Assembly (NCBI GenBank): GCA_018818785.1
Contig: JAHIRF010000008.1
Span: 62,001-126,000 of the forward strand
Source of the DNA: Thermoplasmatota archaeon
Lineage (GTDB): Archaea > Thermoplasmatota > Thermoplasmata > UBA10834
Direction of reading: 5' to 3'
DNA length: 64,000 nucleotides
Shown here in pieces: positions 1-64,000 of the stretch. The position numbers and the translations under genes were made by a program. The notes under the pieces were generated by a model. That model was not told the DNA's origin. It worked only from the letters and a program-made list of their open reading frames with translations, and did not search any database. Within the stretch, counting starts at the first letter, position 1. Each line of letters begins with the position of its first letter.

Positions 1-583
1 CGTAGGCAGTGGCAGTGAATATGGAACTCACATCCACGGAGACCGTCTTGGTAGCCGGGACTATGGTCACACTGTTCAGATACGGCGGATTGATCGTTAT
101 GTCCTGAGCCACGGTCTCGTTCAAATCATCGATCTCGACGAGACACGAAAGGGTTCCCGTTCCACCCACGTTGTTGACGGTGAGGTTGCAGTAACGGTTC
201 CCGGACAGGTCAAGGGATCCAAGCGTGATGGGGTCCCTCAACCATCTGTAGTCAACGCTGGAATTGCCATCAAGTGACGTCGTTTCGCCAGTGTCAACAT
301 TTCGCAACACGGATGAAACATAGAACATCACGATGGATCCCGCTTCCGCCGTCACTTCCGTCGCAGGATATACGGTGACGACAAGTTCCATTTCAGCAGT
401 CCCTTCATCACCACCATCATCCACCATCAGAACATAGACAACGGTGCTCAGCAGCAGGATCGCGACAATAATCGCAACGATCATCAGCCAAAGCTTTCTA
501 CCGCCCTTGCTCTTTGGTGGCGAGATGGGTTCTGGTGAAGCATTCTCGCTAGCTGGCTCACTAGTTGACAGGCCTTCAGACAT
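1..583 (-). CDS. membrane-anchored exported protein, 3' end outside the window
   Basis: A continuous reading frame of 194 codons runs from an ATG at 583 off the left edge, so the C-terminus is missing. The first 32 residues are Ser/Pro/Glu-rich and cytoplasmic. A Lys/Arg patch (KGGRK) then leads into one transmembrane helix at about residues 34-55. What follows is an acidic linker and extracellular beta-type sequence with N-glycosylation sequons (NSS, NLT, NET) and Ig-like character, as in archaeal surface proteins. A TATA-like TATTTATAG on this strand lies near 641-650, about 60 bases upstream. No enzymatic motif is visible. The family is not recognised; an S-layer-associated or CARDB-like adhesin is possible. 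Confidence 0.8.
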   Translation of the reverse strand, partial: MSEGLSTSEPASENASPEPISPPKSKGGRKLWLMIVAIIVAILLLSTVVYVLMVDDGGDEGTAEMELVVTVYPATEVTAEAGSIVMFYVSSVLRNVDTGETTSLDGNSSVDYRWLRDPITLGSLDLSGNRYCNLTVNNVGGTGTLSCLVEIDDLNETVAQDITINPPYLNSVTIVPATKTVSVDVSSIFTATAY

Positions 584-1200
584 TTACTAGTTCCCCCACG
601 AACGACTCAACTGTCGGAGCTGAGGTTGTACCGATTCCCAGCTATAAATAATCTATTGAAACATTATTCGAATCAGCGATTCCAATACGAAAATGTTTCC
701 GACGGCGGACGCCATAGATAGCCCTAGACAGATGTATCACGCCATATTATTGAAACCAGCCCGGTCTCGCATAGAACAATCGAATGAAGACGAGGGAGAG
801 TATGTCTGACCATAGAGAATCCAGATCATTCCGTTACATTCAGTAGATATCCGCGATGAAGAGCTCGATCCACCAGAGATCATTTCGGCAAACGAGATAC
901 CATGAACATTTTACCAATTACTTCCAGAGAATTGCGGATAAAGGACTACATTTTCCAATAAATTATCATAATGAGTTTCAGTACTCGAACCACTTCGCAT
1001 TTTCGTAACGATAGGTCGGAATGTTCATATACGAAAGTTCTCATTAATGTTCAAGTTCGAAACGCGGATACATCAGCGGCGTGGAATGGTAGGGGAAGAA
1101 TTGAGTTCCACACAGATGTGGTCCTCGAAGCGTTTCGGTCATGTTTCGCGATTGGGGATATCGTGAAAATCTTGCAAGCTGAAACCAAGGGGGAAAGTAA
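584..1200. other. 617-base intergenic region, no gene recognised
   Basis: This divergent intergenic stretch is unusually A+T-rich for the window. It must hold the promoters of the leftward gene at 583 and the rightward binding-protein gene at 1201. A TATA-like element for the left gene lies near 641-650. Candidate elements for the right gene (TTCATATACG near 1025) imply a leader of about 150 bases. An 80-codon frame at 971-1213 has no ribosome binding site and ends inside the next gene, so I do not accept it. No tRNA or repeat is seen. Confidence 0.5.
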
Positions 1201-3195
1201 GTGGGTGACTTAGTTCGAAGAGTCTTGTCCATGAGCGTTGTCGCACTGATTGTAGGAATCCTGTCCATACCTTTGGCAGGCATCTTTGGGATGATTGGAC
1301 CAGCCGAGGGGGCTGATGAAGAGGTGGTCCTGAAGGTAGGGTTCATGCAGATGGTTGATAACCTCAATCCGAATGTCGGATTGAGTGATGCAGCCTACGT
1401 CTACTACGGTTTAGTCTATGATGCCTTGCATACCGTGCAGGATGACTTCGTCACTGAAGGCAATCTCGCAACATCCTGGAGGATGGTCCCTGCGGACGAC
1501 CCTGAGCTCATCGCATCTGGCGAACCGCTTGGGTCCGTCTGGGAATATGACATAACGGAAGATGCATATTGGCACGACGGACAGCCTCTTACAGTAGATG
1601 ACGTCGTGTTCACATTTAACTTGAACATCTTTGAATACGATTCATTCTGGGCATATCAGCCGTATGCGTACTTCATGCAATATGCTGAAGCTATCGACGA
1701 GAATACAATCCGGATCCACTACTATGACAGAGAGACGGAGGAACCTCTGCCATGTGCATATGCGCACTTGATTTGCATACCGATTCTCCCGAAGCATAAG
1801 CTGCAGAGCATGGATCCATTTGACATCGCATTCAACTGGCAGGGAGTGTTCGACGGAGAAGAGTATCCTGTTGTTGGGACTGGACCGTTCACAGCCACGG
1901 AGTACATGTACGACGAATGGAATTCCGGAGACCACATAACGCTCGTCAAGAACCCTAACTACCATGGCGGATCAGACGATGATTGGGAAGTGAGCTTCGA
2001 TAAGCTGATCATGTACTTCTACGACGACGATGTGGCCATGGCGACTGACCTGAGGACTGGCCAACTCGACATCGCACAGTTCCCACCCCAGACATACCTT
2101 GCGATCAAGGAGGATGTCGAGGACGATAAGCTGCAGAACGTCGAGACTTTCGACGGGATCAAGTGCACGCAGTACTGGACCGAGATCGGCATCAACATGA
2201 ACGAGGCGGGCAATAATCTTGCGAGACTCGACCCTGCCGTGAGGCAGGCGATGGCGATGGCAACGAACAAGACATACATCACCAATAATTACTACGCAGG
2301 ACTGGCAGAAGAAGGGACCACACTCATATCGCCGGTGAACACGGATTGGCACTATGAGCCAACCGAGGACGAGTTGTACACATTCGACAAGGCTGCTGCG
2401 GAGCAGATTCTCGAGGATGCGGGATACAGGTACGACGGCGGAGATTACAGAGAGGTCATGACAGACAGCATGGCATATGATGAGGGATGGTGCCTGGAAG
2501 GCAGAGAGCTCGTCTTCAACATGCTGATACGCAGAGAGAATCCTGAGGAGAAGGAAATTGCTGAATATCTCCAACAAGTCTACGAAGAGGTCGGAATCGG
2601 TCTTGTCATCAGCATCGTCGATGAGGTCACCCTGTCATCGGAAGTCTATGGGTACAAGTATGACACCATGATCTGGTATTGGAGCGCCGACTCTGATCCG
2701 AACTACATGCTATTCTGTCAGGCAGGCAAGTCAATCAATGGATGGAACGACAACTTCTATGACAACGCATCCTACAACGAGGCTTATTACAACTCCGTCA
2801 TAACATTGGACTCTGAGCAGAGGAAGGTGTACACCGATGAATGCCAGCGGGTCAACTACCTGGATGCGGCATACATCATCCTGGCGTACCCGTACCAGAC
2901 ATATGCATGGAGAACCGACAAGTTCACGAACTGGGGAGATTGGGAAGAAAAGCCCTGCCTGAGCTTCGACCACTTCTGGACGGGACCGCAGCTGATGTTC
3001 GAAATCGAGCCTCTAAGCATTGACGACGACGATACGCCGGTCGACGAACCGAACGACAACGCATGGATCATGTATGCAGGCATCGGTGGAGCGATTGCCT
3101 TAGTGGCGATTGTCTTGGCCGTGTTGATGCTGCGGAAGAAGGACGGTGGGAAGAAGGATAAGAGCGACGACTCCAAGAGCCCGCTTGGAGAGTGA
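1201..3195 (+). CDS. ABC transporter substrate-binding protein, oligopeptide/nickel family (SBP_bac_5)
   Basis: A 664-residue extracellular solute receptor of the Dpp/Opp type. I start it at GTG 1201 because a GGGGG ribosome binding site ends about 6 bases upstream; ATG 1231 is the alternative. An N-terminal hydrophobic signal segment (to about residue 36) is followed by the family fold: VLKVGFMQ near the start of the mature protein, YDALH, and the AYWHDGQPLTVDDVVFTF block typical of SBP5 proteins. The C-terminus has an acidic linker, a transmembrane helix at about 621-644 and a Lys-rich cytoplasmic tail. The receptor is therefore membrane-tethered in the archaeal way rather than lipidated. 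Two permease genes follow. The ligand (peptide, sugar or other) cannot be read from sequence. Confidence 0.93.
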   Translation: MGDLVRRVLSMSVVALIVGILSIPLAGIFGMIGPAEGADEEVVLKVGFMQMVDNLNPNVGLSDAAYVYYGLVYDALHTVQDDFVTEGNLATSWRMVPADDPELIASGEPLGSVWEYDITEDAYWHDGQPLTVDDVVFTFNLNIFEYDSFWAYQPYAYFMQYAEAIDENTIRIHYYDRETEEPLPCAYAHLICIPILPKHKLQSMDPFDIAFNWQGVFDGEEYPVVGTGPFTATEYMYDEWNSGDHITLVKNPNYHGGSDDDWEVSFDKLIMYFYDDDVAMATDLRTGQLDIAQFPPQTYLAIKEDVEDDKLQNVETFDGIKCTQYWTEIGINMNEAGNNLARLDPAVRQAMAMATNKTYITNNYYAGLAEEGTTLISPVNTDWHYEPTEDELYTFDKAAAEQILEDAGYRYDGGDYREVMTDSMAYDEGWCLEGRELVFNMLIRRENPEEKEIAEYLQQVYEEVGIGLVISIVDEVTLSSEVYGYKYDTMIWYWSADSDPNYMLFCQAGKSINGWNDNFYDNASYNEAYYNSVITLDSEQRKVYTDECQRVNYLDAAYIILAYPYQTYAWRTDKFTNWGDWEEKPCLSFDHFWTGPQLMFEIEPLSIDDDDTPVDEPNDNAWIMYAGIGGAIALVAIVLAVLMLRKKDGGKKDKSDDSKSPLGE

Positions 3196-3213
3196 GAGTC
3201 GCGTACAAACAAG

Positions 3214-3235
3214 TCCGCGCGGTTGGTCGCGCGGG
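3214..3235 (+). terminator. GC-rich hairpin after the binding-protein gene
   Basis: A 7-bp perfect stem (CCGCGCG, loop GTTGGT, CGCGCGG) with a possible T-G closing pair sits 19 bases after the binding-protein stop codon and is followed by a C/T-rich run. It could attenuate transcription into the permease genes or stabilise the 3' end of the abundant binding-protein message. Both roles are inferred from position. Confidence 0.5.
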
Positions 3236-3350
3236 CATCTCTTTCCATTTACGATGAACGGAATGGAACGGAACCGAGTCACAATCGAGGGAGAGGATAA
3301 CTGAAGATCGGGGACCTAGGCAGGACCGTGTGCCTAGTTGGTGATAATCA

Positions 3351-4349
3351 ATGGATATGAGAACATACATAGTGAGGAAGCTCATTTATCTGGTGATTAC
3401 ATTTTTTGCGATCATCATATTCAACTTCTTCCTATTCAGAGTATTGCCAGGAGACCCTGCGAGAGCGTTCATCGGACGAGGGATTTCCGAAGATGTCGCG
3501 TTCCTGATCAGGGACAGGTTCCACCTCAACGACCCGTGGTACGTGCAGCTCTACTACTACATGGCGGACACCCTGAGGTTGGATTTTGGAGTGACTGGCA
3601 GTCTGAACGCAGGAACCTCGATCGGCTATCTATTGGAACCTAGGATTGTGAACACACTCATACTGGTTGGAATAGGTACGATCCTCGCGATATACTTCGG
3701 TGTGCTCCTGGGCAGGTTCGCGGCATGGAGGAGGGGGCGACCAGCAGATACGATCGGAATGGCCTTCGCCCTCACGTTCTACTCGATGCCGACATTCCTC
3801 TTCGCGTTAGTGTTGCTGCTCGTCTTCGGGGGGATGCTTCAGTGGTTCCCAACGAGGGGTGCATACGGGAGCCTGCCGTGGACCGATATCCCTCCGGACT
3901 ATCGGTTCATGGATCTATTCGAGAAATTGGTTAGCAGAGGTTACCACCTCGTGTTGCCACTATTAGCGTTCACTTTGGAGATAATGGCGGAGTTCGCGCT
4001 CATAATGAGGAATTCACTCACGGACGTCCTCACAGAGGATTACATAACGACCGCGCGAGCGAAGGGACTGTCAAACAAGATGGTGTTAAAGAATCATGCG
4101 ATGAGGAACGCGATGCTCCCCGTGGTGACTGTTACGGCCATCAGCATAGGCTGGGTACTTGGGGGCACGATCATGGTAGAGATGGTGTTCTCCTATGAAG
4201 GATTAGGAAAACTCACTTGGGATGCCGTCGGTGCCAGAGATCTACCTCTTCTGCAGGCGCTTTTCCTGATCATGGCAGTGGCGGTCCTTATCGCCAACTT
4301 GATCGCAGACATCGTATACACAATGCTTGACCCGAGAGTCAAGATCTGA
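3351..4349 (+). CDS. ABC transporter permease, DppB-like
   Basis: A 332-residue inner-membrane subunit of the oligopeptide importer family. It opens with the family signature YIVRKLIYLVITFFAIIIFNFFLFRVLPGDP. It contains about six transmembrane helices and the EAA loop that contacts the ATPase, seen as EDYITTARAKGLSNKMVLKNHAMRNA-type sequence at about residues 228-253. It ends with DIVYTMLDPRVKI, a common DppB terminus. The ATG at 3351 has a GGTGAT ribosome binding site 5 bases upstream. It is separated from the binding protein by about 155 bases that hold a hairpin, and it is followed after 9 bases by the partner permease. Confidence 0.95.
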   Translation: MDMRTYIVRKLIYLVITFFAIIIFNFFLFRVLPGDPARAFIGRGISEDVAFLIRDRFHLNDPWYVQLYYYMADTLRLDFGVTGSLNAGTSIGYLLEPRIVNTLILVGIGTILAIYFGVLLGRFAAWRRGRPADTIGMAFALTFYSMPTFLFALVLLLVFGGMLQWFPTRGAYGSLPWTDIPPDYRFMDLFEKLVSRGYHLVLPLLAFTLEIMAEFALIMRNSLTDVLTEDYITTARAKGLSNKMVLKNHAMRNAMLPVVTVTAISIGWVLGGTIMVEMVFSYEGLGKLTWDAVGARDLPLLQALFLIMAVAVLIANLIADIVYTMLDPRVKI

Positions 4350-4358
4350 GGTGATGAA

Positions 4359-5414
4359 ATGGCAGACATCGGATCAAGCACAATAATTGGACTCGTCGTG
4401 GTCTCATTGATCGTGATATTCACGATTGTCCGAATAACCAGAAAGATCTCAAGAGAAGGAGCTTTGCTGACAGAGACAGACAGAGAGAAGCTGGGTATGC
4501 AGTTAAAGAACCTGAAGAAGACTTGGAAAGTGTTCCGGTCAAATAGGCTGGGCTTCACAGGATTCATCGTCCTCGCCATCTTCGTGGTCATGGCAATATT
4601 CGCGCCATGGCTCTCAACTGTCCCCAACCCGGATCACTATACCAACTTCGAAGAGAATAGGTTTGTCGATGGCGTGGCGGTATTGCTCAATCCACTTCCG
4701 CCGAGCCTCACCCCTTCATCCTATACGGGATTGATACACCCCTTTGGCACCGATTACAAGGGAGAGGACGTGTATAGCGACGTGGTCTATGGGACCAGAG
4801 CATCCCTGATGGTCGGCTTCATCGCAACGTTCATATCGATAGGAATGGGGGCCGTTATAGGTCTGGCCGCCGGATACTTTGGAAGGGTCGCGGACGAGAT
4901 ACTCATGAGGTTGACAGACTTCTTCCTGGTGCTCCCGTGGTTCCCGCTTATGATAGTGTTGATGACTGTTCTGGACCAGAAATTCATCTATGTCATACTA
5001 GTCATAGGCATCACCAGCTGGCCTTCGACAGCCAGGATTGTGAGGTCGCAGGTGCTGACGCTCAAGGAAAGACAATTCATCGAGAGGGCGAAAGCGATAG
5101 GTGCAAGTGACAGACACATAATCGGCAAACATATCCTCCCGAACACGATGCCACTGATATTCGCCAATACGGTCCTGCTCATAGCCATAGCGATATTCTC
5201 CGAGGCGTTTCTGGACTTCTTCGGTCTTGGCGATCCCAGTGTCATCAGCTGGGGATCGATGCTCGAATCCGCGTACAGCAACGGTGCGGTGGCCCAGGGA
5301 GCGTGGTGGTGGATTATTCCACCAGGGGCAGCAATCATCATACTGATACTGGCGTTCTCGCTCGTGGGTAACGCGCTGGATGATGTGCTCAACCCGAAGT
5401 TGAGAAGACGCTGA
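4359..5414 (+). CDS. ABC transporter permease, DppC-like
   Basis: A 351-residue partner permease. It has an extra N-terminal membrane helix (about residues 7-26) ahead of the usual DppC segment FRSNRLGFTGFIVLAIFVV. The substrate-side loop has HPFGTDYKGEDVYSDVVYG, a hallmark of DppC proteins. The EAA loop (ERAKAIGASDRHIIGKHILP) and the terminal GNALDDVLNPKLRRR are present. An AGGTGATG ribosome binding site lies just before ATG 4359. The two ATPase genes that normally complete such a transporter do not follow: the next gene is on the opposite strand and unrelated. The ATPases must be supplied from elsewhere. Confidence 0.95.
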   Translation: MADIGSSTIIGLVVVSLIVIFTIVRITRKISREGALLTETDREKLGMQLKNLKKTWKVFRSNRLGFTGFIVLAIFVVMAIFAPWLSTVPNPDHYTNFEENRFVDGVAVLLNPLPPSLTPSSYTGLIHPFGTDYKGEDVYSDVVYGTRASLMVGFIATFISIGMGAVIGLAAGYFGRVADEILMRLTDFFLVLPWFPLMIVLMTVLDQKFIYVILVIGITSWPSTARIVRSQVLTLKERQFIERAKAIGASDRHIIGKHILPNTMPLIFANTVLLIAIAIFSEAFLDFFGLGDPSVISWGSMLESAYSNGAVAQGAWWWIIPPGAAIIILILAFSLVGNALDDVLNPKLRRR

Positions 5415-5529
5415 TGTGATCTTCATTCCGGCCATATGAGGATTGGGGAGCCATGCAAGGGTCCAGTCTGCATCAAAAAACGATGGGATTGGAAATGGTT
5501 TGAACGGATTCGAGATATGCACTAAGGAC

Positions 5530-6423
5530 TCACTTATTCTCCGCTGCAGCGGCCTGGGCCTGCTGCATCTTCCTGTAGAATGTGAGGTAGCCCATCGCGA
5601 ACTTGTCCTCGCCCCAGAACAGCTTTGACGACTTGGTTGCAAGCTGCATGTTGGGATCGAGAGGGTTGCCGATGAAGCTGGTCATGCCCTGTCCAGCGCA
5701 CATGAGCATGAAAGCCGCATTGAGCTTGGGTCTGTCCGGCAATCCGAATGATACATTGCTGAGCCCAAGTGTCGTGTTCACGCCTAGTTCCTCGGTCACG
5801 ATGCGTATGGTATCGAGTGTGGCCTTGGCACCCTGGTCGTTGGTTCCGCACGCAAGGGCGACGCAATCGATTATCAGGTTCTTCCGGTCGAGACCGGCTC
5901 GCTCTGCGCGGTCGATGATCTTCCTGGCGATCTCCACCCTCTTCTCTGAAGTCTGTGGGATCCCCGCATCGTCGATGCAGAGTCCGACTAGCGCAGCATC
6001 GTACTGAGCTGCGAGTGGTATGACCACGTCCATTCTCTTCTCTTCCCCGGTGGTGGAGTTGATCCCAACTCGACCCTTCACCGTCTTCAGAGCGACTTCG
6101 AGGACTGCTGGATCGGATGTGTCGATCCAGAGAGGGACATCAACTGATTCTTGGACGATCCTGATGGCCTCGAGCATGGCATGCTTCTCATCTATCCCAG
6201 GGACACCAACATTGATGTCCAGGATATCCGCACCTGCCTCGATCTGTCGCTTTGCTTCCATCTCAAGAACTCCAAACTCGCCCGCTTTCAGCTTGGCGAT
6301 CAAGTCCTTACGGTTGGTCGGGTTGATCCGCTCGCCCACCAGAACCGGCGTCTTCGTGGCTCCAATCTTCACGGTCTTTGCCGTACCCTTCAGCTCAATA
6401 ACTGGCACAACTGCACAAGGCAA
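5530..6423 (-). CDS. pterin-dependent corrinoid methyltransferase (MtgA/AcsE-like)
   Basis: A 297-residue TIM-barrel methyltransferase of the dihydropteroate synthase superfamily, predicted to move a methyl group between a corrinoid protein and a tetrahydropterin. Visible family blocks are GERINPTNRKDL near residue 30, GADILDINVGVPG, PLWIDTSDPAVLE, GINSTTG and the diagnostic LGLSNVSFGLPDRP, equivalent to the conserved SNxSFG segment of AcsE, MtgA and MetH. The start is TTG 6423, chosen for a GGAGG site 8 bases upstream. It is divergent from the corrinoid protein and MttB genes, which suggests that it finishes the same pathway. Folate versus methanopterin specificity cannot be told from sequence. 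Confidence 0.9.
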   Translation of the reverse strand: MPCAVVPVIELKGTAKTVKIGATKTPVLVGERINPTNRKDLIAKLKAGEFGVLEMEAKRQIEAGADILDINVGVPGIDEKHAMLEAIRIVQESVDVPLWIDTSDPAVLEVALKTVKGRVGINSTTGEEKRMDVVIPLAAQYDAALVGLCIDDAGIPQTSEKRVEIARKIIDRAERAGLDRKNLIIDCVALACGTNDQGAKATLDTIRIVTEELGVNTTLGLSNVSFGLPDRPKLNAAFMLMCAGQGMTSFIGNPLDPNMQLATKSSKLFWGEDKFAMGYLTFYRKMQQAQAAAAENK

Positions 6424-6784
6424 ATTTCTCGCCTCCTATGAAAGGGGTGAACGCCTTTTCCGGGAAATAGTTTTGGGTAATTCATGCGCACAACGTCAGG
6501 AACATCTGGATGGTTCACAGATAGCCGTGCCATCGCCCGCTAATACTGCCCGCCCTTGACCTCCAAGCTAATGCGGATGAGCCGGAATCGTGCCATTATA
6601 TTGACGTACGTACACCGTTTGACAGGAAAACGCCTCGAAATAGCAGAAACCTTAATTATGGTATCGAGTATGCCGGTTCAATCGGAGAAGGGGATTCGTC
6701 TTGGAGATGAATCGCTCTTGAACCGAACAGGAAAATCCGACCAGAACAGGAGTTCTGAGAGGAAACCGATTGGGGGTAAAACCA
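6424..6784. promoter_or_regulatory. divergent promoter region of the methyltransferase module
   Basis: This 361-base intergenic region separates the leftward pterin methyltransferase from the rightward corrinoid operon. Candidate rightward promoters are GAAACCTTAATTA at 6645-6657, a BRE/TATA arrangement, and ATTATATT near 6594-6601, which is followed by the self-complementary ACGTACGT. The first predicts a transcript start near 6680 and a leader of about 100 bases. No gene or stable long hairpin is seen in it. A short frame at 6556-6810 overlaps the corrinoid gene and lacks coding character. Confidence 0.45.
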
Positions 6785-7417
6785 ATGGAAGATGCAGTGA
6801 CACGGCTTAAGAACGCAGTGATAAACTACGAGATGGAGACGATTGCTGATCTGGCGAAGAAGGCGCTCGCGGAAGGCGTCGACCCGCTCGTCGCCATTGA
6901 GAAAGGCTTGGCGGAAGGAATAAAGGTCGTTGGCGAGAGGTTCGGCAAGGGAGAGATCTACCTACCAGAACTCGTCATGGGCGCAGAGGCCATGAAGGCT
7001 GCGTTGGCCGTGCTTGAACCCGCAGTTCCGTCGGGGAAGCACAGGGCCAGTGCTGGCTTGGTTGTCATCGGCACAGTTCAGGACGACATACACGAGATCG
7101 GCAAGAACCTCGTGGCAACTATGCTGTCCGCGAACGGATTCGAGGTCGTCGACCTTGGAGTGAACGTGGCATCCACTGAATTCACCAAGAAGGTGGAGGA
7201 GCTGAAGCCAAAGATAGTAGCGATGTCTGCCCTGATGACCACGACTATGCCGAGGATGGCCGAGGTTATCGGACCAATCAAGAAGAAGAGCATTCCAATC
7301 AAAGCATTGATTGGCGGTGCACCAGTCACCGATGTCTACGCCAGGGAAATCGGAGCCGAGGGATACAGCGGCGACGCTTCCAGCGCGGTAGATGTTGCCA
7401 AGAAGCTTGTCGGGTGA
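6785..7417 (+). CDS. corrinoid methyl-carrier protein (MtbC/MttC/MtgC family)
   Basis: A 210-residue cobalamin-binding methyl carrier. The N-terminal helical cap (residues 1-85) has the EKGLAEGIKVVGERFGKGE pattern and LPELVMGAEAMK. The Rossmann-like B12 domain carries the DxHxxG motif in QDDIHEIGKN, with His103 predicted as the lower cobalt ligand, then GFEVVDLGVNV and a GGAPV segment. I start at ATG 6785 because GGGGGT lies 7 bases upstream; TTG 6770 is the alternative. The stop overlaps the start region of the following MttB gene, so the two are probably translationally coupled. It should shuttle a methyl group from the MttB paralogs to the divergent pterin methyltransferase. Confidence 0.96.
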   Translation: MEDAVTRLKNAVINYEMETIADLAKKALAEGVDPLVAIEKGLAEGIKVVGERFGKGEIYLPELVMGAEAMKAALAVLEPAVPSGKHRASAGLVVIGTVQDDIHEIGKNLVATMLSANGFEVVDLGVNVASTEFTKKVEELKPKIVAMSALMTTTMPRMAEVIGPIKKKSIPIKALIGGAPVTDVYAREIGAEGYSGDASSAVDVAKKLVG

Positions 7418-7422
7418 GGTCC

Positions 7423-8892
7423 ATGGCCTACGGAATCAAGAGGGGCATCCGATTCCAGATCCTCAGCGATGAGGACTTGGATAGGATTCATTGGAGCACA
7501 CTACACATACTCGAGAAGATAGGTGTGCAGGTCGACAGTCCAGCGTGCAGGAAGCTATTGAAGGACAATGGCTGTGTGGTCGATGAGAGCACCCGTATCG
7601 CTAAGATGCCGTCTCACCTGATCGAGGAAGCGCTGGTGAAGAAGAAGACGTCCATCACTCTCGCGGGAAGGAACCCGAAGTACGATGCGAAACTGGACAT
7701 GAACCATAGCCACATAACGGCGAATGGTAACGGTGCAGTGACAGTCGACTTCGAGACCGGAGAGAGAAGGGGCTCGACAAAGCAGGATGTCGCGAACTCG
7801 TCAAGGATCATCGACGCTCTGGAGAACGTGCATATCCATTGGCCAATGGTCAGCTCGACTGACCAGGACCCGGCTGCCGTCCACCTTCACGACCTCGACG
7901 CGTCTCTCAACAACACCGAGAAGCACGTCATGTACGAGACCGGCGTGACACTGTCAGATGCGAAGCACCTGACCGAGATGGGCTACGTCGCAGCCGGTGG
8001 CGAGAAGGAGTACAGGAACAGGCCGATCACGTCGTGCCTGCAGTGTACATACGCTCCTCTCCAGCATGACGCAGGTGTCATGGACGCGAGCCTGCACTTC
8101 GCCGAGGCAGGGGTGCCGCTCGTCTTCTTCGGAATGCCACAACCAGGTGCGACAGGTCCGGCAACGCTCGTCGGTTCGCTCGCAGTGGGCAACGCTGAGG
8201 TTCTCAGCGCTCTGACCATGATCCAGCTGGCGACACCCGGAGCAGCCGTGATATACGGTATGGGTAACGCACCGCTCGACATGAGGACGACGATCAGAGC
8301 CGGCGGAAGCCCGGAACACGCCATCTCATCCGCGATGGCGACCGAGCTAGCGCACTACTATGGAATGCCATCCTGCGTCGGTGTGTCGGCAACCGCGAAA
8401 GTGCCCGGTGACCAGTCAGTCCTGGAGTACTACACTGGTTGCGTCGGTCCGCTGCTCGCTGGTGCAGACCTGATGTGCGGTGTCGGGCTATTGGAGGATT
8501 CCAGCTGCCTGCATTACGAGGAGATCGTCATGGACAACGAGGTCGTTGGCGCGATCAAGAGGCTAATACGCGGCGAGTGGGCAGATGACGACACGATCCC
8601 GCTCGATGTGATCGAGAAGGTCGGTGTGGGTAAGAACTACCTTGCACAGAGACACACGGTAGATCACCTCAAGTCTGAGCACTTCATGCCGACGCTCATA
8701 GACAGGCGCTCGTACGATGCATGGTCCACCTCTGGATCGAAGTCTCTCAGAGACTCGGCCAGGGACAGGGTCAAGGCGATCCTCAAGGACCACAAGGTCC
8801 CACCACTCGATGCTGAGAAGCAGAAGAAGATCAATTCGATCATCGAGAGCACCAAGAAGGGCTTGTGGGGCGGCGAGTCCAAGACCTATTAA
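7423..8892 (+). CDS. MttB-family corrinoid methyltransferase without pyrrolysine, copy 1
   Basis: A 489-residue member of the trimethylamine methyltransferase superfamily (N-terminal FQILSDEDLDRIHWSTLHILEKIGV block, central GGSPEHAISSAMATELAHYYGMP block, C-terminal GVGKNYLAQRHTVDHLKSEHF block). The whole length is read without an in-frame TAG, unlike true methylamine-specific MttB, so it should act like MtgB on quaternary amines such as betaines. That substrate class is family knowledge, and the actual substrate is unknown. ATG 7423 has GAGGT close upstream; GTG 7414, overlapping the corrinoid stop, is an alternative. Start uncertainty affects only three residues. Confidence 0.94.
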   Translation: MAYGIKRGIRFQILSDEDLDRIHWSTLHILEKIGVQVDSPACRKLLKDNGCVVDESTRIAKMPSHLIEEALVKKKTSITLAGRNPKYDAKLDMNHSHITANGNGAVTVDFETGERRGSTKQDVANSSRIIDALENVHIHWPMVSSTDQDPAAVHLHDLDASLNNTEKHVMYETGVTLSDAKHLTEMGYVAAGGEKEYRNRPITSCLQCTYAPLQHDAGVMDASLHFAEAGVPLVFFGMPQPGATGPATLVGSLAVGNAEVLSALTMIQLATPGAAVIYGMGNAPLDMRTTIRAGGSPEHAISSAMATELAHYYGMPSCVGVSATAKVPGDQSVLEYYTGCVGPLLAGADLMCGVGLLEDSSCLHYEEIVMDNEVVGAIKRLIRGEWADDDTIPLDVIEKVGVGKNYLAQRHTVDHLKSEHFMPTLIDRRSYDAWSTSGSKSLRDSARDRVKAILKDHKVPPLDAEKQKKINSIIESTKKGLWGGESKTY

Positions 8893-8900
8893 ACCTATTC

Positions 8901-8950
8901 AGGGCCGGCGCGGTTTTCCGCCCGGCCTCGATAATCACTTTTTGATTATC
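8901..8950 (+). terminator. two tandem hairpins between the MttB paralogs
   Basis: The first hairpin (8903-8927) pairs GGCCGG-G-CGG with CCG-C-CCGGCC around a TTTT loop with one bulged C. The second (8930-8950) is a perfect 8-bp stem, GATAATCA and TGATTATC, around CTTTT. They start about 10 bases after the stop codon of copy 1. Such an arrangement fits partial termination or an RNA processing site that would set different levels for the two methyltransferases. The function is inferred. Confidence 0.5.
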
Positions 8951-9005
8951 GCAATTCCAGCGAATAACACACGATTGTGACAGATTGACTCTTGAGGGAT
9001 GACAA

Positions 9006-10448
9006 ATGGCGAATTGCATAACCGTATCGTGCAAGAGGAACGTCCTGAGCGAAGACGACATGCGGATGATCCACTACGCAGCCTTGGAGATCCTCGAAGT
9101 GACTGGTGTGGCTGTCAGAAGCGAAAAAGCGCAGAAGATGCTACAGGATGCCGGTTGCGATGTTGACAAGAAAAGTGCAGTCGTGAAATTCCCTCAGAGA
9201 CTCGTCGAGGAACTCTCCCGGAAGAACAACAGGGCAGTCACTTTCTATGGTAGGACACGGAAACACGATGCTAGGCTCGACGGTGAGCACACCTACGTCG
9301 CCAGCGATGGAAACGGTACCATGGCGATGGATTTCGAGACACGACAGAGGAGGGAGTCCCGGAAATCCGATGTCGCCAAGAGTGCCTTCGTCTCCGATGC
9401 CCTTTCAGGGCATGGCATGAACTGGCCCAGCGTCACGTCTCAGGACGTCCCCCAGGGGACGAGACACATTCACGATCTTCAGGCATCCCTCGAGAATACA
9501 GAGAAACACATCACGATCGCAACGGATACGACCTCATGGGAAGTCGAGGATGTCATAGAACTCGCCTCGGCGGCTGTCGGAGGACGAGACGAACTTAGGA
9601 AGAGACCGATCATATCCTCGATCCATACCAGCTCATCGCCGCTTCAGATCGAGGGTGAAGGGCTGGAGGCAGGGTTCGTGGCGGCAAACGCAGGGATACC
9701 AATCTGCTTCTATGTGATGCCTGGACCAGGGGGGACAGGCCCGGCTACCCTTGCAGGATCTGTAGCCGTCGGGGTCGCCGAGGCGCTGGCAGGCAACACG
9801 ATCTTCCAGCTGAACCAGGTTGGCACTTCATTCGTATTCGCCGCTGGGATGGCCAATTTGGACATGAGGGCGTCGACGAGGGCGGGGGGAAGCCCAGAAC
9901 ACGGCCTAACGTCCGCCGCATACGCGCAGATGGCGCATTACTATGGATTCCCGGCACTCGTGGGCGGTTTCGTCACAACATCCAAAGAACCGGATCAACA
10001 GGCGTCTGCAGAGAAGCTCGCGAGCGCCATACCACCGATACTCGCAGGAGCGGACATGATCGCCGGCATAGGGTTGCTCGAAGACTGCAGAACAGTCTGG
10101 CTGGAACAGTTGGTCATCGACTCGGAGATGTCTCAGATGATCAGCCGAATGGCCAGGGGAATGGAGGTCAACGAGGATTCTCTGGCACTGGATGTCATTC
10201 ACAAGGTGGGAGTCGGCAAGGACTACCTGGGGCAGAGGCACACGGTGGAGAAGTTCAGGACGGAACATTTCATGCCGACCCTGGCAGACCGGACATCATG
10301 GGACTCGTGGGCGCAGAGAGGTTCGAAGACACTTCTCGACCGCGCCGCGCAGGAAGTCAGGCGCATATTCAAAGAGCACCGTGTTGAACCCGTTCCAAAA
10401 GAGCTCGGTGAGACCGTCGACAAGCTTCTCAAGAAGAGAAGCAAGTAG
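9006..10448 (+). CDS. MttB-family corrinoid methyltransferase without pyrrolysine, copy 2
   Basis: A 480-residue paralog of the preceding gene with the same three blocks: RNVLSEDDMRMIHYAALEIL, GGSPEHGLTSAAYAQMAHYYG and GVGKDYLGQRHTVEKFRTEHF. It has diverged clearly from copy 1 in the central barrel, so the two probably have different substrates rather than being a recent duplicate. GAGGGATG lies about 8 bases before ATG 9006. The gene ends in TAG at full family length, which shows that TAG is a true stop here. It is convergent with the Lrp-type regulator. No corrinoid reactivation protein (RamA-like) is encoded nearby. Confidence 0.94.
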   Translation: MANCITVSCKRNVLSEDDMRMIHYAALEILEVTGVAVRSEKAQKMLQDAGCDVDKKSAVVKFPQRLVEELSRKNNRAVTFYGRTRKHDARLDGEHTYVASDGNGTMAMDFETRQRRESRKSDVAKSAFVSDALSGHGMNWPSVTSQDVPQGTRHIHDLQASLENTEKHITIATDTTSWEVEDVIELASAAVGGRDELRKRPIISSIHTSSSPLQIEGEGLEAGFVAANAGIPICFYVMPGPGGTGPATLAGSVAVGVAEALAGNTIFQLNQVGTSFVFAAGMANLDMRASTRAGGSPEHGLTSAAYAQMAHYYGFPALVGGFVTTSKEPDQQASAEKLASAIPPILAGADMIAGIGLLEDCRTVWLEQLVIDSEMSQMISRMARGMEVNEDSLALDVIHKVGVGKDYLGQRHTVEKFRTEHFMPTLADRTSWDSWAQRGSKTLLDRAAQEVRRIFKEHRVEPVPKELGETVDKLLKKRSK

Positions 10449-10457
10449 ACCGCAGAC

Positions 10458-10895
10458 TCATTCCTTGACCGTGGTGAAGCACGCACAGGTGAGCGTGCGC
10501 GCCACGCCTCTCACTTCCCTCAACCTATCAATGACCAGCTGGCCGATATCCTCCATGCTCGAACCGCGCACTTTGAGGAGCATATCGTATTCGCCAGATA
10601 TCATGTGTACCTCGAATATGCCTCGGATGGTGGCGATCTCTTCGGCCGTATCCCTCTGGGAGAGCCCTTTCTCGGCCTCGAATTGAACGAGTATGAAAGC
10701 GGAGACGCCCAGGCCCAGCGCGGAATAGTCTGGGAGCGCTGTGTACCTGCGAATGACCCCCTTCTGCTCCATCTTGACAATTCTATCATGGACCGTCGCC
10801 CTCGGAATCTCCAACTCACGGGCTATTGCCTTGGTGGTCTTCCTCGCGTCTTTCATCAACTCCTCGAGTATCGTCGAGTCCTTCTCATCAAGCAT
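10458..10895 (-). CDS. Lrp/AsnC-family transcriptional regulator
   Basis: A 145-residue feast/famine regulator. The N-terminal winged helix (residues 1-52) opens with the family MLDEKDSTILEELMKDARK and contains the recognition helix region IPRATVHDRIVKMEQKGVI. The RAM/ACT effector domain follows from about residue 65, with GIFEVHMISGEYDMLLKV and a C-terminal REVRGVARTLTCACF strand. It is divergent from an asparagine synthetase gene, and two related inverted repeats lie in the shared promoter, one directly before this start codon. Control of itself and of asnA is the likely role. Its neighbour on the other side is the MttB pair, which it could also affect. Confidence 0.95.
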   Translation of the reverse strand: MLDEKDSTILEELMKDARKTTKAIARELEIPRATVHDRIVKMEQKGVIRRYTALPDYSALGLGVSAFILVQFEAEKGLSQRDTAEEIATIRGIFEVHMISGEYDMLLKVRGSSMEDIGQLVIDRLREVRGVARTLTCACFTTVKE

Positions 10896-10899
10896 AAAT

Positions 10900-10912
10900 C
10901 GTCAATATGACG
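10900..10912. promoter_or_regulatory. candidate Lrp operator 1 (CGTCA-ATA-TGACG)
   Basis: A perfect 13-base dyad lies 4 bases before the lrp start codon, on the start side of the TATA element TTCATATAAG read on the minus strand. Binding here would block lrp transcription, consistent with autoregulation. The half-site GTCAATAT recurs in operator 2. Confidence 0.5.
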
Positions 10913-10970
10913 GTTTTCTTATATGAATATTGCCTTTTTTCGGATTGTTTCCGTGATAATGGAGGTAAAA

Positions 10971-10988
10971 GTCAAATAGGATATTGAC
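10971..10988. promoter_or_regulatory. candidate Lrp operator 2 (GTCAAATAGGATATTGAC)
   Basis: An 18-base inverted repeat with GTCAAATA and ATATTGAC arms lies 18 bases before the asparagine synthetase start. Its half-site matches operator 1. The dyad centres are about 73 bases apart, close to seven helical turns, so both sites face the same side of the DNA. Confidence 0.5.
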
Positions 10989-11005
10989 TTGTCGTCTATT
11001 CGTCG

Positions 11006-11935
11006 ATGGTAACAATGCAGCAAACCGTATTGCACCTGAAAGAGAGCAAGATGGGACACATACTCAGAATCCAGAGTGCCGCTCTGAAAGCGATTCACGA
11101 TTACATGTACGAGAACTGCGTGGTCCAAGCGATGCCGGTCATGCTGTCCCCGGAGACCGACCCCCTCAACCACCCTCATTTCGATGCGTCGGTGGAATAC
11201 TACGGTCAGAGACTGCATCTCACGAAGAGCATGATAATGCACAAGCAGCTCGCGCTTCTGAACGATGGCTTCGACAAGATCTACATAATGTCTCCGAACG
11301 TGAGGCTCGAGCAGGGCGAACTCGGGGCCTCGGGAAGACACCTTTTCGAGTTCACCCAGGTGGATATCGAACTCAAGGACAAGACCAAGAAGGAGTTCAA
11401 GGAACTCGTCGATGGAATGATCGTGAAGGTTTTCGAGTTCGTCAAGAAGGAGTGCTCTGATGATCTGACAGCGCTAGGCAGAAGGCTGGAGGTCCCGAAG
11501 CTCCCTCTGAAGATCTTCGAATCCGAGGAGCTGAAAGCAAAATACGGAGATGATTTTGAGAAGGTCATGTCCGAGACTGAGAGAGACCCATTCTGGGTCC
11601 TGAACTTCAGACGCGAGTTCTACGACAGGGAAGACAAGGAGCGGAAGGGATACTACCACAACTACGACATGTTCTGGCCGGAAGGATATGGCGAAGCCCT
11701 TTCCGGAGGCGAGAGGGAGTGGGAGTACCAGGAGATCATCCGCAAGATGATGGAGCGCAGGACCAACATGGACGCCTATAAGAGATACCTCGAGGCGGCC
11801 ACGCAAGGATTGATACCTCAGACCGTCGGAGGCGGTCTCGGAATCGAGAGAATGGTCAGATTCCTTACGGGGCAGAGTCACGTTAGGGATATCTCACTCT
11901 TCCCGAGGGTGCCCGGCGAGAAGATAGCGTTCTAA
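11006..11935 (+). CDS. archaeal asparagine synthetase related to asparaginyl-tRNA synthetase
   Basis: A 309-residue class II synthetase catalytic core without an anticodon-binding domain, as in the AS-AR enzyme of Pyrococcus that makes asparagine from aspartate, ATP and ammonia. Motif 2-like sequence (GASGRHLFEFTQVDIEL) and motif 3 (GGGLGIERMVRFLTG, about residues 272-286) are clear. A genuine AsnRS would be about 430 residues with an OB-fold at the N-terminus, and none is present. ATG 11006 or ATG 11015 may be the start; no strong ribosome site is seen. The lrp-type gene is divergent, which parallels the asnC-asnA layout known in E. coli. AsnRS-like aminoacylation is the less likely alternative. 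Confidence 0.85.
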   Translation: MVTMQQTVLHLKESKMGHILRIQSAALKAIHDYMYENCVVQAMPVMLSPETDPLNHPHFDASVEYYGQRLHLTKSMIMHKQLALLNDGFDKIYIMSPNVRLEQGELGASGRHLFEFTQVDIELKDKTKKEFKELVDGMIVKVFEFVKKECSDDLTALGRRLEVPKLPLKIFESEELKAKYGDDFEKVMSETERDPFWVLNFRREFYDREDKERKGYYHNYDMFWPEGYGEALSGGEREWEYQEIIRKMMERRTNMDAYKRYLEAATQGLIPQTVGGGLGIERMVRFLTGQSHVRDISLFPRVPGEKIAF

Positions 11936-11977
11936 TGTGAATCGTCCAGCAGGTTTCAGCACGGCAGGAATGTCGAA

Positions 11978-12904
11978 TCAAGAGACCTTCTCGACTATGG
12001 CGCCTTCACCAGGAACTGTTATAAATGACTCAGATTCCAGGCCGGAAGATTCCAGGAACGTGCGCACCATGGCTTGCTTGATCTTGGACGCATTCTCGAG
12101 AGTTATCGCGAAGACCGCAGGTCCGGAACCACCTAGGGACACGCCAAGAGCCCCTGAATCGAGTGCGCTCTTTCGCACCTCATCGAATCCAGGCACCAGC
12201 TTCTTCCTGTAGGGAACTGAAAGTGTGTCATCCAGGTATTCGCCAACAGCACGGGCATCACGCTTCATCATCGAATGTACCATGCCAGCGGCCATTGAGA
12301 GATTGCTCACGGCATCCGACAGCGGTACTGATTTCGGAAGGACCTCCCGCGCCTTGCGCGTCTCAACCGAGATCTCGGGCAGTACGACGACGATCTGGAA
12401 GCTCGGAGGTTTGATCCTCAATATAGTACGCTTGCGAGCATCGGATACCACGGTGAATCCACCGTGCAGCGCGGCGGCGACATTATCGAAATGCCTGGAC
12501 CCTGCGATCAGTTCCTCACCCATGGCCGCGGCCTCGAGTATGAGCGATTCGTCGCGTACGCCCATCAGCGTAGCCATGGCGAGCGCTCCGCCGACGGACG
12601 AGGCGGCACTGCTGCCAATCCCGCTACCAGGTTTCATGCCTTTCTTAATGGTCATCGAGAAACCGTATTCTTCGCACCCGCACATATCGGCGAGACGCAT
12701 GGCCGCATACGATGCGGTGTTCTTCTCGGGGTCAGTCGGTATGCCGCTCCATCCAGATACCTTGACCTCGCGTCTGCCAGGTTGTCTCAATTGAATCGTG
12801 ACAGTGTCCCGAGGAGAATCCAGACATAATCCGAATGAATCGAATCCTGGACCGAAATTCGCCAATGTCGCTGGCGAAGATATGACCGCCTTGTTGTACC
12901 TCAT
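11978..12904 (-). CDS. thrB: homoserine kinase
   Basis: A 308-residue GHMP-family kinase that phosphorylates homoserine for threonine synthesis. The N-terminal SSPATLANFGPGFDSFGLCL segment and the phosphate-binding loop KPGSGIGSSAASSVGGALA (about residues 91-109) are characteristic, and the C-terminal SLGGSGPAVFAI motif 3 is intact. GGTGG lies about 9 bases upstream of ATG 12904, and a TATA element CTTTAATATG lies near 12939-12948 on this strand. It is divergent from thrC, so one 186-base region serves both halves of the pathway. Confidence 0.96.
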   Translation of the reverse strand: MRYNKAVISSPATLANFGPGFDSFGLCLDSPRDTVTIQLRQPGRREVKVSGWSGIPTDPEKNTASYAAMRLADMCGCEEYGFSMTIKKGMKPGSGIGSSAASSVGGALAMATLMGVRDESLILEAAAMGEELIAGSRHFDNVAAALHGGFTVVSDARKRTILRIKPPSFQIVVVLPEISVETRKAREVLPKSVPLSDAVSNLSMAAGMVHSMMKRDARAVGEYLDDTLSVPYRKKLVPGFDEVRKSALDSGALGVSLGGSGPAVFAITLENASKIKQAMVRTFLESSGLESESFITVPGEGAIVEKVS

Positions 12905-13009
12905 GATCTATACCCACCAGAGGGGATGAGACAAAGACATATTAAAGAAACTCTGTGTCCGAGCATTCTCGCCATGGACATTTTTGTGCAAAATGCAGTT
13001 GCCAGGCGG

Positions 13010-13046
13010 TTCGCACAACCCATACGATGATGACCAGATGTGCGAA
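13010..13046. promoter_or_regulatory. inverted repeat TTCGCACA-N21-TGTGCGAA upstream of thrC
   Basis: Perfect 8-base arms at 13010-13017 and 13039-13046 have centres 29 bases apart, roughly three helical turns. The right arm touches the BRE of the thrC TATA element (TTATATT, 13051-13057). The geometry suits a dimeric regulator controlling thrC-hom-lysC-ilvD, and possibly thrB on the other side. No particular regulator can be named. Confidence 0.45.
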
Positions 13047-13090
13047 GGGCTTATATTCACTCTGAACATAGCATGCGCGGCCCATGAGGA

Positions 13091-14326
13091 ATGCGTTTGC
13101 CGACCTTTGAAATGAAGTGCATGGAATGCGGAAGAGTCCACGACATGTCCAGGCCTGCCTATGCGTGCAGCTCGTGCGGTAATCTTCTGGAGATCAGCGT
13201 CGACATCGATGCCGCAAGGGAAAGGCTGTCTAAGACAAACTTCGCGTCCAGGCGACTCTCAGTCTGGAAGTACAGAGAACTGCTGCCAGTCACCGAGAAT
13301 ACAAGGATATACACAAGAGGGGAGGGAGGAACGCCACTGGTCCGATGCGACAGACTCGCGAATCATCTAGGTCTAAGCCATCTATGGCTCAAGTTCGACG
13401 GCACAAATCCCACTGGATCATTCAAGGACCGCGGCATGACCATGGGAATCACGAAAGCAAAGGAGCTCGGGATGAATGTAGTCACCTGCGCCTCGACCGG
13501 CAACACCTCTGCATCACTCGCTGCATACGCAGGGCATGCGGGTGTGAAATGTGTCGTCCTGATACCGGAAGGGAAGGTTGCGCTGGGGAAGCTCGCACAG
13601 GCGATGATGCACGGGGCGACGGTCGTCTCGGTTCGAGGAAATTTCGACCAGGCCCTAGACATGGTCATGAGATCATCGGATTCACTCGGGATGTATGTCC
13701 TGAACTCGGTCAACCCATTCAGGATCGAGGGACAGAAGACGGCCGCATTTGAGATATGCGACCAACTCGAAGGTGCATGCCCGGATACGCTCTATGTGCC
13801 CGTCGGGAACGGAGGCAATTCGTCCGCTTACTGGAAGGGGTTCAAAGAATATGAGGAGTTGGACTTCGTCGCAGGCCATCCGGAGATCAGAGGGGTTCAA
13901 GCAGTCGGGTCCGCCCCGATCGCCGAGATGTTCGCAAAAGGGAGGGATACGATGGTCCCTGTGCAGAACCCCGAGACGGTCGCCACAGCGATAAGGATAG
14001 GCAATCCTGCTAACTGGAAGAAGACCATCAGGGCAATCAAGGAATCAGAGGGAACAGCTTTCACTGTAGCGGATGATGAGATACTCGCAGCTCAGAGATT
14101 GATGGCGACTCTGGAAGGGGTATTCCCCGAACCAGCGGGCGCAGCGGCTGTCGCAGGCCTCGCGAAGGATGTCGCGAGGGGACTCATCGATAGATCATCG
14201 AAGATAGTCTGCGTATCGACGGGACATGGACTGAAGGATCCGGACACTGCGATCAAGCAATGCTCAAGGCCTCATGTGATAGATGCGGACATGAAGGCAC
14301 TCGAGAAACTCCTGGAGGATGCCTGA
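13091..14326 (+). CDS. thrC: threonine synthase
   Basis: A 411-residue PLP enzyme that converts O-phosphohomoserine to threonine. An N-terminal zinc-ribbon-like segment has CMEC and CSSC pairs (residues 9-31), common in archaeal ThrC. The catalytic lysine is Lys112 in PTGSFKDRGM; the phosphate loop is CASTGNTSAS, and PVGNGGNSSAYWKGF follows. The TATA element at 13051-13057 predicts a transcript start at about 13078-13084, so ATG 13091 would lie almost at the 5' end (near leaderless). The coding end overlaps the hom start by 8 bases. Confidence 0.95.
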   Translation: MRLPTFEMKCMECGRVHDMSRPAYACSSCGNLLEISVDIDAARERLSKTNFASRRLSVWKYRELLPVTENTRIYTRGEGGTPLVRCDRLANHLGLSHLWLKFDGTNPTGSFKDRGMTMGITKAKELGMNVVTCASTGNTSASLAAYAGHAGVKCVVLIPEGKVALGKLAQAMMHGATVVSVRGNFDQALDMVMRSSDSLGMYVLNSVNPFRIEGQKTAAFEICDQLEGACPDTLYVPVGNGGNSSAYWKGFKEYEELDFVAGHPEIRGVQAVGSAPIAEMFAKGRDTMVPVQNPETVATAIRIGNPANWKKTIRAIKESEGTAFTVADDEILAAQRLMATLEGVFPEPAGAAAVAGLAKDVARGLIDRSSKIVCVSTGHGLKDPDTAIKQCSRPHVIDADMKALEKLLEDA

Positions 14327-15344
14327 TCTGAGAATCATCCTTGTCGGTTTCGGTGTCGTCGCCAGGAGCTTCGCGGAGATAGTCGAATCAGATGGAGAAT
14401 CGCTTGCCAGAAGATATGGATTGAAGCCGAAGATCGTTGGCATAGCAGACAGTAGAGGAGCTGCAATAGCCCAGACAGGTATCGACCTCAAGAAGGCGCT
14501 CGGGTCCAAGAAAGACAATGGAGACCTTAGCGGACTCGATGGCATCTATCATGAAGGCATGACCGGTGCCCAAGTCATCAAGGAAGCAGACTGCGATGTC
14601 GTAGTCGAATCCACCCCCACGGAGATCACGGCGGCCGAGCCAGGACTGACCCACCTCAAGACAGCTATGATGAAAGGGCGACATGTGGTATGCACGAACA
14701 AGGGACCGTTGGCACTCGCGATGCCTGCCCTGATAGAGTTGGCCCACCACAACGAGGTCGTCCTAAAGTTCAGTGGCACAGTTGGCGGCGGGACGCCTGT
14801 CCTTGATTTCGCGAAGAAATGTCTGGAGGGCAGTGAAGTCCGGTCGATAAAGGGCATATTGAATGGCACCTGCAATTACATACTCACAAGGATGGCGAAC
14901 GAGTCTGCCACCATGAAGGACGCACTCGCAGACGCACAGAGGTTGGGGTACGCGGAGGCCGACCCCACATACGACGTAGAAGGACTCGATACCGCATGTA
15001 AGCTCGTGATAACATCAAACCATGTGCTGGGCACGGGACTTTCAATCAAGGACATCGACATACGAGGGATCACTGACATCTCCGTCGAAGACGTCAAGGA
15101 GGCGCTTTCGCAGGGGGAGACGATCAAGCTTATAGGCGGCGTTGCTGGCGGCAAGGCAAAGGTCTCTCCCGAGAGAGTGAAACTGACACATCCACTCAAT
15201 GTATCTGGCACTTTCAACGCGATCTGTTTCGACACATTCCCTTCCGGTGAGGTCACACTGGTCGGCAAGGGTGCAGGGGGTCCAGAGACAGCGACCTCTG
15301 TGATCAGGGACCTGCTGGAGATTCGCAGAGCATACGCAAGGTAG
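14319..15344 (+). CDS. hom: homoserine dehydrogenase
   Basis: A 341-residue NAD(P)-dependent oxidoreductase that reduces aspartate semialdehyde to homoserine. The nucleotide-binding start (RIILVGFGVVARSFAEIV), the substrate-domain GTVGGGTPVLDF and ILNGTCNYILTRM blocks and AEADPTYDVEGLDTACKL are all family hallmarks. There is no C-terminal ACT domain, so it should not carry threonine feedback by that route. Its ATG lies inside the last codons of thrC, indicating coupled translation. lysC follows after 27 bases. Confidence 0.96.
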   Translation: MPDLRIILVGFGVVARSFAEIVESDGESLARRYGLKPKIVGIADSRGAAIAQTGIDLKKALGSKKDNGDLSGLDGIYHEGMTGAQVIKEADCDVVVESTPTEITAAEPGLTHLKTAMMKGRHVVCTNKGPLALAMPALIELAHHNEVVLKFSGTVGGGTPVLDFAKKCLEGSEVRSIKGILNGTCNYILTRMANESATMKDALADAQRLGYAEADPTYDVEGLDTACKLVITSNHVLGTGLSIKDIDIRGITDISVEDVKEALSQGETIKLIGGVAGGKAKVSPERVKLTHPLNVSGTFNAICFDTFPSGEVTLVGKGAGGPETATSVIRDLLEIRRAYAR

Positions 15345-15371
15345 CACATTCACATCGAGAGTTGGTAAGCA

Positions 15372-16775
15372 ATGAGATTGGTGATGAAGTTCGGAGGAGT
15401 GAGCGTTGCGGACGGAAAGGGATTCAGGAAGGTCGGCACGATCGTCCACAAGTACCATGAACGAGGGGACCAGATCGCAGTCGTCACATCCGCCATGCAC
15501 TCCGTGACGAACTCGTTGATAGATGCCGCGTCACAAGCTGGTCGGGGACGCAAGGATCATGTCAGAAGATACGTGGATGATCTCACCGAGAGGCACAGGA
15601 AGGCCTGTGAGGATGCGATCGAGAACCGTGAGATACTGGACAAGATCCAGCATGTCGTCACATCGACTTGCGACGATCTCCGGAACATACTACTCGGCAT
15701 AGCACACATAGGCGAGCTCACACCCAGATCTAGGGATTATGTCATAGGCTTCGGCGAGAGACTCGCGGCGCCAGTTCTTCAAGGAGTGTTCGAAGACATG
15801 GGCATGAAGGCGAAGGCGCTCACAGGCGGAGAGGCAGGGATAGTGACTGATGACAATTTCGGCGCCGCCCAACCGCTCATGAACATGACGACACTGCAGG
15901 TTAGGCAGAACCTCGGCCCGATCATGGAGGATGGCACCATACCGATCGTAAGCGGTTTCATAGCCCAGACCCAGGAGAGCATCCAGACGACCATCGGTCG
16001 GGGAGGCTCGGATTACACTGCATCCATCATCGGCGCTTCGATAAGGTCAGACGAGGTCTTGGTATGGAAGGACGTCGACGGACTCATGACGGCGAACCCA
16101 AAGATCGTGAAGAACGCCAAGATGATAGACAGCATCTCATTCCCAGAAGCCATGGAACTGGCGCACTTCGGTGCTGAGATCATCCATCCGAAGGCGCTCG
16201 AATGCGCAGCCAAGTACCAGCTGCCGTTCAGGGTCAAGAGTCTTGCGGACCCCGACCGGCCGGGATCCACCATCGTCAGCGAGGTCAAGGTCAAGGACGG
16301 TGATGTCGTGAAAGCGATCACCAACATAGACGATGTCGACCTGATCACGGTCTGCGGCGCGAGCATGGTGGGCACTCCAAGACTGCCGGCGAAGGTACTG
16401 CAGATCCTCACGGACGAGGACATAGATGTCCTGATGATATCCCAGAGTTCATCTGAGGAAAGCATCACGCTCGCAATACCCAAGGAGAGCGGTTCAAGGG
16501 CTCAGAACGCACTTGAACTTTCCTTGCTTGGTTCCAAGCAGGTCAGGGAGGTCAATATTGAGACGGCATTGAGCATAGTCGCCGTGGTCGGAGCTGGCAT
16601 GAAGGGAACACCGGGAGTCGCAGCCAGGGTGTTCGCCACCATGGCTAAGGAGAATATCAACATACGTGCGATCGCCCAGGGCTCTTCCGAACTCAACATA
16701 TCATGCATAATAAAGAAAAAGGACGCCGCCAAAGCAGTCAACGCACTTCATGACGATTTCGAACTGGGGGTATGA
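15372..16775 (+). CDS. lysC: aspartate kinase
   Basis: A 467-residue amino acid kinase that starts the aspartate pathway. It opens with the hallmark MKFGGVSVADG. The C-terminal part holds two ACT-type regulatory domains (about residues 320-467, with VVGAGMKGTPGVAARVF and INIRAIAQGSSELNISCII), the usual site of feedback by lysine or threonine. Being in an operon with thrC, hom and ilvD, it probably serves Thr and Ile production. The stop overlaps the ilvD ATG (ATGA). Confidence 0.96.
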   Translation: MRLVMKFGGVSVADGKGFRKVGTIVHKYHERGDQIAVVTSAMHSVTNSLIDAASQAGRGRKDHVRRYVDDLTERHRKACEDAIENREILDKIQHVVTSTCDDLRNILLGIAHIGELTPRSRDYVIGFGERLAAPVLQGVFEDMGMKAKALTGGEAGIVTDDNFGAAQPLMNMTTLQVRQNLGPIMEDGTIPIVSGFIAQTQESIQTTIGRGGSDYTASIIGASIRSDEVLVWKDVDGLMTANPKIVKNAKMIDSISFPEAMELAHFGAEIIHPKALECAAKYQLPFRVKSLADPDRPGSTIVSEVKVKDGDVVKAITNIDDVDLITVCGASMVGTPRLPAKVLQILTDEDIDVLMISQSSSEESITLAIPKESGSRAQNALELSLLGSKQVREVNIETALSIVAVVGAGMKGTPGVAARVFATMAKENINIRAIAQGSSELNISCIIKKKDAAKAVNALHDDFELGV

Positions 16776-18469
16776 GGTTGGCCCAGAAAAATAAGGATAA
16801 GGATGCCCCACTCAGGAGCGATGCGATGAAGAAGGGGAATTCGAGGGCTTCCGCGAGAGGATTGTTCAGAGCGGTTGGCATGAAGGATGAGGATTTCGAC
16901 AAACCGATCATAGCGATCGCCAACTCATTCAACACAATCGTCCCCGGCCATATCCACATGAACCAGCTGGTGGCCGAGGTCCGGAAAGGCATCGAGGAGG
17001 CCGGAGGAGTTGCCTTCGAGTTCGGAGTACCAGGCATCTGCGATGGAATAGCGATGGGATTGGATGGCATGAGATACTCGCTGCCGTCGAGGGAGATAAT
17101 CGCAGACACGGTGGAGGCCATGGTCGAGGCTCATGTCGCGGACGGATGGGTAGGTGTCACCAACTGCGACAAGATAACACCAGGCATGCTGATGGCGGCG
17201 GGTAGGTTGAACATACCGGCGATCATGCTGACTGGCGGACCTATGATGCCAGGGAAGTACAAGGGTCGCAAGCTCGATGTGATATCCATATTCGAAGCGG
17301 TCGGTGAACTCGCTGCGGGCAGGATCACGCAGGAGGACCTTGACCAGATAGAGAGACGCGCATGTCCAGGACCAGGATCGTGTTCTGGACTCTTCACGGC
17401 GAACACAATGGCCTGTCTGACCGAAGCGATGGGGATGAGCCTGACGGGATCCGCGACCGAACATGCGGTCGCGAAGTCGAAACTGGCCACTGCCAGGAAG
17501 ACCGGAATGACCGCGGTCGAGCTGGTCAGGAAGGGCATCAAACCCAGGGACATAGTCACCAAAGATGGTCTCGAGAACGCCATCCGGGTCGACAACGCGA
17601 TTGGCGGTTCGACGAACACTTGCATCCACATGGTCGCGATAGCGAAGGAGTTCGGCCTGGACCTTGAACTGTCTTTATTCGACAAGCTATCCCGCGAGAC
17701 CAAGCACATAGTGGCCTTGAAACCCGGCGGCCGTCATTTCATGGATGATTTCGATAGAGCTGGCGGGATACCCGCAGTGCTCAACAGACTTACGGGCACC
17801 CTGAAGAATACGGACACGGTCTCGGGTAGGAAGACTCTCGAGATCGCGAAGGCATCCTCGGTGATGGATGACGATGTCATCAGGCCACTCGACAAGGCGT
17901 ATCACGAAGAAGGAGGCATCGCCATACTATATGGCAATCTTGCAGAGGAAGGATGTGTCATCAAGCAGTCGGCGGTCGTTGATTCAATGAGGCGATTCGA
18001 AGGTCCAGCTAAGGTCTTCGATGCGGAGAAGGCCGCGACGGATGCGATGATGAAGGGCACGATAAAGGCGGGAGATGCCGTGATCATCCGATACCAGGGA
18101 CCACAGGGTGCTCCAGGCATGCCAGAGATGCTCGGCCCCACATCAATGATAGCCGGTCTTGGTCTCGGGGAATCGGTCGCGCTCATCACGGACGGACGAT
18201 TCTCCGGAGGCACTAAGGGACTGTCGATAGGCCATATATCGCCAGAGGCGTATTCCGGCGGCGCAATCGCCGCAGTCAGGAACGGAGACATAATCAGGGT
18301 CGATCTGGACGGGAGAGAGATCGAGGTGCTGATCTCCCAGAGGGAGGTCAAATCGAGGCTTAAGGAGCGAAAAGTGCCGAGGATGACGGTGTCCGGATAC
18401 CTTGCGAGATATAGAGATGGTGTGGGCTCTGCAAGCAACGGAGCCGTGATGACCCCTAAGAAGAAGTGA
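16772..18469 (+). CDS. ilvD: dihydroxy-acid dehydratase
   Basis: A 565-residue Fe-S dehydratase that makes 2-oxo acids for isoleucine and valine. Cluster cysteines are in VTNCDKITPGM and CPGPGSCSGLFTANTM, and the substrate-binding ITDGRFSGGTKGLSIGHISPEA block is complete. Its place at the end of the threonine operon makes sense because threonine feeds isoleucine. ATGA overlap with lysC. The other ilv genes (BN, C, threonine dehydratase) are not in this window. Confidence 0.97.
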   Translation: MRLAQKNKDKDAPLRSDAMKKGNSRASARGLFRAVGMKDEDFDKPIIAIANSFNTIVPGHIHMNQLVAEVRKGIEEAGGVAFEFGVPGICDGIAMGLDGMRYSLPSREIIADTVEAMVEAHVADGWVGVTNCDKITPGMLMAAGRLNIPAIMLTGGPMMPGKYKGRKLDVISIFEAVGELAAGRITQEDLDQIERRACPGPGSCSGLFTANTMACLTEAMGMSLTGSATEHAVAKSKLATARKTGMTAVELVRKGIKPRDIVTKDGLENAIRVDNAIGGSTNTCIHMVAIAKEFGLDLELSLFDKLSRETKHIVALKPGGRHFMDDFDRAGGIPAVLNRLTGTLKNTDTVSGRKTLEIAKASSVMDDDVIRPLDKAYHEEGGIAILYGNLAEEGCVIKQSAVVDSMRRFEGPAKVFDAEKAATDAMMKGTIKAGDAVIIRYQGPQGAPGMPEMLGPTSMIAGLGLGESVALITDGRFSGGTKGLSIGHISPEAYSGGAIAAVRNGDIIRVDLDGREIEVLISQREVKSRLKERKVPRMTVSGYLARYRDGVGSASNGAVMTPKKK

Positions 18470-18597
18470 TGGCATAGGTCCGATGAGCCAACAATCATAA
18501 TACGATAGATGCTTCATTGGGTAGGGCGGCCCGAATCACCATATACCACTGAGGGTCGACCGAAACCAGCGGAGATCGAGAACAGGAGGATTCGTCG

Positions 18598-19941
18598 ATG
18601 GACGCGGATAGAATCGCTTTCGAGATTGCACCGAGCGTATTGGGGCTACTCCTCGTGATTTACTCAGTAGTGCACATCAGAAAACTGGGCGCGGATTTCT
18701 TCACCGTGATACGCGGATGGATATTCACACTATTCATCGCATCCATCGCACTACTATGGGCGTTTGAGGCCTTGAGAGGGCTGTTTGGCACCTGGGGCCA
18801 GCAGCCGCACATAGCGATATACGCGACGTTCATGGTGGTCATGATATGGCTGTCTGTCTGCCTGGTCGCGCTGAACTCAAGGTATAGAACATTCAGCAGC
18901 ATCGATCAGTTCTCCGATATGATGAAGAGGCGCCCAATAAACATAATAACAGCCTGGGGGTTCGTCGGTCTGGTCGTGATAGTCTACTCATGGGTCGTCG
19001 ATCCGATCGGGTCCCAGATAAAGGACGAGATCGGCCTCCTCACCGCATTGTTCGCATACCTCGTCTCGTCGATAGTGGTGGATTTCATCCTTCCCTTGAT
19101 GCATGAGGAGGGTTTCGACCAGGGCAAGGGCGCGAGGGTATTCGCAGGCGTGATGAGGGGCGTAGGACTTGCATGGATAGGCATACCAGCTTCCCTGTTC
19201 GCCCTGTTCATCGTTCTTGGCAACTTCATCGAGTACGATGGCCCGAATCCGTATTCCTGGGTGATGGTGGCGCTCTTTGCTGGCATACTGGGATCCATAA
19301 CGGAGACGCGCTTCACCGCTCTGATCGTCGATCCAGAGGTGGAGAATGCCAAGAAGTCAGGGTTCAGAGCATACGATATCCCGCGAGGACCATACATCAT
19401 CGAGGATGAGAAATCTGATTCGGCCATGCAGCTGTTCTCAGAACTGATATCCCTGCCACTCAGGCCCGATGCCAATATACCTGGAAAGGAGAATTCCGCA
19501 TCAGCCACGCTGGAATACTTGATTCCAAGAGGGATCATAGTGACGAGGGAGTTCCCGGACAACATCAGGGAGAGGTTCAACATCCAGGTGACCCCGATAA
19601 TCTGGCTCACAGAGACGACCGGAGAACGGAGGATCGCACCTACAAGCCTGGCGGTGCTGACGGACACGCTCATAAGATTCATGGAGAGCAATCCGAACAG
19701 TATCATACTCCTCGAAGGAATCGAGTATCTGGTGACATTCAACGAATTCAAGAAGGTTCTCAAACACCTTGACTCCCTCAACGAGACGACTTGGATATCC
19801 AAAGCCCGGACTATCATGACATTGAACCCCCGGGCGTTCGATGATAAGGAGCTCGCCATGATCGAGAGGGATCGCAGGGTGATCAAGGGAGTCGAGGGCG
19901 TCGATGAGCTCAAAAGGCAGTCCAAAGTCACGTCATCTTGA
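18598..19941 (+). CDS. multi-pass membrane protein with C-terminal DUF835 domain
   Basis: A 447-residue protein. Six or seven hydrophobic helices occupy about residues 5-240. A cytoplasmic DUF835 domain fills about residues 270-430, recognisable from EYLIPRGIIVTREFPDN, PIIWLTE and the GIEYLVTFNEFKKVLKHL block. DUF835 is common in Euryarchaeota and Thermoplasmatota, often joined to sensor modules, and resembles a P-loop/KaiC-like fold without a clear active site. The role is unknown, and a membrane sensor is plausible. GGAGG lies 9 bases before ATG 18598. Neighbours (ilvD before, C11 peptidase after) give no functional clue. Confidence 0.85.
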   Translation: MDADRIAFEIAPSVLGLLLVIYSVVHIRKLGADFFTVIRGWIFTLFIASIALLWAFEALRGLFGTWGQQPHIAIYATFMVVMIWLSVCLVALNSRYRTFSSIDQFSDMMKRRPINIITAWGFVGLVVIVYSWVVDPIGSQIKDEIGLLTALFAYLVSSIVVDFILPLMHEEGFDQGKGARVFAGVMRGVGLAWIGIPASLFALFIVLGNFIEYDGPNPYSWVMVALFAGILGSITETRFTALIVDPEVENAKKSGFRAYDIPRGPYIIEDEKSDSAMQLFSELISLPLRPDANIPGKENSASATLEYLIPRGIIVTREFPDNIRERFNIQVTPIIWLTETTGERRIAPTSLAVLTDTLIRFMESNPNSIILLEGIEYLVTFNEFKKVLKHLDSLNETTWISKARTIMTLNPRAFDDKELAMIERDRRVIKGVEGVDELKRQSKVTSS

Positions 19942-19995
19942 TGATGCAACGAGTGTACAGGATAGTACATTTCTGCAGAATCGGATGCTGAGAAG

Positions 19996-20006
19996 AGATT
20001 TATAGC
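19996..20006 (+). promoter_or_regulatory. TATA box of C11 peptidase 1
   Basis: AGATTTATAGC has BRE-like purines before a TTTATA core. It predicts a transcript start near 20025-20030 and a leader of about 75 bases before the peptidase start. Confidence 0.5.
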
Positions 20007-20105
20007 TTGACGATTTTATCAGGCATAGTCAGTATGACTCTTCGGACCTCTCGAGGCTCCGTGGATCAATAAGTCTCTTAGAATATGCTATGGGGGAAAA
20101 GAACA

Positions 20106-21323
20106 GTGAGGGAATTTGGTAGAAGACTTGTAGCGCTAGCGGCGGTCGCGATGCTAGCGGTTATGATTGTTCCGGCCACGATATCTGCCGGAGATGAAAG
20201 AGCAGAATGGACTTTTATGGTCTATCTTGACGCGGACAACAACCTGGAGACCTACGGCATCATGAACATAGAATGGCTTGAGACCGTGGGCTCCGATGAG
20301 AATGTCAACTTCGTGGTTCTCCTGGACACATATGGCGAACCAGCAGACCTTCTTTACGTCAGGGAAGGTACATCCGATTCTGTTGGCGAGGCATATGGAT
20401 ATCCAATGGAAGTCGACATGTCAGACCCTGTGGTTCTCGAGGAGTTCATCGTGAACACCTGCACAGACTACCCAGCTGACAAGTACGCACTCATACTCTG
20501 GGATCACGGTGGCGGATGGCGCGGATTGTGCTGGGACGACACCACCGAAGAGGAGACTGGACTGAACGAGTGCATCACAATGGTCGAGTTGAGAGACGCA
20601 CTCCTTGACGCCAAGGAAGAGACCGGCATCGTGCTCGATGTTGTGGGCTTCGACCTGTGCCTCATGGCCATGCCCGAAGTCGCATACCAGGTCAGGGACT
20701 GCGCAGATTACGTGGTCTTCAGCGAGGAGACAGTGCCTGGAGCGGGCTTCCCATATGACGCCATCGCCAGGGACCTCGTCGCAGATGCTGGCATGGATGG
20801 AAAAGGACTATCAGAAGTCATCGTCAATGACTACGGGGATTACTACTCGTCCTTGGCAGGATGGGTCGACTGGACGATAAGCGCATTCGACATGGACTAC
20901 ATGGATGACATCTTCTACGCGGTGGACGACTTGGGAACCGAGTTACTTGAGTCTCTCCGAGCGTACATGAACTTGATCCAACAGGACCTTATTGGCGCTC
21001 AGGAGTACTACTATCCGTACAACGTCGATCTGAAGGGATTCGCTATGAACCTGCTCGCGGACGACAACATCGATAACGATGAGTTGAAAGACGCAGCCGA
21101 GAGAGTCATCGAAGCGGTGGAAGGCGGCGTGTTCGCGATGTACAACAGCATCCATAACGACGAGTCCCATGGCATTGCTATCTATGCCCCGTCCACGAAC
21201 GACGGTATGCACAGCATCAAAGACGACTACGTGGACGTACCGTTCGCGCAGGACACGAGCTGGTACGAATTCGTCCTGAAATTCTCCAGCTGGGAAGGCC
21301 GGACATGGGGTCGTGACAAGTGA
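20106..21323 (+). CDS. exported C11 (clostripain-like) cysteine peptidase 1
   Basis: A 405-residue peptidase with an N-terminal signal segment (LVALAAVAMLAVMIVPATISAG). The fold opens with WTFMVYLDADNNLE; the catalytic dyad is His134 in LWDHGGGW and Cys185 in FDLCLMAMPEV. Family enzymes usually cut after Arg or Lys. There is no C-terminal membrane anchor or cell-wall sorting motif, so it is probably released or held by the surface layer. GTG 20106 is preferred because GGGGG lies 9 bases upstream; an ATG at 20085 without a ribosome site would add seven residues. Two further C11 genes occur in this window. Confidence 0.93.
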   Translation: MREFGRRLVALAAVAMLAVMIVPATISAGDERAEWTFMVYLDADNNLETYGIMNIEWLETVGSDENVNFVVLLDTYGEPADLLYVREGTSDSVGEAYGYPMEVDMSDPVVLEEFIVNTCTDYPADKYALILWDHGGGWRGLCWDDTTEEETGLNECITMVELRDALLDAKEETGIVLDVVGFDLCLMAMPEVAYQVRDCADYVVFSEETVPGAGFPYDAIARDLVADAGMDGKGLSEVIVNDYGDYYSSLAGWVDWTISAFDMDYMDDIFYAVDDLGTELLESLRAYMNLIQQDLIGAQEYYYPYNVDLKGFAMNLLADDNIDNDELKDAAERVIEAVEGGVFAMYNSIHNDESHGIAIYAPSTNDGMHSIKDDYVDVPFAQDTSWYEFVLKFSSWEGRTWGRDK

Positions 21324-21349
21324 GTACTTGATGAGAGATCAGACCTTTT

Positions 21350-21384
21350 CGAGAAACCCTTTAAAAAACCCATTCTCGTTTTAT
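21350..21384 (+). terminator. hairpin with T-rich tail between convergent genes
   Basis: CGAGAA (21350-21355) pairs with TTCTCG (21373-21378) across a 17-base A-rich loop and is followed by TTTTAT. It lies 26 bases after the peptidase stop and before the leftward pheA stop, so it could end the peptidase transcript. Confidence 0.4.
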
Positions 21385-21406
21385 CATTCAGGTACTGATG
21401 CCTAAG

Positions 21407-22231
21407 TCAGGCTTTCTTGTACGAACCGAGGACCTTCACAAATGCGCCAGTCTTGAGCAGCCCACCTATGGCGGCATGACAGTTTGGATCCCCTACCCCG
21501 CCCTCGATGTCTGCGAAGAAAACGTACACCCAAGGCTTGTTCCTCCTCGGTCTGGACTCCAATTTGGATAGATTGACGCCTCTGGATGCGAACTCTCCGA
21601 GGCAGTTGTATAATGCTCCTGGGGCGTTCTTGGTCGCGAAGACTATCGAAGTCTTGTCGGCACTATCGATCGTGCCCGGGTTCTTCTCCATCACGAAGAA
21701 CCTGGTTACATTGGTGTCTTCGTTCTGGATTTCCTCCCTGAGGATTTCCAAACCGTACAGTGACGCGGCCCTCTTGCTTGCGATGGCCGCAAGGTCGATG
21801 CGCTTGGATTCGGCAACTATCTTGGCGCTACCAGCGGTATCGTATGACGCGATTGTCCTCCACTCAACATGCCTCTGAAGGAACTTCCTGCACTGGCCGA
21901 GGGCCTGCGGATGACTGAGCACCTCTTTGACAGTCTCCTCTGTTGCTCCCTTTGCGACCATCAGACAATGCTTGACAGGGACGATGACCTCGCCAGATAT
22001 CCCTATGTCATGGTCCAGTAGGAGGTCATTGACCTGAGTGACACTTCCCTCTATCGAGTTCTCGACTGGAACGACCGCGTGGGTGACGGAATCCTGCTCC
22101 ACGGCCTCGAACACGGACTGGAAATCGGGATAGGGCTTGGTGCGCACCTCTGCTCCGAAGTATTTCACACATGCATCTTCGGAGTATGCGCCCTGTTCAC
22201 CCTGGAATGCGACGATGACGTTCTCATTCAC
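21407..22231 (-). CDS. pheA: prephenate dehydratase
   Basis: A 274-residue stand-alone dehydratase that turns prephenate into phenylpyruvate for phenylalanine. The catalytic domain opens with VAFQGEQGAYSEDA, then VVPVENSIEGSV and the active-site TSIVFATKNAPGALY region; ATTR-like DTAGSAK is present as SYDTAGSAKIV. The C-terminal ACT domain carries LESRP, the conserved phenylalanine-binding motif, so feedback inhibition by Phe is likely. I start at GTG 22231, with GGTGGT a few bases upstream; a frame to 22258 is possible. It is divergent from the leucine operon. Confidence 0.94.
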   Translation of the reverse strand: MNENVIVAFQGEQGAYSEDACVKYFGAEVRTKPYPDFQSVFEAVEQDSVTHAVVPVENSIEGSVTQVNDLLLDHDIGISGEVIVPVKHCLMVAKGATEETVKEVLSHPQALGQCRKFLQRHVEWRTIASYDTAGSAKIVAESKRIDLAAIASKRAASLYGLEILREEIQNEDTNVTRFFVMEKNPGTIDSADKTSIVFATKNAPGALYNCLGEFASRGVNLSKLESRPRRNKPWVYVFFADIEGGVGDPNCHAAIGGLLKTGAFVKVLGSYKKA

Positions 22232-22356
22232 GAATACCACCAGCCTCGTACAAATCACATCATATTTCTACCCTTCCAAAGTGACATGGAGAGTACCATC
22301 AAAGGCATTGTACAGATGTGTCCGGCAGCGAGGCGCGACTGACCAGAATGGTGCCA

Positions 22357-22370
22357 GGAAAGGTTTATAT
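22357..22370 (+). promoter_or_regulatory. BRE/TATA promoter of the leucine operon leader
   Basis: GGAAAGG followed by TTTATAT (22364-22370) is one of the best archaeal promoter matches in the window. Transcription should begin near 22390, giving a leader of about 145 bases before leuA that contains a hairpin, a leader peptide frame and a T-run. Confidence 0.6.
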
Positions 22371-22393
22371 CAATCGAGGCCATGCAGATGATT

Positions 22394-22416
22394 GTCACGC
22401 TCAAAAAGGGTGTGAC
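22394..22416 (+). promoter_or_regulatory. 5' hairpin in the leuA leader
   Basis: GTCACGCTC (22394-22402) pairs with GGGTGTGAC (22408-22416) around an AAAAA loop, 9 pairs including two G-U. It would sit at the very 5' end of the predicted leader RNA. The CCTC just after it could alternatively pair with the GGAGG site of the leader peptide at 22431-22435. Confidence 0.5.
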
Positions 22417-22441
22417 CTCACTGATGACATGGAGGCAAGGA

Positions 22442-22501
22442 ATGGCACAAGAGAGTAAGATTCAACTTATTCTGCCCTTGGGGCTGCTTATCCTAGCCTA
22501 G
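22442..22501 (+). CDS. candidate leucine-rich leader peptide upstream of leuA
   Basis: A 19-codon frame with a perfect GGAGG ribosome site (22431-22435) 6 bases before its ATG, ending in TAG 35 bases before the leuA ATG. The peptide is MAQESKIQLILPLGLLILA: nine of the last 13 residues are Leu or Ile, with six Leu codons of four kinds. It lies between a strong TATA box and leuA, exactly where bacterial leu attenuators have a leader peptide. The last sense codons (ATC CTA) form the left arm of a stem that ends in six Ts. The frame and ribosome site are seen; regulation by leucine supply is inferred. A chance frame or a small membrane peptide cannot be excluded. Confidence 0.6.
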   Translation: MAQESKIQLILPLGLLILA

Positions 22502-22523
22502 ATGCTGCAGTGTAGGATTTTTT
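22483..22523 (+). terminator. candidate attenuator between leader peptide and leuA
   Basis: ATCCTA (22490-22495) pairs with TAGGAT (22513-22518), which runs into six Ts (22518-22523). A competing stem, GCTGC (22483-22487) with GCAGT (22507-22511), is mutually exclusive with it except as a pseudoknot. Both stems are short. The leuA ribosome site GGAG (22524-22527) directly follows the T-run, so control could also act on translation. Confidence 0.4.
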
Positions 22524-22536
22524 GGAGAGTGTTTTG

Positions 22537-24177
22537 ATGCCCACACAAGCTCCGAGTGAGAATGCTAAACAAGAAGAGAACATCGCGTTCAAGGTCCCAG
22601 ACAAAGGGGTCTTCGTCAGTGAATACAATGAACAGATCTTTCGGGCGACCAGGATGCCAGAGACTGTGAAGATCCTGGATACGACCCTGAGGGACGGCGA
22701 GCAGACGCCCAATGTGGCTCTCTCGATCGATGACAAGCTAAAAATCGCACAGGCGTTGGACGAGCTTGGAGTGGATATAATCGAAGCCGGTTTCCCTGTC
22801 AACTCAGAGGGCGAGGCAGAGGCTGTGAAGAGAATCGCTGCGGCAGGGCTCAAGAGCGAGGTCTGCGGACTTTGTCGCGCGAGCAAGCTAGACATAGATG
22901 CCGCATTGACTTGCGATGTTGATTCGATCCATATATTCCTGGCGACCTCAAAAGTACACCTGGAGAAGAAGCTCAAGATATCCAGGGGGGAGGCTGTTGA
23001 AAAGGCTGTGACCGCCGTGCAATACGGAAAGGATCACGGGTTGATAGTCGAGTTCAGCTGTGAGGATGGTACGAGGACCGACCTCGAATTCCTCAACACC
23101 GTGCATAAGGCGATTGAGGAGGCAGGTGTCGACAGGATCGATATACCAGATACCGTCGGTGTCATGACACCGCAGGCGATGATGCAGTTCGTCTCGGAGA
23201 TCAAGAAGACGACGAAGGTGCCTCTCGCAGTGCACTGCCATGATGATTTCGGACTCTCGGTCGCCAACTCCCTGGCGGGCATACTAGGGGGCGCGGAAGA
23301 AGTCCATTGCACGATAAATGGCCTTGGAGAGCGCGCGGGAAATGCCGCCCTCGAAGAGGTCGTGATGGGACTCCAGGCGTTCTACGGGATAAAGACTCGG
23401 ATCAATACGAGGAAGATGGCTTTCGTGTCGAGACTCGTGTCACAGCTCACTGGAATAGCGGTCCAACCGAACAAGGCCATCGTGGGCGAGAACGCGTTCT
23501 CGCACGAAGCTGGGATACATGTCCATGGGGTGCTGAGCGAGAGCTCGACCTACGAACCAATGAGACCTGAGATCGTCGGCAAGGAGAGGGTGTTCGTAGT
23601 CGGCAAGCACTCAGGAGTACACGCTGTACAGAACAAACTGAAGGAATACGGGCTCGACCTAACAGGGGACCAGCTCAAGGAAGTGGTCGCGAGGATAAAG
23701 AAGTACGCGGAGTCCGGAAAGAAGCTGGATGATGCCGAATTGCTCGCAGTCGCCTATGACGAGATAAGTGAGGAGAAGGAGCCTGTGATAAGGCTCGAGG
23801 AATTCACGGTCTTCACTGGACTGAACTTCACACCAACGGCCACGGTCGTTCTCAACATCGATGGAGATGTCAGGCGGGCGTCGGAGACCGGTGTGGGCCC
23901 GATAGATGCGAGTCTGAGCGCGATAAGGACTGCCGTATCAAAGAATATCGTGCTGAAGCAATACAGGCTCGAAGCGATAACCGGTGGGTCCAACGCGCTC
24001 TGTGAGGTCACAGTGAAGCTCGGAGATTGTGAGGACTCTCAACTTCTCGCACTAGGGAAGAGCGTCGGTTCGGACATAGTCACGACCAGTGTGGATGCCA
24101 CCGTGGAAGCGTTGAACAGGCTCTGGATGCACAAACTTGGCGCAAATGGCGACAAGGTCAAAAGGAAGGCGTACTAA
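22537..24177 (+). CDS. leuA: 2-isopropylmalate synthase
   Basis: A 546-residue acyltransferase that commits 2-oxoisovalerate to leucine. The HMGL-like TIM barrel opens with VKILDTTLRDGEQTPNVALS at about residue 44 and has the metal ligands in VHCHDDFGLSVAN and GLGERAGNAALEEVVM. The C-terminal LeuA dimer/feedback domain is present (VLKQYRLEAITGGSNALCEV). I start at ATG 22537, with GGAG 9 bases upstream; TTG 22522 is an alternative. The context with leuCDB makes leucine synthesis far more likely than citramalate or homocitrate synthesis. Expression is probably governed by the leader region before it. Confidence 0.94.
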   Translation: MPTQAPSENAKQEENIAFKVPDKGVFVSEYNEQIFRATRMPETVKILDTTLRDGEQTPNVALSIDDKLKIAQALDELGVDIIEAGFPVNSEGEAEAVKRIAAAGLKSEVCGLCRASKLDIDAALTCDVDSIHIFLATSKVHLEKKLKISRGEAVEKAVTAVQYGKDHGLIVEFSCEDGTRTDLEFLNTVHKAIEEAGVDRIDIPDTVGVMTPQAMMQFVSEIKKTTKVPLAVHCHDDFGLSVANSLAGILGGAEEVHCTINGLGERAGNAALEEVVMGLQAFYGIKTRINTRKMAFVSRLVSQLTGIAVQPNKAIVGENAFSHEAGIHVHGVLSESSTYEPMRPEIVGKERVFVVGKHSGVHAVQNKLKEYGLDLTGDQLKEVVARIKKYAESGKKLDDAELLAVAYDEISEEKEPVIRLEEFTVFTGLNFTPTATVVLNIDGDVRRASETGVGPIDASLSAIRTAVSKNIVLKQYRLEAITGGSNALCEVTVKLGDCEDSQLLALGKSVGSDIVTTSVDATVEALNRLWMHKLGANGDKVKRKAY

Positions 24178-24195
24178 CAGAGGGGGTGGGTGACA

Positions 24196-25449
24196 TTGGC
24201 AAAGACCATGGCAGAGAAGATATTGTCAGCGAAGGCTCGGAAGGACGTCCGCGCAGGAGAGATCGTCGAAGCCGAGGTCGATTATGTGATGGTGAACGAC
24301 ATCACGGCTCCAGCGGCGTTCGATGAGTTCGAAGGTTTCTGCACGCCACCGCTGGAGAAGAAGATGGTCCTGATCCCGGACCACTATGTTCCGAACAAGG
24401 ATGTGGCATCTGCGATCCAGGCGAAGAAGATGAGGGATTTCGCGTCCAAGTACAAGATACGCAACTACTTCGAGATAGGGTCCGGCGGCGTCTGCCACCA
24501 GCTGATGATCGAGAAGGGGTTCGTCGCGCCTGGGAGGCTGATAGTCGGAGCCGATTCACATACATGCTCATACGGGGCGATGGGCGCGTTCGCCACTGGG
24601 ATCGGAAGCACCGAGGCCGCGACGGTGTTCGCGAGAGGCGTCCTCTGGTTCAAAGTACCAGAATCGATGAAGTTCGAGGTAAACGGACAGCTTGGAAGAC
24701 ACGTGTCTGGAAAGGACATAATACTCACGATCATAGGAGACATAGGGGTCGAAGGTGCACTCTACCAGTCGATGGAAGTCGTCGGTGACACCATCTCCGC
24801 ATTGCCCGTCTCTGAAAGGGTGACGATATCCAACATGGGCATAGAAGCGGGAGCAAAAGCCTGCATAATACCGCCGGACGCGAAGGTGGATGACTATCTG
24901 AAGGGGCGTGTCAGAGACACCTATGAGAAGGTGTATGCTGACAAGGATGCCGAGTATTCGGACATAAGGAAGTACGATGCGAAGGACATTGTCCCGGTGG
25001 TCGCGAAGCCGTTCCTGCCGAGCAATGTGGCGCCCGCAAGCGAGGTCGGGGTAACCATCGACCAAGCGTATCTAGGCTCATGCACTAACGGAAGGATAGA
25101 GGATCTCAGAGTCGCCGCAGCGATACTGAAAGGTAAGAAGGTACATGAAGGGGTCAGGATGATTGTAGTGCCTGCGAGCAAGGATGTCTTCGACAAAGCG
25201 ATGGAAGAAGGACTGTTCAAGATATTCTCCGACGCTGGTGCATTCATATCCGGTCCCACATGCGGCGCATGCCTTGGGGGTTACATGGGCGTGCTCGCTC
25301 CAGGCGAAAGATGCGTCAGCACGACGAACAGGAACTTCATCGGAAGAATGGGACACATGGAATCCGAGGTCTACCTTGCGGGTCCCGCAGTCGTCGCAGC
25401 GAGCGCAGTTGCGGGGAGAATAGTCGATCCGTCGGAGGTGACTGGATGA
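24196..25449 (+). CDS. leuC: 3-isopropylmalate dehydratase, large subunit
   Basis: A 417-residue aconitase-family subunit. It opens with AKTMAEKILSAKA, matching the usual LeuC N-terminus from TTG 24196, with GGGGG about 9 bases upstream. The substrate and cluster segments are complete: ADSHTCSYGAMGAFATGIGSTE, GSCTNGRIEDLR with one cluster Cys, and GPTCGACLGG with the other two, followed by CVSTTNRNFIGRMG. The stop overlaps the leuD start (ATGA). A homoaconitase role is possible in principle, but the operon argues for leucine. Confidence 0.95.
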   Translation: MAKTMAEKILSAKARKDVRAGEIVEAEVDYVMVNDITAPAAFDEFEGFCTPPLEKKMVLIPDHYVPNKDVASAIQAKKMRDFASKYKIRNYFEIGSGGVCHQLMIEKGFVAPGRLIVGADSHTCSYGAMGAFATGIGSTEAATVFARGVLWFKVPESMKFEVNGQLGRHVSGKDIILTIIGDIGVEGALYQSMEVVGDTISALPVSERVTISNMGIEAGAKACIIPPDAKVDDYLKGRVRDTYEKVYADKDAEYSDIRKYDAKDIVPVVAKPFLPSNVAPASEVGVTIDQAYLGSCTNGRIEDLRVAAAILKGKKVHEGVRMIVVPASKDVFDKAMEEGLFKIFSDAGAFISGPTCGACLGGYMGVLAPGERCVSTTNRNFIGRMGHMESEVYLAGPAVVAASAVAGRIVDPSEVTG

Positions 25450-25949
25450 AATCGCACTTCGGCGGGAAGGCATGGGTGTTCGGGGACAATGTGGATACCG
25501 ACCAGATCATACCGGCAGAGTATCTCGTCACGATGAACAGCGCAGAGCTTGCCAAGCACGCGTTCGTGAAGGTGATGCCAGAATTCCCTGTCAACGTGAA
25601 GGAAGGCGATGTGATAGTCGCCGGAAGGAACTTCGGATGCGGCTCGAGCCGAGAGCATGCACCCAGGGCATTGATGGGAGCAGGGGTGTCCTGCGTCATA
25701 GCGGAATCGTTTGCCAGGATATTCTTCAGAAACGCGATCAACATAGGGTTACCAGTCATCGAGGCAACGCTGGAGGTCGACCAGGGAGACGATATCGAGG
25801 TGGATGTATCGAAGGGTGTCGTCAGGAACGACAGCTCCGGAAAGGAAACCACGTTCGCCAGCTATCCGCCTTTCGTGATGATGCTCATGGAGAAAGGGGG
25901 TCTAGTACCCTACACCAAGGAGAGATTGGGTTGCACAAGATCGGAGTGA
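25446..25949 (+). CDS. leuD: 3-isopropylmalate dehydratase, small subunit
   Basis: A 167-residue swivelling-domain partner of LeuC. It has GKAWVFGDNVDTDQIIPAEYL at the N-terminus, the substrate-binding NFGCGSSREHAPRAL block (about residues 63-77), and SFARIFFRNAINIGLPVI. ATG 25446 overlaps the leuC stop by 4 bases. Its own end overlaps the leuB start by 19 bases. Length and motifs are normal for the archaeal family. Confidence 0.96.
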   Translation: MKSHFGGKAWVFGDNVDTDQIIPAEYLVTMNSAELAKHAFVKVMPEFPVNVKEGDVIVAGRNFGCGSSREHAPRALMGAGVSCVIAESFARIFFRNAINIGLPVIEATLEVDQGDDIEVDVSKGVVRNDSSGKETTFASYPPFVMMLMEKGGLVPYTKERLGCTRSE

Positions 25950-27049
25950 TCCCAGGAGATGGGATAGGACCAGAGGTGGTCAGGGAAGCGCGCAAGGTCC
26001 TGGACGTCATCTGCGAGAGAAAGGGAATCCAGCTAGATTTCGAAGAGTTTCCACTGGGCGCAGCGCACTACCTGAAGACGGGAGAGGTGCTCTCAGACGA
26101 GACCATATCAAGATTGGAGGAGAAGGAGTCCATCCTGCTCGGCGCAATGGGTGATCCCCGGGTCAGCCCAGGAGTGCTCGAGAAGGGCGTCCTGCTCCGC
26201 CTCAGGTTCCACTTCGACCAGTATGTCAACCTCAGACCTGTAAAGCTGTTCCAGGGAGTGCCTGCCGCATTGGCTGGCGATAGGAAAATAGACATGCACT
26301 TCATCCGAGAGAACACGGAGGATTTCTATGTCGGCCTGGGCAGCCGGGTCAGGACGGGATCTTCGAGAGAGCAACTCAAACTCATCAGAGAGACCTATGA
26401 GGTGAAATTCGACATAGGAATAGACCTCAAAGACACAGACGAGCTGGCATATCAGATAGGAATCATCACCAGGCAAGGTGCCAGGCGCGTGATCGACTAC
26501 GCGTTCGATCTCGCAAAGAAGAAGGGTGCCGACCTCGTGACCTCCGTCGATAAGGCGAATGTCCTCACAGAAGTCTACGGACTCTGGCGAGAAGAGGTGG
26601 AGAAAGCATCGAGCAGCTACGGGATAGAGAAGGAGTTCCAGTATGTCGATGCGGTGGCACTGCACATGGTCAGGAACCCAGAGAGGTTCAAGGTTCTGGT
26701 CACGCCCAACCTGTTCGGAGACATACTGACGGATCTGGGGGCAGCGTTGCAGGGAGGTCTCGGATTTGCGCCATCGGGGAATATCAACCCGAGCGGTGTT
26801 AGCATGTTCGAACCAGTCCATGGTTCGGCTCCAGATATCGCGGGAAAGGGTCTGGCAAACCCGGTCGGAGCGATCCTCTCATCGGCCCTGATGCTGGACA
26901 CTCTAGGATACAAGGATGCTGCTCATGAGATGGAATCAGCGGTCATGAGCGTCTTGAGCGATGGAAAGCACAGGACTGCGGATGTTGGCGGCAAGATGTC
27001 GACCACGGCCATGGGAGATGCGGTCCTCAACGCGCTGAAGAGCCAGTAA
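25931..27049 (+). CDS. leuB: 3-isopropylmalate dehydrogenase
   Basis: A 372-residue isocitrate/isopropylmalate dehydrogenase family enzyme that oxidises and decarboxylates 3-isopropylmalate. It opens with HKIGVIPGDGIGPEVVREA; the substrate and metal motifs IRENTEDFYVGLG, VTSVDKANVLTEVYGLW and TPNLFGDILTDLGAALQGGLG are intact, and the nucleotide-site FEPVHGSAPDIAGKGLANP follows. TTG 25931 is chosen because the homologous N-terminus begins there and AAGGAG lies 7 bases upstream within leuD. The frame is open further upstream only as a shadow of leuD. Confidence 0.95.
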   Translation: MHKIGVIPGDGIGPEVVREARKVLDVICERKGIQLDFEEFPLGAAHYLKTGEVLSDETISRLEEKESILLGAMGDPRVSPGVLEKGVLLRLRFHFDQYVNLRPVKLFQGVPAALAGDRKIDMHFIRENTEDFYVGLGSRVRTGSSREQLKLIRETYEVKFDIGIDLKDTDELAYQIGIITRQGARRVIDYAFDLAKKKGADLVTSVDKANVLTEVYGLWREEVEKASSSYGIEKEFQYVDAVALHMVRNPERFKVLVTPNLFGDILTDLGAALQGGLGFAPSGNINPSGVSMFEPVHGSAPDIAGKGLANPVGAILSSALMLDTLGYKDAAHEMESAVMSVLSDGKHRTADVGGKMSTTAMGDAVLNALKSQ

Positions 27050-27091
27050 CCGATATCCCCAGAGGAATGAAAAGGGGAGCCAACGGAATCA

Positions 27092-27502
27092 TCACGTTGG
27101 ACCTGCCAGCTCATCCAACATCGATATCACTCGGGCGTATAACTCTGCGTAGAGTGCTTTGTAACCATTATCGATCCTATCGTCGAGAAGCCATGTGCGG
27201 ATGACTCCAAGCCTCATCTTGACGTGATTGCAGTCCCTCAGAGAATAGGCCAAATTCATTTCCAGGATCGCCGCCTGATAATGGGCCTCCTCGACTCGGG
27301 CTGGATCATTGAGGATAGAATCTCTGTCGAGTTGGATACCAAATTTCTTGAGCTCTTCGATCTCGGCCAGCTCGTGTACCACAAGGAGTGGGAACATGAT
27401 GATCACGTCCAGGGTCATGTCAGCCACATACGGATAGGCGTCGAAATATCGCACAACATCGCTCGCGGTCGTGCTGCATTCATGCCCGTTTGCAGACATC
27501 AA
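27092..27502 (-). CDS. hypothetical helical protein
   Basis: 136 residues, predicted to be almost all helical, with a hydrophobic centre (MTLDVIIMFPLLVVHELAEIEELKKFG) that looks like a buried helix hairpin rather than a true membrane span. No family is recognised. The start used is TTG 27502 followed at once by ATG 27499, without a clear ribosome site. Protein-like sequence continues upstream in frame (VDIAEVESAVTRAKEL) to a stop near 27573, but no ATG, GTG or TTG is available there. The true start could be a rare codon, or a frameshift may have removed it. It is convergent with leuB and divergent from the next gene. Confidence 0.55.
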   Translation of the reverse strand: MMSANGHECSTTASDVVRYFDAYPYVADMTLDVIIMFPLLVVHELAEIEELKKFGIQLDRDSILNDPARVEEAHYQAAILEMNLAYSLRDCNHVKMRLGVIRTWLLDDRIDNGYKALYAELYARVISMLDELAGPT

Positions 27503-27667
27503 CTCTTTGGCGCGGGTGACTGCGCTCTCTACTTCCGCAATGTCAACCAGACATATCCCCCCACACAGTGCCTAGAAGGAGAGAGTCCGTCAAATACTCT
27601 TCCACCGACTTCCACTTGCGTTCCCGTCACGCATAAATATGGTATGTCTCGGAGCTTTTCTGAGCAT

Positions 27668-27677
27668 AGTTATAAGT
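27668..27677 (+). promoter_or_regulatory. TATA box of the gene at 27725
   Basis: AGTTATAAGT followed by an A-rich stretch is placed to start transcription near 27697, about 28 bases before the chosen start codon. Confidence 0.4.
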
Positions 27678-27724
27678 AATCATAAACAGATTTGAAGTAA
27701 AAAGGGCAGATGAGGGGAGATGGG

Positions 27725-29176
27725 ATGCCGCAGCAGATAACGCCAATTTCGAAGGCTAAGACGGAAGAGATCGGAGAGTTCCTCACGAACAATGTATCGA
27801 GAGCGGTGGTTTACACACTGTTGCATAAACAGCCGCTCACGCGCAGAGAAATCGAGAGGAGTCCACTCACGGATTCTATGAGGAGGATATCACTCAGCGC
27901 TCAGACCCGGTCTCTGAAGGACAAATCCAATGTGCAGATGAGGACTTTGCTCGCCAAGGGCGTGAACTGCGGAGTACTGATACCTATCACCTCGAAGCGC
28001 CAGAATTACTACTTCCTCAACTCGGATCTCAAGATAGACCCCGCCCCGATAAGGGAGAATGTCGATGACGAAGAGAGTGTCGCGCTCACTGCACACCTGG
28101 ACCGGACAGTAACCCACACTCCAGGCCATGCGGTGCTGCCTGCATGGGGCACGGCTGCCGACCATACGATTCTGCCGGTCCCATACATCGACTCGCCTAA
28201 ATCGTTCACGCTTTGGATGAGTTGGTTGATAACCCCGACGAGGAGGAAGATACTCAACTACATCAACCAACAGGGAGCAGTGACTCGCCCGAAACTCCGG
28301 ACGGACCTGGGGTTCTGGGCGGACAGGATTGTCGCGAAGGAGGGCATTCCATCTGGTGTGCTAGAGGTCATCGACGGCAAGATAAGGTACCAATTTTCGA
28401 CATTCTCGTTCTCCAAGTTGAAGGTCAAGAAAGAGGACGAGCCAGGCAAGAGGAAATCATGGACCAACTTTCCACCGTCATTCTGGATGACACGCTCCTA
28501 TGAACCACTCAAATGCATAATGGGTGCGTCCAGACACTTCACTGATACTGTGAAGCCGAATGCAACGCCAGTGATGGTTCTGGAGGAGCTGCAGAAGGAG
28601 AATCCCACGATAGTCGAGAAGAACAGGAAGGAGTTCCTTGAGGTCAATTTCCTTGAAAGGATGAGTTTCTACGCAATCTATCATTCATCGGGAGATGTCG
28701 CGACGAAGATATCAGCTGATTCACTCATGCCAGAGAAGGTGACTTTCAACTCCCCGGAACACCCTCTCCTCTGGGCATCTAAGACGGATGAAGAGCACGC
28801 AAGCGCGAGGCTCGACTTCAGAGAGGAGGCAGCGAAGATGCTTCAATCTATGAGGACAAAGGAGGAGCAGATAAACTTCCTCGAGAACATGCTCAGGAGC
28901 ATAGCGATGGAACGAATAGGGGTCAGACTAGAGGAACATGAGAAGGTGCTTTCAAAAGACCTTGACAGGCTCAGGATGGAGTCGTTCGGTCTTGGTTCTG
29001 AATCGATAAGCGCGATGGCTAATCTCGAGACTGAAAGAGAGGGAGTAGCCAGTGAGAAGATGTACTTCGAGAAGTTCATGAACATCTTGATCCCGGGTTC
29101 GATAAAGAAGGTGAAGGGCCCGGAATCAGAGGGTATTGAGAAGGCGGATGAAACGCCCCCTGAAGAAGGATCCTGA
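27725..29176 (+). CDS. hypothetical protein with winged-helix-like N-terminus and C-terminal coiled coil
   Basis: A 483-residue soluble protein I cannot place in a family. The N-terminal part (about residues 5-95) resembles a winged helix: VVYTLLHKQPLTRREIERSPL is followed by SLKDKSNVQMRTLLAKGVNCGVLIPI and a wing ending YYFLNSDL. A second helix-turn-helix-like unit appears near residue 165 (TPTRRKILNYINQQGAVTRPKLRTDL). The last 150 residues are charged and coiled-coil-like (KEEQINFLENMLRSIAMERIG). ATG 27725 has GGGGAG about 6 bases upstream; ATG 27710 is possible. A DNA-binding or architectural role is a guess from these shapes. Confidence 0.75.
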   Translation: MPQQITPISKAKTEEIGEFLTNNVSRAVVYTLLHKQPLTRREIERSPLTDSMRRISLSAQTRSLKDKSNVQMRTLLAKGVNCGVLIPITSKRQNYYFLNSDLKIDPAPIRENVDDEESVALTAHLDRTVTHTPGHAVLPAWGTAADHTILPVPYIDSPKSFTLWMSWLITPTRRKILNYINQQGAVTRPKLRTDLGFWADRIVAKEGIPSGVLEVIDGKIRYQFSTFSFSKLKVKKEDEPGKRKSWTNFPPSFWMTRSYEPLKCIMGASRHFTDTVKPNATPVMVLEELQKENPTIVEKNRKEFLEVNFLERMSFYAIYHSSGDVATKISADSLMPEKVTFNSPEHPLLWASKTDEEHASARLDFREEAAKMLQSMRTKEEQINFLENMLRSIAMERIGVRLEEHEKVLSKDLDRLRMESFGLGSESISAMANLETEREGVASEKMYFEKFMNILIPGSIKKVKGPESEGIEKADETPPEEGS

Positions 29177-29476
29177 TCGAGGACCACTCGCAATAGCTCG
29201 AAACAAACCATTTTCGCAAGTTTTCATCGATATTTCCGTAGATCCCCTGAAAATCAGAGCATTAGTAGCGAATAGAGACGCGCCTCGTTGCATCGTGCGA
29301 AGGTGTGGCAGATATCACTTATGCATTGCATCAACCTTTAAGCGAAATTCTTGTCAAACCTGGCCATATTCACGAAGGATATTTCTGGGTGCAATACATT
29401 ACCTCGTCACAGACAGACATATAAGCATGTATAAGCTTGCATAACCACGCACTAATGCATCACTTATGAGTGTGAG
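29177..29476. promoter_or_regulatory. 300-base promoter region with tandem 10-base repeats
   Basis: Three head-to-tail decamers, ATAAGCATGT, ATAAGCTTGC and ATAACCACGC, occupy 29421-29450. The first includes a TATA-like CATATAAGC. The phrase ATCACTTATG occurs twice, near 29314 and 29459, the second just before the next start codon. Repeats in register with the DNA helix suggest a regulator-binding array, perhaps for the winged-helix protein encoded next. Nothing else is seen in this stretch. Confidence 0.45.
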
Positions 29477-29860
29477 ATGATGGAACTAACCGATAGAGAA
29501 CGGCATATTGTAGAAATCCTTAGAAGAGGCATCAATTCTCCAACCATCCTCGCAAGAGAGCTCGGAATCACTCAATCAGGAGCTACCCAGGCCCTCCAGA
29601 AGTTGGAGAAGAAGAGCGTCGTGGAGAGGAACAAGATTGGCAGGAATGCCATGTACCGCCTCATCATAGAAGAGAAGGTTGAGCAAGTCAAGGGTTTCGA
29701 TGAGGACTTGGAATTGATCAGAGAATCATACCATGCGTTATCGAAGGTATGGTCACATGTCCTCAGGCTCGATCTGACCCACGATGAATTGGCCAAGGTC
29801 AGGGATGCGAGGAACCACCTAGAGGAGATCCTAGTCAGAAGAGGAAAGAGCCTAGACTAG
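29477..29860 (+). CDS. MarR-like winged-helix transcriptional regulator
   Basis: 127 residues. The winged helix covers residues 4-65: LTDRERHIVEILRRG, the turn ILARELGITQSGATQALQKLEKKSVV with the recognition helix, and a wing RNKIGRNAMYRLI. The remaining 60 residues are helical (ESYHALSKVWSHVLRL) and probably dimerise. No ligand or metal site is visible. ATG 29477 or ATG 29480 starts the protein. The promoter just upstream carries tandem 10-base repeats, consistent with self-regulation, and no operon partner follows on the same strand. Confidence 0.82.
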   Translation: MMELTDRERHIVEILRRGINSPTILARELGITQSGATQALQKLEKKSVVERNKIGRNAMYRLIIEEKVEQVKGFDEDLELIRESYHALSKVWSHVLRLDLTHDELAKVRDARNHLEEILVRRGKSLD

Positions 29861-29901
29861 GGTTCAGAGAGTAAAGACGCTCCATCGGGGTACCGGATGG
29901 T

Positions 29902-30312
29902 TCATCGGAGTGCTTGTTCGGCCTTCCGCAGGTTGTCGACGGTGAACGCCATCTCCGTCATGCCGTCATCCTTTCCCAGAATGTAAATGGAATCTACGTT
30001 GACCATCGCTCTTGCCAACTTTCTAGCGGTCCTCCCGAGTTCGCCAGGGCGATCAGGTATCCTTATGGATAGGACCTCCCTGAGATCGTAGCTTATGCCA
30101 GACCGCTCCAGTGCAGAGCTTGCCGTGGTCTCATCGTCGGTTACGACACGTATGATCGGTTTTTGACCACTGCGCTCGCTGGATATCGCCTTGATGTTGA
30201 CGCCATTGTTGCCGAAGATCTCACAGACCTTAGCCAGCTCACCAGGTTTATCCTGGACGTAGACATCGAATTCTTTCAAAGTCCCAATCCTCAGCACCTT
30301 ATGATTCGCCAT
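29902..30312 (-). CDS. tandem ACT-domain protein
   Basis: 136 residues made of two ACT domains and nothing else. The first starts FDVYVQDKPGELAKVCEIFGNNGVNIKAI, and the second starts VLSIRIPDRPGELGRTARKLA. Such proteins bind amino acids and are thought to act as allosteric partners, but the ligand and partner here are unknown. ATG 30312 is used. An ATG at 30354 overlaps the stop of the upstream CorA-like gene (ATGA) and would add 14 residues; that coupling makes it a real alternative. It probably shares a transcript with the CorA-like gene. Confidence 0.85.
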   Translation of the reverse strand: MANHKVLRIGTLKEFDVYVQDKPGELAKVCEIFGNNGVNIKAISSERSGQKPIIRVVTDDETTASSALERSGISYDLREVLSIRIPDRPGELGRTARKLARAMVNVDSIYILGKDDGMTEMAFTVDNLRKAEQALR

Positions 30313-30350
30313 GGTAAAATGTGTATCGGCGAACGGGTCAGGCAGAGGAA

Positions 30351-31505
30351 TCATGCGCCTTTGGGCAAGCGAACCCACCGCTTGACCCACCAGTATGCAA
30401 GATAGGTGGCGTTGATGGTGCACAGAAATAGAACCGTGATATACCACATGAGAGTATTGGCATCCATTCCAGCTATCGAACCTATCACGGTGGCAATAGT
30501 GTTTGGAACAAGAACGGCGGTACCCAGAATCGTCAACCAAGTCATTGTCAGTGCCATGCGATTGTTCAGGGTCTGAAGCTGGTTGTTGTAGAGTGCCTGC
30601 AGAACCTCCAGCCCCGAAGCGAGCACCTCGGACATGTGCTCACTGAGGGATATCTGTCGATTGACGTCCTCGACGAGGAGACCTACCTTGGCCAGGACCT
30701 TGGGATTGTCCGTTACGAGTTCCGCATCGCCATATCTGAGCGAATGCAGCACATCCATCGTCCTCCACAGACTGTTCAGGTAAGTTATCAGGGCGTGCTT
30801 GAGCTCGTAAATCTTGCGCCCTATCTCCATCCTTGGCGTCTCCGGGTCGAGGAGCAGTTCACTCATGTCATCCGCCTGTTCCTCAATCTCCCGCAGATGT
30901 TCGAAATTGTGAGAGTTGTTCTCGTCGAGTATCCTGACGAGCATCATGGTCAATCGATCCTGCTGGCCCATGCGCTCCGGCAGCTTCCGCAAGAACACAT
31001 CGGCGTAACGAGAGAACAAGATCAGCCGCTCTATGTCTCGGCTGTGGATGGTGACGATAAGATCTTTCCTGATGAGTATGAGCAGAGGGAATATACAGAC
31101 ATCCAGCTTGGACACCTTGACGGCGGGGACCATGATCCCCATTTCGGTATCCCTGTCTTCGAACGCAGAGTGATACCCTTTGAGCAGGGTGGAGACCATC
31201 GAATCGCTGAACCCGAATTTCACCGCCACTTCAGTAGCATCCTTCGCAAGGTCGTCCACCATGAAATTGACCCAACCCAAACTGGCAGTCTTCAGGGATG
31301 ATATGAATTCTGAAGGGTTGTCGCCGAATATCTTCGTGGGTTTCCCATCATGGGGAAGCGCGACACAGACTGCTCTGTGAGCGCGGGCATTCAATCCGTT
31401 TATGGAACTTGCGTCCTGTTTGGACGGCACCACCACAGGGGATGCTGCACTTGAATCACCGCTCGAATCCACGCGGACTACTCTCCTGCTAGGTGAAGGC
31501 GCCAC
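30351..31505 (-). CDS. CorA-like divalent cation transporter with altered GMN motif
   Basis: A 384-residue protein with a cytoplasmic alpha/beta domain, a long coiled-coil region (EHLREIEEQADDMSELLLDPE) and two C-terminal transmembrane helices (about 318-345 and 352-373). Family resemblance is clear, yet the canonical GMN at the end of helix 1 is replaced: the sequence reads VPNTIATVIGSIAGMDANTL. Loss of GMN usually alters or abolishes magnesium transport, so the substrate is uncertain. A TATA element AAATATAC at about 31531-31538 on this strand predicts a leaderless start near GTG 31505, which I use; the frame is open to 31577. Confidence 0.82.
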   Translation of the reverse strand: MAPSPSRRVVRVDSSGDSSAASPVVVPSKQDASSINGLNARAHRAVCVALPHDGKPTKIFGDNPSEFISSLKTASLGWVNFMVDDLAKDATEVAVKFGFSDSMVSTLLKGYHSAFEDRDTEMGIMVPAVKVSKLDVCIFPLLILIRKDLIVTIHSRDIERLILFSRYADVFLRKLPERMGQQDRLTMMLVRILDENNSHNFEHLREIEEQADDMSELLLDPETPRMEIGRKIYELKHALITYLNSLWRTMDVLHSLRYGDAELVTDNPKVLAKVGLLVEDVNRQISLSEHMSEVLASGLEVLQALYNNQLQTLNNRMALTMTWLTILGTAVLVPNTIATVIGSIAGMDANTLMWYITVLFLCTINATYLAYWWVKRWVRLPKGA

Positions 31506-31613
31506 GGATACCGTATGGACCAACAGACATGTATATTTCGCTAGGGACCTAACAAGTCGCATAGGCAAATGAATCATTTTAATACCCAGCTAGTCATTTC
31601 AACGCCGATTACC

Positions 31614-33452
31614 ATGAGGGTACTCCTCATTCACGCAGACAGCTTCCAATACGAAGTCAAGGACCCGACGAAGATGGCCGAGAAACTGGCCGAAGGTCAG
31701 CCCAAAGGACATTCCTTCGAGGAGCCATTGGTAGTCTTCGCTACGGTCGAGTCCTCGGATGACAATGCTGAAGCGATAGCATCGGTCGCTGCTGACGATA
31801 TTGCCGAGGTGTTCAAAAAAGTCGAAGCCAGGAGCGTGGTGCTTTATCCATACGCACATCTGAGTTCGGATCTCGCGGCTCCAGACAAGGCGATCGAAGT
31901 GCTGAAAGCCACCGAGGCGGCCGTAGCCAAAAAGGGAATCGATGTCCATAGGTCACCTTTCGGATGGTACAAATCATTCAAGATCAGCTGCAAGGGACAC
32001 CCGATGTCCGAGCTTTCGAGAGAGTTCGCAGGAGAGGCAAAAGCCACACGAAAGGAAATCGTGGAGAAAATCAGGAGCGAGTTCCTCGTCCTCACGCCTG
32101 AAGGAGAGGAACACCGGATCGATTTCGAGAACATCGAATCCGCCCATATACTCGACAAGTACCCCTCACTGAAGACCTTTATAATATCTGAGGAAGTCGG
32201 CCGGACAAAGGGCGTTGAGCCCCCATCAATCAAAGCGATGCAGAGATTGGAGCTCGTGGACTATGAGGAAGCGAGCGATCGAGGACATTTCAGGATGTAC
32301 CCGAAAGGGCACCTCATATTCAGTTTGCTCGAGAGCTGGGCTGAGCAGATAGCTCTCGACAAGGTGGGCGCCATGCAGATCGATACGCCCATCCTATACG
32401 ATTGGTCGATGCCCGACATCAGGAGCCAAGGCATGTCGTTCCATGAGCGGCATTACACGCTAAAGACTGATGAGAAGAGAGAGTTCGTACTCAGATTCGC
32501 TGGCGACTTCGGATTGTTCAGGATGATGAAGGGCGCGACGGTTAGCTACAAGAACCTCCCTCTGAGGATATACGAGTTCTCGAAGAGCTTCCGGCTGGAA
32601 CAGAGAGGTGAGCTCACCGGGCTGAAGCGCCTGAGAGCGTTCCACATGCCAGATATCCATTGTTTCGTCAAGGACATCGATGAGGGTTGGAAGGAGTACA
32701 TGCTCCTGTACAGAAACTACGCCGACCTCGCGGACGGAACAGATGTCGAATACGCGGTGGCGTTCCGTGTGGTGAAGGAGTTCTACGACAAGTACAAGAA
32801 TCACATAATCGAACTGTTGAGGTATTCGAAGAAACCCGCCTTGATCGAAGTGCTCTCAGAGATGAAGCACTATTGGGCGGTCAAACACGAATTCCAAGGG
32901 ATCGATTCCGTCGGAGGGGCCGTTCAGCTCAGCACGGTCCAATTGGACGTCGCAGATGCGGAGAGATACGGGATCGTGTACACCGATGCCGAGGGCAAGA
33001 AGAAGGGGTGCATCATATGTCATTCATCCATCGGCTCCATCGAGAGGTGGATCTATGTGCTGCTCGAGGAGGCGCTCAAACACGAAAAACCGAGCCTACC
33101 ATTCTGGCTCTCCCCGACCCAGGTGAGAATCCTACCCGTTGGCCAGGAGTTCGTTGAGGACTGTGAGAAGTTTGCCGAATCCATTCCTGGAAGAGTGGAT
33201 ATCGACGATACGGACGATAAGGTCGGCAAGAAGATCAGGAACGCCGAAAGGGAGTGGATCCCTATCATAATCGTGCTCGGAGAGAAGGAGCGCTCATCAG
33301 AGAAGATACCAGTCAGATTCCGATCCGGCGAGATGAAGGAGATGACGAAAGAGGAACTCGCAGAGGAGATCGAGAGATTATCTGGCGGCTACCCGAAAGC
33401 CAGGCTGCCACTTCCCAGGATGCTGTCCAAAAGGCCTGTGTTCCGGGGCTGA
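31614..33452 (+). CDS. thrS: threonyl-tRNA synthetase, archaeal type
   Basis: A 612-residue class II synthetase. It begins MRVLLIHADSFQYEV, the archaeal-specific N-terminal editing domain (residues 1-140) related to D-aminoacyl-tRNA deacylase. The catalytic core follows with FRLEQRGELTGLKRLRAFHMPDIH (motif 2 area) and SSIGSIERWIYVLLEEA (motif 3). The anticodon-binding domain ends the protein (PTQVRILPVGQEF and SGEMKEM). TTTTAATAC at 31576-31584 is the likely TATA box, so ATG 31614 lies almost at the transcript start. It is divergent from the CorA-like gene. Confidence 0.97.
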   Translation: MRVLLIHADSFQYEVKDPTKMAEKLAEGQPKGHSFEEPLVVFATVESSDDNAEAIASVAADDIAEVFKKVEARSVVLYPYAHLSSDLAAPDKAIEVLKATEAAVAKKGIDVHRSPFGWYKSFKISCKGHPMSELSREFAGEAKATRKEIVEKIRSEFLVLTPEGEEHRIDFENIESAHILDKYPSLKTFIISEEVGRTKGVEPPSIKAMQRLELVDYEEASDRGHFRMYPKGHLIFSLLESWAEQIALDKVGAMQIDTPILYDWSMPDIRSQGMSFHERHYTLKTDEKREFVLRFAGDFGLFRMMKGATVSYKNLPLRIYEFSKSFRLEQRGELTGLKRLRAFHMPDIHCFVKDIDEGWKEYMLLYRNYADLADGTDVEYAVAFRVVKEFYDKYKNHIIELLRYSKKPALIEVLSEMKHYWAVKHEFQGIDSVGGAVQLSTVQLDVADAERYGIVYTDAEGKKKGCIICHSSIGSIERWIYVLLEEALKHEKPSLPFWLSPTQVRILPVGQEFVEDCEKFAESIPGRVDIDDTDDKVGKKIRNAEREWIPIIIVLGEKERSSEKIPVRFRSGEMKEMTKEELAEEIERLSGGYPKARLPLPRMLSKRPVFRG

Positions 33453-33459
33453 CCACGCA

Positions 33460-34089
33460 TCACTTGTTGTCCTCATCGCCCCAGATAATCTTGTGCAGCT
33501 GGGGCATGACGCGTGCGTCAAGACGGTCCTTGAGCACGATCTCTGCCAACCATTTGAGGTCCGTCCCTCCTACTGGGGTGATTATGATCTCGCACATTGG
33601 AGAGTACTTGCGGATGATATCCTTGGCGTACGCATAATCTGCCTCGTCGGAGATGATGAACTTCAGCTGATCAGAAGGACCGAGCATCTCGATATTTGAG
33701 AACAACATCTTATCCGATTCGCCTGACGAAGGGCCCTTGATATCCATGCTGATGGTCAGATTCTCGACACATGGAAGGTCGTCCAACGGCATGGCGCCGT
33801 TAGTCTCGAGCACCAAGTGATAACCTCTGTCCAGCAGAGCCTCCACCAGCCGGATCGATTCATTCTGGGCCAATGGTTCACCGCCCGTGAGGCAGACGTG
33901 CGATGTCCGGCTCTTCTCCACATTGTCCAGTATTGATTCTATAGTCATCTCCTCGCCTTTGTCGAAAGCCTGTGGAGTATCGCAGTATGTGCATCTTAGG
34001 GGGCAGCCAGAAGTCCTTATGAAAGTCGTCGGTGCGCCCATGGTTATCCCTTCGCCCTGTATCGACCTGAATATCGAGTATACTTTCAT
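33460..34089 (-). CDS. queE: 7-carboxy-7-deazaguanine synthase
   Basis: A 209-residue radical SAM enzyme that contracts carboxytetrahydropterin to 7-carboxy-7-deazaguanine for archaeosine. The N-terminus FRSIQGEGITMGAPTTFIR precedes the cluster motif CPLRCTYCDTP (CxxxCxxC); SAM-binding CLTGGEPLAQ follows. ATG 34089 overlaps the queC stop by 4 bases (ATGA), so queD, queC and queE form one translationally linked unit. It converges with thrS, separated by 7 bases. Confidence 0.95.
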   Translation of the reverse strand: MKVYSIFRSIQGEGITMGAPTTFIRTSGCPLRCTYCDTPQAFDKGEEMTIESILDNVEKSRTSHVCLTGGEPLAQNESIRLVEALLDRGYHLVLETNGAMPLDDLPCVENLTISMDIKGPSSGESDKMLFSNIEMLGPSDQLKFIISDEADYAYAKDIIRKYSPMCEIIITPVGGTDLKWLAEIVLKDRLDARVMPQLHKIIWGDEDNK

Positions 34090-34772
34090 TCGATCACCTC
34101 ATACTCCAACGGGTCCTTTAAACCAACTTCTGAGAATCCCTGTCGCCTCAGAATACAGGAATCACACCTGCCACATGCCTTCTCGCCACCTTTGTAGCAG
34201 CTCCAGGTTTCCTCGAGCGGCACACCTAGCTGGGAAGCAATCCGCACGATTTCCCCCTTCGACATCTTGATTATCGGTGCTTCGATCCTTAGACCATGAC
34301 CACCCCTTCCGACCTTCGTGCCAACATCGAGCATTCTCTGGAACGATTCGATGAACTCAGGGGTGCAATCAGGATATCCACTGTAGTCGACCGCGTTTGC
34401 CGCGATGAATACGGATTCTGCGCCCATGCTCTCAGCTATGGACGCGGCTATGCTGAGAAATATGATGTTCCTAGCTGGGACGTATGTGTCCGGGACGCCT
34501 TCGGCCATCTCGTCGTGAGTCCTGCCTTCCGGCACCCTCGTGTTGGGATCCGTGAGAGAGCTTGACAGGAACTCTCCGATAGGGAGGCGGATGATCAGAT
34601 GATCAGAACATCCAAGACGGGACGCGACTTTTCGAGCGCTCTCAAGCTCTCGAGCGTGCCTCTGACCATAATCGAAGGTCAACGCAATCACATCATGACC
34701 TTTGCTTCTGGCCATCGCAAGGACCGTGGAGGAGTCGAGTCCTCCAGAAAGCAAGACGACCGATTTCGTCAT
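34086..34772 (-). CDS. queC: 7-cyano-7-deazaguanine synthase
   Basis: A 228-residue ATP-pyrophosphatase that converts 7-carboxy-7-deazaguanine to preQ0. The PP-loop SGGLDSSTVLA is at residues 9-19; the C-terminal zinc site CYKGGEKACGRCDSCILRRQ is complete. In archaea preQ0 is placed at position 15 of tRNA and made into archaeosine. It lies between queD and queE on one strand. No TGT gene is in the window. Confidence 0.96.
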   Translation of the reverse strand: MTKSVVLLSGGLDSSTVLAMARSKGHDVIALTFDYGQRHARELESARKVASRLGCSDHLIIRLPIGEFLSSSLTDPNTRVPEGRTHDEMAEGVPDTYVPARNIIFLSIAASIAESMGAESVFIAANAVDYSGYPDCTPEFIESFQRMLDVGTKVGRGGHGLRIEAPIIKMSKGEIVRIASQLGVPLEETWSCYKGGEKACGRCDSCILRRQGFSEVGLKDPLEYEVIE

Positions 34773-34790
34773 CTTTCATCACCGCCAGAT

Positions 34791-35258
34791 TCACAAGTCG
34801 AGGCCGGTCCAGACACCTTGACCCCTGCCCTCATCCACTCCGAGCTCCACACGTTTGACATTCGCAGGGAACTTCATCTTGCTCAACAAGTCCCTGAGGA
34901 CGTATTCAGCCAACCCTTCGGCGGATGCCACCTCCAGGTCTAATAGGGCGCAGTCGACCTTCGGAAAACTGTAATGCTTCCCACAGGAAGTGTACCTCAC
35001 AGTCTCACCCGATATCTCGACCGAGGAGTCCTTCATCGGAATCAGGATCTTGTGATCGAGCTCATCGGCCACGCCCCTCAAGAAACCCTTCAGACTTATG
35101 AAATCCACAATGACGCCTCCGGCCCCTACCTCTCCGAAGACTGCTGCGTTTATGGCATAATCGTGCCCGTGCAGGCGGCCGCACTTCTGATGCCCTGGAA
35201 TGATATGAGTCGCGGAGAACGTAATCTTCGAACTCCAACCATTGATCTCAAGCCTCAT
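34791..35258 (-). CDS. queD: 6-carboxytetrahydropterin synthase (QueD/PTPS family)
   Basis: A 155-residue T-fold enzyme that starts the deazaguanine pathway from dihydroneopterin triphosphate. The zinc histidines are in FSATHIIPG and CGRLHGHDY, with the catalytic Cys four residues before HGH. A TATA element AACTTATATAATG (about 35282-35292) overlaps the end of the upstream mtxX gene and predicts transcription from about 35262, so queDCE appears to have its own promoter and a nearly leaderless first gene at ATG 35258. Confidence 0.93.
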   Translation of the reverse strand: MRLEINGWSSKITFSATHIIPGHQKCGRLHGHDYAINAAVFGEVGAGGVIVDFISLKGFLRGVADELDHKILIPMKDSSVEISGETVRYTSCGKHYSFPKVDCALLDLEVASAEGLAEYVLRDLLSKMKFPANVKRVELGVDEGRGQGVWTGLDL

Positions 35259-35281
35259 CGGGACGGGATAGCTCAGGGAGC

Positions 35282-35292
35282 ATTATATAAGT
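35282..35292 (-). promoter_or_regulatory. promoter of queDCE inside the mtxX 3' end
   Basis: On the minus strand AAACTTATATAATG gives a BRE and TATA box. It lies 24 to 34 bases from the queD start codon, the spacing expected for a leaderless archaeal transcript. Confidence 0.5.
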
Positions 35293-36047
35293 TTCAGGCC
35301 TGCAGCCAGCATCACCGCATCCGAGAAGTCGGATTTCGCCCGGGAAGTGTCGACGAAGATCGCCTCGATATTGACGACGGGAGCGCCGAAAGCCTCACAG
35401 CCGCCTACGAGGTGCAGGGCCCGGAATATGAGATTGCCCGAGATTCCGTCAGGGGCCACAATGACATCACGCTCTTCTAGAGCCTCCTCCAGAAGTATCG
35501 CATAATGCTCGGCGTCGACCCCTTCCACTCTAAGAGCCTCGACCACTTCCTCGCCTTCCGTGATGCTTCTCTCGATCTCATCTCCCCGGTGGACGTCGTC
35601 CACGCGTCCCTTGGACAGAACACCGACCGAAAGGGACCAGCCGATACGGGAGAAATACTCAAGGGTGGCTCGAATCAGGGATGTTTTCATAAAAGCGTTC
35701 TTTCCTTCATCTATCCCGACAGGTGTGAGCATAAAAGTGCGACCATCGAGAGTACGCATTATCGCCGTCCGCATGATCTCGGACAGGTCGAATGAGGATT
35801 TCAGCTCCGATAGCAAAGGAGACGAAGGAAGAGTACCTCGGACCGCAGCATCGATGGCGTTCGACGAAAGTGCGTGAACCAGTTCCTCCGGCGAGTCGAA
35901 CCGCACAAGTTCGATGGAACATGCCTTCGATGCGAGACGCGCTTTTGTTGATTCGAATAGCCCCTTGGAGGCTCCGATCCCTATCAGAGCATGGGATTCG
36001 CATCCCCGCCTGAGAAGGGCATCGATATCTATCAGAAGCAGCACCAA
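35283..36047 (-). CDS. mtxX: methanogenesis marker protein 4 (MtxX family)
   Basis: A 254-residue protein distantly related to phosphate acyltransferases. Diagnostic segments are HALIGIGASKGLFEST, DAAVRGTLPSS, RTFMLTPVGIDEG, SVGVLSKGRVDDVHRG and the C-terminal ISGNLIFRALHLVGG with GAPV and IFVDTSRAK. The family is named for its spread in methanogens, but its function is not established. Here no methanogenesis gene is nearby. It follows dph2 by 4 bases downstream of L10e, a translation setting. The start is TTG 36047 or GTG 36044. Confidence 0.82.
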   Translation of the reverse strand: MVLLLIDIDALLRRGCESHALIGIGASKGLFESTKARLASKACSIELVRFDSPEELVHALSSNAIDAAVRGTLPSSPLLSELKSSFDLSEIMRTAIMRTLDGRTFMLTPVGIDEGKNAFMKTSLIRATLEYFSRIGWSLSVGVLSKGRVDDVHRGDEIERSITEGEEVVEALRVEGVDAEHYAILLEEALEERDVIVAPDGISGNLIFRALHLVGGCEAFGAPVVNIEAIFVDTSRAKSDFSDAVMLAAGLKLI

Positions 36048-36051
36048 CCAT

Positions 36052-37047
36052 TCAGAATTCGTCGTCGGTCATCTGGTCGAATACATAGTTACCCCACTCC
36101 CGTACCCCAAGGACGATCTCGAGCTCCTGAGGGGTCAGTAGTGGCTTGTCGTACATGGCGACATCGTCGATCGCGATCCTCGGACAGGCGGTGGACACAT
36201 ATGCGTCGAAGCCCAGCGATTTCAGCTTATCTGGGTCGAACTTGTCCATCATGATGAGGACAGCGTCCCGTTTCTTCCACCGTAGGAGTTTTCGAAGCTC
36301 GCGTGCCCGCCTGAGCCGACGCTGTCCGATCTTCTCTCCGATGACGATTCCGAACGTACGCGCCCGTTGAGCCTTCTCGATGACCGCGTGCCTCTGCCTC
36401 AGCATCCTGTCCTTAATCTGGTCTATCTCTTGAGGCTCCTCAAGGTTGGGGTCCAGGACCACCACTTTCTTGCCCGTAGCCAGATGTACCCCCAGCGCAT
36501 GGAATGTCCCCGATCCGATCAGGATATAGCTGTTCACATCATTTCCGATGGACATCGCGGAGGTATAGTTACACCCAAGCACCTCGCCTGCGTGTGAGAT
36601 CCTCGTATCGCCTTCGCCCAGTTTGATCTTCAAGCCCAGACTCTCCAGACCTTCTATTACGGGTTCGAGGTCCATAAGATGAGGAGTCGTCGCAAGAACG
36701 CCGACTGGCTCGGTCAGCATGTCCACTGATTTCTTGAGCTGGTCTATCAACGGGACATTGGACCTCGCAGAGACGAATATGACTGGTTTCGCGAACTTGA
36801 TGGAAGGGATGGAGGAATGCCCCACGTTGATTACGGCATCGACCAGGTCAAATAGTGAGCTAGGCACGTCGCAGGCTCCGAAACAGGGTTCAGCCACCAC
36901 CACGACCTCGGCGCCCGACTTGTTCTCGATATCCTCGGCATATTGATACGCTCTCCGTTTCAGCCCTTCGGGCACCTGCAGAGCGACGACTCTAACCTTC
37001 AGCCTCTTTATCTCGGATATCGCGCTGGCGAGGTCAACATCGTACAA
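36052..37047 (-). CDS. dph2: diphthamide synthase subunit Dph2
   Basis: A 331-residue non-canonical radical SAM enzyme that attaches the 3-amino-3-carboxypropyl group to the target histidine of elongation factor 2. The three cluster cysteines lie in separate domains: AEPCFGACDVPSS, LGCNYTSAMS and STACPRIAIDD. The start is TTG 37047 with GGTGAGG about 5 bases upstream. It sits between L10e and mtxX on one strand, probably one transcript. A perfect 14-base palindrome lies 27 bases upstream of its start codon. Confidence 0.95.
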   Translation of the reverse strand: MYDVDLASAISEIKRLKVRVVALQVPEGLKRRAYQYAEDIENKSGAEVVVVAEPCFGACDVPSSLFDLVDAVINVGHSSIPSIKFAKPVIFVSARSNVPLIDQLKKSVDMLTEPVGVLATTPHLMDLEPVIEGLESLGLKIKLGEGDTRISHAGEVLGCNYTSAMSIGNDVNSYILIGSGTFHALGVHLATGKKVVVLDPNLEEPQEIDQIKDRMLRQRHAVIEKAQRARTFGIVIGEKIGQRRLRRARELRKLLRWKKRDAVLIMMDKFDPDKLKSLGFDAYVSTACPRIAIDDVAMYDKPLLTPQELEIVLGVREWGNYVFDQMTDDEF

Positions 37048-37073
37048 ACATCCTCACCCCATTATTGACACAT

Positions 37074-37087
37074 ATCTGTGCACAGAT
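37074..37087. promoter_or_regulatory. perfect palindrome ATCTGTGCACAGAT
   Basis: A 14-base perfect dyad lies in the 120-base gap between the L10e gene and dph2, 27 bases before the dph2 start codon. It may be a regulator site at a dph2 promoter. No TATA box is certain beside it. Confidence 0.35.
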
Positions 37088-37167
37088 CAAATCACTCGGA
37101 CCGATGCGCATTTAGGGATACAGAGACCAACGGTAAAAAACATTGTGCGAAATTGGCACGGTTCGGA

Positions 37168-37683
37168 TCACTTGGCAGCGCCCGGACCCTTCTCCACATC
37201 CAGATAGCAGGGTGTAGGCAATTTGATGGCTGCCCTCTTCAGCGCGAGCTTCGCGGTGACGAAGTGGTTCGCAGTCGTCTCGAGCGTGATGATCTCCTGG
37301 TCAGGCTGAATCCTTGCCGCGGTCCCTATGGGTTTCCCGAAGGCTGCTCTCATTCCTTCGGAGATACGGTCCGCTCCCGCACCAGTCGCAATCTTGTTCT
37401 CCCTGAGCACCTGGTGAGGGTAGACCCTGATCTTGAGGTGATAGCCAGTCGTACCGATCTTCTTCGATAACAACCTGTTTGCAGATATACGCGCCGCCTC
37501 GAGCGCTATATGCCGGATCTGGCACTGTTCCACAGCCTTGAGCGTTATCCTCACTGGATAGTCCGCCTTCACGCCGTGCTCGAACTGGGTAATCCTCGAT
37601 GCTGGAACGCCGCCCATGTACTCTCTGCGGCAGTAGGCCTGCCCTTTTATCTCCCTGTACATGCTTGCTGGCTTGCGTGACAT
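37168..37683 (-). CDS. rpl10e: ribosomal protein L10e (uL16)
   Basis: A 171-residue large-subunit protein of the archaeal/eukaryotic L10e class, placed near the peptidyl transferase centre and 5S rRNA. Signature segments are MSRKPASMYREIKGQAYCRREYMGG-type N-terminus, EAARISANRLL, RVYPHQVLRENKIATGAGADRISEGMR and AFGKPIGTAAR. AGGTG lies 6 bases before ATG 37683, and a strong BRE/TATA (GGTTTAAATATG) lies near 37734-37744 on this strand. It heads the run of leftward genes through dph2 and mtxX. Confidence 0.97.
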   Translation of the reverse strand: MSRKPASMYREIKGQAYCRREYMGGVPASRITQFEHGVKADYPVRITLKAVEQCQIRHIALEAARISANRLLSKKIGTTGYHLKIRVYPHQVLRENKIATGAGADRISEGMRAAFGKPIGTAARIQPDQEIITLETTANHFVTAKLALKRAAIKLPTPCYLDVEKGPGAAK

Positions 37684-37848
37684 TCTAACACCTGGTTCGA
37701 TTGTTCTATCAGGTTTGCGGGATAATGGTAGTCATATTTAAACCTCACTGACAGTGGCTCCTAGATTTAGATGCGGTCCAAGGGTTCTGGCACACATGCG
37801 AATTGTCCGGATATGATTATCTAAGACTACCACCTTCTCAAGTAGGAT

Positions 37849-38175
37849 ATGGCCCGAAGGCACCTTAGCAGAAGTGATGCGAGAGACATAGCAGAAGAGC
37901 GAGTAGATCGACTCTTCGAACTCGCGGAGAAGGAGGGGGTCGCTGGAAACGACGAGAGAGCCAGAAGGTACGTGGGTCTGGCTCTGAAGATGAATGAGAG
38001 ACACAAGGTCAGGGCCAGGCACAAGAGGAAATACTGCCCTGAGTGCCATGTGTATTTCACACCTCCAAGAAATGTCAGGGTGAGGACGAGGTCTGGCAAT
38101 GTCGCGATGACCTGTCTCTCATGCGGCTATGTCCTCAGATATCCGCTGAAGTCCAAGAAGGTCGAGGGAGCATGA
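37849..38175 (+). CDS. rnp4: ribonuclease P protein component 4 (Rpp21)
   Basis: A 108-residue RNase P subunit that binds the specificity domain of the RNA with Rpp29. Two N-terminal helices (HLSRSDARDIAEERVDRLFELAEKE) are followed by a zinc ribbon with cysteine pairs CPEC and CLSC. The ATG at 37849 follows AGTAGGAT. It is divergent from L10e and separated by 4 bases from the YhbY-family gene, a pairing common in archaea. Confidence 0.94.
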   Translation: MARRHLSRSDARDIAEERVDRLFELAEKEGVAGNDERARRYVGLALKMNERHKVRARHKRKYCPECHVYFTPPRNVRVRTRSGNVAMTCLSCGYVLRYPLKSKKVEGA

Positions 38176-38179
38176 TACG

Positions 38180-38437
38180 ATGGATAAGAAGACGATAAAG
38201 AACATCAAAGGGAGAGCCCAACCACTGGAACCGTCGATCCACATCGGCAAGGAAGGGATAACGGAGAACATCGTGGCCGAGGTATCCAAACAGCTCAAGA
38301 AGCACAAGATCGTCAAGGTGCGATTACTGCAGAACATGGAGATGGATCGACGCGAGGCCGGCGTCCGTCTAGCCGAAGCCGCAGACGCTGTCATGATCGA
38401 AGTGAGGGGAAGAACCGTGGTCCTCGCGAAGAAATGA
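38180..38437 (+). CDS. YhbY/CRS1-type (CRM domain) RNA-binding protein
   Basis: An 85-residue single CRM domain. The family core is seen as LEPSIHIGKEGITENIVAEVSKQLKKHKIVKV, with the conserved GKxG loop, and the C-terminal VMIEVRGRTVVLAKK. Bacterial YhbY associates with pre-50S particles; a ribosome assembly or RNA-processing role is expected here. It is in operon with rnp4, 4 bases upstream. Confidence 0.93.
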   Translation: MDKKTIKNIKGRAQPLEPSIHIGKEGITENIVAEVSKQLKKHKIVKVRLLQNMEMDRREAGVRLAEAADAVMIEVRGRTVVLAKK

Positions 38438-38465
38438 ACCATGCCAGATATCCTACGCTGCTCAC

Positions 38466-38475
38466 ACTTTATATA
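38466..38475 (+). promoter_or_regulatory. TATA box of serS
   Basis: ACTTTATATACG is a strong TTTATATA core. It predicts a start near 38496 and a leader of about 20 bases holding the GGGTGAT ribosome site. Confidence 0.5.
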
Positions 38476-38518
38476 CGAACTAGGTCATTGACAAATAACC
38501 TGAAGACGGGTGATATCG

Positions 38519-39781
38519 ATGCTCGATGCCAGATTCATACGAGACAACGAAGCGACAGTCAGACAATCGTTGAAGAACAGGTACTTCGATGAGTCTATAC
38601 TGGAGCAGTTCCTCAGTCTTGACGGAAAATGGCGAGAACTCATCGAAGAGGGCAACCGCCTCAGACGCACAAGGAATGAAGTGTCCGAACAGATACCGAA
38701 ACTCGACAAAGAAGAAAAGGCAGGCAAGATAGCCGAGATGAAGACCATCGCCCAGCGCATAAAGGAGATCGAAGATGATGTGCGCAGGATGGAAGCGGAA
38801 CGGGACGAACTCCTGCTCAACATGCCTAACATGCCGGACCCCAGTGTCCCAGTTGGCAAGAGTGCGGACGACAACCCCACGGTGAAGGAATGGGGGACCA
38901 TACGCAAGTTCGATTTCAAGCCGCTGCCACATTGGGAGATCGGCGAGAATCTGGGAATCATAGATTTCGACCGTGGGGTCAAGATCACCGGCACAGGATT
39001 CTATGTGCTCAAGGGAGATGGAGCGCGGCTTGAACGCGCACTCATCAATTACATGCTGGATCTGCACCGAGATCAGGGATATATCGAGATCTTCCCACCA
39101 GTCATAATCAACAGGAAGAGCTGCATAGGCACTGGTCAGCTTCCGAAGATGCAAGATGACATGTACTGGATAGAGAGGGACGATCTGTGGCTCAATCCGA
39201 CCGCGGAAGTGCCCGTCACGAATCTTTACAGCGAGGAGATACTCGAGGGCAAGGATCTTCCACTCTATCATACAGCATATCTACCGTCGTTCAGGAGAGA
39301 AGCTGGAAAGCACATCGAGACGAAGGGGATAGCGAGGGTCCACCAGTTCAACAAGGTGGAAATGGTGAAGTTCGTGGTCCCTGAGACATCTCCGCAGGAG
39401 CTCGAGGGCCTGCTCGCAAACGCTGAAGAGGTCGTCCAGGGATTGAAGCTCCCATATAGGGTCAAACTGCTCTGCACAGGTGACACCGGGTTCCATTCAT
39501 CGAAGACCTATGACATCGAGACATTCGCTTCAGGAATGGACCAGTGGCTAGAGGTCTCGTCGTGCAGCGACTTCAAGGATTTCCAGGCGCGGAGAGCAAT
39601 GATAAAATTCAGACGCGAGCCACATCTCAAGAGCGAGTTCGTCCACACGCTGAATGGGTCGGGCATAGCCCTTCCGAGGACGATGACATCCATCCTTGAG
39701 AACTATCAGAACAAGGACGGAACGGTCACGGTCCCCGACATCCTGCGACCATATATGAAGGGGACAGAAGTCATCGGATGA
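38519..39781 (+). CDS. serS: seryl-tRNA synthetase
   Basis: A 420-residue class II synthetase of the common (bacterial/most-archaeal) type, not the rare methanogenic form. MLDARFIRDNEATVRQSL opens the N-terminal coiled-coil tRNA-binding arm (about residues 30-100). The catalytic domain has LNPTAEVPVTNLY, FRREAGKHIETKGIARVHQFNKVE (motif 2) and NGSGIALPRTMTSILENYQ (motif 3). ATG 38519 matches the family N-terminus and has GGGTGAT about 8 bases upstream. A GTG at 38510 is a weaker alternative. Confidence 0.97.
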   Translation: MLDARFIRDNEATVRQSLKNRYFDESILEQFLSLDGKWRELIEEGNRLRRTRNEVSEQIPKLDKEEKAGKIAEMKTIAQRIKEIEDDVRRMEAERDELLLNMPNMPDPSVPVGKSADDNPTVKEWGTIRKFDFKPLPHWEIGENLGIIDFDRGVKITGTGFYVLKGDGARLERALINYMLDLHRDQGYIEIFPPVIINRKSCIGTGQLPKMQDDMYWIERDDLWLNPTAEVPVTNLYSEEILEGKDLPLYHTAYLPSFRREAGKHIETKGIARVHQFNKVEMVKFVVPETSPQELEGLLANAEEVVQGLKLPYRVKLLCTGDTGFHSSKTYDIETFASGMDQWLEVSSCSDFKDFQARRAMIKFRREPHLKSEFVHTLNGSGIALPRTMTSILENYQNKDGTVTVPDILRPYMKGTEVIG

Positions 39782-39867
39782 CTGGATGGGCTCCAGGACG
39801 TTGGGCGAAACCACACTATTTCTCGTCACTGAGAATCAACCATGATTGTCACGCCTACCCCTTTTAT

Positions 39868-39880
39868 ACTCCTCGCGAGG
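39868..39880 (+). promoter_or_regulatory. TATA box of the small gene at 39916
   Basis: CCCTTTTATACTC predicts transcription from about 39900, 16 bases before the start codon, and supports the reality of that small gene. Confidence 0.45.
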
Positions 39881-39915
39881 ACATATTCTAACATAACAAG
39901 GAGTGGATTAGTCAG

Positions 39916-40119
39916 ATGATGAGAAAGGACGAGCGTTTCGCGCTCTTGGTCGGCAAGGCGTTCCTGCAAGAGATCCAGGCAGGGCATAGAGACAACGCCA
40001 TAGCCTTCGGAAGGGCGTTCCTCCTAGCGCTGGGACACGCGGACCCAGAATCAAGCGAAGACAACGGGACCCTAGCGAATCGATCCGTCAGCGACTTCAT
40101 GGCTGCAGCATCGCACTGA
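39916..40119 (+). CDS. small hypothetical protein
   Basis: 67 residues, helical, with the sequence pattern FALLVGKAFLQEIQAGHRDNAI in the first half and an acidic Ser-rich linker before a short terminal helix. No family is recognised; it is not an obvious regulator or toxin. A TATA element lies at the right distance upstream. AGGAG lies about 13 bases before ATG 39916, a longer gap than usual. It converges on the antiporter gene, 9 bases away. Confidence 0.55.
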   Translation: MMRKDERFALLVGKAFLQEIQAGHRDNAIAFGRAFLLALGHADPESSEDNGTLANRSVSDFMAAASH

Positions 40120-40128
40120 AGACGTGGA

Positions 40129-41352
40129 TCAGATGCCTGTGGGTTTGTGGCCCCCTAGTTTTAGTGTACGCTTGAGGATAGGTGGAGCCAGCAGTGCAGT
40201 CGCCAGTCCCATGAACACGACGACCGAATAGACGTCCACTCCAATCAGGTCCTTCGTCAATCCGTAATATGCGATTATGAACGCTATCTCGAGCCTGGGA
40301 GTCATCCCGACACCGACAGATATGGCGTCCCATTTCTTCATCCCGGTATAATACGCAGGGATCGCACATCCGATTATCTTGGAAGCGAACGCGACCAGCG
40401 TGAGGACGATGCCGAAGACGATTGTGTCCCACATGGAACCGAGGTTCACAGCCGTGCCCAATGATACGAAGAACAGCGGGACGAATAATGCCTCGAGGTA
40501 CTGTGTACCTTTCCTGAACCCGTCCCTGAGAGCAGACCCCGAGAAGGCAGTGCCAGCAACGAAGGCACCGACGATGGCGGATATCTGAATTGCTTCTGCA
40601 ATGAATGCATACATGAAGGCTATGGCGAGTGCGAGTATGAACCCGCTCATGGGCATCTTCCTTCGATAACCAGATATCTGAACATTGAAGACCAATTTCG
40701 CAAGGAACTTCGAGCCGATCCATGCTCCCAGTACGACGAATAGGACGGCCACGACAACCAGGATGCCAATCCCGATCATATCGAACTCGCCCGAGCCAAG
40801 GCTCTTGGAAATGCCCAGGACGACCATGCCAAGGATGTCGTCCACGACCGCCGCACCGACTATCGCATAGGCTACTGGAGTGCCGATCAGACCCAGCTCC
40901 GCGAGCACACTCGCTGTCACTGCCACGCTGGTGGCGACGAGAGTGACACCGATGAACACCGCCTCTGCATCGTACCCGAAGAGAAGGGCTGTACCATACC
41001 CGGCCACCCAAGGGACTATCACTCCGCCCAAGGCAATCATTATAGATTTCTTGGTATAGATCTCCTTGAGGTCGCATTCGAGGCCGATCATGAACAACAA
41101 AATGATAGCGCCCATTTCGGCTAACATCATGATAGATTCAGGGAGCCCGGATTCGCCGTCCGCACCCCCCTGGATGATGTTGAGCACACTCGGACCTATG
41201 AAGACTCCGACCACAATATAGCCGATTGCCTTCGGCTGACCGAACCTGGTGAAGAGGAACGCTGCGACCAAGGCCACTGCTAGAAGGAAAGTGAGTTCGA
41301 ACCAGACATCTTCAAGAAGTCTGTCCAGCAGAGAGTTTATGAACGCGGCCAT
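40129..41352 (-). CDS. CPA2-family cation:proton antiporter, copy 1
   Basis: A 407-residue membrane protein with about twelve helices of the Na+(K+)/H+ exchanger fold. The ion-site helix reads GAAVVDDILGMVVL, with the paired aspartates expected for electrogenic exchange, and the IGYIVVGVFIGPSVLNII and LIGLECDLKEI segments are typical. There is no C-terminal TrkA nucleotide-binding domain, so gating by NAD is unlikely. It sits beside the giant surface protein, with another CPA2 gene on the far side of that protein. The substrate ion is not known. Confidence 0.93.
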   Translation of the reverse strand: MAAFINSLLDRLLEDVWFELTFLLAVALVAAFLFTRFGQPKAIGYIVVGVFIGPSVLNIIQGGADGESGLPESIMMLAEMGAIILLFMIGLECDLKEIYTKKSIMIALGGVIVPWVAGYGTALLFGYDAEAVFIGVTLVATSVAVTASVLAELGLIGTPVAYAIVGAAVVDDILGMVVLGISKSLGSGEFDMIGIGILVVVAVLFVVLGAWIGSKFLAKLVFNVQISGYRRKMPMSGFILALAIAFMYAFIAEAIQISAIVGAFVAGTAFSGSALRDGFRKGTQYLEALFVPLFFVSLGTAVNLGSMWDTIVFGIVLTLVAFASKIIGCAIPAYYTGMKKWDAISVGVGMTPRLEIAFIIAYYGLTKDLIGVDVYSVVVFMGLATALLAPPILKRTLKLGGHKPTGI

Positions 41353-41405
41353 CTGTGACCGCGTCTCACATCACCCGGTGGCATTTAAGCCTTATGTGGG
41401 ACGCC

Positions 41406-44400
41406 CTACACGCCGTAGGCACGACCTTTCACCAACCAAAGGTCCACGAGATCACCTGTGTCCTTGACGAGGAATCCTGAAACATACTCCCTTGGCACCC
41501 CCTCCAGATAGGCGCCGAATTCAACCGCCCAATTGCCCCATGATCGACCCACCAACCTGCCCAATGCCGGAATGTTGGGAGCGATCGATACGACCATCGT
41601 GAGCCTGTTCTCCAAGGCGCTCGCAACCCCCAGGACCTTCAGCATCTTGGGCGTGCCTATCTCGAACAGTAGCTCGAATCGGATATACAGACCGGATAAG
41701 AAGCTCGATGGAAATTGAGGATATGCGATGGGATTGCTCGCCCTCCCAAGGTTCACAACGAATGTCGCGAAAGTGTGGATTAGCCATCGAAGCACATCCA
41801 CGATCGCGTCTCCCGTCACCACAAAAGAGGTCCTGAACCCGAATCCAGCTGACCCGCTGGCATCGCTCAGGGTCACCTCGATGTATATGATGACCTCATG
41901 GATCACCTCGTTCACTATGGAGAGCAGGTTCTCGATGAAGTGGGACAGAATGCGCTTTCCCAGGAGCGTCACGAAATCCAGAGATGCTGATACTTCCGAC
42001 AACTTCGTCTCTTCGAACGCTTCTTTGAATGCTTTGAAGAGAGCCTTCGCTATGAAATCCGACGTGGAGAGCAGCACGGATGCGCCGTTCGAATCGCCCT
42101 TGGTCCCATCACGAAGCTGCCATTTAGGGCCACCGTCCCATGAGCGCTGATGTGTCCGCGCATCATTCGCGCTGTCGCTCAGCGTAGGTGTGACATCGAC
42201 GATCTTGCCCTCTGAATCCCGGAGTATCAGAGAGTCGCCGTCATTGAACGGGTCTCCGGAATAGCCGTTGTCTATGGACGTCTGTGGGAATGTGAAGACC
42301 TTGAGGCCGTTCGCCGGTATGGTGCCGTATATCGGCAGTTCCGTGCTCATGCCATGAGCGGTCTCGATCACCCAACCATCAACGCACCGAGATTCTGCCA
42401 GCGGGTTGTACAGCTCCACCCATTCGCGTCCGGAGTCATCGCCCTGAGGGTTCGCCTCGAACTCGTTGACCACGACATCCGTCGGGAAAGGCGGAGAGTA
42501 CTTCAATCGTAAACCCGCCTCGATCGAGGCGGACATACCCAGGACAGGTATGGGTATGTTGGACAGGAAGAGCCCTGCACCTGGAAAGTCTGATGTCGAT
42601 ACCTCGGCGATCTCATACGGCTCAGCTTCTGGGATGACGAGGTCCATGGCCCACGTCTCCGCTCTGCAATGGACCTCCACGAACCTCCTCAGGATGATCA
42701 TGAGAGGATCGACAACGACCTCGACGGTGACATGCTTCAGGGACAATGTCCCGTTGACGACCACATCGAACCTGCCATCGGATAGTCTGGCGATCCTGAA
42801 CCCGAATGAGATCCCAGGACCGAACCTGTCCGTGCATACGATGATCCTTACCAGGTCCTGAGACTTTTTGTAGAGGAGATCCGGGAGATTGGTGCGTACG
42901 ATTATCGTGAAGCCATACATTGTGATTCGCAGCTCCACTGTCCCAACAAGGTCGATGAACAGTTTGACAGCTTTCGCCAGAGCAGAATCGGCGAACTTCT
43001 GGATGTATTCCTGAAGCAGCTCGACCATCGATTGCGTGGCCTTTGCAACCAACGCGAGGACCCGCGTTGCATACCCCGCGAGCGTCTCGAACGCATCCTG
43101 GAAGAATGTGAATAGTCGCTCCATACCGTCCTTGATCCAACCGACAAGCGGTTCGATCGTGGACCATAGTATCTCATAGAACTTCCTTGCCGCGTTGATG
43201 GCATCCGTCAAAGCGGTGTTCGTTGGATTGTAGTCCACGCCATCCAACGGCCATGACGATTGGACCATGACCGGGACGCATATGTCCACTAGGATCTGCA
43301 TTCGGGAACTCTCCTCGCCGCAGATCAAGGAGAGAAGAGAACAGCTCTCGGACGATAGCTCGATCTCCACGAGACCCTTTGCGGAGACCAGCCATTGGGT
43401 AGAATAGGGAGTGGCGGACGCATTGGACAGCGAAGTCATGTGTGTGTTCGGATAGTCCTGTCCGGCACGATCATAATCCCATGGCCGCTTCACCTGGACC
43501 AAAATATCATCCGTCGGGAACAACTGCTCGATAGAGGAGTATCCGATCGATGGATCGTATGGTACCTCGGTGAGCGGTGGAAGACCTCCTTGGACCACGA
43601 TCGAGAGACTCTCGTTCAAGACGGACGATATCCCATCCGCGGCCTCGCGTTCGCCATCCCAGAACTCGAATGGAGTAAACAGGTCCACATAGACCGACCG
43701 TTTGTATGAGGAGATACGGCTCTGAGCCAAAGTGGCATTCGCCACGCACTCGACCTGCGTCTCTAGGAGAGTCGCGATTCCGGGGATGGTCCCCGCACCG
43801 TATGCGAGCAAAGATGCGAATGTATCTACCAGTGGACCAGCGAAGCCATCGTCTGCCTGCTCGATTGACCGATCGAACGCAGACCCGAAACATTCGACGT
43901 AGAGGGAGCACAGAGAATCGTAACTCCCTGAGGCGGATGCAGACACCCCCCATTCGTCATCGTACCTCACATCGTGCTCGACGATCTCCTGTAGCTGCTG
44001 ACGAACGGACACACCCAGATCAGGTATGTACGCATATCGAGCGCTGTCGAGTACCACGGATGCGATATTGGAGCACATCTCCGTCCTAAGATCCTCGGGG
44101 AATATGCTCGACTCATGATCTCCGATGAAATCGATGAAGCGATCAACTAGCTTGTACTGGGTGCTGTAAAACGGCAATGAGCTGGCTGCAATCATGATGG
44201 CTTCAGGGTCGGTACATACGGTGACATCGCCTGCATGGTCGGCCATCAATGAGAACATGTCCTCTCCGTCCATTGGATCGACCGAACAGCCGCTAATCTC
44301 CATGGACGACGCGGAGGCGAGGTCGAAAGCTAACCTCTGGACGCAATCATACATAAGATCCTTGATCTCCCCTTGGCATTCCTTGAAGACGGGATAGAAC

Positions 44401-45896
44401 TCGGCCCACAGATCGGATTCCAGGAGGTTGTATTCCGGGACGTCAGCATCTGCCAAGATGCCTCCCACCCAGACAGGATAGAGATTGCCAGAAACATCTT
44501 CGACATAGTATACTCTCTCGGGAACTATAACGAAGAAATCACAGTCGCATGAAAATGTCTCTGAGTAGAGCAGCGGGGAGTAATCGACGATTGCAAGGCT
44601 GCGTTCCATCCACGAACGGACGGAATCGGCGGAGTCGTCCTCCCCGGTCAGGAACTCCATCACATCGTCGATGGTGTTGGATATCGATTCTAGAACCTCG
44701 TCCGCCACATTGAACAGTCCCAGGAACCCGAAATAATCCAGGTACTTGATCACCAGCATATCAGCGATGCCAGCAATGGCTTGTGCCATCACGATTGCCG
44801 GGTCCAGCTGGAGTTCTCTCAAGCCTAGGAACCAAAGGAAAAGCTCTGCGGGATCGAGCGAGCACCCCGAGCACGATAGCAGGGCGAGCAGGCCGAGCAT
44901 GCTACCTCCGCAGGCATCGACCACCTCCGAAGAAAATGCTCCATCGATTGACCGGAACAGTCTTGCCTGTTCCAGAAGCAGCGCGACGGCCACCGCGCGG
45001 TAGACATCATGCTCCGTGAGGATCATGTCGGTCGCCGAACCGTTAGAGTACAACGGCACGCCGAAACCATCGAGAACTCTGAACTGGGACAGCGCCGTCA
45101 ACATGTACGTCACCATCTTCCCGATGTCCGAGTACTCTCCGGAGGACGCCTGCTCGAATGCCCGCAGCTTGGATTCGAGGAATGGCAGTGCCGATAGCAG
45201 AGGTTTCTCGAAGCACTCATCTCTAGCGAGGGTGCAATCGTCGGTCTGAATGGAGACCGAGAAGGTCCCCAGGGCAACGTAGTAGGGATTCACAGTACGT
45301 TCACCGATGGAATCGTCCGACGGCGCGGGAAGAGCATCGTACTCCATCGACTGGCCGTCAATCGTGACTTCAGTCGCCTTTCCATCATCTGCCGACAAGA
45401 GGTCCAACGTCCTCTTCTCGGCAAAGAATAGGGATCCGGACCAGTTATGGACTTCGACGTTGAATGCGCCTCGATCACGAGGGAACGAATCGACGACGTA
45501 TGTCTCGACCATACAAGAATATTCCTCGGAGATCAGGGTGTCATTCACAGGATATTCGTCCCACCCCGAAAGGAGTTTGTTGGCCGTAGTTGAAGCAAAT
45601 AATCCCAATTCAATGGTTACCTCGGATATGGCGGCATCCATCGATCGTATCATTTCGGCCCTTCGCTCGTCGGATAGGCGATCGATCTCCCTATTCGCGA
45701 TATATAGGCCCGACGCCGTGGATGCGAGAAGGATCACGACAGCGATCACTGAGAACGAGATCTGAGCGGACTCATCGCTCATTAGCCGATAGCGCTCTTT
45801 GCTGCGCGCACCCAAGTTGGCAATGAGATATTTCACAGTCATCCCATGAGGCAGATGAAACGGTCGAGTGTAAACCCCACTAGCTACATGCAGCAT
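41406..45896 (-). CDS. giant surface protein with lamin-tail domain
   Basis: 1496 residues. A single N-terminal membrane helix (about residues 46-67, AQISFSVIAVVILLASTASG) is preceded by SDES, pilin-like in character, so most of the chain is outside. Long Asp/Ser/Cys-rich helical stretches follow. A lamin-tail domain lies at about 1135-1268, recognised from VVNEFEANPQGDD, WVELYNPLAESRCVDGW and the DGDSLILRDSEGKIVD turn. The last 220 residues form another conserved-looking module. Many cysteines suggest disulfides. LTDs in archaea and bacteria occur on exported enzymes and surface proteins. No catalytic motif is seen. ATG 45896, or ATG 45842, starts it. Confidence 0.88.
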   Translation of the reverse strand: MLHVASGVYTRPFHLPHGMTVKYLIANLGARSKERYRLMSDESAQISFSVIAVVILLASTASGLYIANREIDRLSDERRAEMIRSMDAAISEVTIELGLFASTTANKLLSGWDEYPVNDTLISEEYSCMVETYVVDSFPRDRGAFNVEVHNWSGSLFFAEKRTLDLLSADDGKATEVTIDGQSMEYDALPAPSDDSIGERTVNPYYVALGTFSVSIQTDDCTLARDECFEKPLLSALPFLESKLRAFEQASSGEYSDIGKMVTYMLTALSQFRVLDGFGVPLYSNGSATDMILTEHDVYRAVAVALLLEQARLFRSIDGAFSSEVVDACGGSMLGLLALLSCSGCSLDPAELFLWFLGLRELQLDPAIVMAQAIAGIADMLVIKYLDYFGFLGLFNVADEVLESISNTIDDVMEFLTGEDDSADSVRSWMERSLAIVDYSPLLYSETFSCDCDFFVIVPERVYYVEDVSGNLYPVWVGGILADADVPEYNLLESDLWAEFYPVFKECQGEIKDLMYDCVQRLAFDLASASSMEISGCSVDPMDGEDMFSLMADHAGDVTVCTDPEAIMIAASSLPFYSTQYKLVDRFIDFIGDHESSIFPEDLRTEMCSNIASVVLDSARYAYIPDLGVSVRQQLQEIVEHDVRYDDEWGVSASASGSYDSLCSLYVECFGSAFDRSIEQADDGFAGPLVDTFASLLAYGAGTIPGIATLLETQVECVANATLAQSRISSYKRSVYVDLFTPFEFWDGEREAADGISSVLNESLSIVVQGGLPPLTEVPYDPSIGYSSIEQLFPTDDILVQVKRPWDYDRAGQDYPNTHMTSLSNASATPYSTQWLVSAKGLVEIELSSESCSLLSLICGEESSRMQILVDICVPVMVQSSWPLDGVDYNPTNTALTDAINAARKFYEILWSTIEPLVGWIKDGMERLFTFFQDAFETLAGYATRVLALVAKATQSMVELLQEYIQKFADSALAKAVKLFIDLVGTVELRITMYGFTIIVRTNLPDLLYKKSQDLVRIIVCTDRFGPGISFGFRIARLSDGRFDVVVNGTLSLKHVTVEVVVDPLMIILRRFVEVHCRAETWAMDLVIPEAEPYEIAEVSTSDFPGAGLFLSNIPIPVLGMSASIEAGLRLKYSPPFPTDVVVNEFEANPQGDDSGREWVELYNPLAESRCVDGWVIETAHGMSTELPIYGTIPANGLKVFTFPQTSIDNGYSGDPFNDGDSLILRDSEGKIVDVTPTLSDSANDARTHQRSWDGGPKWQLRDGTKGDSNGASVLLSTSDFIAKALFKAFKEAFEETKLSEVSASLDFVTLLGKRILSHFIENLLSIVNEVIHEVIIYIEVTLSDASGSAGFGFRTSFVVTGDAIVDVLRWLIHTFATFVVNLGRASNPIAYPQFPSSFLSGLYIRFELLFEIGTPKMLKVLGVASALENRLTMVVSIAPNIPALGRLVGRSWGNWAVEFGAYLEGVPREYVSGFLVKDTGDLVDLWLVKGRAYGV

Positions 45897-45935
45897 ACCA
45901 GGAGCGTAAGGCAGAGCTCAGGGACAGCTGGCTCA

Positions 45936-45948
45936 CAATTAAATACGG
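45936..45948. promoter_or_regulatory. shared TATA region of divergent genes
   Basis: CAATTAAATACGG reads as a TATA element toward the antiporter at 45980, and its complement CCGTATTTAATTG as one toward the giant surface protein at 45896. Only 83 bases separate the two start codons, so the two genes probably compete for or share regulation. Confidence 0.4.
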
Positions 45949-45979
45949 ATTAGGATATTCAATCCTCGGATGGGATACA

Positions 45980-47224
45980 GTGGAGACTGAACAGACTCTT
46001 GTCCTGATCTTCGTGGCGTTTCTCGCTGCGAAGGTCGGCGGCGAGATCACGGAACGAATGAAATTACCTGCCGTGACTGGCGAGTTGATGGCAGGGGTGA
46101 TACTGGGCCCATCAATATTGAATCTCATCACCGAGCACGACACATTCTTCGATGTGCTCGCTCAGCTAGGGGCGACATTCCTTCTGTTCTCGGTAGGCAT
46201 GGAGACCAAGCTCTCGGATCTCAAGAAGGTAGGGATGGTCGCTGCATCCGTCGCAGGGTTGGGCGTGGTCGTTCCGTTTATCATGGGCTATTACGTTTCG
46301 CTGCTCTTGTTCGCCTCATCGATCGAGGCGATGTTCATAGGAGCCGCGTTGGTCGCAACGAGCGTCGGAATCACTGCGAGGGTGCTTCAGGACCTCAACA
46401 TGATCAACTCGCAGGAAGCAAAGATAATCCTTGGCGCGGCCGTTATTGACGATATACTCGCGATGATCGTCCTGACGCTGGTATCTGGGACCGCGGCCGG
46501 GAGTCTGACCACACTGAGTGTCGTGATCGTCATCGCAGAAGCAGTGTGCTTCGTCGCCATCGTAACCATCCTGGGAACGAGGATAGTGAAGTACGCTTCG
46601 GGCAAGAGAGAGATCAGGCATGACAAGAATGTCAACGGCACTTGGGCCATCCACTACTCGACAAGGGCATTCAAGAGGGATAGCTGGTTCGACAAGCTCG
46701 TTCAGAAGGAGGCGCCCTTCGTCGTCATCCTGATAATCGTCTTCTTCCTCTCAGCCGCAGCGTCGTTCGTTGGTTTAGCAGCCATAATCGGCGCGTTCTT
46801 CGCGGGACTCATCTTCTCAGACACTAAGGACACCTACGAACTGGAACGCAAGTTCGAGCCGCTCAACCTGCTCCTGGTCCCGTTCTTCTTCGTGGTCATG
46901 GGCGCGAAGGTCGATTTCGGCAACTTCGCAGCCATCGCTCCATACGCGATCATCCTGACAGTGGTCGCTATCCTGAGCAAGCTCATCGGATGCGGACTTG
47001 GCGCCGCGAGAAAGGGCGAGAAGACCGCACTCATAGTCGGAGCGGGCATGGTACCCAGAGGAGAAGTGGGTATCGTAGTGGCCATGATCGGCCTGAACAT
47101 GGGGACTATAGGCAACGATATCTACTCCATAATCGTCCTCGTATCCATCGCCACAACCATCTACGCCCCGTTCCTGATTAAGACGATCATCAAGGCGGAG
47201 AACAAGAAGGGTGATCGAGGTTGA
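45980..47224 (+). CDS. CPA2-family cation:proton antiporter, copy 2
   Basis: A 414-residue exchanger of the same fold as copy 1. The ion site is GAAVIDDILAMIVL; MAGVILGPSILNLI and SVGMETKLSDLKKVG are family segments. A longer cytoplasmic loop (residues 205-235, KRDSWFDKLVQKEAP) distinguishes it from copy 1. The only available start is GTG 45980. No regulatory C-terminal domain is attached. A strong terminator-like hairpin follows. Confidence 0.93.
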   Translation: METEQTLVLIFVAFLAAKVGGEITERMKLPAVTGELMAGVILGPSILNLITEHDTFFDVLAQLGATFLLFSVGMETKLSDLKKVGMVAASVAGLGVVVPFIMGYYVSLLLFASSIEAMFIGAALVATSVGITARVLQDLNMINSQEAKIILGAAVIDDILAMIVLTLVSGTAAGSLTTLSVVIVIAEAVCFVAIVTILGTRIVKYASGKREIRHDKNVNGTWAIHYSTRAFKRDSWFDKLVQKEAPFVVILIIVFFLSAAASFVGLAAIIGAFFAGLIFSDTKDTYELERKFEPLNLLLVPFFFVVMGAKVDFGNFAAIAPYAIILTVVAILSKLIGCGLGAARKGEKTALIVGAGMVPRGEVGIVVAMIGLNMGTIGNDIYSIIVLVSIATTIYAPFLIKTIIKAENKKGDRG

Positions 47225-47271
47225 CCGCTCGACTGCATACTTGCACGTGTGAAGGAAAATGAGAATAAGAT

Positions 47272-47299
47272 GTGCGGCCTCACAGCCGCACGGTTTTTT
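47272..47299 (+). terminator. intrinsic-type terminator between convergent genes
   Basis: GTGCGGC (47272-47278) and GCCGCAC (47285-47291) form a 7-bp GC-rich stem around CTCACA, followed by GG and six Ts. It lies 47 bases after the antiporter stop and 6 bases before the end of the leftward peptidase gene. It is oriented to end the antiporter transcript. Confidence 0.7.
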
Positions 47300-47304
47300 A
47301 TCGT

Positions 47305-48699
47305 TTACTCGAAGTCGAGCACGCTCTCGTCGTAGGCCTGGGTGAACGTGAACACCATCTCGTCCCACCAGGTGTCGACTGTGAACGCCATACCGTAGTA
47401 GACCGTGTTCAGACCCAAGAGTTCCGCATCCTCGATGTCCTCGAACCAGTACGCAGGGTTGATCCAGTAGTACGAGCATGTGAAGTAGATGGATATGCCC
47501 GTCGTCCTCAGAACAGCTCCGCCCGCGGATGTGACATGGTTCTCGTACACAACGACCTCGTCCACCCCATCCTCGATTGCATCGGTCAAGGTTGCGAGCT
47601 CCGGAATCTTCTCACCCAGGAGTTGTGCGTATGATCCGAGGTCGATGAACGGAAAGTGTTCGCCCTCATATGTCGGTATCCTCGGGGTCTGCGACTCCGC
47701 AGACTCTATCGCACCTCGGTAACGGCTGTCCTCCAAGTATCCGCCTTCAAAGAGTTCCTTCGCGAGAGCGTCGATGCTGTTCACAAGGTCAGTGACAGGT
47801 TCGCCCAAGCGTATGAAAGACAGCGTCGTGTCTCCGAAGTACTCTAACCCCTGTCCATTTTCGGAAACCAGGTTCTCGTAATACTCGACGTACGAATCAA
47901 CGACAGCGATCCCGATCTCCTCGATTGTGGGGCGTGGGGATTGCGTCATCACGGAAAGGAATCCCTCATAACCCATCCCAGGTCCTGGCACGAGGTTGAT
48001 GGACGCGAACATGTAGTCCGCGATGTATCTGTTCTCGTAGATGACCTCGATCATCGCGTTCAGGCAGGCATCGTAGCCGAGGATCGTGAGCTTGTAATCA
48101 TCGTCCACACCTTTCCTGAGCTCGGTTTGAGCGGCTGCCAAGGAGGCAGCAGTCTCAGGCGTGGTCAGCCTGGATACCCAGCCGCAGGGGAGTATGGTGC
48201 TGTCATCATAGCACACCCCTCTCCATCCGCCGCCGTGATCCCAGAGCACGAGCATGTAGTGGTCCGCCGGAGCATAGGTGAACGCGGTCACGACGGCCCA
48301 TGTGAGCCTGTTGCCGTCGCCCATGTCGACCTCTCCTGGGCAGGACTTCTCAGGAAATAGATCGCAGTCACATCTCAGCTCACCGGTCTCCGAGTCGAAG
48401 TGCGACACACCTTCCTCGATCACGAGCCAGTGGGTGCCTTCAGTGAGAGACCACGTGTCCAATAGGACGATGATGGTCACACCGTTCTTCGAACCTACGG
48501 CCTCCATCTCCAGAAGGTCGTCGATCGCTAAGTCCTCAAGGTTGTTGTCTCCGTCGAGATAGACGAAGACGGTCCATGTGCCTGATCCATCTTCCACGGT
48601 CTTTTCAGCGGATCCAGCATTGGCAATCATGCCGGTCATGGCCATCGAAGCGGACAGCAACAGACCCATTACCAAAACACAAGTTGGTGTTCTTCTCAT
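47305..48699 (-). CDS. exported C11 (clostripain-like) cysteine peptidase 2
   Basis: A 464-residue peptidase. The signal segment (TCVLVMGLLLSASMAMTGMIANA) is followed by WTVFVYLDGDNNLEDLA; the dyad is His155 in LWDHGGGWRG and Cys212 in GYDACLNAMIEV. It is longer than copy 1, with an extra region near residues 300-370. I start at ATG 48699 because GGGGG lies 7 bases upstream; an in-frame ATG at 48747 lacks one. Between the TATA element and the start codon lies a perfect 20-base palindrome. No membrane anchor is seen at the C-terminus. Confidence 0.93.
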   Translation of the reverse strand: MRRTPTCVLVMGLLLSASMAMTGMIANAGSAEKTVEDGSGTWTVFVYLDGDNNLEDLAIDDLLEMEAVGSKNGVTIIVLLDTWSLTEGTHWLVIEEGVSHFDSETGELRCDCDLFPEKSCPGEVDMGDGNRLTWAVVTAFTYAPADHYMLVLWDHGGGWRGVCYDDSTILPCGWVSRLTTPETAASLAAAQTELRKGVDDDYKLTILGYDACLNAMIEVIYENRYIADYMFASINLVPGPGMGYEGFLSVMTQSPRPTIEEIGIAVVDSYVEYYENLVSENGQGLEYFGDTTLSFIRLGEPVTDLVNSIDALAKELFEGGYLEDSRYRGAIESAESQTPRIPTYEGEHFPFIDLGSYAQLLGEKIPELATLTDAIEDGVDEVVVYENHVTSAGGAVLRTTGISIYFTCSYYWINPAYWFEDIEDAELLGLNTVYYGMAFTVDTWWDEMVFTFTQAYDESVLDFE

Positions 48700-48725
48700 T
48701 TCTCTTCCCCCGTTAGTAACCATCC

Positions 48726-48745
48726 GATGGACATAGATGTCCATC
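48726..48745. promoter_or_regulatory. perfect palindrome GATGGACAT-AG-ATGTCCATC
   Basis: Two perfect 9-base arms are separated by AG. The site lies 27 bases before the peptidase 2 start codon and downstream of its likely TATA element (ATTATTATAG on the minus strand, about 48771-48780). The two-base spacer argues for a DNA operator rather than an RNA hairpin. A repressor bound here would block the transcript at or just after its start. Confidence 0.6.
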
Positions 48746-48839
48746 ACAGGTGTACTGACTCACAATCATACATCGAGCTATAATAATTTTCCTCGCTCCG
48801 AGTGCCCTTGGGGAATATAAATGGAACGCGAGGACGATG

Positions 48840-49586
48840 TCAGGGCTGGCGGTCAGACATTATCCTCAGGAATTCCTCGAGGTGCGCGGCAAGCGATTCG
48901 TTATCAGTGTACCCGCAGGCTGAGAGATCGGCAGCGGCTAGGAGCGCAGCCTTCCCATCGCTGATCACATCTGTCGCTATGAGACCGTCCCTCCGGACAA
49001 CCTCGATATCCTTGGGGGCCTTCACAAAGGGAGTCGTGATGACCTTCACATGGACCCCGCGGCTGACTGCGCTCCCGAACCTCTTGCCCAAACGCCTTCG
49101 GATTGCTGGAAACGATGGGGAGGATATGATGAAGGTGTGCTCCGCCTTGTCGATCATCTCACCGATCTTGTCGAGCACCCGGCTCTTGCCCAATATGGTG
49201 TAGACCAGCTGGGGGACTCCTTTGTCAGAGAGTATGTTGCGGACCGAATCGATCTTAGAGAAGGACTCCTTAATCTCCGCGATGAATCGTTCGGAGAGCT
49301 CTGAAGGGGATATAGGAGAGAATATCCGAGGCCTGCCTTGCTTCGATTGAATGAAACCCTTCTCACTGAGGGATATCATGACCTTGTATGAAGATGTCCT
49401 TGGAATCTGCGCGACATCCGCTACAAAATTGGCAGAAGAAGGGCCGAGTGCCACGAGAGCGATATATGCTCTGGATTCGTAATCGGACAACCCCAGTTTC
49501 GAAAGTGCTCCAGATATCTTGAAGTACTCTGCCATGAGTTCGTCCGCATTGCCACCTAGCCGTGCAATAGTCGCTTTGAGGTCCAT
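48840..49586 (-). CDS. TrmB-family transcriptional regulator
   Basis: 248 residues. After a 30-residue helical lead, the TrmB winged helix reads LGLSDYESRAYIALVALGPSSANFVADVAQIPRTSSYKVM; a phospholipase D-like/TrmB effector domain follows (TFIISSPSFPAIRRRLGKRFGSAVSRGVHVKVITTPF). TrmB proteins commonly sense sugars, but here the effector is unknown. It is divergent from the tetraether lipid operon, and an inverted repeat overlaps its predicted transcript start. Autoregulation and control of lipid genes are therefore likely. The ATG at 49586 would be leaderless or nearly so. Confidence 0.9.
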   Translation of the reverse strand: MDLKATIARLGGNADELMAEYFKISGALSKLGLSDYESRAYIALVALGPSSANFVADVAQIPRTSSYKVMISLSEKGFIQSKQGRPRIFSPISPSELSERFIAEIKESFSKIDSVRNILSDKGVPQLVYTILGKSRVLDKIGEMIDKAEHTFIISSPSFPAIRRRLGKRFGSAVSRGVHVKVITTPFVKAPKDIEVVRRDGLIATDVISDGKAALLAAADLSACGYTDNESLAAHLEEFLRIMSDRQP

Positions 49587-49587
49587 T

Positions 49588-49606
49588 TGTAGCAGTAATA
49601 GCTACA
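49588..49606. promoter_or_regulatory. candidate TrmB operator TGTAGC-N7-GCTACA
   Basis: A perfect 6-base inverted repeat lies 2 bases before the trmB-like start codon and directly upstream of the BRE of the lipid operon TATA box (GTTTAAAT, 49611-49618). The same TATA read in reverse (GATTTAAAC) would start trmB transcription at about 49588, inside the repeat. Binding would repress the regulator gene and could activate or tune the lipid operon. Confidence 0.55.
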
Positions 49607-49654
49607 TAAGGTTTAAATCATTGCCTGAAAATCTATCTCCGGGATAGGGATATC

Positions 49655-51208
49655 ATGCTGACAAAAGACTCATCGTTAGCAAAGGGCTTGCCAAAGACCA
49701 CGGAGAGCCTGTGTCCAGAATGTCTGTCTATCATTCAAGCGACCATCCGCGAAGATGACGGGAAGGTCGTTATGGAGAAGACATGCCCGCAGCACGGCAG
49801 TTTCAAGGATGTCGTCTGGTCCGATGCAAAGACATACCTGAGGGTCGAGAAGTGGGCAAAGGATGGGATGGGCGTCATAGACCCGGCCATACCGAAAGCG
49901 AAGCAGTGCCCGTTCGATTGCGGCCTCTGCGACCTTCACCTCAGCCACACCGCGCTCGCCAATCTCGATCTTACGAACAGATGCAACCTGAAGTGTCCGA
50001 TCTGCTTCGCGAACGCCAATTCTGCAGGTTACGTGTACGAACCGGACTACGACACGGTCATCAAGATGCTCAAGCTCCTGCGATCGCAGAAGCCGGTTCC
50101 ATGCCCAGCAGTCCAATTTTCCGGCGGGGAACCGACGATTTATCCACACTTCTTCAAGGTCATAAAGGCTGCCAGGGAGATGGGTTTCGCTCAGGTCCAA
50201 GCTGCGACGAACGGCATAGAATTCGCAAAGAGCCTGGAATTCTGCAAGATGGCGAGCCAGGCCGGTCTCAACACATTGTACCTGCAGTTCGATGGCATGA
50301 GATCTGAAATCTACGAGAGGGCAAGGGGCAAGGACCTCCTCGCCACTAAACAGAAGGTCGTGGACAACTTCAGGCAGCTGCCAACGCACCCATCGATCGT
50401 GCTGGTCCCCACGGTAGTCAAGGGAGTCAACGACGATCAGGTCTGGCCCATACTCGACTATGCGCTCAAGAATATGGACGTTATCAGGGGAGTCAACTAC
50501 CAGCCCGTCGCGTTCACCGGTAGGATGACCCGTGAGGAGTTGGTGGAGGGGAGATACACGCTCACCGACCTGATACACGATGTCGAGGAGCAATCTGGCG
50601 GCAAGATCAAGGCGTCTGACTGGTACCCAGTCCCGACAGTCGTGGCGGTGTCCGAACTCGTCGGCGCCATTGCTGGGAAGAACATGGTCACATTCACGAA
50701 CCATACGCACTGCGGACTCGCGACCTATCTCTTCGTGAAGGACAACGAACACATAATTCCGCTCACGAGATTCATAGATGTCGATTCGCTGTTCACGGAG
50801 CTGTACGAGCTGGCAAAGAAAGCGAGCGGGAAGAAGGTCCAGTTGTTCACGAAGGTCAAGGCGTACAGCCTGATCAAGAAGCACATCAAGAAGGACCAGC
50901 TGCCAGAGGGCATGAACGTCATGGAGTTCCTGAACGTGCTCAAGCGGGTCTTCTCGGAGGACACGAAGAAGGGATTGTCCAAGTTCAGCTGGAACATGAT
51001 GTATGTCGGCGCGATGCACTTCATGGACTCGTATAACTACGATATCGAGAGGGTGAAGAGATGCAGCATACATTACACCACCCCGGATATGAGGCTGATA
51101 CCATTCTGCGCCTACAACTCCGGCCCGGTGTATAGGACCGATGTGGAGAAGCGCTTCTCCATCCCATTGGACGAATGGAGGAAGAAGCACGGTGATCAGT
51201 ACACGTGA
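49655..51208 (+). CDS. tes: radical SAM tetraether lipid synthase (Tes family)
   Basis: A 517-residue radical SAM protein matching the Tes/GDGT-MAS group that joins phytanyl chains of archaeol-type lipids into tetraethers. A Cys-rich N-terminal part (LCPECLSIIQ, KTCPQHG and KQCPFDCGLCDLH) precedes the SAM cluster Cys110, Cys114 and Cys117 in RCNLKCPICFANAN, then FSGGEPTIYP. Late cysteines (RCSIHY, PFCAYNSG) may bind further clusters. Ferredoxin and geranylgeranyl reductase genes follow closely, which supports the lipid role. ATG 49655 has AGGGAT upstream. The function rests on family resemblance and context. Confidence 0.88.
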   Translation: MLTKDSSLAKGLPKTTESLCPECLSIIQATIREDDGKVVMEKTCPQHGSFKDVVWSDAKTYLRVEKWAKDGMGVIDPAIPKAKQCPFDCGLCDLHLSHTALANLDLTNRCNLKCPICFANANSAGYVYEPDYDTVIKMLKLLRSQKPVPCPAVQFSGGEPTIYPHFFKVIKAAREMGFAQVQAATNGIEFAKSLEFCKMASQAGLNTLYLQFDGMRSEIYERARGKDLLATKQKVVDNFRQLPTHPSIVLVPTVVKGVNDDQVWPILDYALKNMDVIRGVNYQPVAFTGRMTREELVEGRYTLTDLIHDVEEQSGGKIKASDWYPVPTVVAVSELVGAIAGKNMVTFTNHTHCGLATYLFVKDNEHIIPLTRFIDVDSLFTELYELAKKASGKKVQLFTKVKAYSLIKKHIKKDQLPEGMNVMEFLNVLKRVFSEDTKKGLSKFSWNMMYVGAMHFMDSYNYDIERVKRCSIHYTTPDMRLIPFCAYNSGPVYRTDVEKRFSIPLDEWRKKHGDQYT

Positions 51209-51219
51209 GGTGATTATCT

Positions 51220-51417
51220 TTGAAGAAGGACCAACTCGATGAATTCGAAGTCAACATAGACAAGTGCATGCACTGCGGCGCTTGCGTGGGCTCGTGCCCT
51301 CAGAATGCCATCTACCTTAGAGAGGTAGTCCTTGAATTCAATGACAGCTGCACCTTGTGCAAGAGGTGCATAAAGGCGTGCCCGGTCGGCGCGATCAAGC
51401 TCGTGGAGAGTGCCTGA
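51220..51417 (+). CDS. 2[4Fe-4S] ferredoxin
   Basis: 65 residues with two cluster motifs, CMHCGACVGSCP and CTLCKRCIKACP, in the classic dicluster arrangement. TTG 51220 is the start, with GAGGTGA about 7 bases upstream. It lies 11 bases after the tetraether synthase and 1 base before, or overlapping, the reductase gene. It probably supplies low-potential electrons to geranylgeranyl reductase, to the radical SAM enzyme or to both. Confidence 0.94.
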   Translation: MKKDQLDEFEVNIDKCMHCGACVGSCPQNAIYLREVVLEFNDSCTLCKRCIKACPVGAIKLVESA

Positions 51418-51418
51418 T

Positions 51419-52606
51419 ATGAAACGAGACTATGACATTGTGATCGTGGGTGCGGGACCGGCGGGTTCCATGACTGCGAAGTGGGCAGCCAAGAACGGCG
51501 CCCGCGTCCTAATGATAGAGAAACGCCAGGAGATCGGCTCGCCTGTCAGATGCGGCGAAGGGATCTCCAGGGCATGGCACGACTCCGTAGGGCTCAAGCT
51601 CGACAAGAAGAGCTTGGCGTGGGAGGTCAAGGGCGCGAAGCTCGTCGCACCCAACGGCACTCCGTTCTACTTGGGAGAGAAGATGGCAGGGGACGAGGTC
51701 GGCATCGTCATCGATCGCGTCTTCTTCGACAAGCAGCTCGCGAGAGAGGCCATAAAGGCTGGCGCGGACCTTCAGCTCAAAGCCTCTGCGACCAAGCTCA
51801 TCAAGGAAGGGAGCAAGGTTGTGGGAGTGCACGTGAATTCAATGGATGGACCCAGAGACATAAGCTGCGGCTGCGTCGTCGCGGCAGATGGTTTCGAATC
51901 CCAGGTAGGCAGATGGGCAGGCATCGACACCTCTCTCGCGCCCAGGGACATCACCACCTGCTTCCAGTACAGGCTCACAAACATCGATATCGAACATGAA
52001 TACTGCGAATTCGTGCTCGGGAGCAAAGCGCCGGGAGGATACATCTGGATATTCCCGAAGAACGAAGACACGGCAAATGTCGGAATCGGCATGCAATTCA
52101 CGAAGCTGCATGAGATAGCTGACGTCAAGAAGCACCTGGACAAGTTCATCCAGGGCGACCCCAGATTGAGGAAGGGGAAGCCACTGGAATTGGTGAGCGG
52201 TGCGGTTTCGATATGTGCTCCCATCGAAAAAACGATAGGCGATGGAGTCATCCTCGTCGGTGACGCTGCGAGACAGATCGACCCGATCACCGGAGGAGGG
52301 ATATCGAACTCATGCAAATCGGGAAAGGTCGCGGGAGAGGTCCTTGCGAAAGCCACCCAGGAGAACGACTTCAGCGAGAAGTCGCTCATGCGATATGAGA
52401 ACGGCTGGCGCAACCTGATCGAGAACCAGCTCTACAGGAACTGGCTCGCCAAGGAGAAGCTCGTGACTCTCCCAGACGAGACTTTCGACAAGGTGATCGC
52501 GACATTGAATGATGTGGGCGTGGAGAAAATGTCCACGCTCGCGATACTGAAAGCAATAGGGGATAAGTATCCAGAACTCGTCAAGGAATTCCAGGAATTC
52601 CTCTGA
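51419..52606 (+). CDS. geranylgeranyl reductase
   Basis: A 395-residue FAD enzyme that saturates the isoprenoid chains of archaeal lipids. The dinucleotide-binding start IVIVGAGPAGSMTAKWAA, the RCGEGIS cysteine segment, the substrate-site GGYIWIFPKNEDTANVGIG block (equivalent to the PxxYxWxFP motif) and the FAD-site GDAARQIDPITGGGI are all present. Archaeal enzymes of this family can take electrons from ferredoxin, and a ferredoxin gene lies immediately upstream. ATG 51419 is preferred over GTG 51410. Confidence 0.95.
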   Translation: MKRDYDIVIVGAGPAGSMTAKWAAKNGARVLMIEKRQEIGSPVRCGEGISRAWHDSVGLKLDKKSLAWEVKGAKLVAPNGTPFYLGEKMAGDEVGIVIDRVFFDKQLAREAIKAGADLQLKASATKLIKEGSKVVGVHVNSMDGPRDISCGCVVAADGFESQVGRWAGIDTSLAPRDITTCFQYRLTNIDIEHEYCEFVLGSKAPGGYIWIFPKNEDTANVGIGMQFTKLHEIADVKKHLDKFIQGDPRLRKGKPLELVSGAVSICAPIEKTIGDGVILVGDAARQIDPITGGGISNSCKSGKVAGEVLAKATQENDFSEKSLMRYENGWRNLIENQLYRNWLAKEKLVTLPDETFDKVIATLNDVGVEKMSTLAILKAIGDKYPELVKEFQEFL

Positions 52607-52666
52607 GAAGGCCAGACATCGCATACGCACTGATGACGGTTCGGATACGGGCGAAGGAGTGACCGG

Positions 52667-54220
52667 ATGAGATTGCTCGAACGCCTAACCGAGAATAGGC
52701 GGAACGTGATCATAGTAGCGGGTCTGATAATACTGCTCGCGTCTTCGATCAGATTCTATCATATCGGCTGGAGCTTCTCAAACAACGGCGTCGACGAGGG
52801 TGTGATGCTTCAGCGGTCGCTGCTCATCGATTACGGCTTCGAACTCTACACGGAACTCCCGTGCGATCAAGCGCCTTTCGCATTCTACATTGGCGCGATA
52901 TTCAGCGGAGATGTCGTCACGCTTCGCTCGTTGGAAGTGGTGCTGTCGATATTCGCGATCCTCGCGTGCATGGCCGCGGCAAGGCGGATCAGCGGAGATG
53001 TCGCCATGCTCGCAACCGGACTCTTCCTTGCGGTCGACTTCGCGTTCCTGAGGGAGTCGCGGCTGTACTCGCTGGATGGAATGGCCAGCTACTTCCTGGC
53101 GTTCTCGTTCTTGGCCCTTGTATATTACATCCAAAAGGATAGCAGAGTGGCCCTTGTCGTCGGAGGGTTGCTGATGGGGGTATCCGCATCAGTGAAACTC
53201 TTGGGAGCTTTCGGGGTCGTGGGCGTGCTCCTATTCTTCATAATCGAAGTGGTCAGGGAAAGATCCCTCGGCTCGAAGAGAGCCGTGGATATGACGCTGT
53301 TCGTCTCAACATCCATACTGCCGCTGGTTCTCTTCCTGGTTGTCCTGGACACATCGGCGATGCTCCAGGGAATGATATTCGACCAGGCGCATAGAGAATT
53401 CGAACCTTTCCTGAAGTTGGCGATCCTGGCATATCTCGGGCTGAACTTGTCATACATACTTCCATTCATCTACGCGCGCAGCTTGTGGTCCGCGGGACGA
53501 GAGATACGTCTCCTCATGGTCGTCTCCGCGGTTCTGTTGCTCTTGATGTTATTCCAACCCCTGGTGTTCTTCCATCACCTGGTCCTGATGAGTCCTTCCC
53601 TCGCCATACTTGCAGGTGTGGTGACGGCTGAGACCGTCAGGACCAAAAAGAGCATCAGGAGGAGGACCAACCTCGGGAAGATGCTAAAAAAGAACACTGC
53701 GATGAGACGCTTCGCGGCGGCTGTCATCCTCATGGACGTGGTCGCATCCGCCGGTCTGGCGTTCTACGGTATCGCCGCCCAGGGCGAACCGTCTGAGATA
53801 ACGTATGCGGAGATGCTGCGAGATATAGCGGATGGCATCGAGAACCTCACAGGGAACGACACTTGGGTGATCTGTGGCGACCCGCTGATCGCGACCCAGG
53901 CCGGTGTGCTCACACCACCACAGGTCGCCAATGTCGCATATAGACGGTATCCGCAACTGACACTGGATGATGTGACGAACGCGATAGACGAATACAATGT
54001 ATCCGTGGTGGTCGTATGCTTCCGCCTCAAGGACATAGGAGGACTGACCACATACCTCCGAGAGAACAACTACTCGATGATATTGCCCAGGTACATCGGT
54101 AGCGGGAACGACACCGTGCTTGACCTTTTCGAGGACAGCATCGACCCAGTCTACTTTTACATCAAGAACGACCTCGCATTCGCTCTCGACATACCGATCC
54201 TTATGAGGATCAAACCTTAG
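52667..54220 (+). CDS. GT39-like membrane glycosyltransferase
   Basis: A 517-residue GT-C fold protein of the PMT/ArnT group with about eleven transmembrane helices. The catalytic loop carries the acidic motif GVDEGVMLQRSLL between helices 1 and 2, then LYTELPCDQAPFAFY. A C-terminal extracellular domain (about residues 365-517) follows. It should transfer a sugar from a polyprenyl-phosphate donor to a protein or lipid on the outside face. It converges with the Dpm1-like gene, overlapping it by 11 bases, and that enzyme may make its donor. Confidence 0.88.
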   Translation: MRLLERLTENRRNVIIVAGLIILLASSIRFYHIGWSFSNNGVDEGVMLQRSLLIDYGFELYTELPCDQAPFAFYIGAIFSGDVVTLRSLEVVLSIFAILACMAAARRISGDVAMLATGLFLAVDFAFLRESRLYSLDGMASYFLAFSFLALVYYIQKDSRVALVVGGLLMGVSASVKLLGAFGVVGVLLFFIIEVVRERSLGSKRAVDMTLFVSTSILPLVLFLVVLDTSAMLQGMIFDQAHREFEPFLKLAILAYLGLNLSYILPFIYARSLWSAGREIRLLMVVSAVLLLLMLFQPLVFFHHLVLMSPSLAILAGVVTAETVRTKKSIRRRTNLGKMLKKNTAMRRFAAAVILMDVVASAGLAFYGIAAQGEPSEITYAEMLRDIADGIENLTGNDTWVICGDPLIATQAGVLTPPQVANVAYRRYPQLTLDDVTNAIDEYNVSVVVVCFRLKDIGGLTTYLRENNYSMILPRYIGSGNDTVLDLFEDSIDPVYFYIKNDLAFALDIPILMRIKP

Positions 54221-55313
54221 GCTTGAATGTCATCTCCTTCGAGAAGGTCCACAGGGAGTTCGCGAAGAAGTTGAATGTGCTGACCAGGAAGATCACTATC
54301 ACCTGGGCGAGCAGGAGATACACGCTAGCCTTGTCCTGACCGACCCCGACCGCGGGGAATACGCTCTCCACGAGCAGATACAATAGTATCAGGTTCAGCA
54401 TTAGGCCATCCAAACTGACCAGCAGGAACTGAGGATACTGTATGCGTATCTTGCCCTTCGACCGGAAGGTCCACCACCGATTCCAGATGAAATTGTTCGT
54501 ATCTGCAACGACGAACGCGATGGCCTCAGCCGTGAGATAGTAGAGCATGAACAGCTCGACGCCCGCCCACAGGATCGCAAGGTTGATCACCGTGCCGATC
54601 CCGCCCACGAAGGCGAACTTTATGTATCTCGCGAGCCAGGGTTTCTTGTGCTCGTAGAGCTTGATGCAATGATCGACATACTTCAGGGTGACCGAAGTCC
54701 CCAATTTGCTCTTGCCGGCCTTCCTGTCTGCGAAAGTGATAGGGACCTCGTCTACCTTCTTGATCCTCCCCTTGACGAGTATCTCGAGAGCGATCTTGTA
54801 GCCAATGGGATTCAGCTCGACTCCGTCAATCACTTCGCGTTTGATGGCGAAGAAGCCTGACATCGGATCCTTCACCTTGGTCAGACCCTTGGCAAGGAGG
54901 GTTGCACATTTGGATATCACGCGCCTGTGGAAAGGCCAGTTCTCGACCATTCCGCCCTTTATGTATCTGCTTCCAATGACCATGTCCGCGTTCTCATCGA
55001 CCAGTTTTGCGATCATCGCGGGTATCTTCTCTGGGGGATGGCTGAGGTCTGCGTCCATGACCACGAGAATCTCCCCCTTTGCAGCATCGAATCCCTCCAG
55101 CACGGCTGTAGAAAGGCCAAGCTTGCCTGCTCGATGAATCACCTTGATATCGTACTTCTTTCCCAGGTCATCGGCCAACTGGCCAGTACCGTCCGGGCTG
55201 TTGTCATCGACAATGACCATCTCGACGTCGATGCCCGAGGCAGAGCACGCAACGTTGACCCTCCGGACCAGTTCCTCAACATTGTCCCGTTCATTGTATG
55301 TCGGGACTATCAC
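54210..55313 (-). CDS. polyprenyl-phosphate hexosyltransferase (Dpm1-like) fused to GtrA
   Basis: A 367-residue protein. The N-terminal GT2 domain has IVPTYNERDNVEELV, IVDDNSPDGTG and MDADLSHPPEKIP with the DxD-type metal site, as in dolichyl-phosphate mannose synthases. From about residue 240 four helices form a GtrA domain (IKFAFVGGIGTVINLAILW). The fusion is common in archaea and makes a lipid-linked sugar donor at the membrane. I start at GTG 55313, which overlaps the stop of the upstream VTT gene (GTGA). This trims the first strand by three residues, and the frame stays open to 55418, so a longer form is possible. Confidence 0.92.
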   Translation of the reverse strand: MIVPTYNERDNVEELVRRVNVACSASGIDVEMVIVDDNSPDGTGQLADDLGKKYDIKVIHRAGKLGLSTAVLEGFDAAKGEILVVMDADLSHPPEKIPAMIAKLVDENADMVIGSRYIKGGMVENWPFHRRVISKCATLLAKGLTKVKDPMSGFFAIKREVIDGVELNPIGYKIALEILVKGRIKKVDEVPITFADRKAGKSKLGTSVTLKYVDHCIKLYEHKKPWLARYIKFAFVGGIGTVINLAILWAGVELFMLYYLTAEAIAFVVADTNNFIWNRWWTFRSKGKIRIQYPQFLLVSLDGLMLNLILLYLLVESVFPAVGVGQDKASVYLLLAQVIVIFLVSTFNFFANSLWTFSKEMTFKPKV

Positions 55314-55855
55314 GGAGATCGTATTGGTTCCCCCTTGAGCCGAAGCCGTCTCTTGTAGATTAATGATGCTACCATGCTCACTGAGATGACGATCAGGACA
55401 GCGGCTATGGCCACCCAAGTGGCGAGGTCTCCCCTCAGGTTGTCATAGCTAAGCCATGATAGAACGACAACGACCGAGGACTTGACCACCGCTCCGACGA
55501 ATATGTAGACTGCGCATTTCCTTATGTCCCAACCACACACGGCCATGAACGCACCAGTATACGGGACGACCGGCGCTAACCTGTTCAATAACAGCAACCT
55601 CTCGTCCTTAACGATGAGGAAATCGGTGTATTGCTTCATCCTCTTCTCAATCCAATGTGGCAATTTTGCGAATTTGACAAGTGAATATAGCAGGAAGTTC
55701 CCGCACAGGCTGGAGAAGCTGGACACGATGACGATCAGGGCACCCCATGCGAAGGAATTCGAATGTGCGCCGAATATGAAGACGGTCCATATCTCTGGGA
55801 GCGTCGGGAAACCGGTACCATCAATCAATATGATCGATGCGAGGGCGAGGAGCAT
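55310..55855 (-). CDS. VTT/DedA-family membrane protein
   Basis: At least 181 residues with the VTT core: GTGFPTLPEIWTVFIFGA re-entrant segment, LCGNFLLYSLVKFA, and NRLAPVVPYTGAFMAVCGW with the conserved Arg-containing loop. DedA-family proteins are implicated in lipid scrambling and polyprenyl carrier recycling, which fits the glycan neighbours. The annotated ATG 55855 has no ribosome site. Good protein-like sequence extends upstream (GEDIINTFSSLGDPG) and a perfect GGAGGT lies 8 bases before a CTG codon at 55906, so the true start may be that rare codon. Confidence 0.82.
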   Translation of the reverse strand: MLLALASIILIDGTGFPTLPEIWTVFIFGAHSNSFAWGALIVIVSSFSSLCGNFLLYSLVKFAKLPHWIEKRMKQYTDFLIVKDERLLLLNRLAPVVPYTGAFMAVCGWDIRKCAVYIFVGAVVKSSVVVVLSWLSYDNLRGDLATWVAIAAVLIVISVSMVASLIYKRRLRLKGEPIRSP

Positions 55856-55895
55856 CCCAGGATCGCCCAGTGACGAGAAGGTGTTGATGATATCC

Positions 55896-56942
55896 TCACC
55901 TATCAGCCCGGATACCTCCTTCAGCCATTTCCTCGTACATCGCTTTGAGCATCTTGGCGCACTTCTTTATGTCGTGCTCCTCGGCAAGGGACCTCGCGCC
56001 AGTCACCATGCTCGCTCTCAGCGCCGGATCATCGAGCATCTGCTCTAGATTCGACACGAACTCCTCGTCGGTCCTGGCCTTCAGGCAGTGGGTGCCGTCC
56101 TTGACCCATTCCTCGTAGACGGGAATGTCCCGGATCAGCAACGGACATCCGCAGCTGGCCGCTTCTAGCATGACATTGCCATAGCTCTCGGCTTTGGTGG
56201 GGAACACGAACACATCCGCAGCGGAGTATACCCCTACTATGTCCTCGAAAGGAATGTGTCCAACGAAGGATACTCTGCCAGTGGATGTCTCATCGAGAGC
56301 ATCCTCCAAGAGCACCTCGGACGAGCCCACCCATACGAACTTCACATCAGGTCTGTGAGCCATCCGGGAGGACATGGATACGAAAGTGTCGACGCCTTTT
56401 CTGGGGATGCGCAGGCCAACACTGACCACCAGTCTCTCATCGGGCTTGACACCCCAACGCTCTCTGAATGATGCACCCCGTTGCGGGTCTCTAACGAACA
56501 CTTCCCTGTTGATTCCGTTCGGAATGATCCTGAATGGCCGCCTCACTCCGTCTCTGGATAGAGACTTGGCCACATATGGCGTTGCACCCAGGACAATATC
56601 ACCCATATTGTAGAAGAGGACCGAATACATGCGGACGAAGGGATAGAACAGGGAACCACCAACGAACCCCCCTTTGATGAGCTCGGGCAGATGCCGGCCA
56701 TGTACGACCAGTGGTTTTCCGGAGATCTTCCTCTTGATCGCCCATAGAAATGAGTTGGGCAGAGGGCTGTGTATATGAAGGACGTCATAATCCTCCTCCG
56801 GCTTGTTCATAATAACCCTGCATCCGAGCTTCTCCAGCTCCCTCACGACCATCGGAGCGTTCGTTCCCATGCCGCCAGGGTTCTTGTATGGTATGATGCC
56901 CTTGTAAGATTCGAGCTCAGTGAGCATGCATACCGATACCAT
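55896..56942 (-). CDS. GT4-type glycosyltransferase
   Basis: A 348-residue retaining glycosyltransferase of group 1. It begins MVSVCMLTELESYKGIIPYKNPGGMGTN, with the loop that contacts the acceptor. The C-terminal nucleotide-sugar domain has VSVGLRIPRKGVDTFV and the conserved FPTKAESYGNVMLEAASCGCP block. I chose ATG 56942 with AGGTTGG about 7 bases upstream; the longer frame to 57083 adds sequence unlike the family. It lies directly upstream of the VTT gene in the same direction. The sugar and acceptor are unknown; surface glycan or glycolipid assembly is the likely setting. Confidence 0.92.
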   Translation of the reverse strand: MVSVCMLTELESYKGIIPYKNPGGMGTNAPMVVRELEKLGCRVIMNKPEEDYDVLHIHSPLPNSFLWAIKRKISGKPLVVHGRHLPELIKGGFVGGSLFYPFVRMYSVLFYNMGDIVLGATPYVAKSLSRDGVRRPFRIIPNGINREVFVRDPQRGASFRERWGVKPDERLVVSVGLRIPRKGVDTFVSMSSRMAHRPDVKFVWVGSSEVLLEDALDETSTGRVSFVGHIPFEDIVGVYSAADVFVFPTKAESYGNVMLEAASCGCPLLIRDIPVYEEWVKDGTHCLKARTDEEFVSNLEQMLDDPALRASMVTGARSLAEEHDIKKCAKMLKAMYEEMAEGGIRADR

Positions 56943-57088
56943 TTGAAGTCCAACCTGAGAGTAATCAGGGGCGGTTAGTCGCGCACCCCAACACCGCGAG
57001 CATCTGTCTGCGTGGATAAATAAATAACCCAGCTGGTTGAACGTGATCGTACCGGAGAAACGAGGATGGCCAGTTCCTTCCAAGAAAC

Positions 57089-57098
57089 GTATTTATAG
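57089..57098 (+). promoter_or_regulatory. TATA box of the EamA-type gene
   Basis: GTATTTATAGAT provides a TTTATA core about 40 bases before the chosen start at 57136. Confidence 0.45.
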
Positions 57099-57135
57099 AT
57101 AACCGGTGCTCGACGGCTCCGTGGAGAGGAAGACG

Positions 57136-57567
57136 ATGGCGACCTATGCATTGATGTTCGCAATAGGAACGTTCATACTGTGGGGTACAACCAACTTTCT
57201 GATAGGCTACGGTGAGAAGAACCAGAAGATCGACCCCAACCTGTTCACGGCGATAATGTGGATGGCGATGGGCGCATTGGGGATCGCCCTCTTCGCATAC
57301 ATCTGGTTCACGGGAAAGTACGAATCGATCGACACCAAGATCGTATTCCCTCTCGCTGCAGGCACATGCCTGGGCATCGGCCTCCTATCGTTCGTCTATG
57401 CGATGTCACACTCAGACATGGGCACGGGGGCGACCGCAGCCATAGCCACGTCGAATGCGGTCTTCACGACCATGCTCGCATTGATCTTCCTCAGGGAACA
57501 GCTGAGCATGAAGGAATGGATCGGCATCGGAACCGTCGTGCTCGGGATAGTAATCCTGAGGTTCTAG
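57136..57567 (+). CDS. half-size EamA/DMT-family transporter
   Basis: A 143-residue membrane protein with five predicted helices, holding one EamA repeat instead of the usual two. Typical segments are GTFILWGTTNFLIGYG at the first helix and TSNAVFTTMLALIFLREQLSMKEWIGIGTVVLGIVIL at the end. Single-repeat members work as dimers. The substrate is unknown. GAGAGGA lies just before ATG 57136; an upstream GTG at 57106 precedes the predicted transcript start. It overlaps the end of hutI by 4 bases tail to tail. Confidence 0.88.
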   Translation: MATYALMFAIGTFILWGTTNFLIGYGEKNQKIDPNLFTAIMWMAMGALGIALFAYIWFTGKYESIDTKIVFPLAAGTCLGIGLLSFVYAMSHSDMGTGATAAIATSNAVFTTMLALIFLREQLSMKEWIGIGTVVLGIVILRF

Positions 57568-58835
57568 GACTGCAGCCCAGCATCCTTCCGCCAGATGACC
57601 GTTCCATTCTTCATCACGAGTGAGCACAGGTTGGTGCCGAATCGGTATGGCATATGAGCGTGTGATGGCACATCCATCATCACGATATCCGCCCTCTTCC
57701 CGTGCTCCAGCGACCCGACCCTTTTCTCAAGCCCTATCGCAGCTGCGGCATTGAAGGTCGCAGCGGTGATGGACTCCTCAGGAGTCATTCGCATCTGATA
57801 ACATGCGAGGGCCATGGTGAACTGCATAGATTCGTTCCAGCAGTTCGGGTTCATATCCGTACCGAGTGCTATCGGCAGTCCCAGGTCGATCAGTCTCCGT
57901 GCATCCGCGTAAATACCGGTCATCGATGTGAAAGGTGTGCCGGGAAGCATCACTCCGATAACGTCCTTCCTGGCCATTGCCATGATCCCATCGTCCGATG
58001 GCTTCGCGAGATGCTCAGCGGAAATCGCGCCGCATTCCGCTGCGAGTTCGGCACCTCCGGTTGTCACGAACTCGTCCGCGTGGACCTTCAGTCCGAGCCC
58101 AAGAGCCTTGGCTGCGAGAAGGACCCTGCGCGACTGTTCCACATCGAACACTCCGCGTTCACAGAAGACATCGCAGTACTTGGCCAGAGAACGCTTCGCG
58201 ACCTCGGGCATCACATCGTCGACCACGAATGAGATGTAATCATCGGACCGTCCTTCGAATTCTGGTGGTACGGAATGGGCACCCAGGAACGTTGGAACGA
58301 TATCGATTGGATAGGTCTGGCCGAGCTTGTGCGTTGTCTCCAGGATACGGAGCTCCACATCTCTATCAAGACCGTATCCGGATTTCGCCTCGATCGTCGT
58401 TGATCCGTGAGCGATCATCGACTCGAGCCGTCTTGCAGATTGAGAGAACAATTCATTCTCAGACGCGGCCCTGGTGTCCTTGACGGTACGCGATATGCCG
58501 CCACCCATTGATAGAATCTCCAGATACGATTTCCCCTTCAGCTTCAGCGCGAGTTCGAACTCCCGCGACCCTGCGAACACGAGGTGAGTGTGTGGATCGA
58601 TAAGACCAGGCATGACGACCTTGCCGGATGCATCGATCAGCTCCATCCCTGTGGCGCCATGCTTCTTCAATACTGCCTCTGAGCGACCGACATCCACCAC
58701 GACACCATCGGATACGACCACAGCTCCATCGGGGATTATGGATAGATCTGCCATCTCGGCACGGATCCTAGCTCTCTTTGGCCCCCTCAGTGTGAGAAGC
58801 TCTGATGCGTGCGCAATGATTGTATCTTCGCCCAT
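57564..58835 (-). CDS. hutI: imidazolonepropionase
   Basis: A 423-residue amidohydrolase that opens the imidazolone ring to formiminoglutamate in histidine breakdown. The metal histidines are in GLIDPHTHLVFAG; KGKSYLEILSMGGGI, TTIEAKSGYGLDRDVELRIL, VHADEFVTTGGAELAAECGA and ALGTDMNPNCWNESMQ are the family blocks. A TATA element CTTATAG (58867-58873) predicts transcription from about 58845, so I use ATG 58835; ATG 58856 would lie too near the TATA. The other histidine-degradation genes are absent here. Confidence 0.95.
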   Translation of the reverse strand: MGEDTIIAHASELLTLRGPKRARIRAEMADLSIIPDGAVVVSDGVVVDVGRSEAVLKKHGATGMELIDASGKVVMPGLIDPHTHLVFAGSREFELALKLKGKSYLEILSMGGGISRTVKDTRAASENELFSQSARRLESMIAHGSTTIEAKSGYGLDRDVELRILETTHKLGQTYPIDIVPTFLGAHSVPPEFEGRSDDYISFVVDDVMPEVAKRSLAKYCDVFCERGVFDVEQSRRVLLAAKALGLGLKVHADEFVTTGGAELAAECGAISAEHLAKPSDDGIMAMARKDVIGVMLPGTPFTSMTGIYADARRLIDLGLPIALGTDMNPNCWNESMQFTMALACYQMRMTPEESITAATFNAAAAIGLEKRVGSLEHGKRADIVMMDVPSHAHMPYRFGTNLCSLVMKNGTVIWRKDAGLQS

Positions 58836-58886
58836 CCTGACCAGCGCAGTAATCATGGTCGGTGCCTATAAGAGAATCGGGTGGGC

Positions 58887-60479
58887 TCACACTCTCTTGC
58901 CCAGAAGCTCGTTGACGACGTATTGATATGTGTCCTGTGGATTGAGCATCTTCCTGAAGTATCTGTAGTCATCGGAGTCCAGTTCGCCAAGGAGATATGC
59001 AGCGAACCCGTAGCTTATGGCTCCGATAATCGCAAGGAATATGAGCGATATCCAGTCGATCGATGGCACCACCAACCATCTGACGACATACATGGACGCC
59101 ACCATGGCAATCGCGCTCAGAAGGTGTCTGAACGATCGCGAGTTCGGGAGTATCTTGCCTATTCGCCAGGCCATGTATCTGAGTGTGAAGAAATAGAATA
59201 TTGAGGTCGCCAGCAGTGCGAGCCCCGCTCCAGTTCCTTTCAATCCCATCATGGGTATCCCCATAAACGTCTTCGGGACCAGTATTATCATCAGTGCCAG
59301 CTGCACCAACAATCCACCGATCCCGACCATGAACAGGGTAACGGGTCTTCCCACGCCTGCAATGACCGACCTGAGCGGGAGCACTAACGCGAGGACTGCG
59401 CCGGCGAGGACAAGGATGTTCATAGTAGTGATCGCTGTGGAGAATTCCTCAGTCAGGAAGATCCTTAGGATATCGGAGCCGAAAACCAGGTAGAAAGCGG
59501 CGGTAGGAATGACCACCAATGATACATATCTCTCGGCTTGATTGACGACATCCCAGCTCGCTCCGACATCGTTCTTTATGAAATAAGTAGTGACGGACGG
59601 GAGAATGAGTGTCGCCACGGATAACGAAAAGACACCAACGAAGACAGCCATCCTCTGCACGCCGAAATAGAGTCCCAACTCCGTCTCCCCCCAGAAATAG
59701 CCAACGATCCATTTATCGAGATACAGGTCCAGTATGATCGTCGCCGAAACTACGAAGACCGGTACGAGCGAGCGGATGTAGCTCATCATCATCATTCGGT
59801 CCGGGACCGAAATGGGGTAGCGACGCATGAGCAATGCCACGAGCAGGACAGAGGTGATCATTCCGGCGGCGTACGCTGCGGACAGAAGGGCGGGGCCATT
59901 GTAGCTGCTGCCCATCACGGATGTGGCCACATAGATCACGAACGCGACTCGCACGATGAGTTCCAATATGGCGGGAACCTGCACCTTCGCACTCGCATCC
60001 AAAGCGTCGAACGTGTGAGTCGCGATCTGACTGATCCCGAGAAGGACGTAGTAGACCAGAAAGACGTACATCGAATCAACGAGTTGGGTCAGGACATACG
60101 AATCGGTTGGCATGCCCGCACCCATGTATCCATCCTTCCACAACTCAATCATGAAGAATGTGACGACCGCGAAGATCGCCAGGAGAGTTAGCCGTATCGC
60201 TGCATATGCCCCGATGCATTTTGCGACGTCGATCGAATGCTTGATGTGGGTCCTGTGTACCGAACCCATTCCGAAGTCTGAAAGGAAGCTCAGGATGCCC
60301 ACGGACGCCATCGCATAGCCGAGTATGCCGAGGACGGATGGCCCCATGTTCTTCGCTATGAACACGAGTGCCGTCGTTCCGAGAACTGCGCCCAAAACAC
60401 TATTCAAGACCGAGAGGGCAGCCTTAGAACTCATCAGCCTATCAGGGGTGGCTGCTGTGCTGGCGCCCTCCTCAGGCAT
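58887..60479 (-). CDS. flippase of the MATE-like polysaccharide transport family
   Basis: A 530-residue membrane protein with about fourteen helices of the Wzx/MurJ superfamily. The opening SSKAALSVLNSVLGAVLGTTALVFIAKNMGPSVLGILGYAMAS carries the typical glycine-rich helix and GPxxLG turn. A mid-segment WIVGYFWGETELGLYFGVQRM is also characteristic. It should flip lipid-linked glycans to the outer face, completing the set with GT39, Dpm1-GtrA and GT4 genes nearby. A TATA element AGATTTATATGG near 60503-60512 serves this strand. Confidence 0.9.
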   Translation of the reverse strand: MPEEGASTAATPDRLMSSKAALSVLNSVLGAVLGTTALVFIAKNMGPSVLGILGYAMASVGILSFLSDFGMGSVHRTHIKHSIDVAKCIGAYAAIRLTLLAIFAVVTFFMIELWKDGYMGAGMPTDSYVLTQLVDSMYVFLVYYVLLGISQIATHTFDALDASAKVQVPAILELIVRVAFVIYVATSVMGSSYNGPALLSAAYAAGMITSVLLVALLMRRYPISVPDRMMMMSYIRSLVPVFVVSATIILDLYLDKWIVGYFWGETELGLYFGVQRMAVFVGVFSLSVATLILPSVTTYFIKNDVGASWDVVNQAERYVSLVVIPTAAFYLVFGSDILRIFLTEEFSTAITTMNILVLAGAVLALVLPLRSVIAGVGRPVTLFMVGIGGLLVQLALMIILVPKTFMGIPMMGLKGTGAGLALLATSIFYFFTLRYMAWRIGKILPNSRSFRHLLSAIAMVASMYVVRWLVVPSIDWISLIFLAIIGAISYGFAAYLLGELDSDDYRYFRKMLNPQDTYQYVVNELLGKRV

Positions 60480-60529
60480 GAATCCTAAAGATATGGGTGT
60501 CCATATAAATCTATGGAATTAAGCCAGGT

Positions 60530-61654
60530 TCAGATGGAGGCTGCGACTCGCTTCACGATCTCCAGTCCTTTCTCGATATTCTCCTCAGAATTCGCATATG
60601 AGAATCTCAGATGGCCCTCGCCCAGGGACCCGAAGGCGCTACCTGGAGCGCATATGACCCCTTCCTTCAGGATCCTCATGGCGAAATCATCCGATGGCAG
60701 GCTCTGCGAGTATTTCGGGAACGCATAGAACGCGCCTCCGATGGGTGTTGTGGAGAATGTCGGTATCTCCAGCAGCTTCCTCAGGGCGATATCCCTCCTC
60801 CTCCTGAAGGTGTCCTGGAGCTGTTTCTTGAACCGTTCTCCGTGCTTCAACCCCTCGAGCACCGCATATTGGGTAGGCGTCGATGGGCATGCGAGTGCAT
60901 AGTATTGCACCTTCGAAAGCTGCTGGACTATTTCCTTGGAGGTCGCGACATATCCGATCCTCCATCCCGTTGCTGCCAATGATTTCGAGAACGAATCGAT
61001 GATTATGGTATCGTCATGGAAACGGGCGAATGACCAATGATCACCATCATAGATGAAATTGTGATACACCTCGTCCGAGAGGATATAGAGGTCGTGTTCA
61101 GCCGCTATGTCGCAAATCGCCTTCACGCAATCCTTCGGAAAGACTGACCCAGTCGGATTGGATGGGCTGTTCACGATTATCGCTTTGGTCCTAGGGGTCA
61201 CAAGAGATTTCATCTCCTCTATGTCAGGCATGAAGGAGTTCTCATGCGTCAGTGAGTATTCTACCGGACGGCCCCCTGCAAGCGCAACGTCCGGGCCATA
61301 GATGATGAAACCGGGGTTGGGTACGAGGACCTCGTCACCCTCGTCGATGATCGTATCGCATGCGATCATCATACCCTCGGTCGCTCCCGCGGTAATGATT
61401 ATGTTCTCAAAGGTGACATCGTGCCTGAAGCGTTTGAGACTCTTCGCTATCGACTCACGCAGCTCCGTGATTCCAGCGCTTGGCCCGTACTTGTTCCGGC
61501 CAGCGTCCAACGCCCTCTTGAACGCCTCGATCGTCTCAGGTGGTGGCTGGACGTCCGGCTCTCCAAGACCGAGGTTGATGGCGCCAGGTGGTGCTGATTC
61601 GAACAATCTCCTTATCCCGGACATCTTCAACGATGCGACTCGCTTGGGAAACAT
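60530..61654 (-). CDS. class I/II PLP aminotransferase
   Basis: A 374-residue fold type I aminotransferase resembling archaeal aspartate/aromatic aminotransferases. LGLGEPDVQPPPE opens the substrate region; NNPSNPTG is seen as NSPSNPTGSVFP, DEVYHNFIYDG binds the pyridine nitrogen, and the Schiff-base lysine is in DSFSKSLAATGWRIGY. A final RFSYANSEENIEKG contains the carboxylate-binding Arg. Substrate preference cannot be fixed. ATG 61654 lies about 30 bases from a TATA element ACTATTAATG (near 61683-61692), so the message is probably leaderless. Confidence 0.92.
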   Translation of the reverse strand: MFPKRVASLKMSGIRRLFESAPPGAINLGLGEPDVQPPPETIEAFKRALDAGRNKYGPSAGITELRESIAKSLKRFRHDVTFENIIITAGATEGMMIACDTIIDEGDEVLVPNPGFIIYGPDVALAGGRPVEYSLTHENSFMPDIEEMKSLVTPRTKAIIVNSPSNPTGSVFPKDCVKAICDIAAEHDLYILSDEVYHNFIYDGDHWSFARFHDDTIIIDSFSKSLAATGWRIGYVATSKEIVQQLSKVQYYALACPSTPTQYAVLEGLKHGERFKKQLQDTFRRRRDIALRKLLEIPTFSTTPIGGAFYAFPKYSQSLPSDDFAMRILKEGVICAPGSAFGSLGEGHLRFSYANSEENIEKGLEIVKRVAASI

Positions 61655-61884
61655 CAAGATGGTTAACGTACACATTCGTACATTAATAGTTCGGGGATAC
61701 AAACGCGTAGGATAAACCATGATAGCAAGGAGCATGAACCCCAGGCGAGACCGCGACCAAGATCGTATGAGAAGGAATCACTGGCCCGCCTGAGCCATGA
61801 CAACATTCAACTAGCGCAAATGTACTCTTGGTGCTGCGAGACGGACGGACCGCATGGGTTCCCATCTTGCATAGGGGGGAAATC

Positions 61885-63207
61885 ATGATAGCTCGGGGGA
61901 TAGCATTGGCGATTGCGTTTTGTGGACTGTTCTCATCAGCATTCATGGCGAGTGGTCTTTCTGCTCAATGTGGATCGATTTCGGAAAACGGTTCTTTGGC
62001 CAGCGTTTCGGATGATCTCGCGGCACAGGAGAGAGATTCTGAGAGATCTTGGACTATCGGGATGTATTGGGCGGCAGATAACAACATAGACAGCATGACG
62101 GATACTTTCCTTGATATCTGGCTCGACAATCTCTGGAACCGTGATGACGTCTCTCTGGCGATATTCATAGACAGGTTGGAACTTCCCGCCAACATAAGCA
62201 CGGTCACCGAGGAAGGTTGGATCGAGAGGGAATGCATGGGTGATGTCAACTCATCCGATCCAGAGACGTTGTCTGATTTCATCGAATTCTTCATGACTGA
62301 GCAGTATCTCGAGGCTGAGAACTACATGCTCATAATCCAGGATCACGGCCTCGGTTACCTTGGAATCTGTGTCGACGAGGGTGAGGAGGGAAGACCATGG
62401 ATGAGCATAGACGGGCTCGGCAAAGCTCTGGATGCGGCGATGGTTGCGACGGGGAAGAAGCTCGACATAATCGATCTCGACGCATGCACCCTCGCTACGG
62501 TCGAGGTCGCATACGAACTCAGAAACAAGGCATCATACTATGTCGCATCTGAGATCGCGGTGCCGTTCGACGGACTCAACTACATCGCTCTCCTCGATGG
62601 GTTGTCGGAGAATCCCGACATACTGCCTCTTGATCTCGCGTGCAAGATGGTGGATGATTACGAGGAATGGTACTCGGCACCACTGGGCACATATCCCACG
62701 CTGTATCCGTACATGCAGGATTTCGCCACGCTCTCCGTGATGGATCTCTCAAGGATGGAAGGCCTTGGTACGGCCTTCGCTGCACTATCAGACGAACTTC
62801 TTCCTAAGGATGGCACATTGATCACTCCATTGAATACCGCCGCACAAGAGCATTTCGTTGCCATGTGGATGAACAACATGGGCTGCGGATTCAACTCGGA
62901 TATCAGGGGGATGTTCGGACAACTTGCCGAAGAGCTCGCTGATTCCCATCCCGTGGTTGCCGGATTGTGTGACGAGATAGTCGACGCCGCGAACGATGTG
63001 ATCGTGAAGAACTGGGAGAGCTGGAGGACGAGGGATAGGCTATCGGGTTTGGCCGTGTTCGTCCCACCGTCGATAGGCATTTATGATGTGAATTGGGACA
63101 GCCTCTATCGTGTCTACGACAAGTTGGAACTGGATTTCGTTGCCGACAGCGGGTGGAACGAGGTTCTCCTGAAGTACTTCTGTACCATGAGACAGCACGG
63201 GGTATGA
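61885..63207 (+). CDS. exported C11 (clostripain-like) cysteine peptidase 3
   Basis: A 440-residue peptidase, the most divergent of the three here. A signal segment (GIALAIAFCGLFSSAFMASGLSAQ) precedes WTIGMYWAADNNIDSM; the dyad is His154 in IQDHGLGYLG and Cys201 in LDACTLATVEV, so the active site looks intact even though DHGGGW has become DHGLGY. ATG 61885 follows GGGGGG by about 5 bases. It has no anchor at the C-terminus. A DASS transporter gene starts 76 bases later on the same strand. Confidence 0.9.
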   Translation: MIARGIALAIAFCGLFSSAFMASGLSAQCGSISENGSLASVSDDLAAQERDSERSWTIGMYWAADNNIDSMTDTFLDIWLDNLWNRDDVSLAIFIDRLELPANISTVTEEGWIERECMGDVNSSDPETLSDFIEFFMTEQYLEAENYMLIIQDHGLGYLGICVDEGEEGRPWMSIDGLGKALDAAMVATGKKLDIIDLDACTLATVEVAYELRNKASYYVASEIAVPFDGLNYIALLDGLSENPDILPLDLACKMVDDYEEWYSAPLGTYPTLYPYMQDFATLSVMDLSRMEGLGTAFAALSDELLPKDGTLITPLNTAAQEHFVAMWMNNMGCGFNSDIRGMFGQLAEELADSHPVVAGLCDEIVDAANDVIVKNWESWRTRDRLSGLAVFVPPSIGIYDVNWDSLYRVYDKLELDFVADSGWNEVLLKYFCTMRQHGV

Positions 63208-63283
63208 AGGACTCGGACAGTATCAGGTTGATAGCCGACAGGCCAGTGCCTTCAAATAACCTCAGGTCTATTGCGGAATTACA

Positions 63284-64000
63284 ATGCAAGGTCCATATCC
63301 GAAAAAGAAGCCTCTGAAGACAGTCATAGGGACCTTCGAGCTCTTCGGACAGGAGATCGTCGAGCTATCACCATCGTTCTTCAAATTCTTCGGCAGACTG
63401 CCGAAACTCGTTCAGAGGTCGATCAAGCTCACCCTACCGTTCGTGGCGCTGTTGCTGATGACCATTCTGCCACTTCCTGTAGATCAGCAGATACAGTATG
63501 CGCTTGCGATCTTCGTCTGCATATCTATGCTGTGGACCTTCGGTGCTCTGCCTCTTCCGGTGACCGCGCTACTGGTTCCGGTTCTGCTCACATTCTATGG
63601 AATATTCCACACGACAGAGGCTTTGGTACCTTTTGCAGATCCGGTAGTCTATCTCCTAATGGGTGGACTGATATTGGCCGAGGCTTTCCGAAAGCACGGT
63701 GTGGACAGAAGATTGGCATATTCGATTGTATCGAAGTTTGGAGGAGAGATCAACAAGATACTCTTCTCGTTCATGCTCGTCGCGGCCGTCCTATCGATGT
63801 GGATATCGAACACCGCGACCGTCGCGCTCCTCATACCAGTTGTGCTCGGTCTCGCGTCAAAGGCAGGTGAGGAGAAGGGACGGCTCTCTGTGCTCTTCCT
63901 GCTTGGCATAGGCATAGGATCCGCGATAGGAGGCATGGCCACCGTAACGGGATCGGCCCCCAACGCAGTCGCATCATCATTACTAGCAACCAGGCTAGCA
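63284..64000 (+). CDS. DASS-family (SLC13) anion transporter, 5' part
   Basis: 239 codons are visible and the frame is still open at the window edge. A charged N-terminus of about 45 residues precedes several helices. The divalent anion:sodium symporter signature is present: MWISNTATVALLIPVVLG, with the SNT ion and carboxylate site, and GGMATVTGSAPNAVASSLLA. Family members carry dicarboxylates, sulfate or phosphate with sodium. The substrate cannot be decided from this half. ATG 63284 is chosen because it starts the conserved frame; no strong ribosome site is seen. Confidence 0.9.
   Translation, partial: MQGPYPKKKPLKTVIGTFELFGQEIVELSPSFFKFFGRLPKLVQRSIKLTLPFVALLLMTILPLPVDQQIQYALAIFVCISMLWTFGALPLPVTALLVPVLLTFYGIFHTTEALVPFADPVVYLLMGGLILAEAFRKHGVDRRLAYSIVSKFGGEINKILFSFMLVAAVLSMWISNTATVALLIPVVLGLASKAGEEKGRLSVLFLLGIGIGSAIGGMATVTGSAPNAVASSLLATRLA

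Follow-up and report, generated by a model that had tools for sequence, protein, structure and literature searches.

The leucine operon of a Thermoplasmata archaeon is preceded by a short Leu/Ile-rich reading frame, which we propose to be part of a cis-acting leader-peptide regulator that senses leucine through the decoding of its Leu codons and most likely acts on the translation of leuA; from sequence comparison and modelling we put the probability of this reading at roughly 0.6. Leader-peptide attenuation is textbook bacterial regulation, and archaea, judged from the comparisons below, appear to use the same trick, i.e., amino-acid sensing via translation of a leader peptide. The leader described here is one instance of what the comparison indicates to be a widespread system, a point that the original prediction, made for this locus, understated. 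The host is a non-methanogenic Thermoplasmata archaeon known from its assembly alone, and "the window" refers to the whole 64,000-nucleotide stretch of its DNA that was analysed.

The leuA locus and its leader

All features of the locus lie on the forward strand. The TATA box TTTATATC is found at 22364-22371 (TTTATA is present upstream of the first hairpin, P1, in 18/18 members of the family), and from the TATA box alone the transcript start is predicted at about 22391-22395. The leader ribosome-binding site GGAGG (22431-22435) stands 6 bases ahead of the ATG of a 19-codon ORF, MAQESKIQLILPLGLLILA, which with its stop codon occupies 22442-22501 and carries six Leu and three Ile codons within its last 13 codons. 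A gap of 35 bases (22502-22536) separates the leader stop from the leuA ATG at 22537. The TATA box, GGAGG spacing, 19-codon frame, 35-base gap and Leu/Ile counts given in the original prediction were all re-read in the sequence. The genes are arranged in the order leuA-leuC-leuD-leuB, with leuA (2-isopropylmalate synthase) at 22537-24177, leuC (3-isopropylmalate dehydratase large subunit) at 24190-25449, and leuD and leuB in ORFs spanning 25260-27049 whose true starts lie inside the ORFs as listed; the leader sits between the TATA box and leuA, and a divergent prephenate dehydratase gene is located on the other side of the leuA locus. Read from an in-frame upstream ATG at 22424, the leader of the window genome would gain six codons (MTWRQG...). 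Aligned relatives favour the SD-preceded start at 22442 over 22424, although an ATG at exactly the 22442 column is not present in all of them (L004 differs).

Chance is a poor explanation for such a frame. When the 200 nt preceding leuA were dinucleotide-shuffled 20,000 times, no shuffle contained an SD-led ORF there with at least nine Leu/Ile in the last 13 codons, and a looser Leu-rich criterion was reached by 3% of the same shuffles. Among the 54 ORFs of at least 200 amino acids in the window, leuA is the sole gene with such an upstream frame. The listing of leaders in other genomes selects the most Leu/Ile-rich ORF at each locus, and a fixed criterion and shuffles were therefore applied as well: under a strict automated criterion a leader was scored at 69 of 106 leuA loci, compared with 1.4% in shuffles.

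Leaders upstream of leuA in related genomes

All 21 genomes of the window's order yielded a leuA-family match. In the window's family (f1) a leader lies upstream of leuA at 18/18 loci and ends in variants of LLILPLGLLILA before the stop, and both loci examined in the sister family carry leaders as well, MDAKRSSASILPLQLLLLLC and MSGSKSHNAILSLLLLLLG. In a second order of the same class, which we infer to be Methanomassiliicoccales from the presence of mcrA in 57 of 61 of its genomes (none was found in the window genome), inspection combined with ORF listing identified a leader at about 81 of 90 leuA loci, for example MIFAQHAGLLLIG, MIFKLTTELILLK and MSINVLDWNLILRLL, and no recognisable leader at the other nine. 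Thus a putatively translatable frame with its own SD sequence is positioned between promoter and operon, as in an attenuator, at 18/18 family loci and at most loci of the second order. The leaders are 12-21 codons in length, and the spacing between their stop and the start of the gene is short and fairly constant. The original prediction had called for an alignment of leuA upstream regions; in the upstream regions compared here, both orders keep the short frame, its SD sequence and its Leu/Ile tail, whereas the other residues, the Leu codons and the flanks drift.

Three further observations concern these loci. At two f6 loci (L070 and L071, in genomes G115 and G114) a CCGTC/GACGG-like version of the A:D pair described below is visible by eye in the absence of a recognisable Leu-rich leader. 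The f20, f24, f25 and f27 leuA loci share, at the nucleotide level, TTTTGCG in the leader and CTCATYGCTG behind it; the latter can pair with the leader start, and TTTTGCG has no explained partner. At haloarchaeal plasmid loci no obvious Leu leader was seen by eye in the stretch inspected, a result of little weight as one of them is annotated as citramalate synthase.

Codon and residue pattern of the leaders

In the Methanomassiliicoccales leaders, codons and neighbouring residues vary and Leu/Ile is kept. In f6, most genomes have Leu or Ile at positions -2 to -5, where all six Leu codon types (CTT, CTA, CTC, CTG, TTG and TTA) occur, the first half of the leader is variable except for the start, and pN/pS over the last 12 codons is 0.88. 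This drift of codons with retention of Leu/Ile points to regulatory codons rather than a peptide with a function of its own. The f1 tail is more conserved than that of f6, also at the nucleotide level, in part because it pairs with the leader start; nucleotide conservation is strong in the later half of the f1 leader. Overall Leu makes up 37% of the leuA leader tails, which are thus enriched in codons for the pathway product, as expected of a ribosome-mediated attenuator.

The peptide itself might instead be the signal: on sensing leucine, the nascent chain could arrest the ribosome close to the end of the leader, much as TnaC responds to tryptophan. Nearly all f1 leaders keep LPLG and a final LA before the stop, and every group has Leu near the stop; however, beyond Leu/Ile no peptide motif is common to f1, f6 and f20-27, and pN/pS over the last 12 codons is 0.88 in f6, so that we give nascent-peptide arrest only a slim chance.

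Leaders upstream of ilvB, hisG and trpE

Leaders were also found upstream of ilvB at 42/42 loci listed, from the window's order and from f20, f24, f25 and f27 of Methanomassiliicoccales, with MRASAGHCGLAPILVVLGVLVDLRILRP and MTTTNRATVSLLLGVVVVLIR as examples; at the few f6 ilvB loci inspected no leader was seen. Their tails contain 25% Val and 28% Leu, compared with 3.5% Val in the leuA tails, part of which excess may be inflated by the choice of ORFs (L+I+V was favoured for ilvB and L+I for leuA); the aligned leuA leaders likewise lack Val runs. Leader composition therefore tracks the pathway product, Leu for leuA and Val/Leu/Ile for ilvB, and Val/Leu/Ile leaders at ilvB are what a codon-based sensing model predicts. 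The ilvB leaders (L126-L146 and L191-L214; L138, on G000:C9, in the window's own genome) are about 20-30 codons long, and a stable hairpin is usually present at or just behind their stop.

The same composition makes it very improbable that the frames are general reinitiation or expression-boosting leaders with no part in amino-acid sensing, a role that has been proposed for bacterial leaders (PMC4833913) and with which the short and fairly constant stop-to-gene distance would agree.

Upstream of hisG (L220-L239; L231, on G000:C11, in the window's own genome) a short ORF ending in LH(G/A) was observed at 20/20 loci of the window's order. These ORFs are mostly 13 codons long, their stop lies mostly inside an apparent hairpin, and there is only one His codon near the end. 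No consistent His leader was found at hisG in Methanomassiliicoccales, and no Trp leaders were seen in trpE upstream regions.

Predicted RNA structures at the two ribosome sites

In the predicted fold of the window locus, hairpin P1 (GTCACGCTC..GGGTGTGAC, 22394-22416, MFE fold) forms at the predicted 5' end; 5 of its 8 pairs have changes on both sides among relatives and 82% of cells are paired. Strand A (TCACTG, 22418-22423) pairs with strand D (CAGTG, 22508-22512) in RNAfold to give P2. In P3, the leader SD/start region (22434-22441) is paired with 22491-22498 (TCCTAGCC), which comprises the final Ile/Leu/Ala codons ahead of the stop, according to RNAfold, the swap test and pair counts. Hairpin P4 (AGAGTAAG/CTTATTCT, 22452-22473), inside the leader, is predicted by RNAfold only, in the window and relatives, and RNAfold also predicts P5 (GCCC-TTG-GGGC, 22474-22484) over the Pro-Leu-Gly codons. 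P5 is not strictly conserved, synonymous GGT breaking it in L003 and L012, and was for this reason rejected as the cause of LPLG conservation. The leuA SD sequence (GGAG, 22524-22527) may form a hairpin with leuA codons (GGAGAGTGT/ACACAAGCTCC, 22524-22553) with the start codon in the loop; in the family its mean pairing probability is about 0.6 and 93-94% of cells are paired with no double changes, and the region is paired somewhat differently in the window's single-sequence MFE and centroid structures.

Since A and D shift between subgroups, pairing was assessed by a partner-swap test; MAFFT/RNAalifold applied to each group gave a good consensus for parts only. In these permutations, which like the shuffle controls ignore kinship among the genomes, the A x D pairing of the window's family was matched by 0/2000. 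Pairing of the leader initiation region with the stop flank was likewise equalled by 0/2000 permutations in each of f1, f6 and f24-27, with null results for control windows; the test was negative in the six-member f6b and not significant in f20. The pairing of the leuA SD sequence with leuA codons 2-9 was equalled by 0/2000 in f24-27 and 3/2000 in f6, and found no support in f1, where the leuA codons hardly vary and covariation is lacking for that reason. An all-by-all comparison of sequence windows picked up these contacts again and, in addition, a contact of the flank with leuA codons in f24-27. In alignment pair counts the percentage paired exceeded 500/500 shuffles, as did the covariation score for A:D and the f1 structure, and the covariation score of the f6 leader-flank helix was reached by 3/500. 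By eye, the leader start pairs in f20-f27 with the post-stop motif CTCATYGCTG, and in f6 it is contained in a local hairpin, with mid-leader pairing to a post-stop segment and A:D closing over it. The comparison thus shows a predicted pairing of the leader ribosome site with sequence around and behind its own stop, and a leuA ribosome site for which leuA codons 2-9 are a possible pairing partner.

A riboswitch-like RNA that binds leucine or a protein, in which base pairing would account for the Leu codons and the ORF would go unsensed, would also suit the extensive structure (the window fold has a z of -2.7 against shuffles) and the strongly conserved nucleotides of the later half of the f1 leader. 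Yet the Leu codon families differ between lineages, the ilvB leaders add Val, the f1, f6 and f20-27 structures differ in sequence, and nine loci were without an Rfam match at gathering score, all of which makes an RNA of this type improbable.

A predicted switch and the effect of ribosome position

In Methanomassiliicoccales the comparison shows that D, just upstream of the leuA SD sequence, has two possible partners, leuA codons and strand A, the latter located upstream of the leader start or at it; in f6 its pairing with leuA codons makes up the outer portion of the hairpin that holds the leuA SD sequence. One strand serving either fold constitutes a predicted switch. Candidates for mutually exclusive structures are A:D and the leuA hairpin, which compete in f6, and in f24-27 the flank covaries with leuA codons; no such competition was found in the window's family, which has all of these parts but with D lying outside the leuA SD hairpin.

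In footprint-constrained folding of f6, pairing of the hairpin 5' strand rose from 0.43 in the free RNA to 0.81 once a ribosome occupied the start of the leader, and the leuA site became about 2 kcal/mol harder to open. A leucine-dependent release of the leuA SD sequence in all groups was considered and rejected, as the 1-2 kcal/mol shift was found only in f6/f6b; no clear shift was obtained in f1 and f20, and in f24-27 a shift of about 1 kcal/mol in the opposite sense was seen with the ribosome at the stop. In the window's family the predicted accessibility of leuA was hardly changed by ribosome position.

Proposed mechanism

When leucine is plentiful, repeated initiation on the leader would keep A covered by ribosomes and D free, the leuA SD hairpin would form, and leuA expression would be low. 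When leucine is short, a ribosome may stall on the leader Leu codons and, because the leader is only 12-21 codons long, would shut out the next initiation and leave A free; A:D could then form around the stalled ribosome, weaken the SD hairpin and allow leuA to be translated.

The leucine-dependent position of the ribosome might, on the other hand, decide transcription termination before leuA, at a T6 run (22518-22523) or through the archaeal factor FttA/aCPSF1. The run stands 6 nt behind the D strand, just before the leuA SD sequence, and T5-6 is kept in most genomes of groups g1 and g2. In g3, however, it is shorter or interrupted, being degraded to AATTTTGG or AATTCTGG; f20 and f27 have no U-run between the structure and leuA, and the listed ilvB structures have no shared U-run behind them. 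No conserved intrinsic terminator with a U-tract before the first gene was found across g3, f20/f27 and the ilvB loci. Being degraded in g3 and not common to the other groups, the T6 run makes termination less likely as a common mechanism, and we consider transcription attenuation unlikely, though in g1/g2 it may still operate. Since no U-tract is common to the groups, translational attenuation is probably the better model.

The original prediction held that charged Leu-tRNA is sensed either in the bacterial manner or by a translation-coupled variant. Sensing gains support from the leader, SD sequence and Leu/Ile tail conserved in two orders and from the Val/Leu/Ile leaders at ilvB. As to the manner, covarying structures at both ribosome sites speak for the translational variant, and the U-tract terminator expected of the bacterial type is not shared.

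Relation to known systems

Bacterial ilv leaders are rich in Leu, Val and Ile, and leu leaders in Leu. Like the bacterial leu/ilv attenuators (LeuL and IlvL type), the present loci have a short SD-led leader containing the product amino acids between promoter and first gene, surrounded by RNA structures; they differ in being archaeal, in lacking a shared terminator U-tract and an Rfam match, and in having their structures built around the start of the leader itself and the ribosome site of leuA. In ermC-type translational attenuators a stalled leader ribosome frees the downstream ribosome site, whereas here the inducer would be lack of leucine and not an antibiotic, and the anti-sequestor would form behind and around the stalled ribosome. 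A structured RNA upstream of archaeal leuA, the leuA-Halobacteria RNA motif, is probably of another class; the present loci gave no Rfam 15 match at gathering score.

The actinobacterial LEU element upstream of leuA (PMC1262725) similarly has a run of Leu codons in the leader, the leuA SD sequence in a stem, and no terminator described. There it is the run of Leu codons that pairs with the leuA SD sequence, a pseudoknot has been proposed, and classical attenuation was argued against as leader-codon mutations did not act as predicted (PMC1262725). In f1, by contrast, the final leader codons are paired to the leader start, and leuA codons to the leuA SD sequence. Pairing of the late leader with the leuA SD sequence, as in the LEU element, was tried and rejected, since it was without covariation in the four groups tested.

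None of nine loci matched Rfam 15 at gathering score, and the window gave only sub-threshold lncRNA matches. No archaeal leader-peptide attenuator was found in Rfam or in the open-access literature that was searched, and within that scope the original statement that there was no established archaeal case holds.

Conclusions

We consider it somewhat better than an even chance that in Thermoplasmata leuA and ilvB, together probably with hisG in the order to which the window belongs, are controlled by leader peptides of translational attenuators in which the leader start is locked by sequence around and behind its stop, and that this is a general archaeal strategy. If true, amino-acid sensing by the translating ribosome would extend to a second domain, within a lineage that has methanogens among its members, with consequences for the question of how tightly translation and gene control are tied together in archaea; the approximately 100 leuA and 40 ilvB leaders form a ready set for its analysis.
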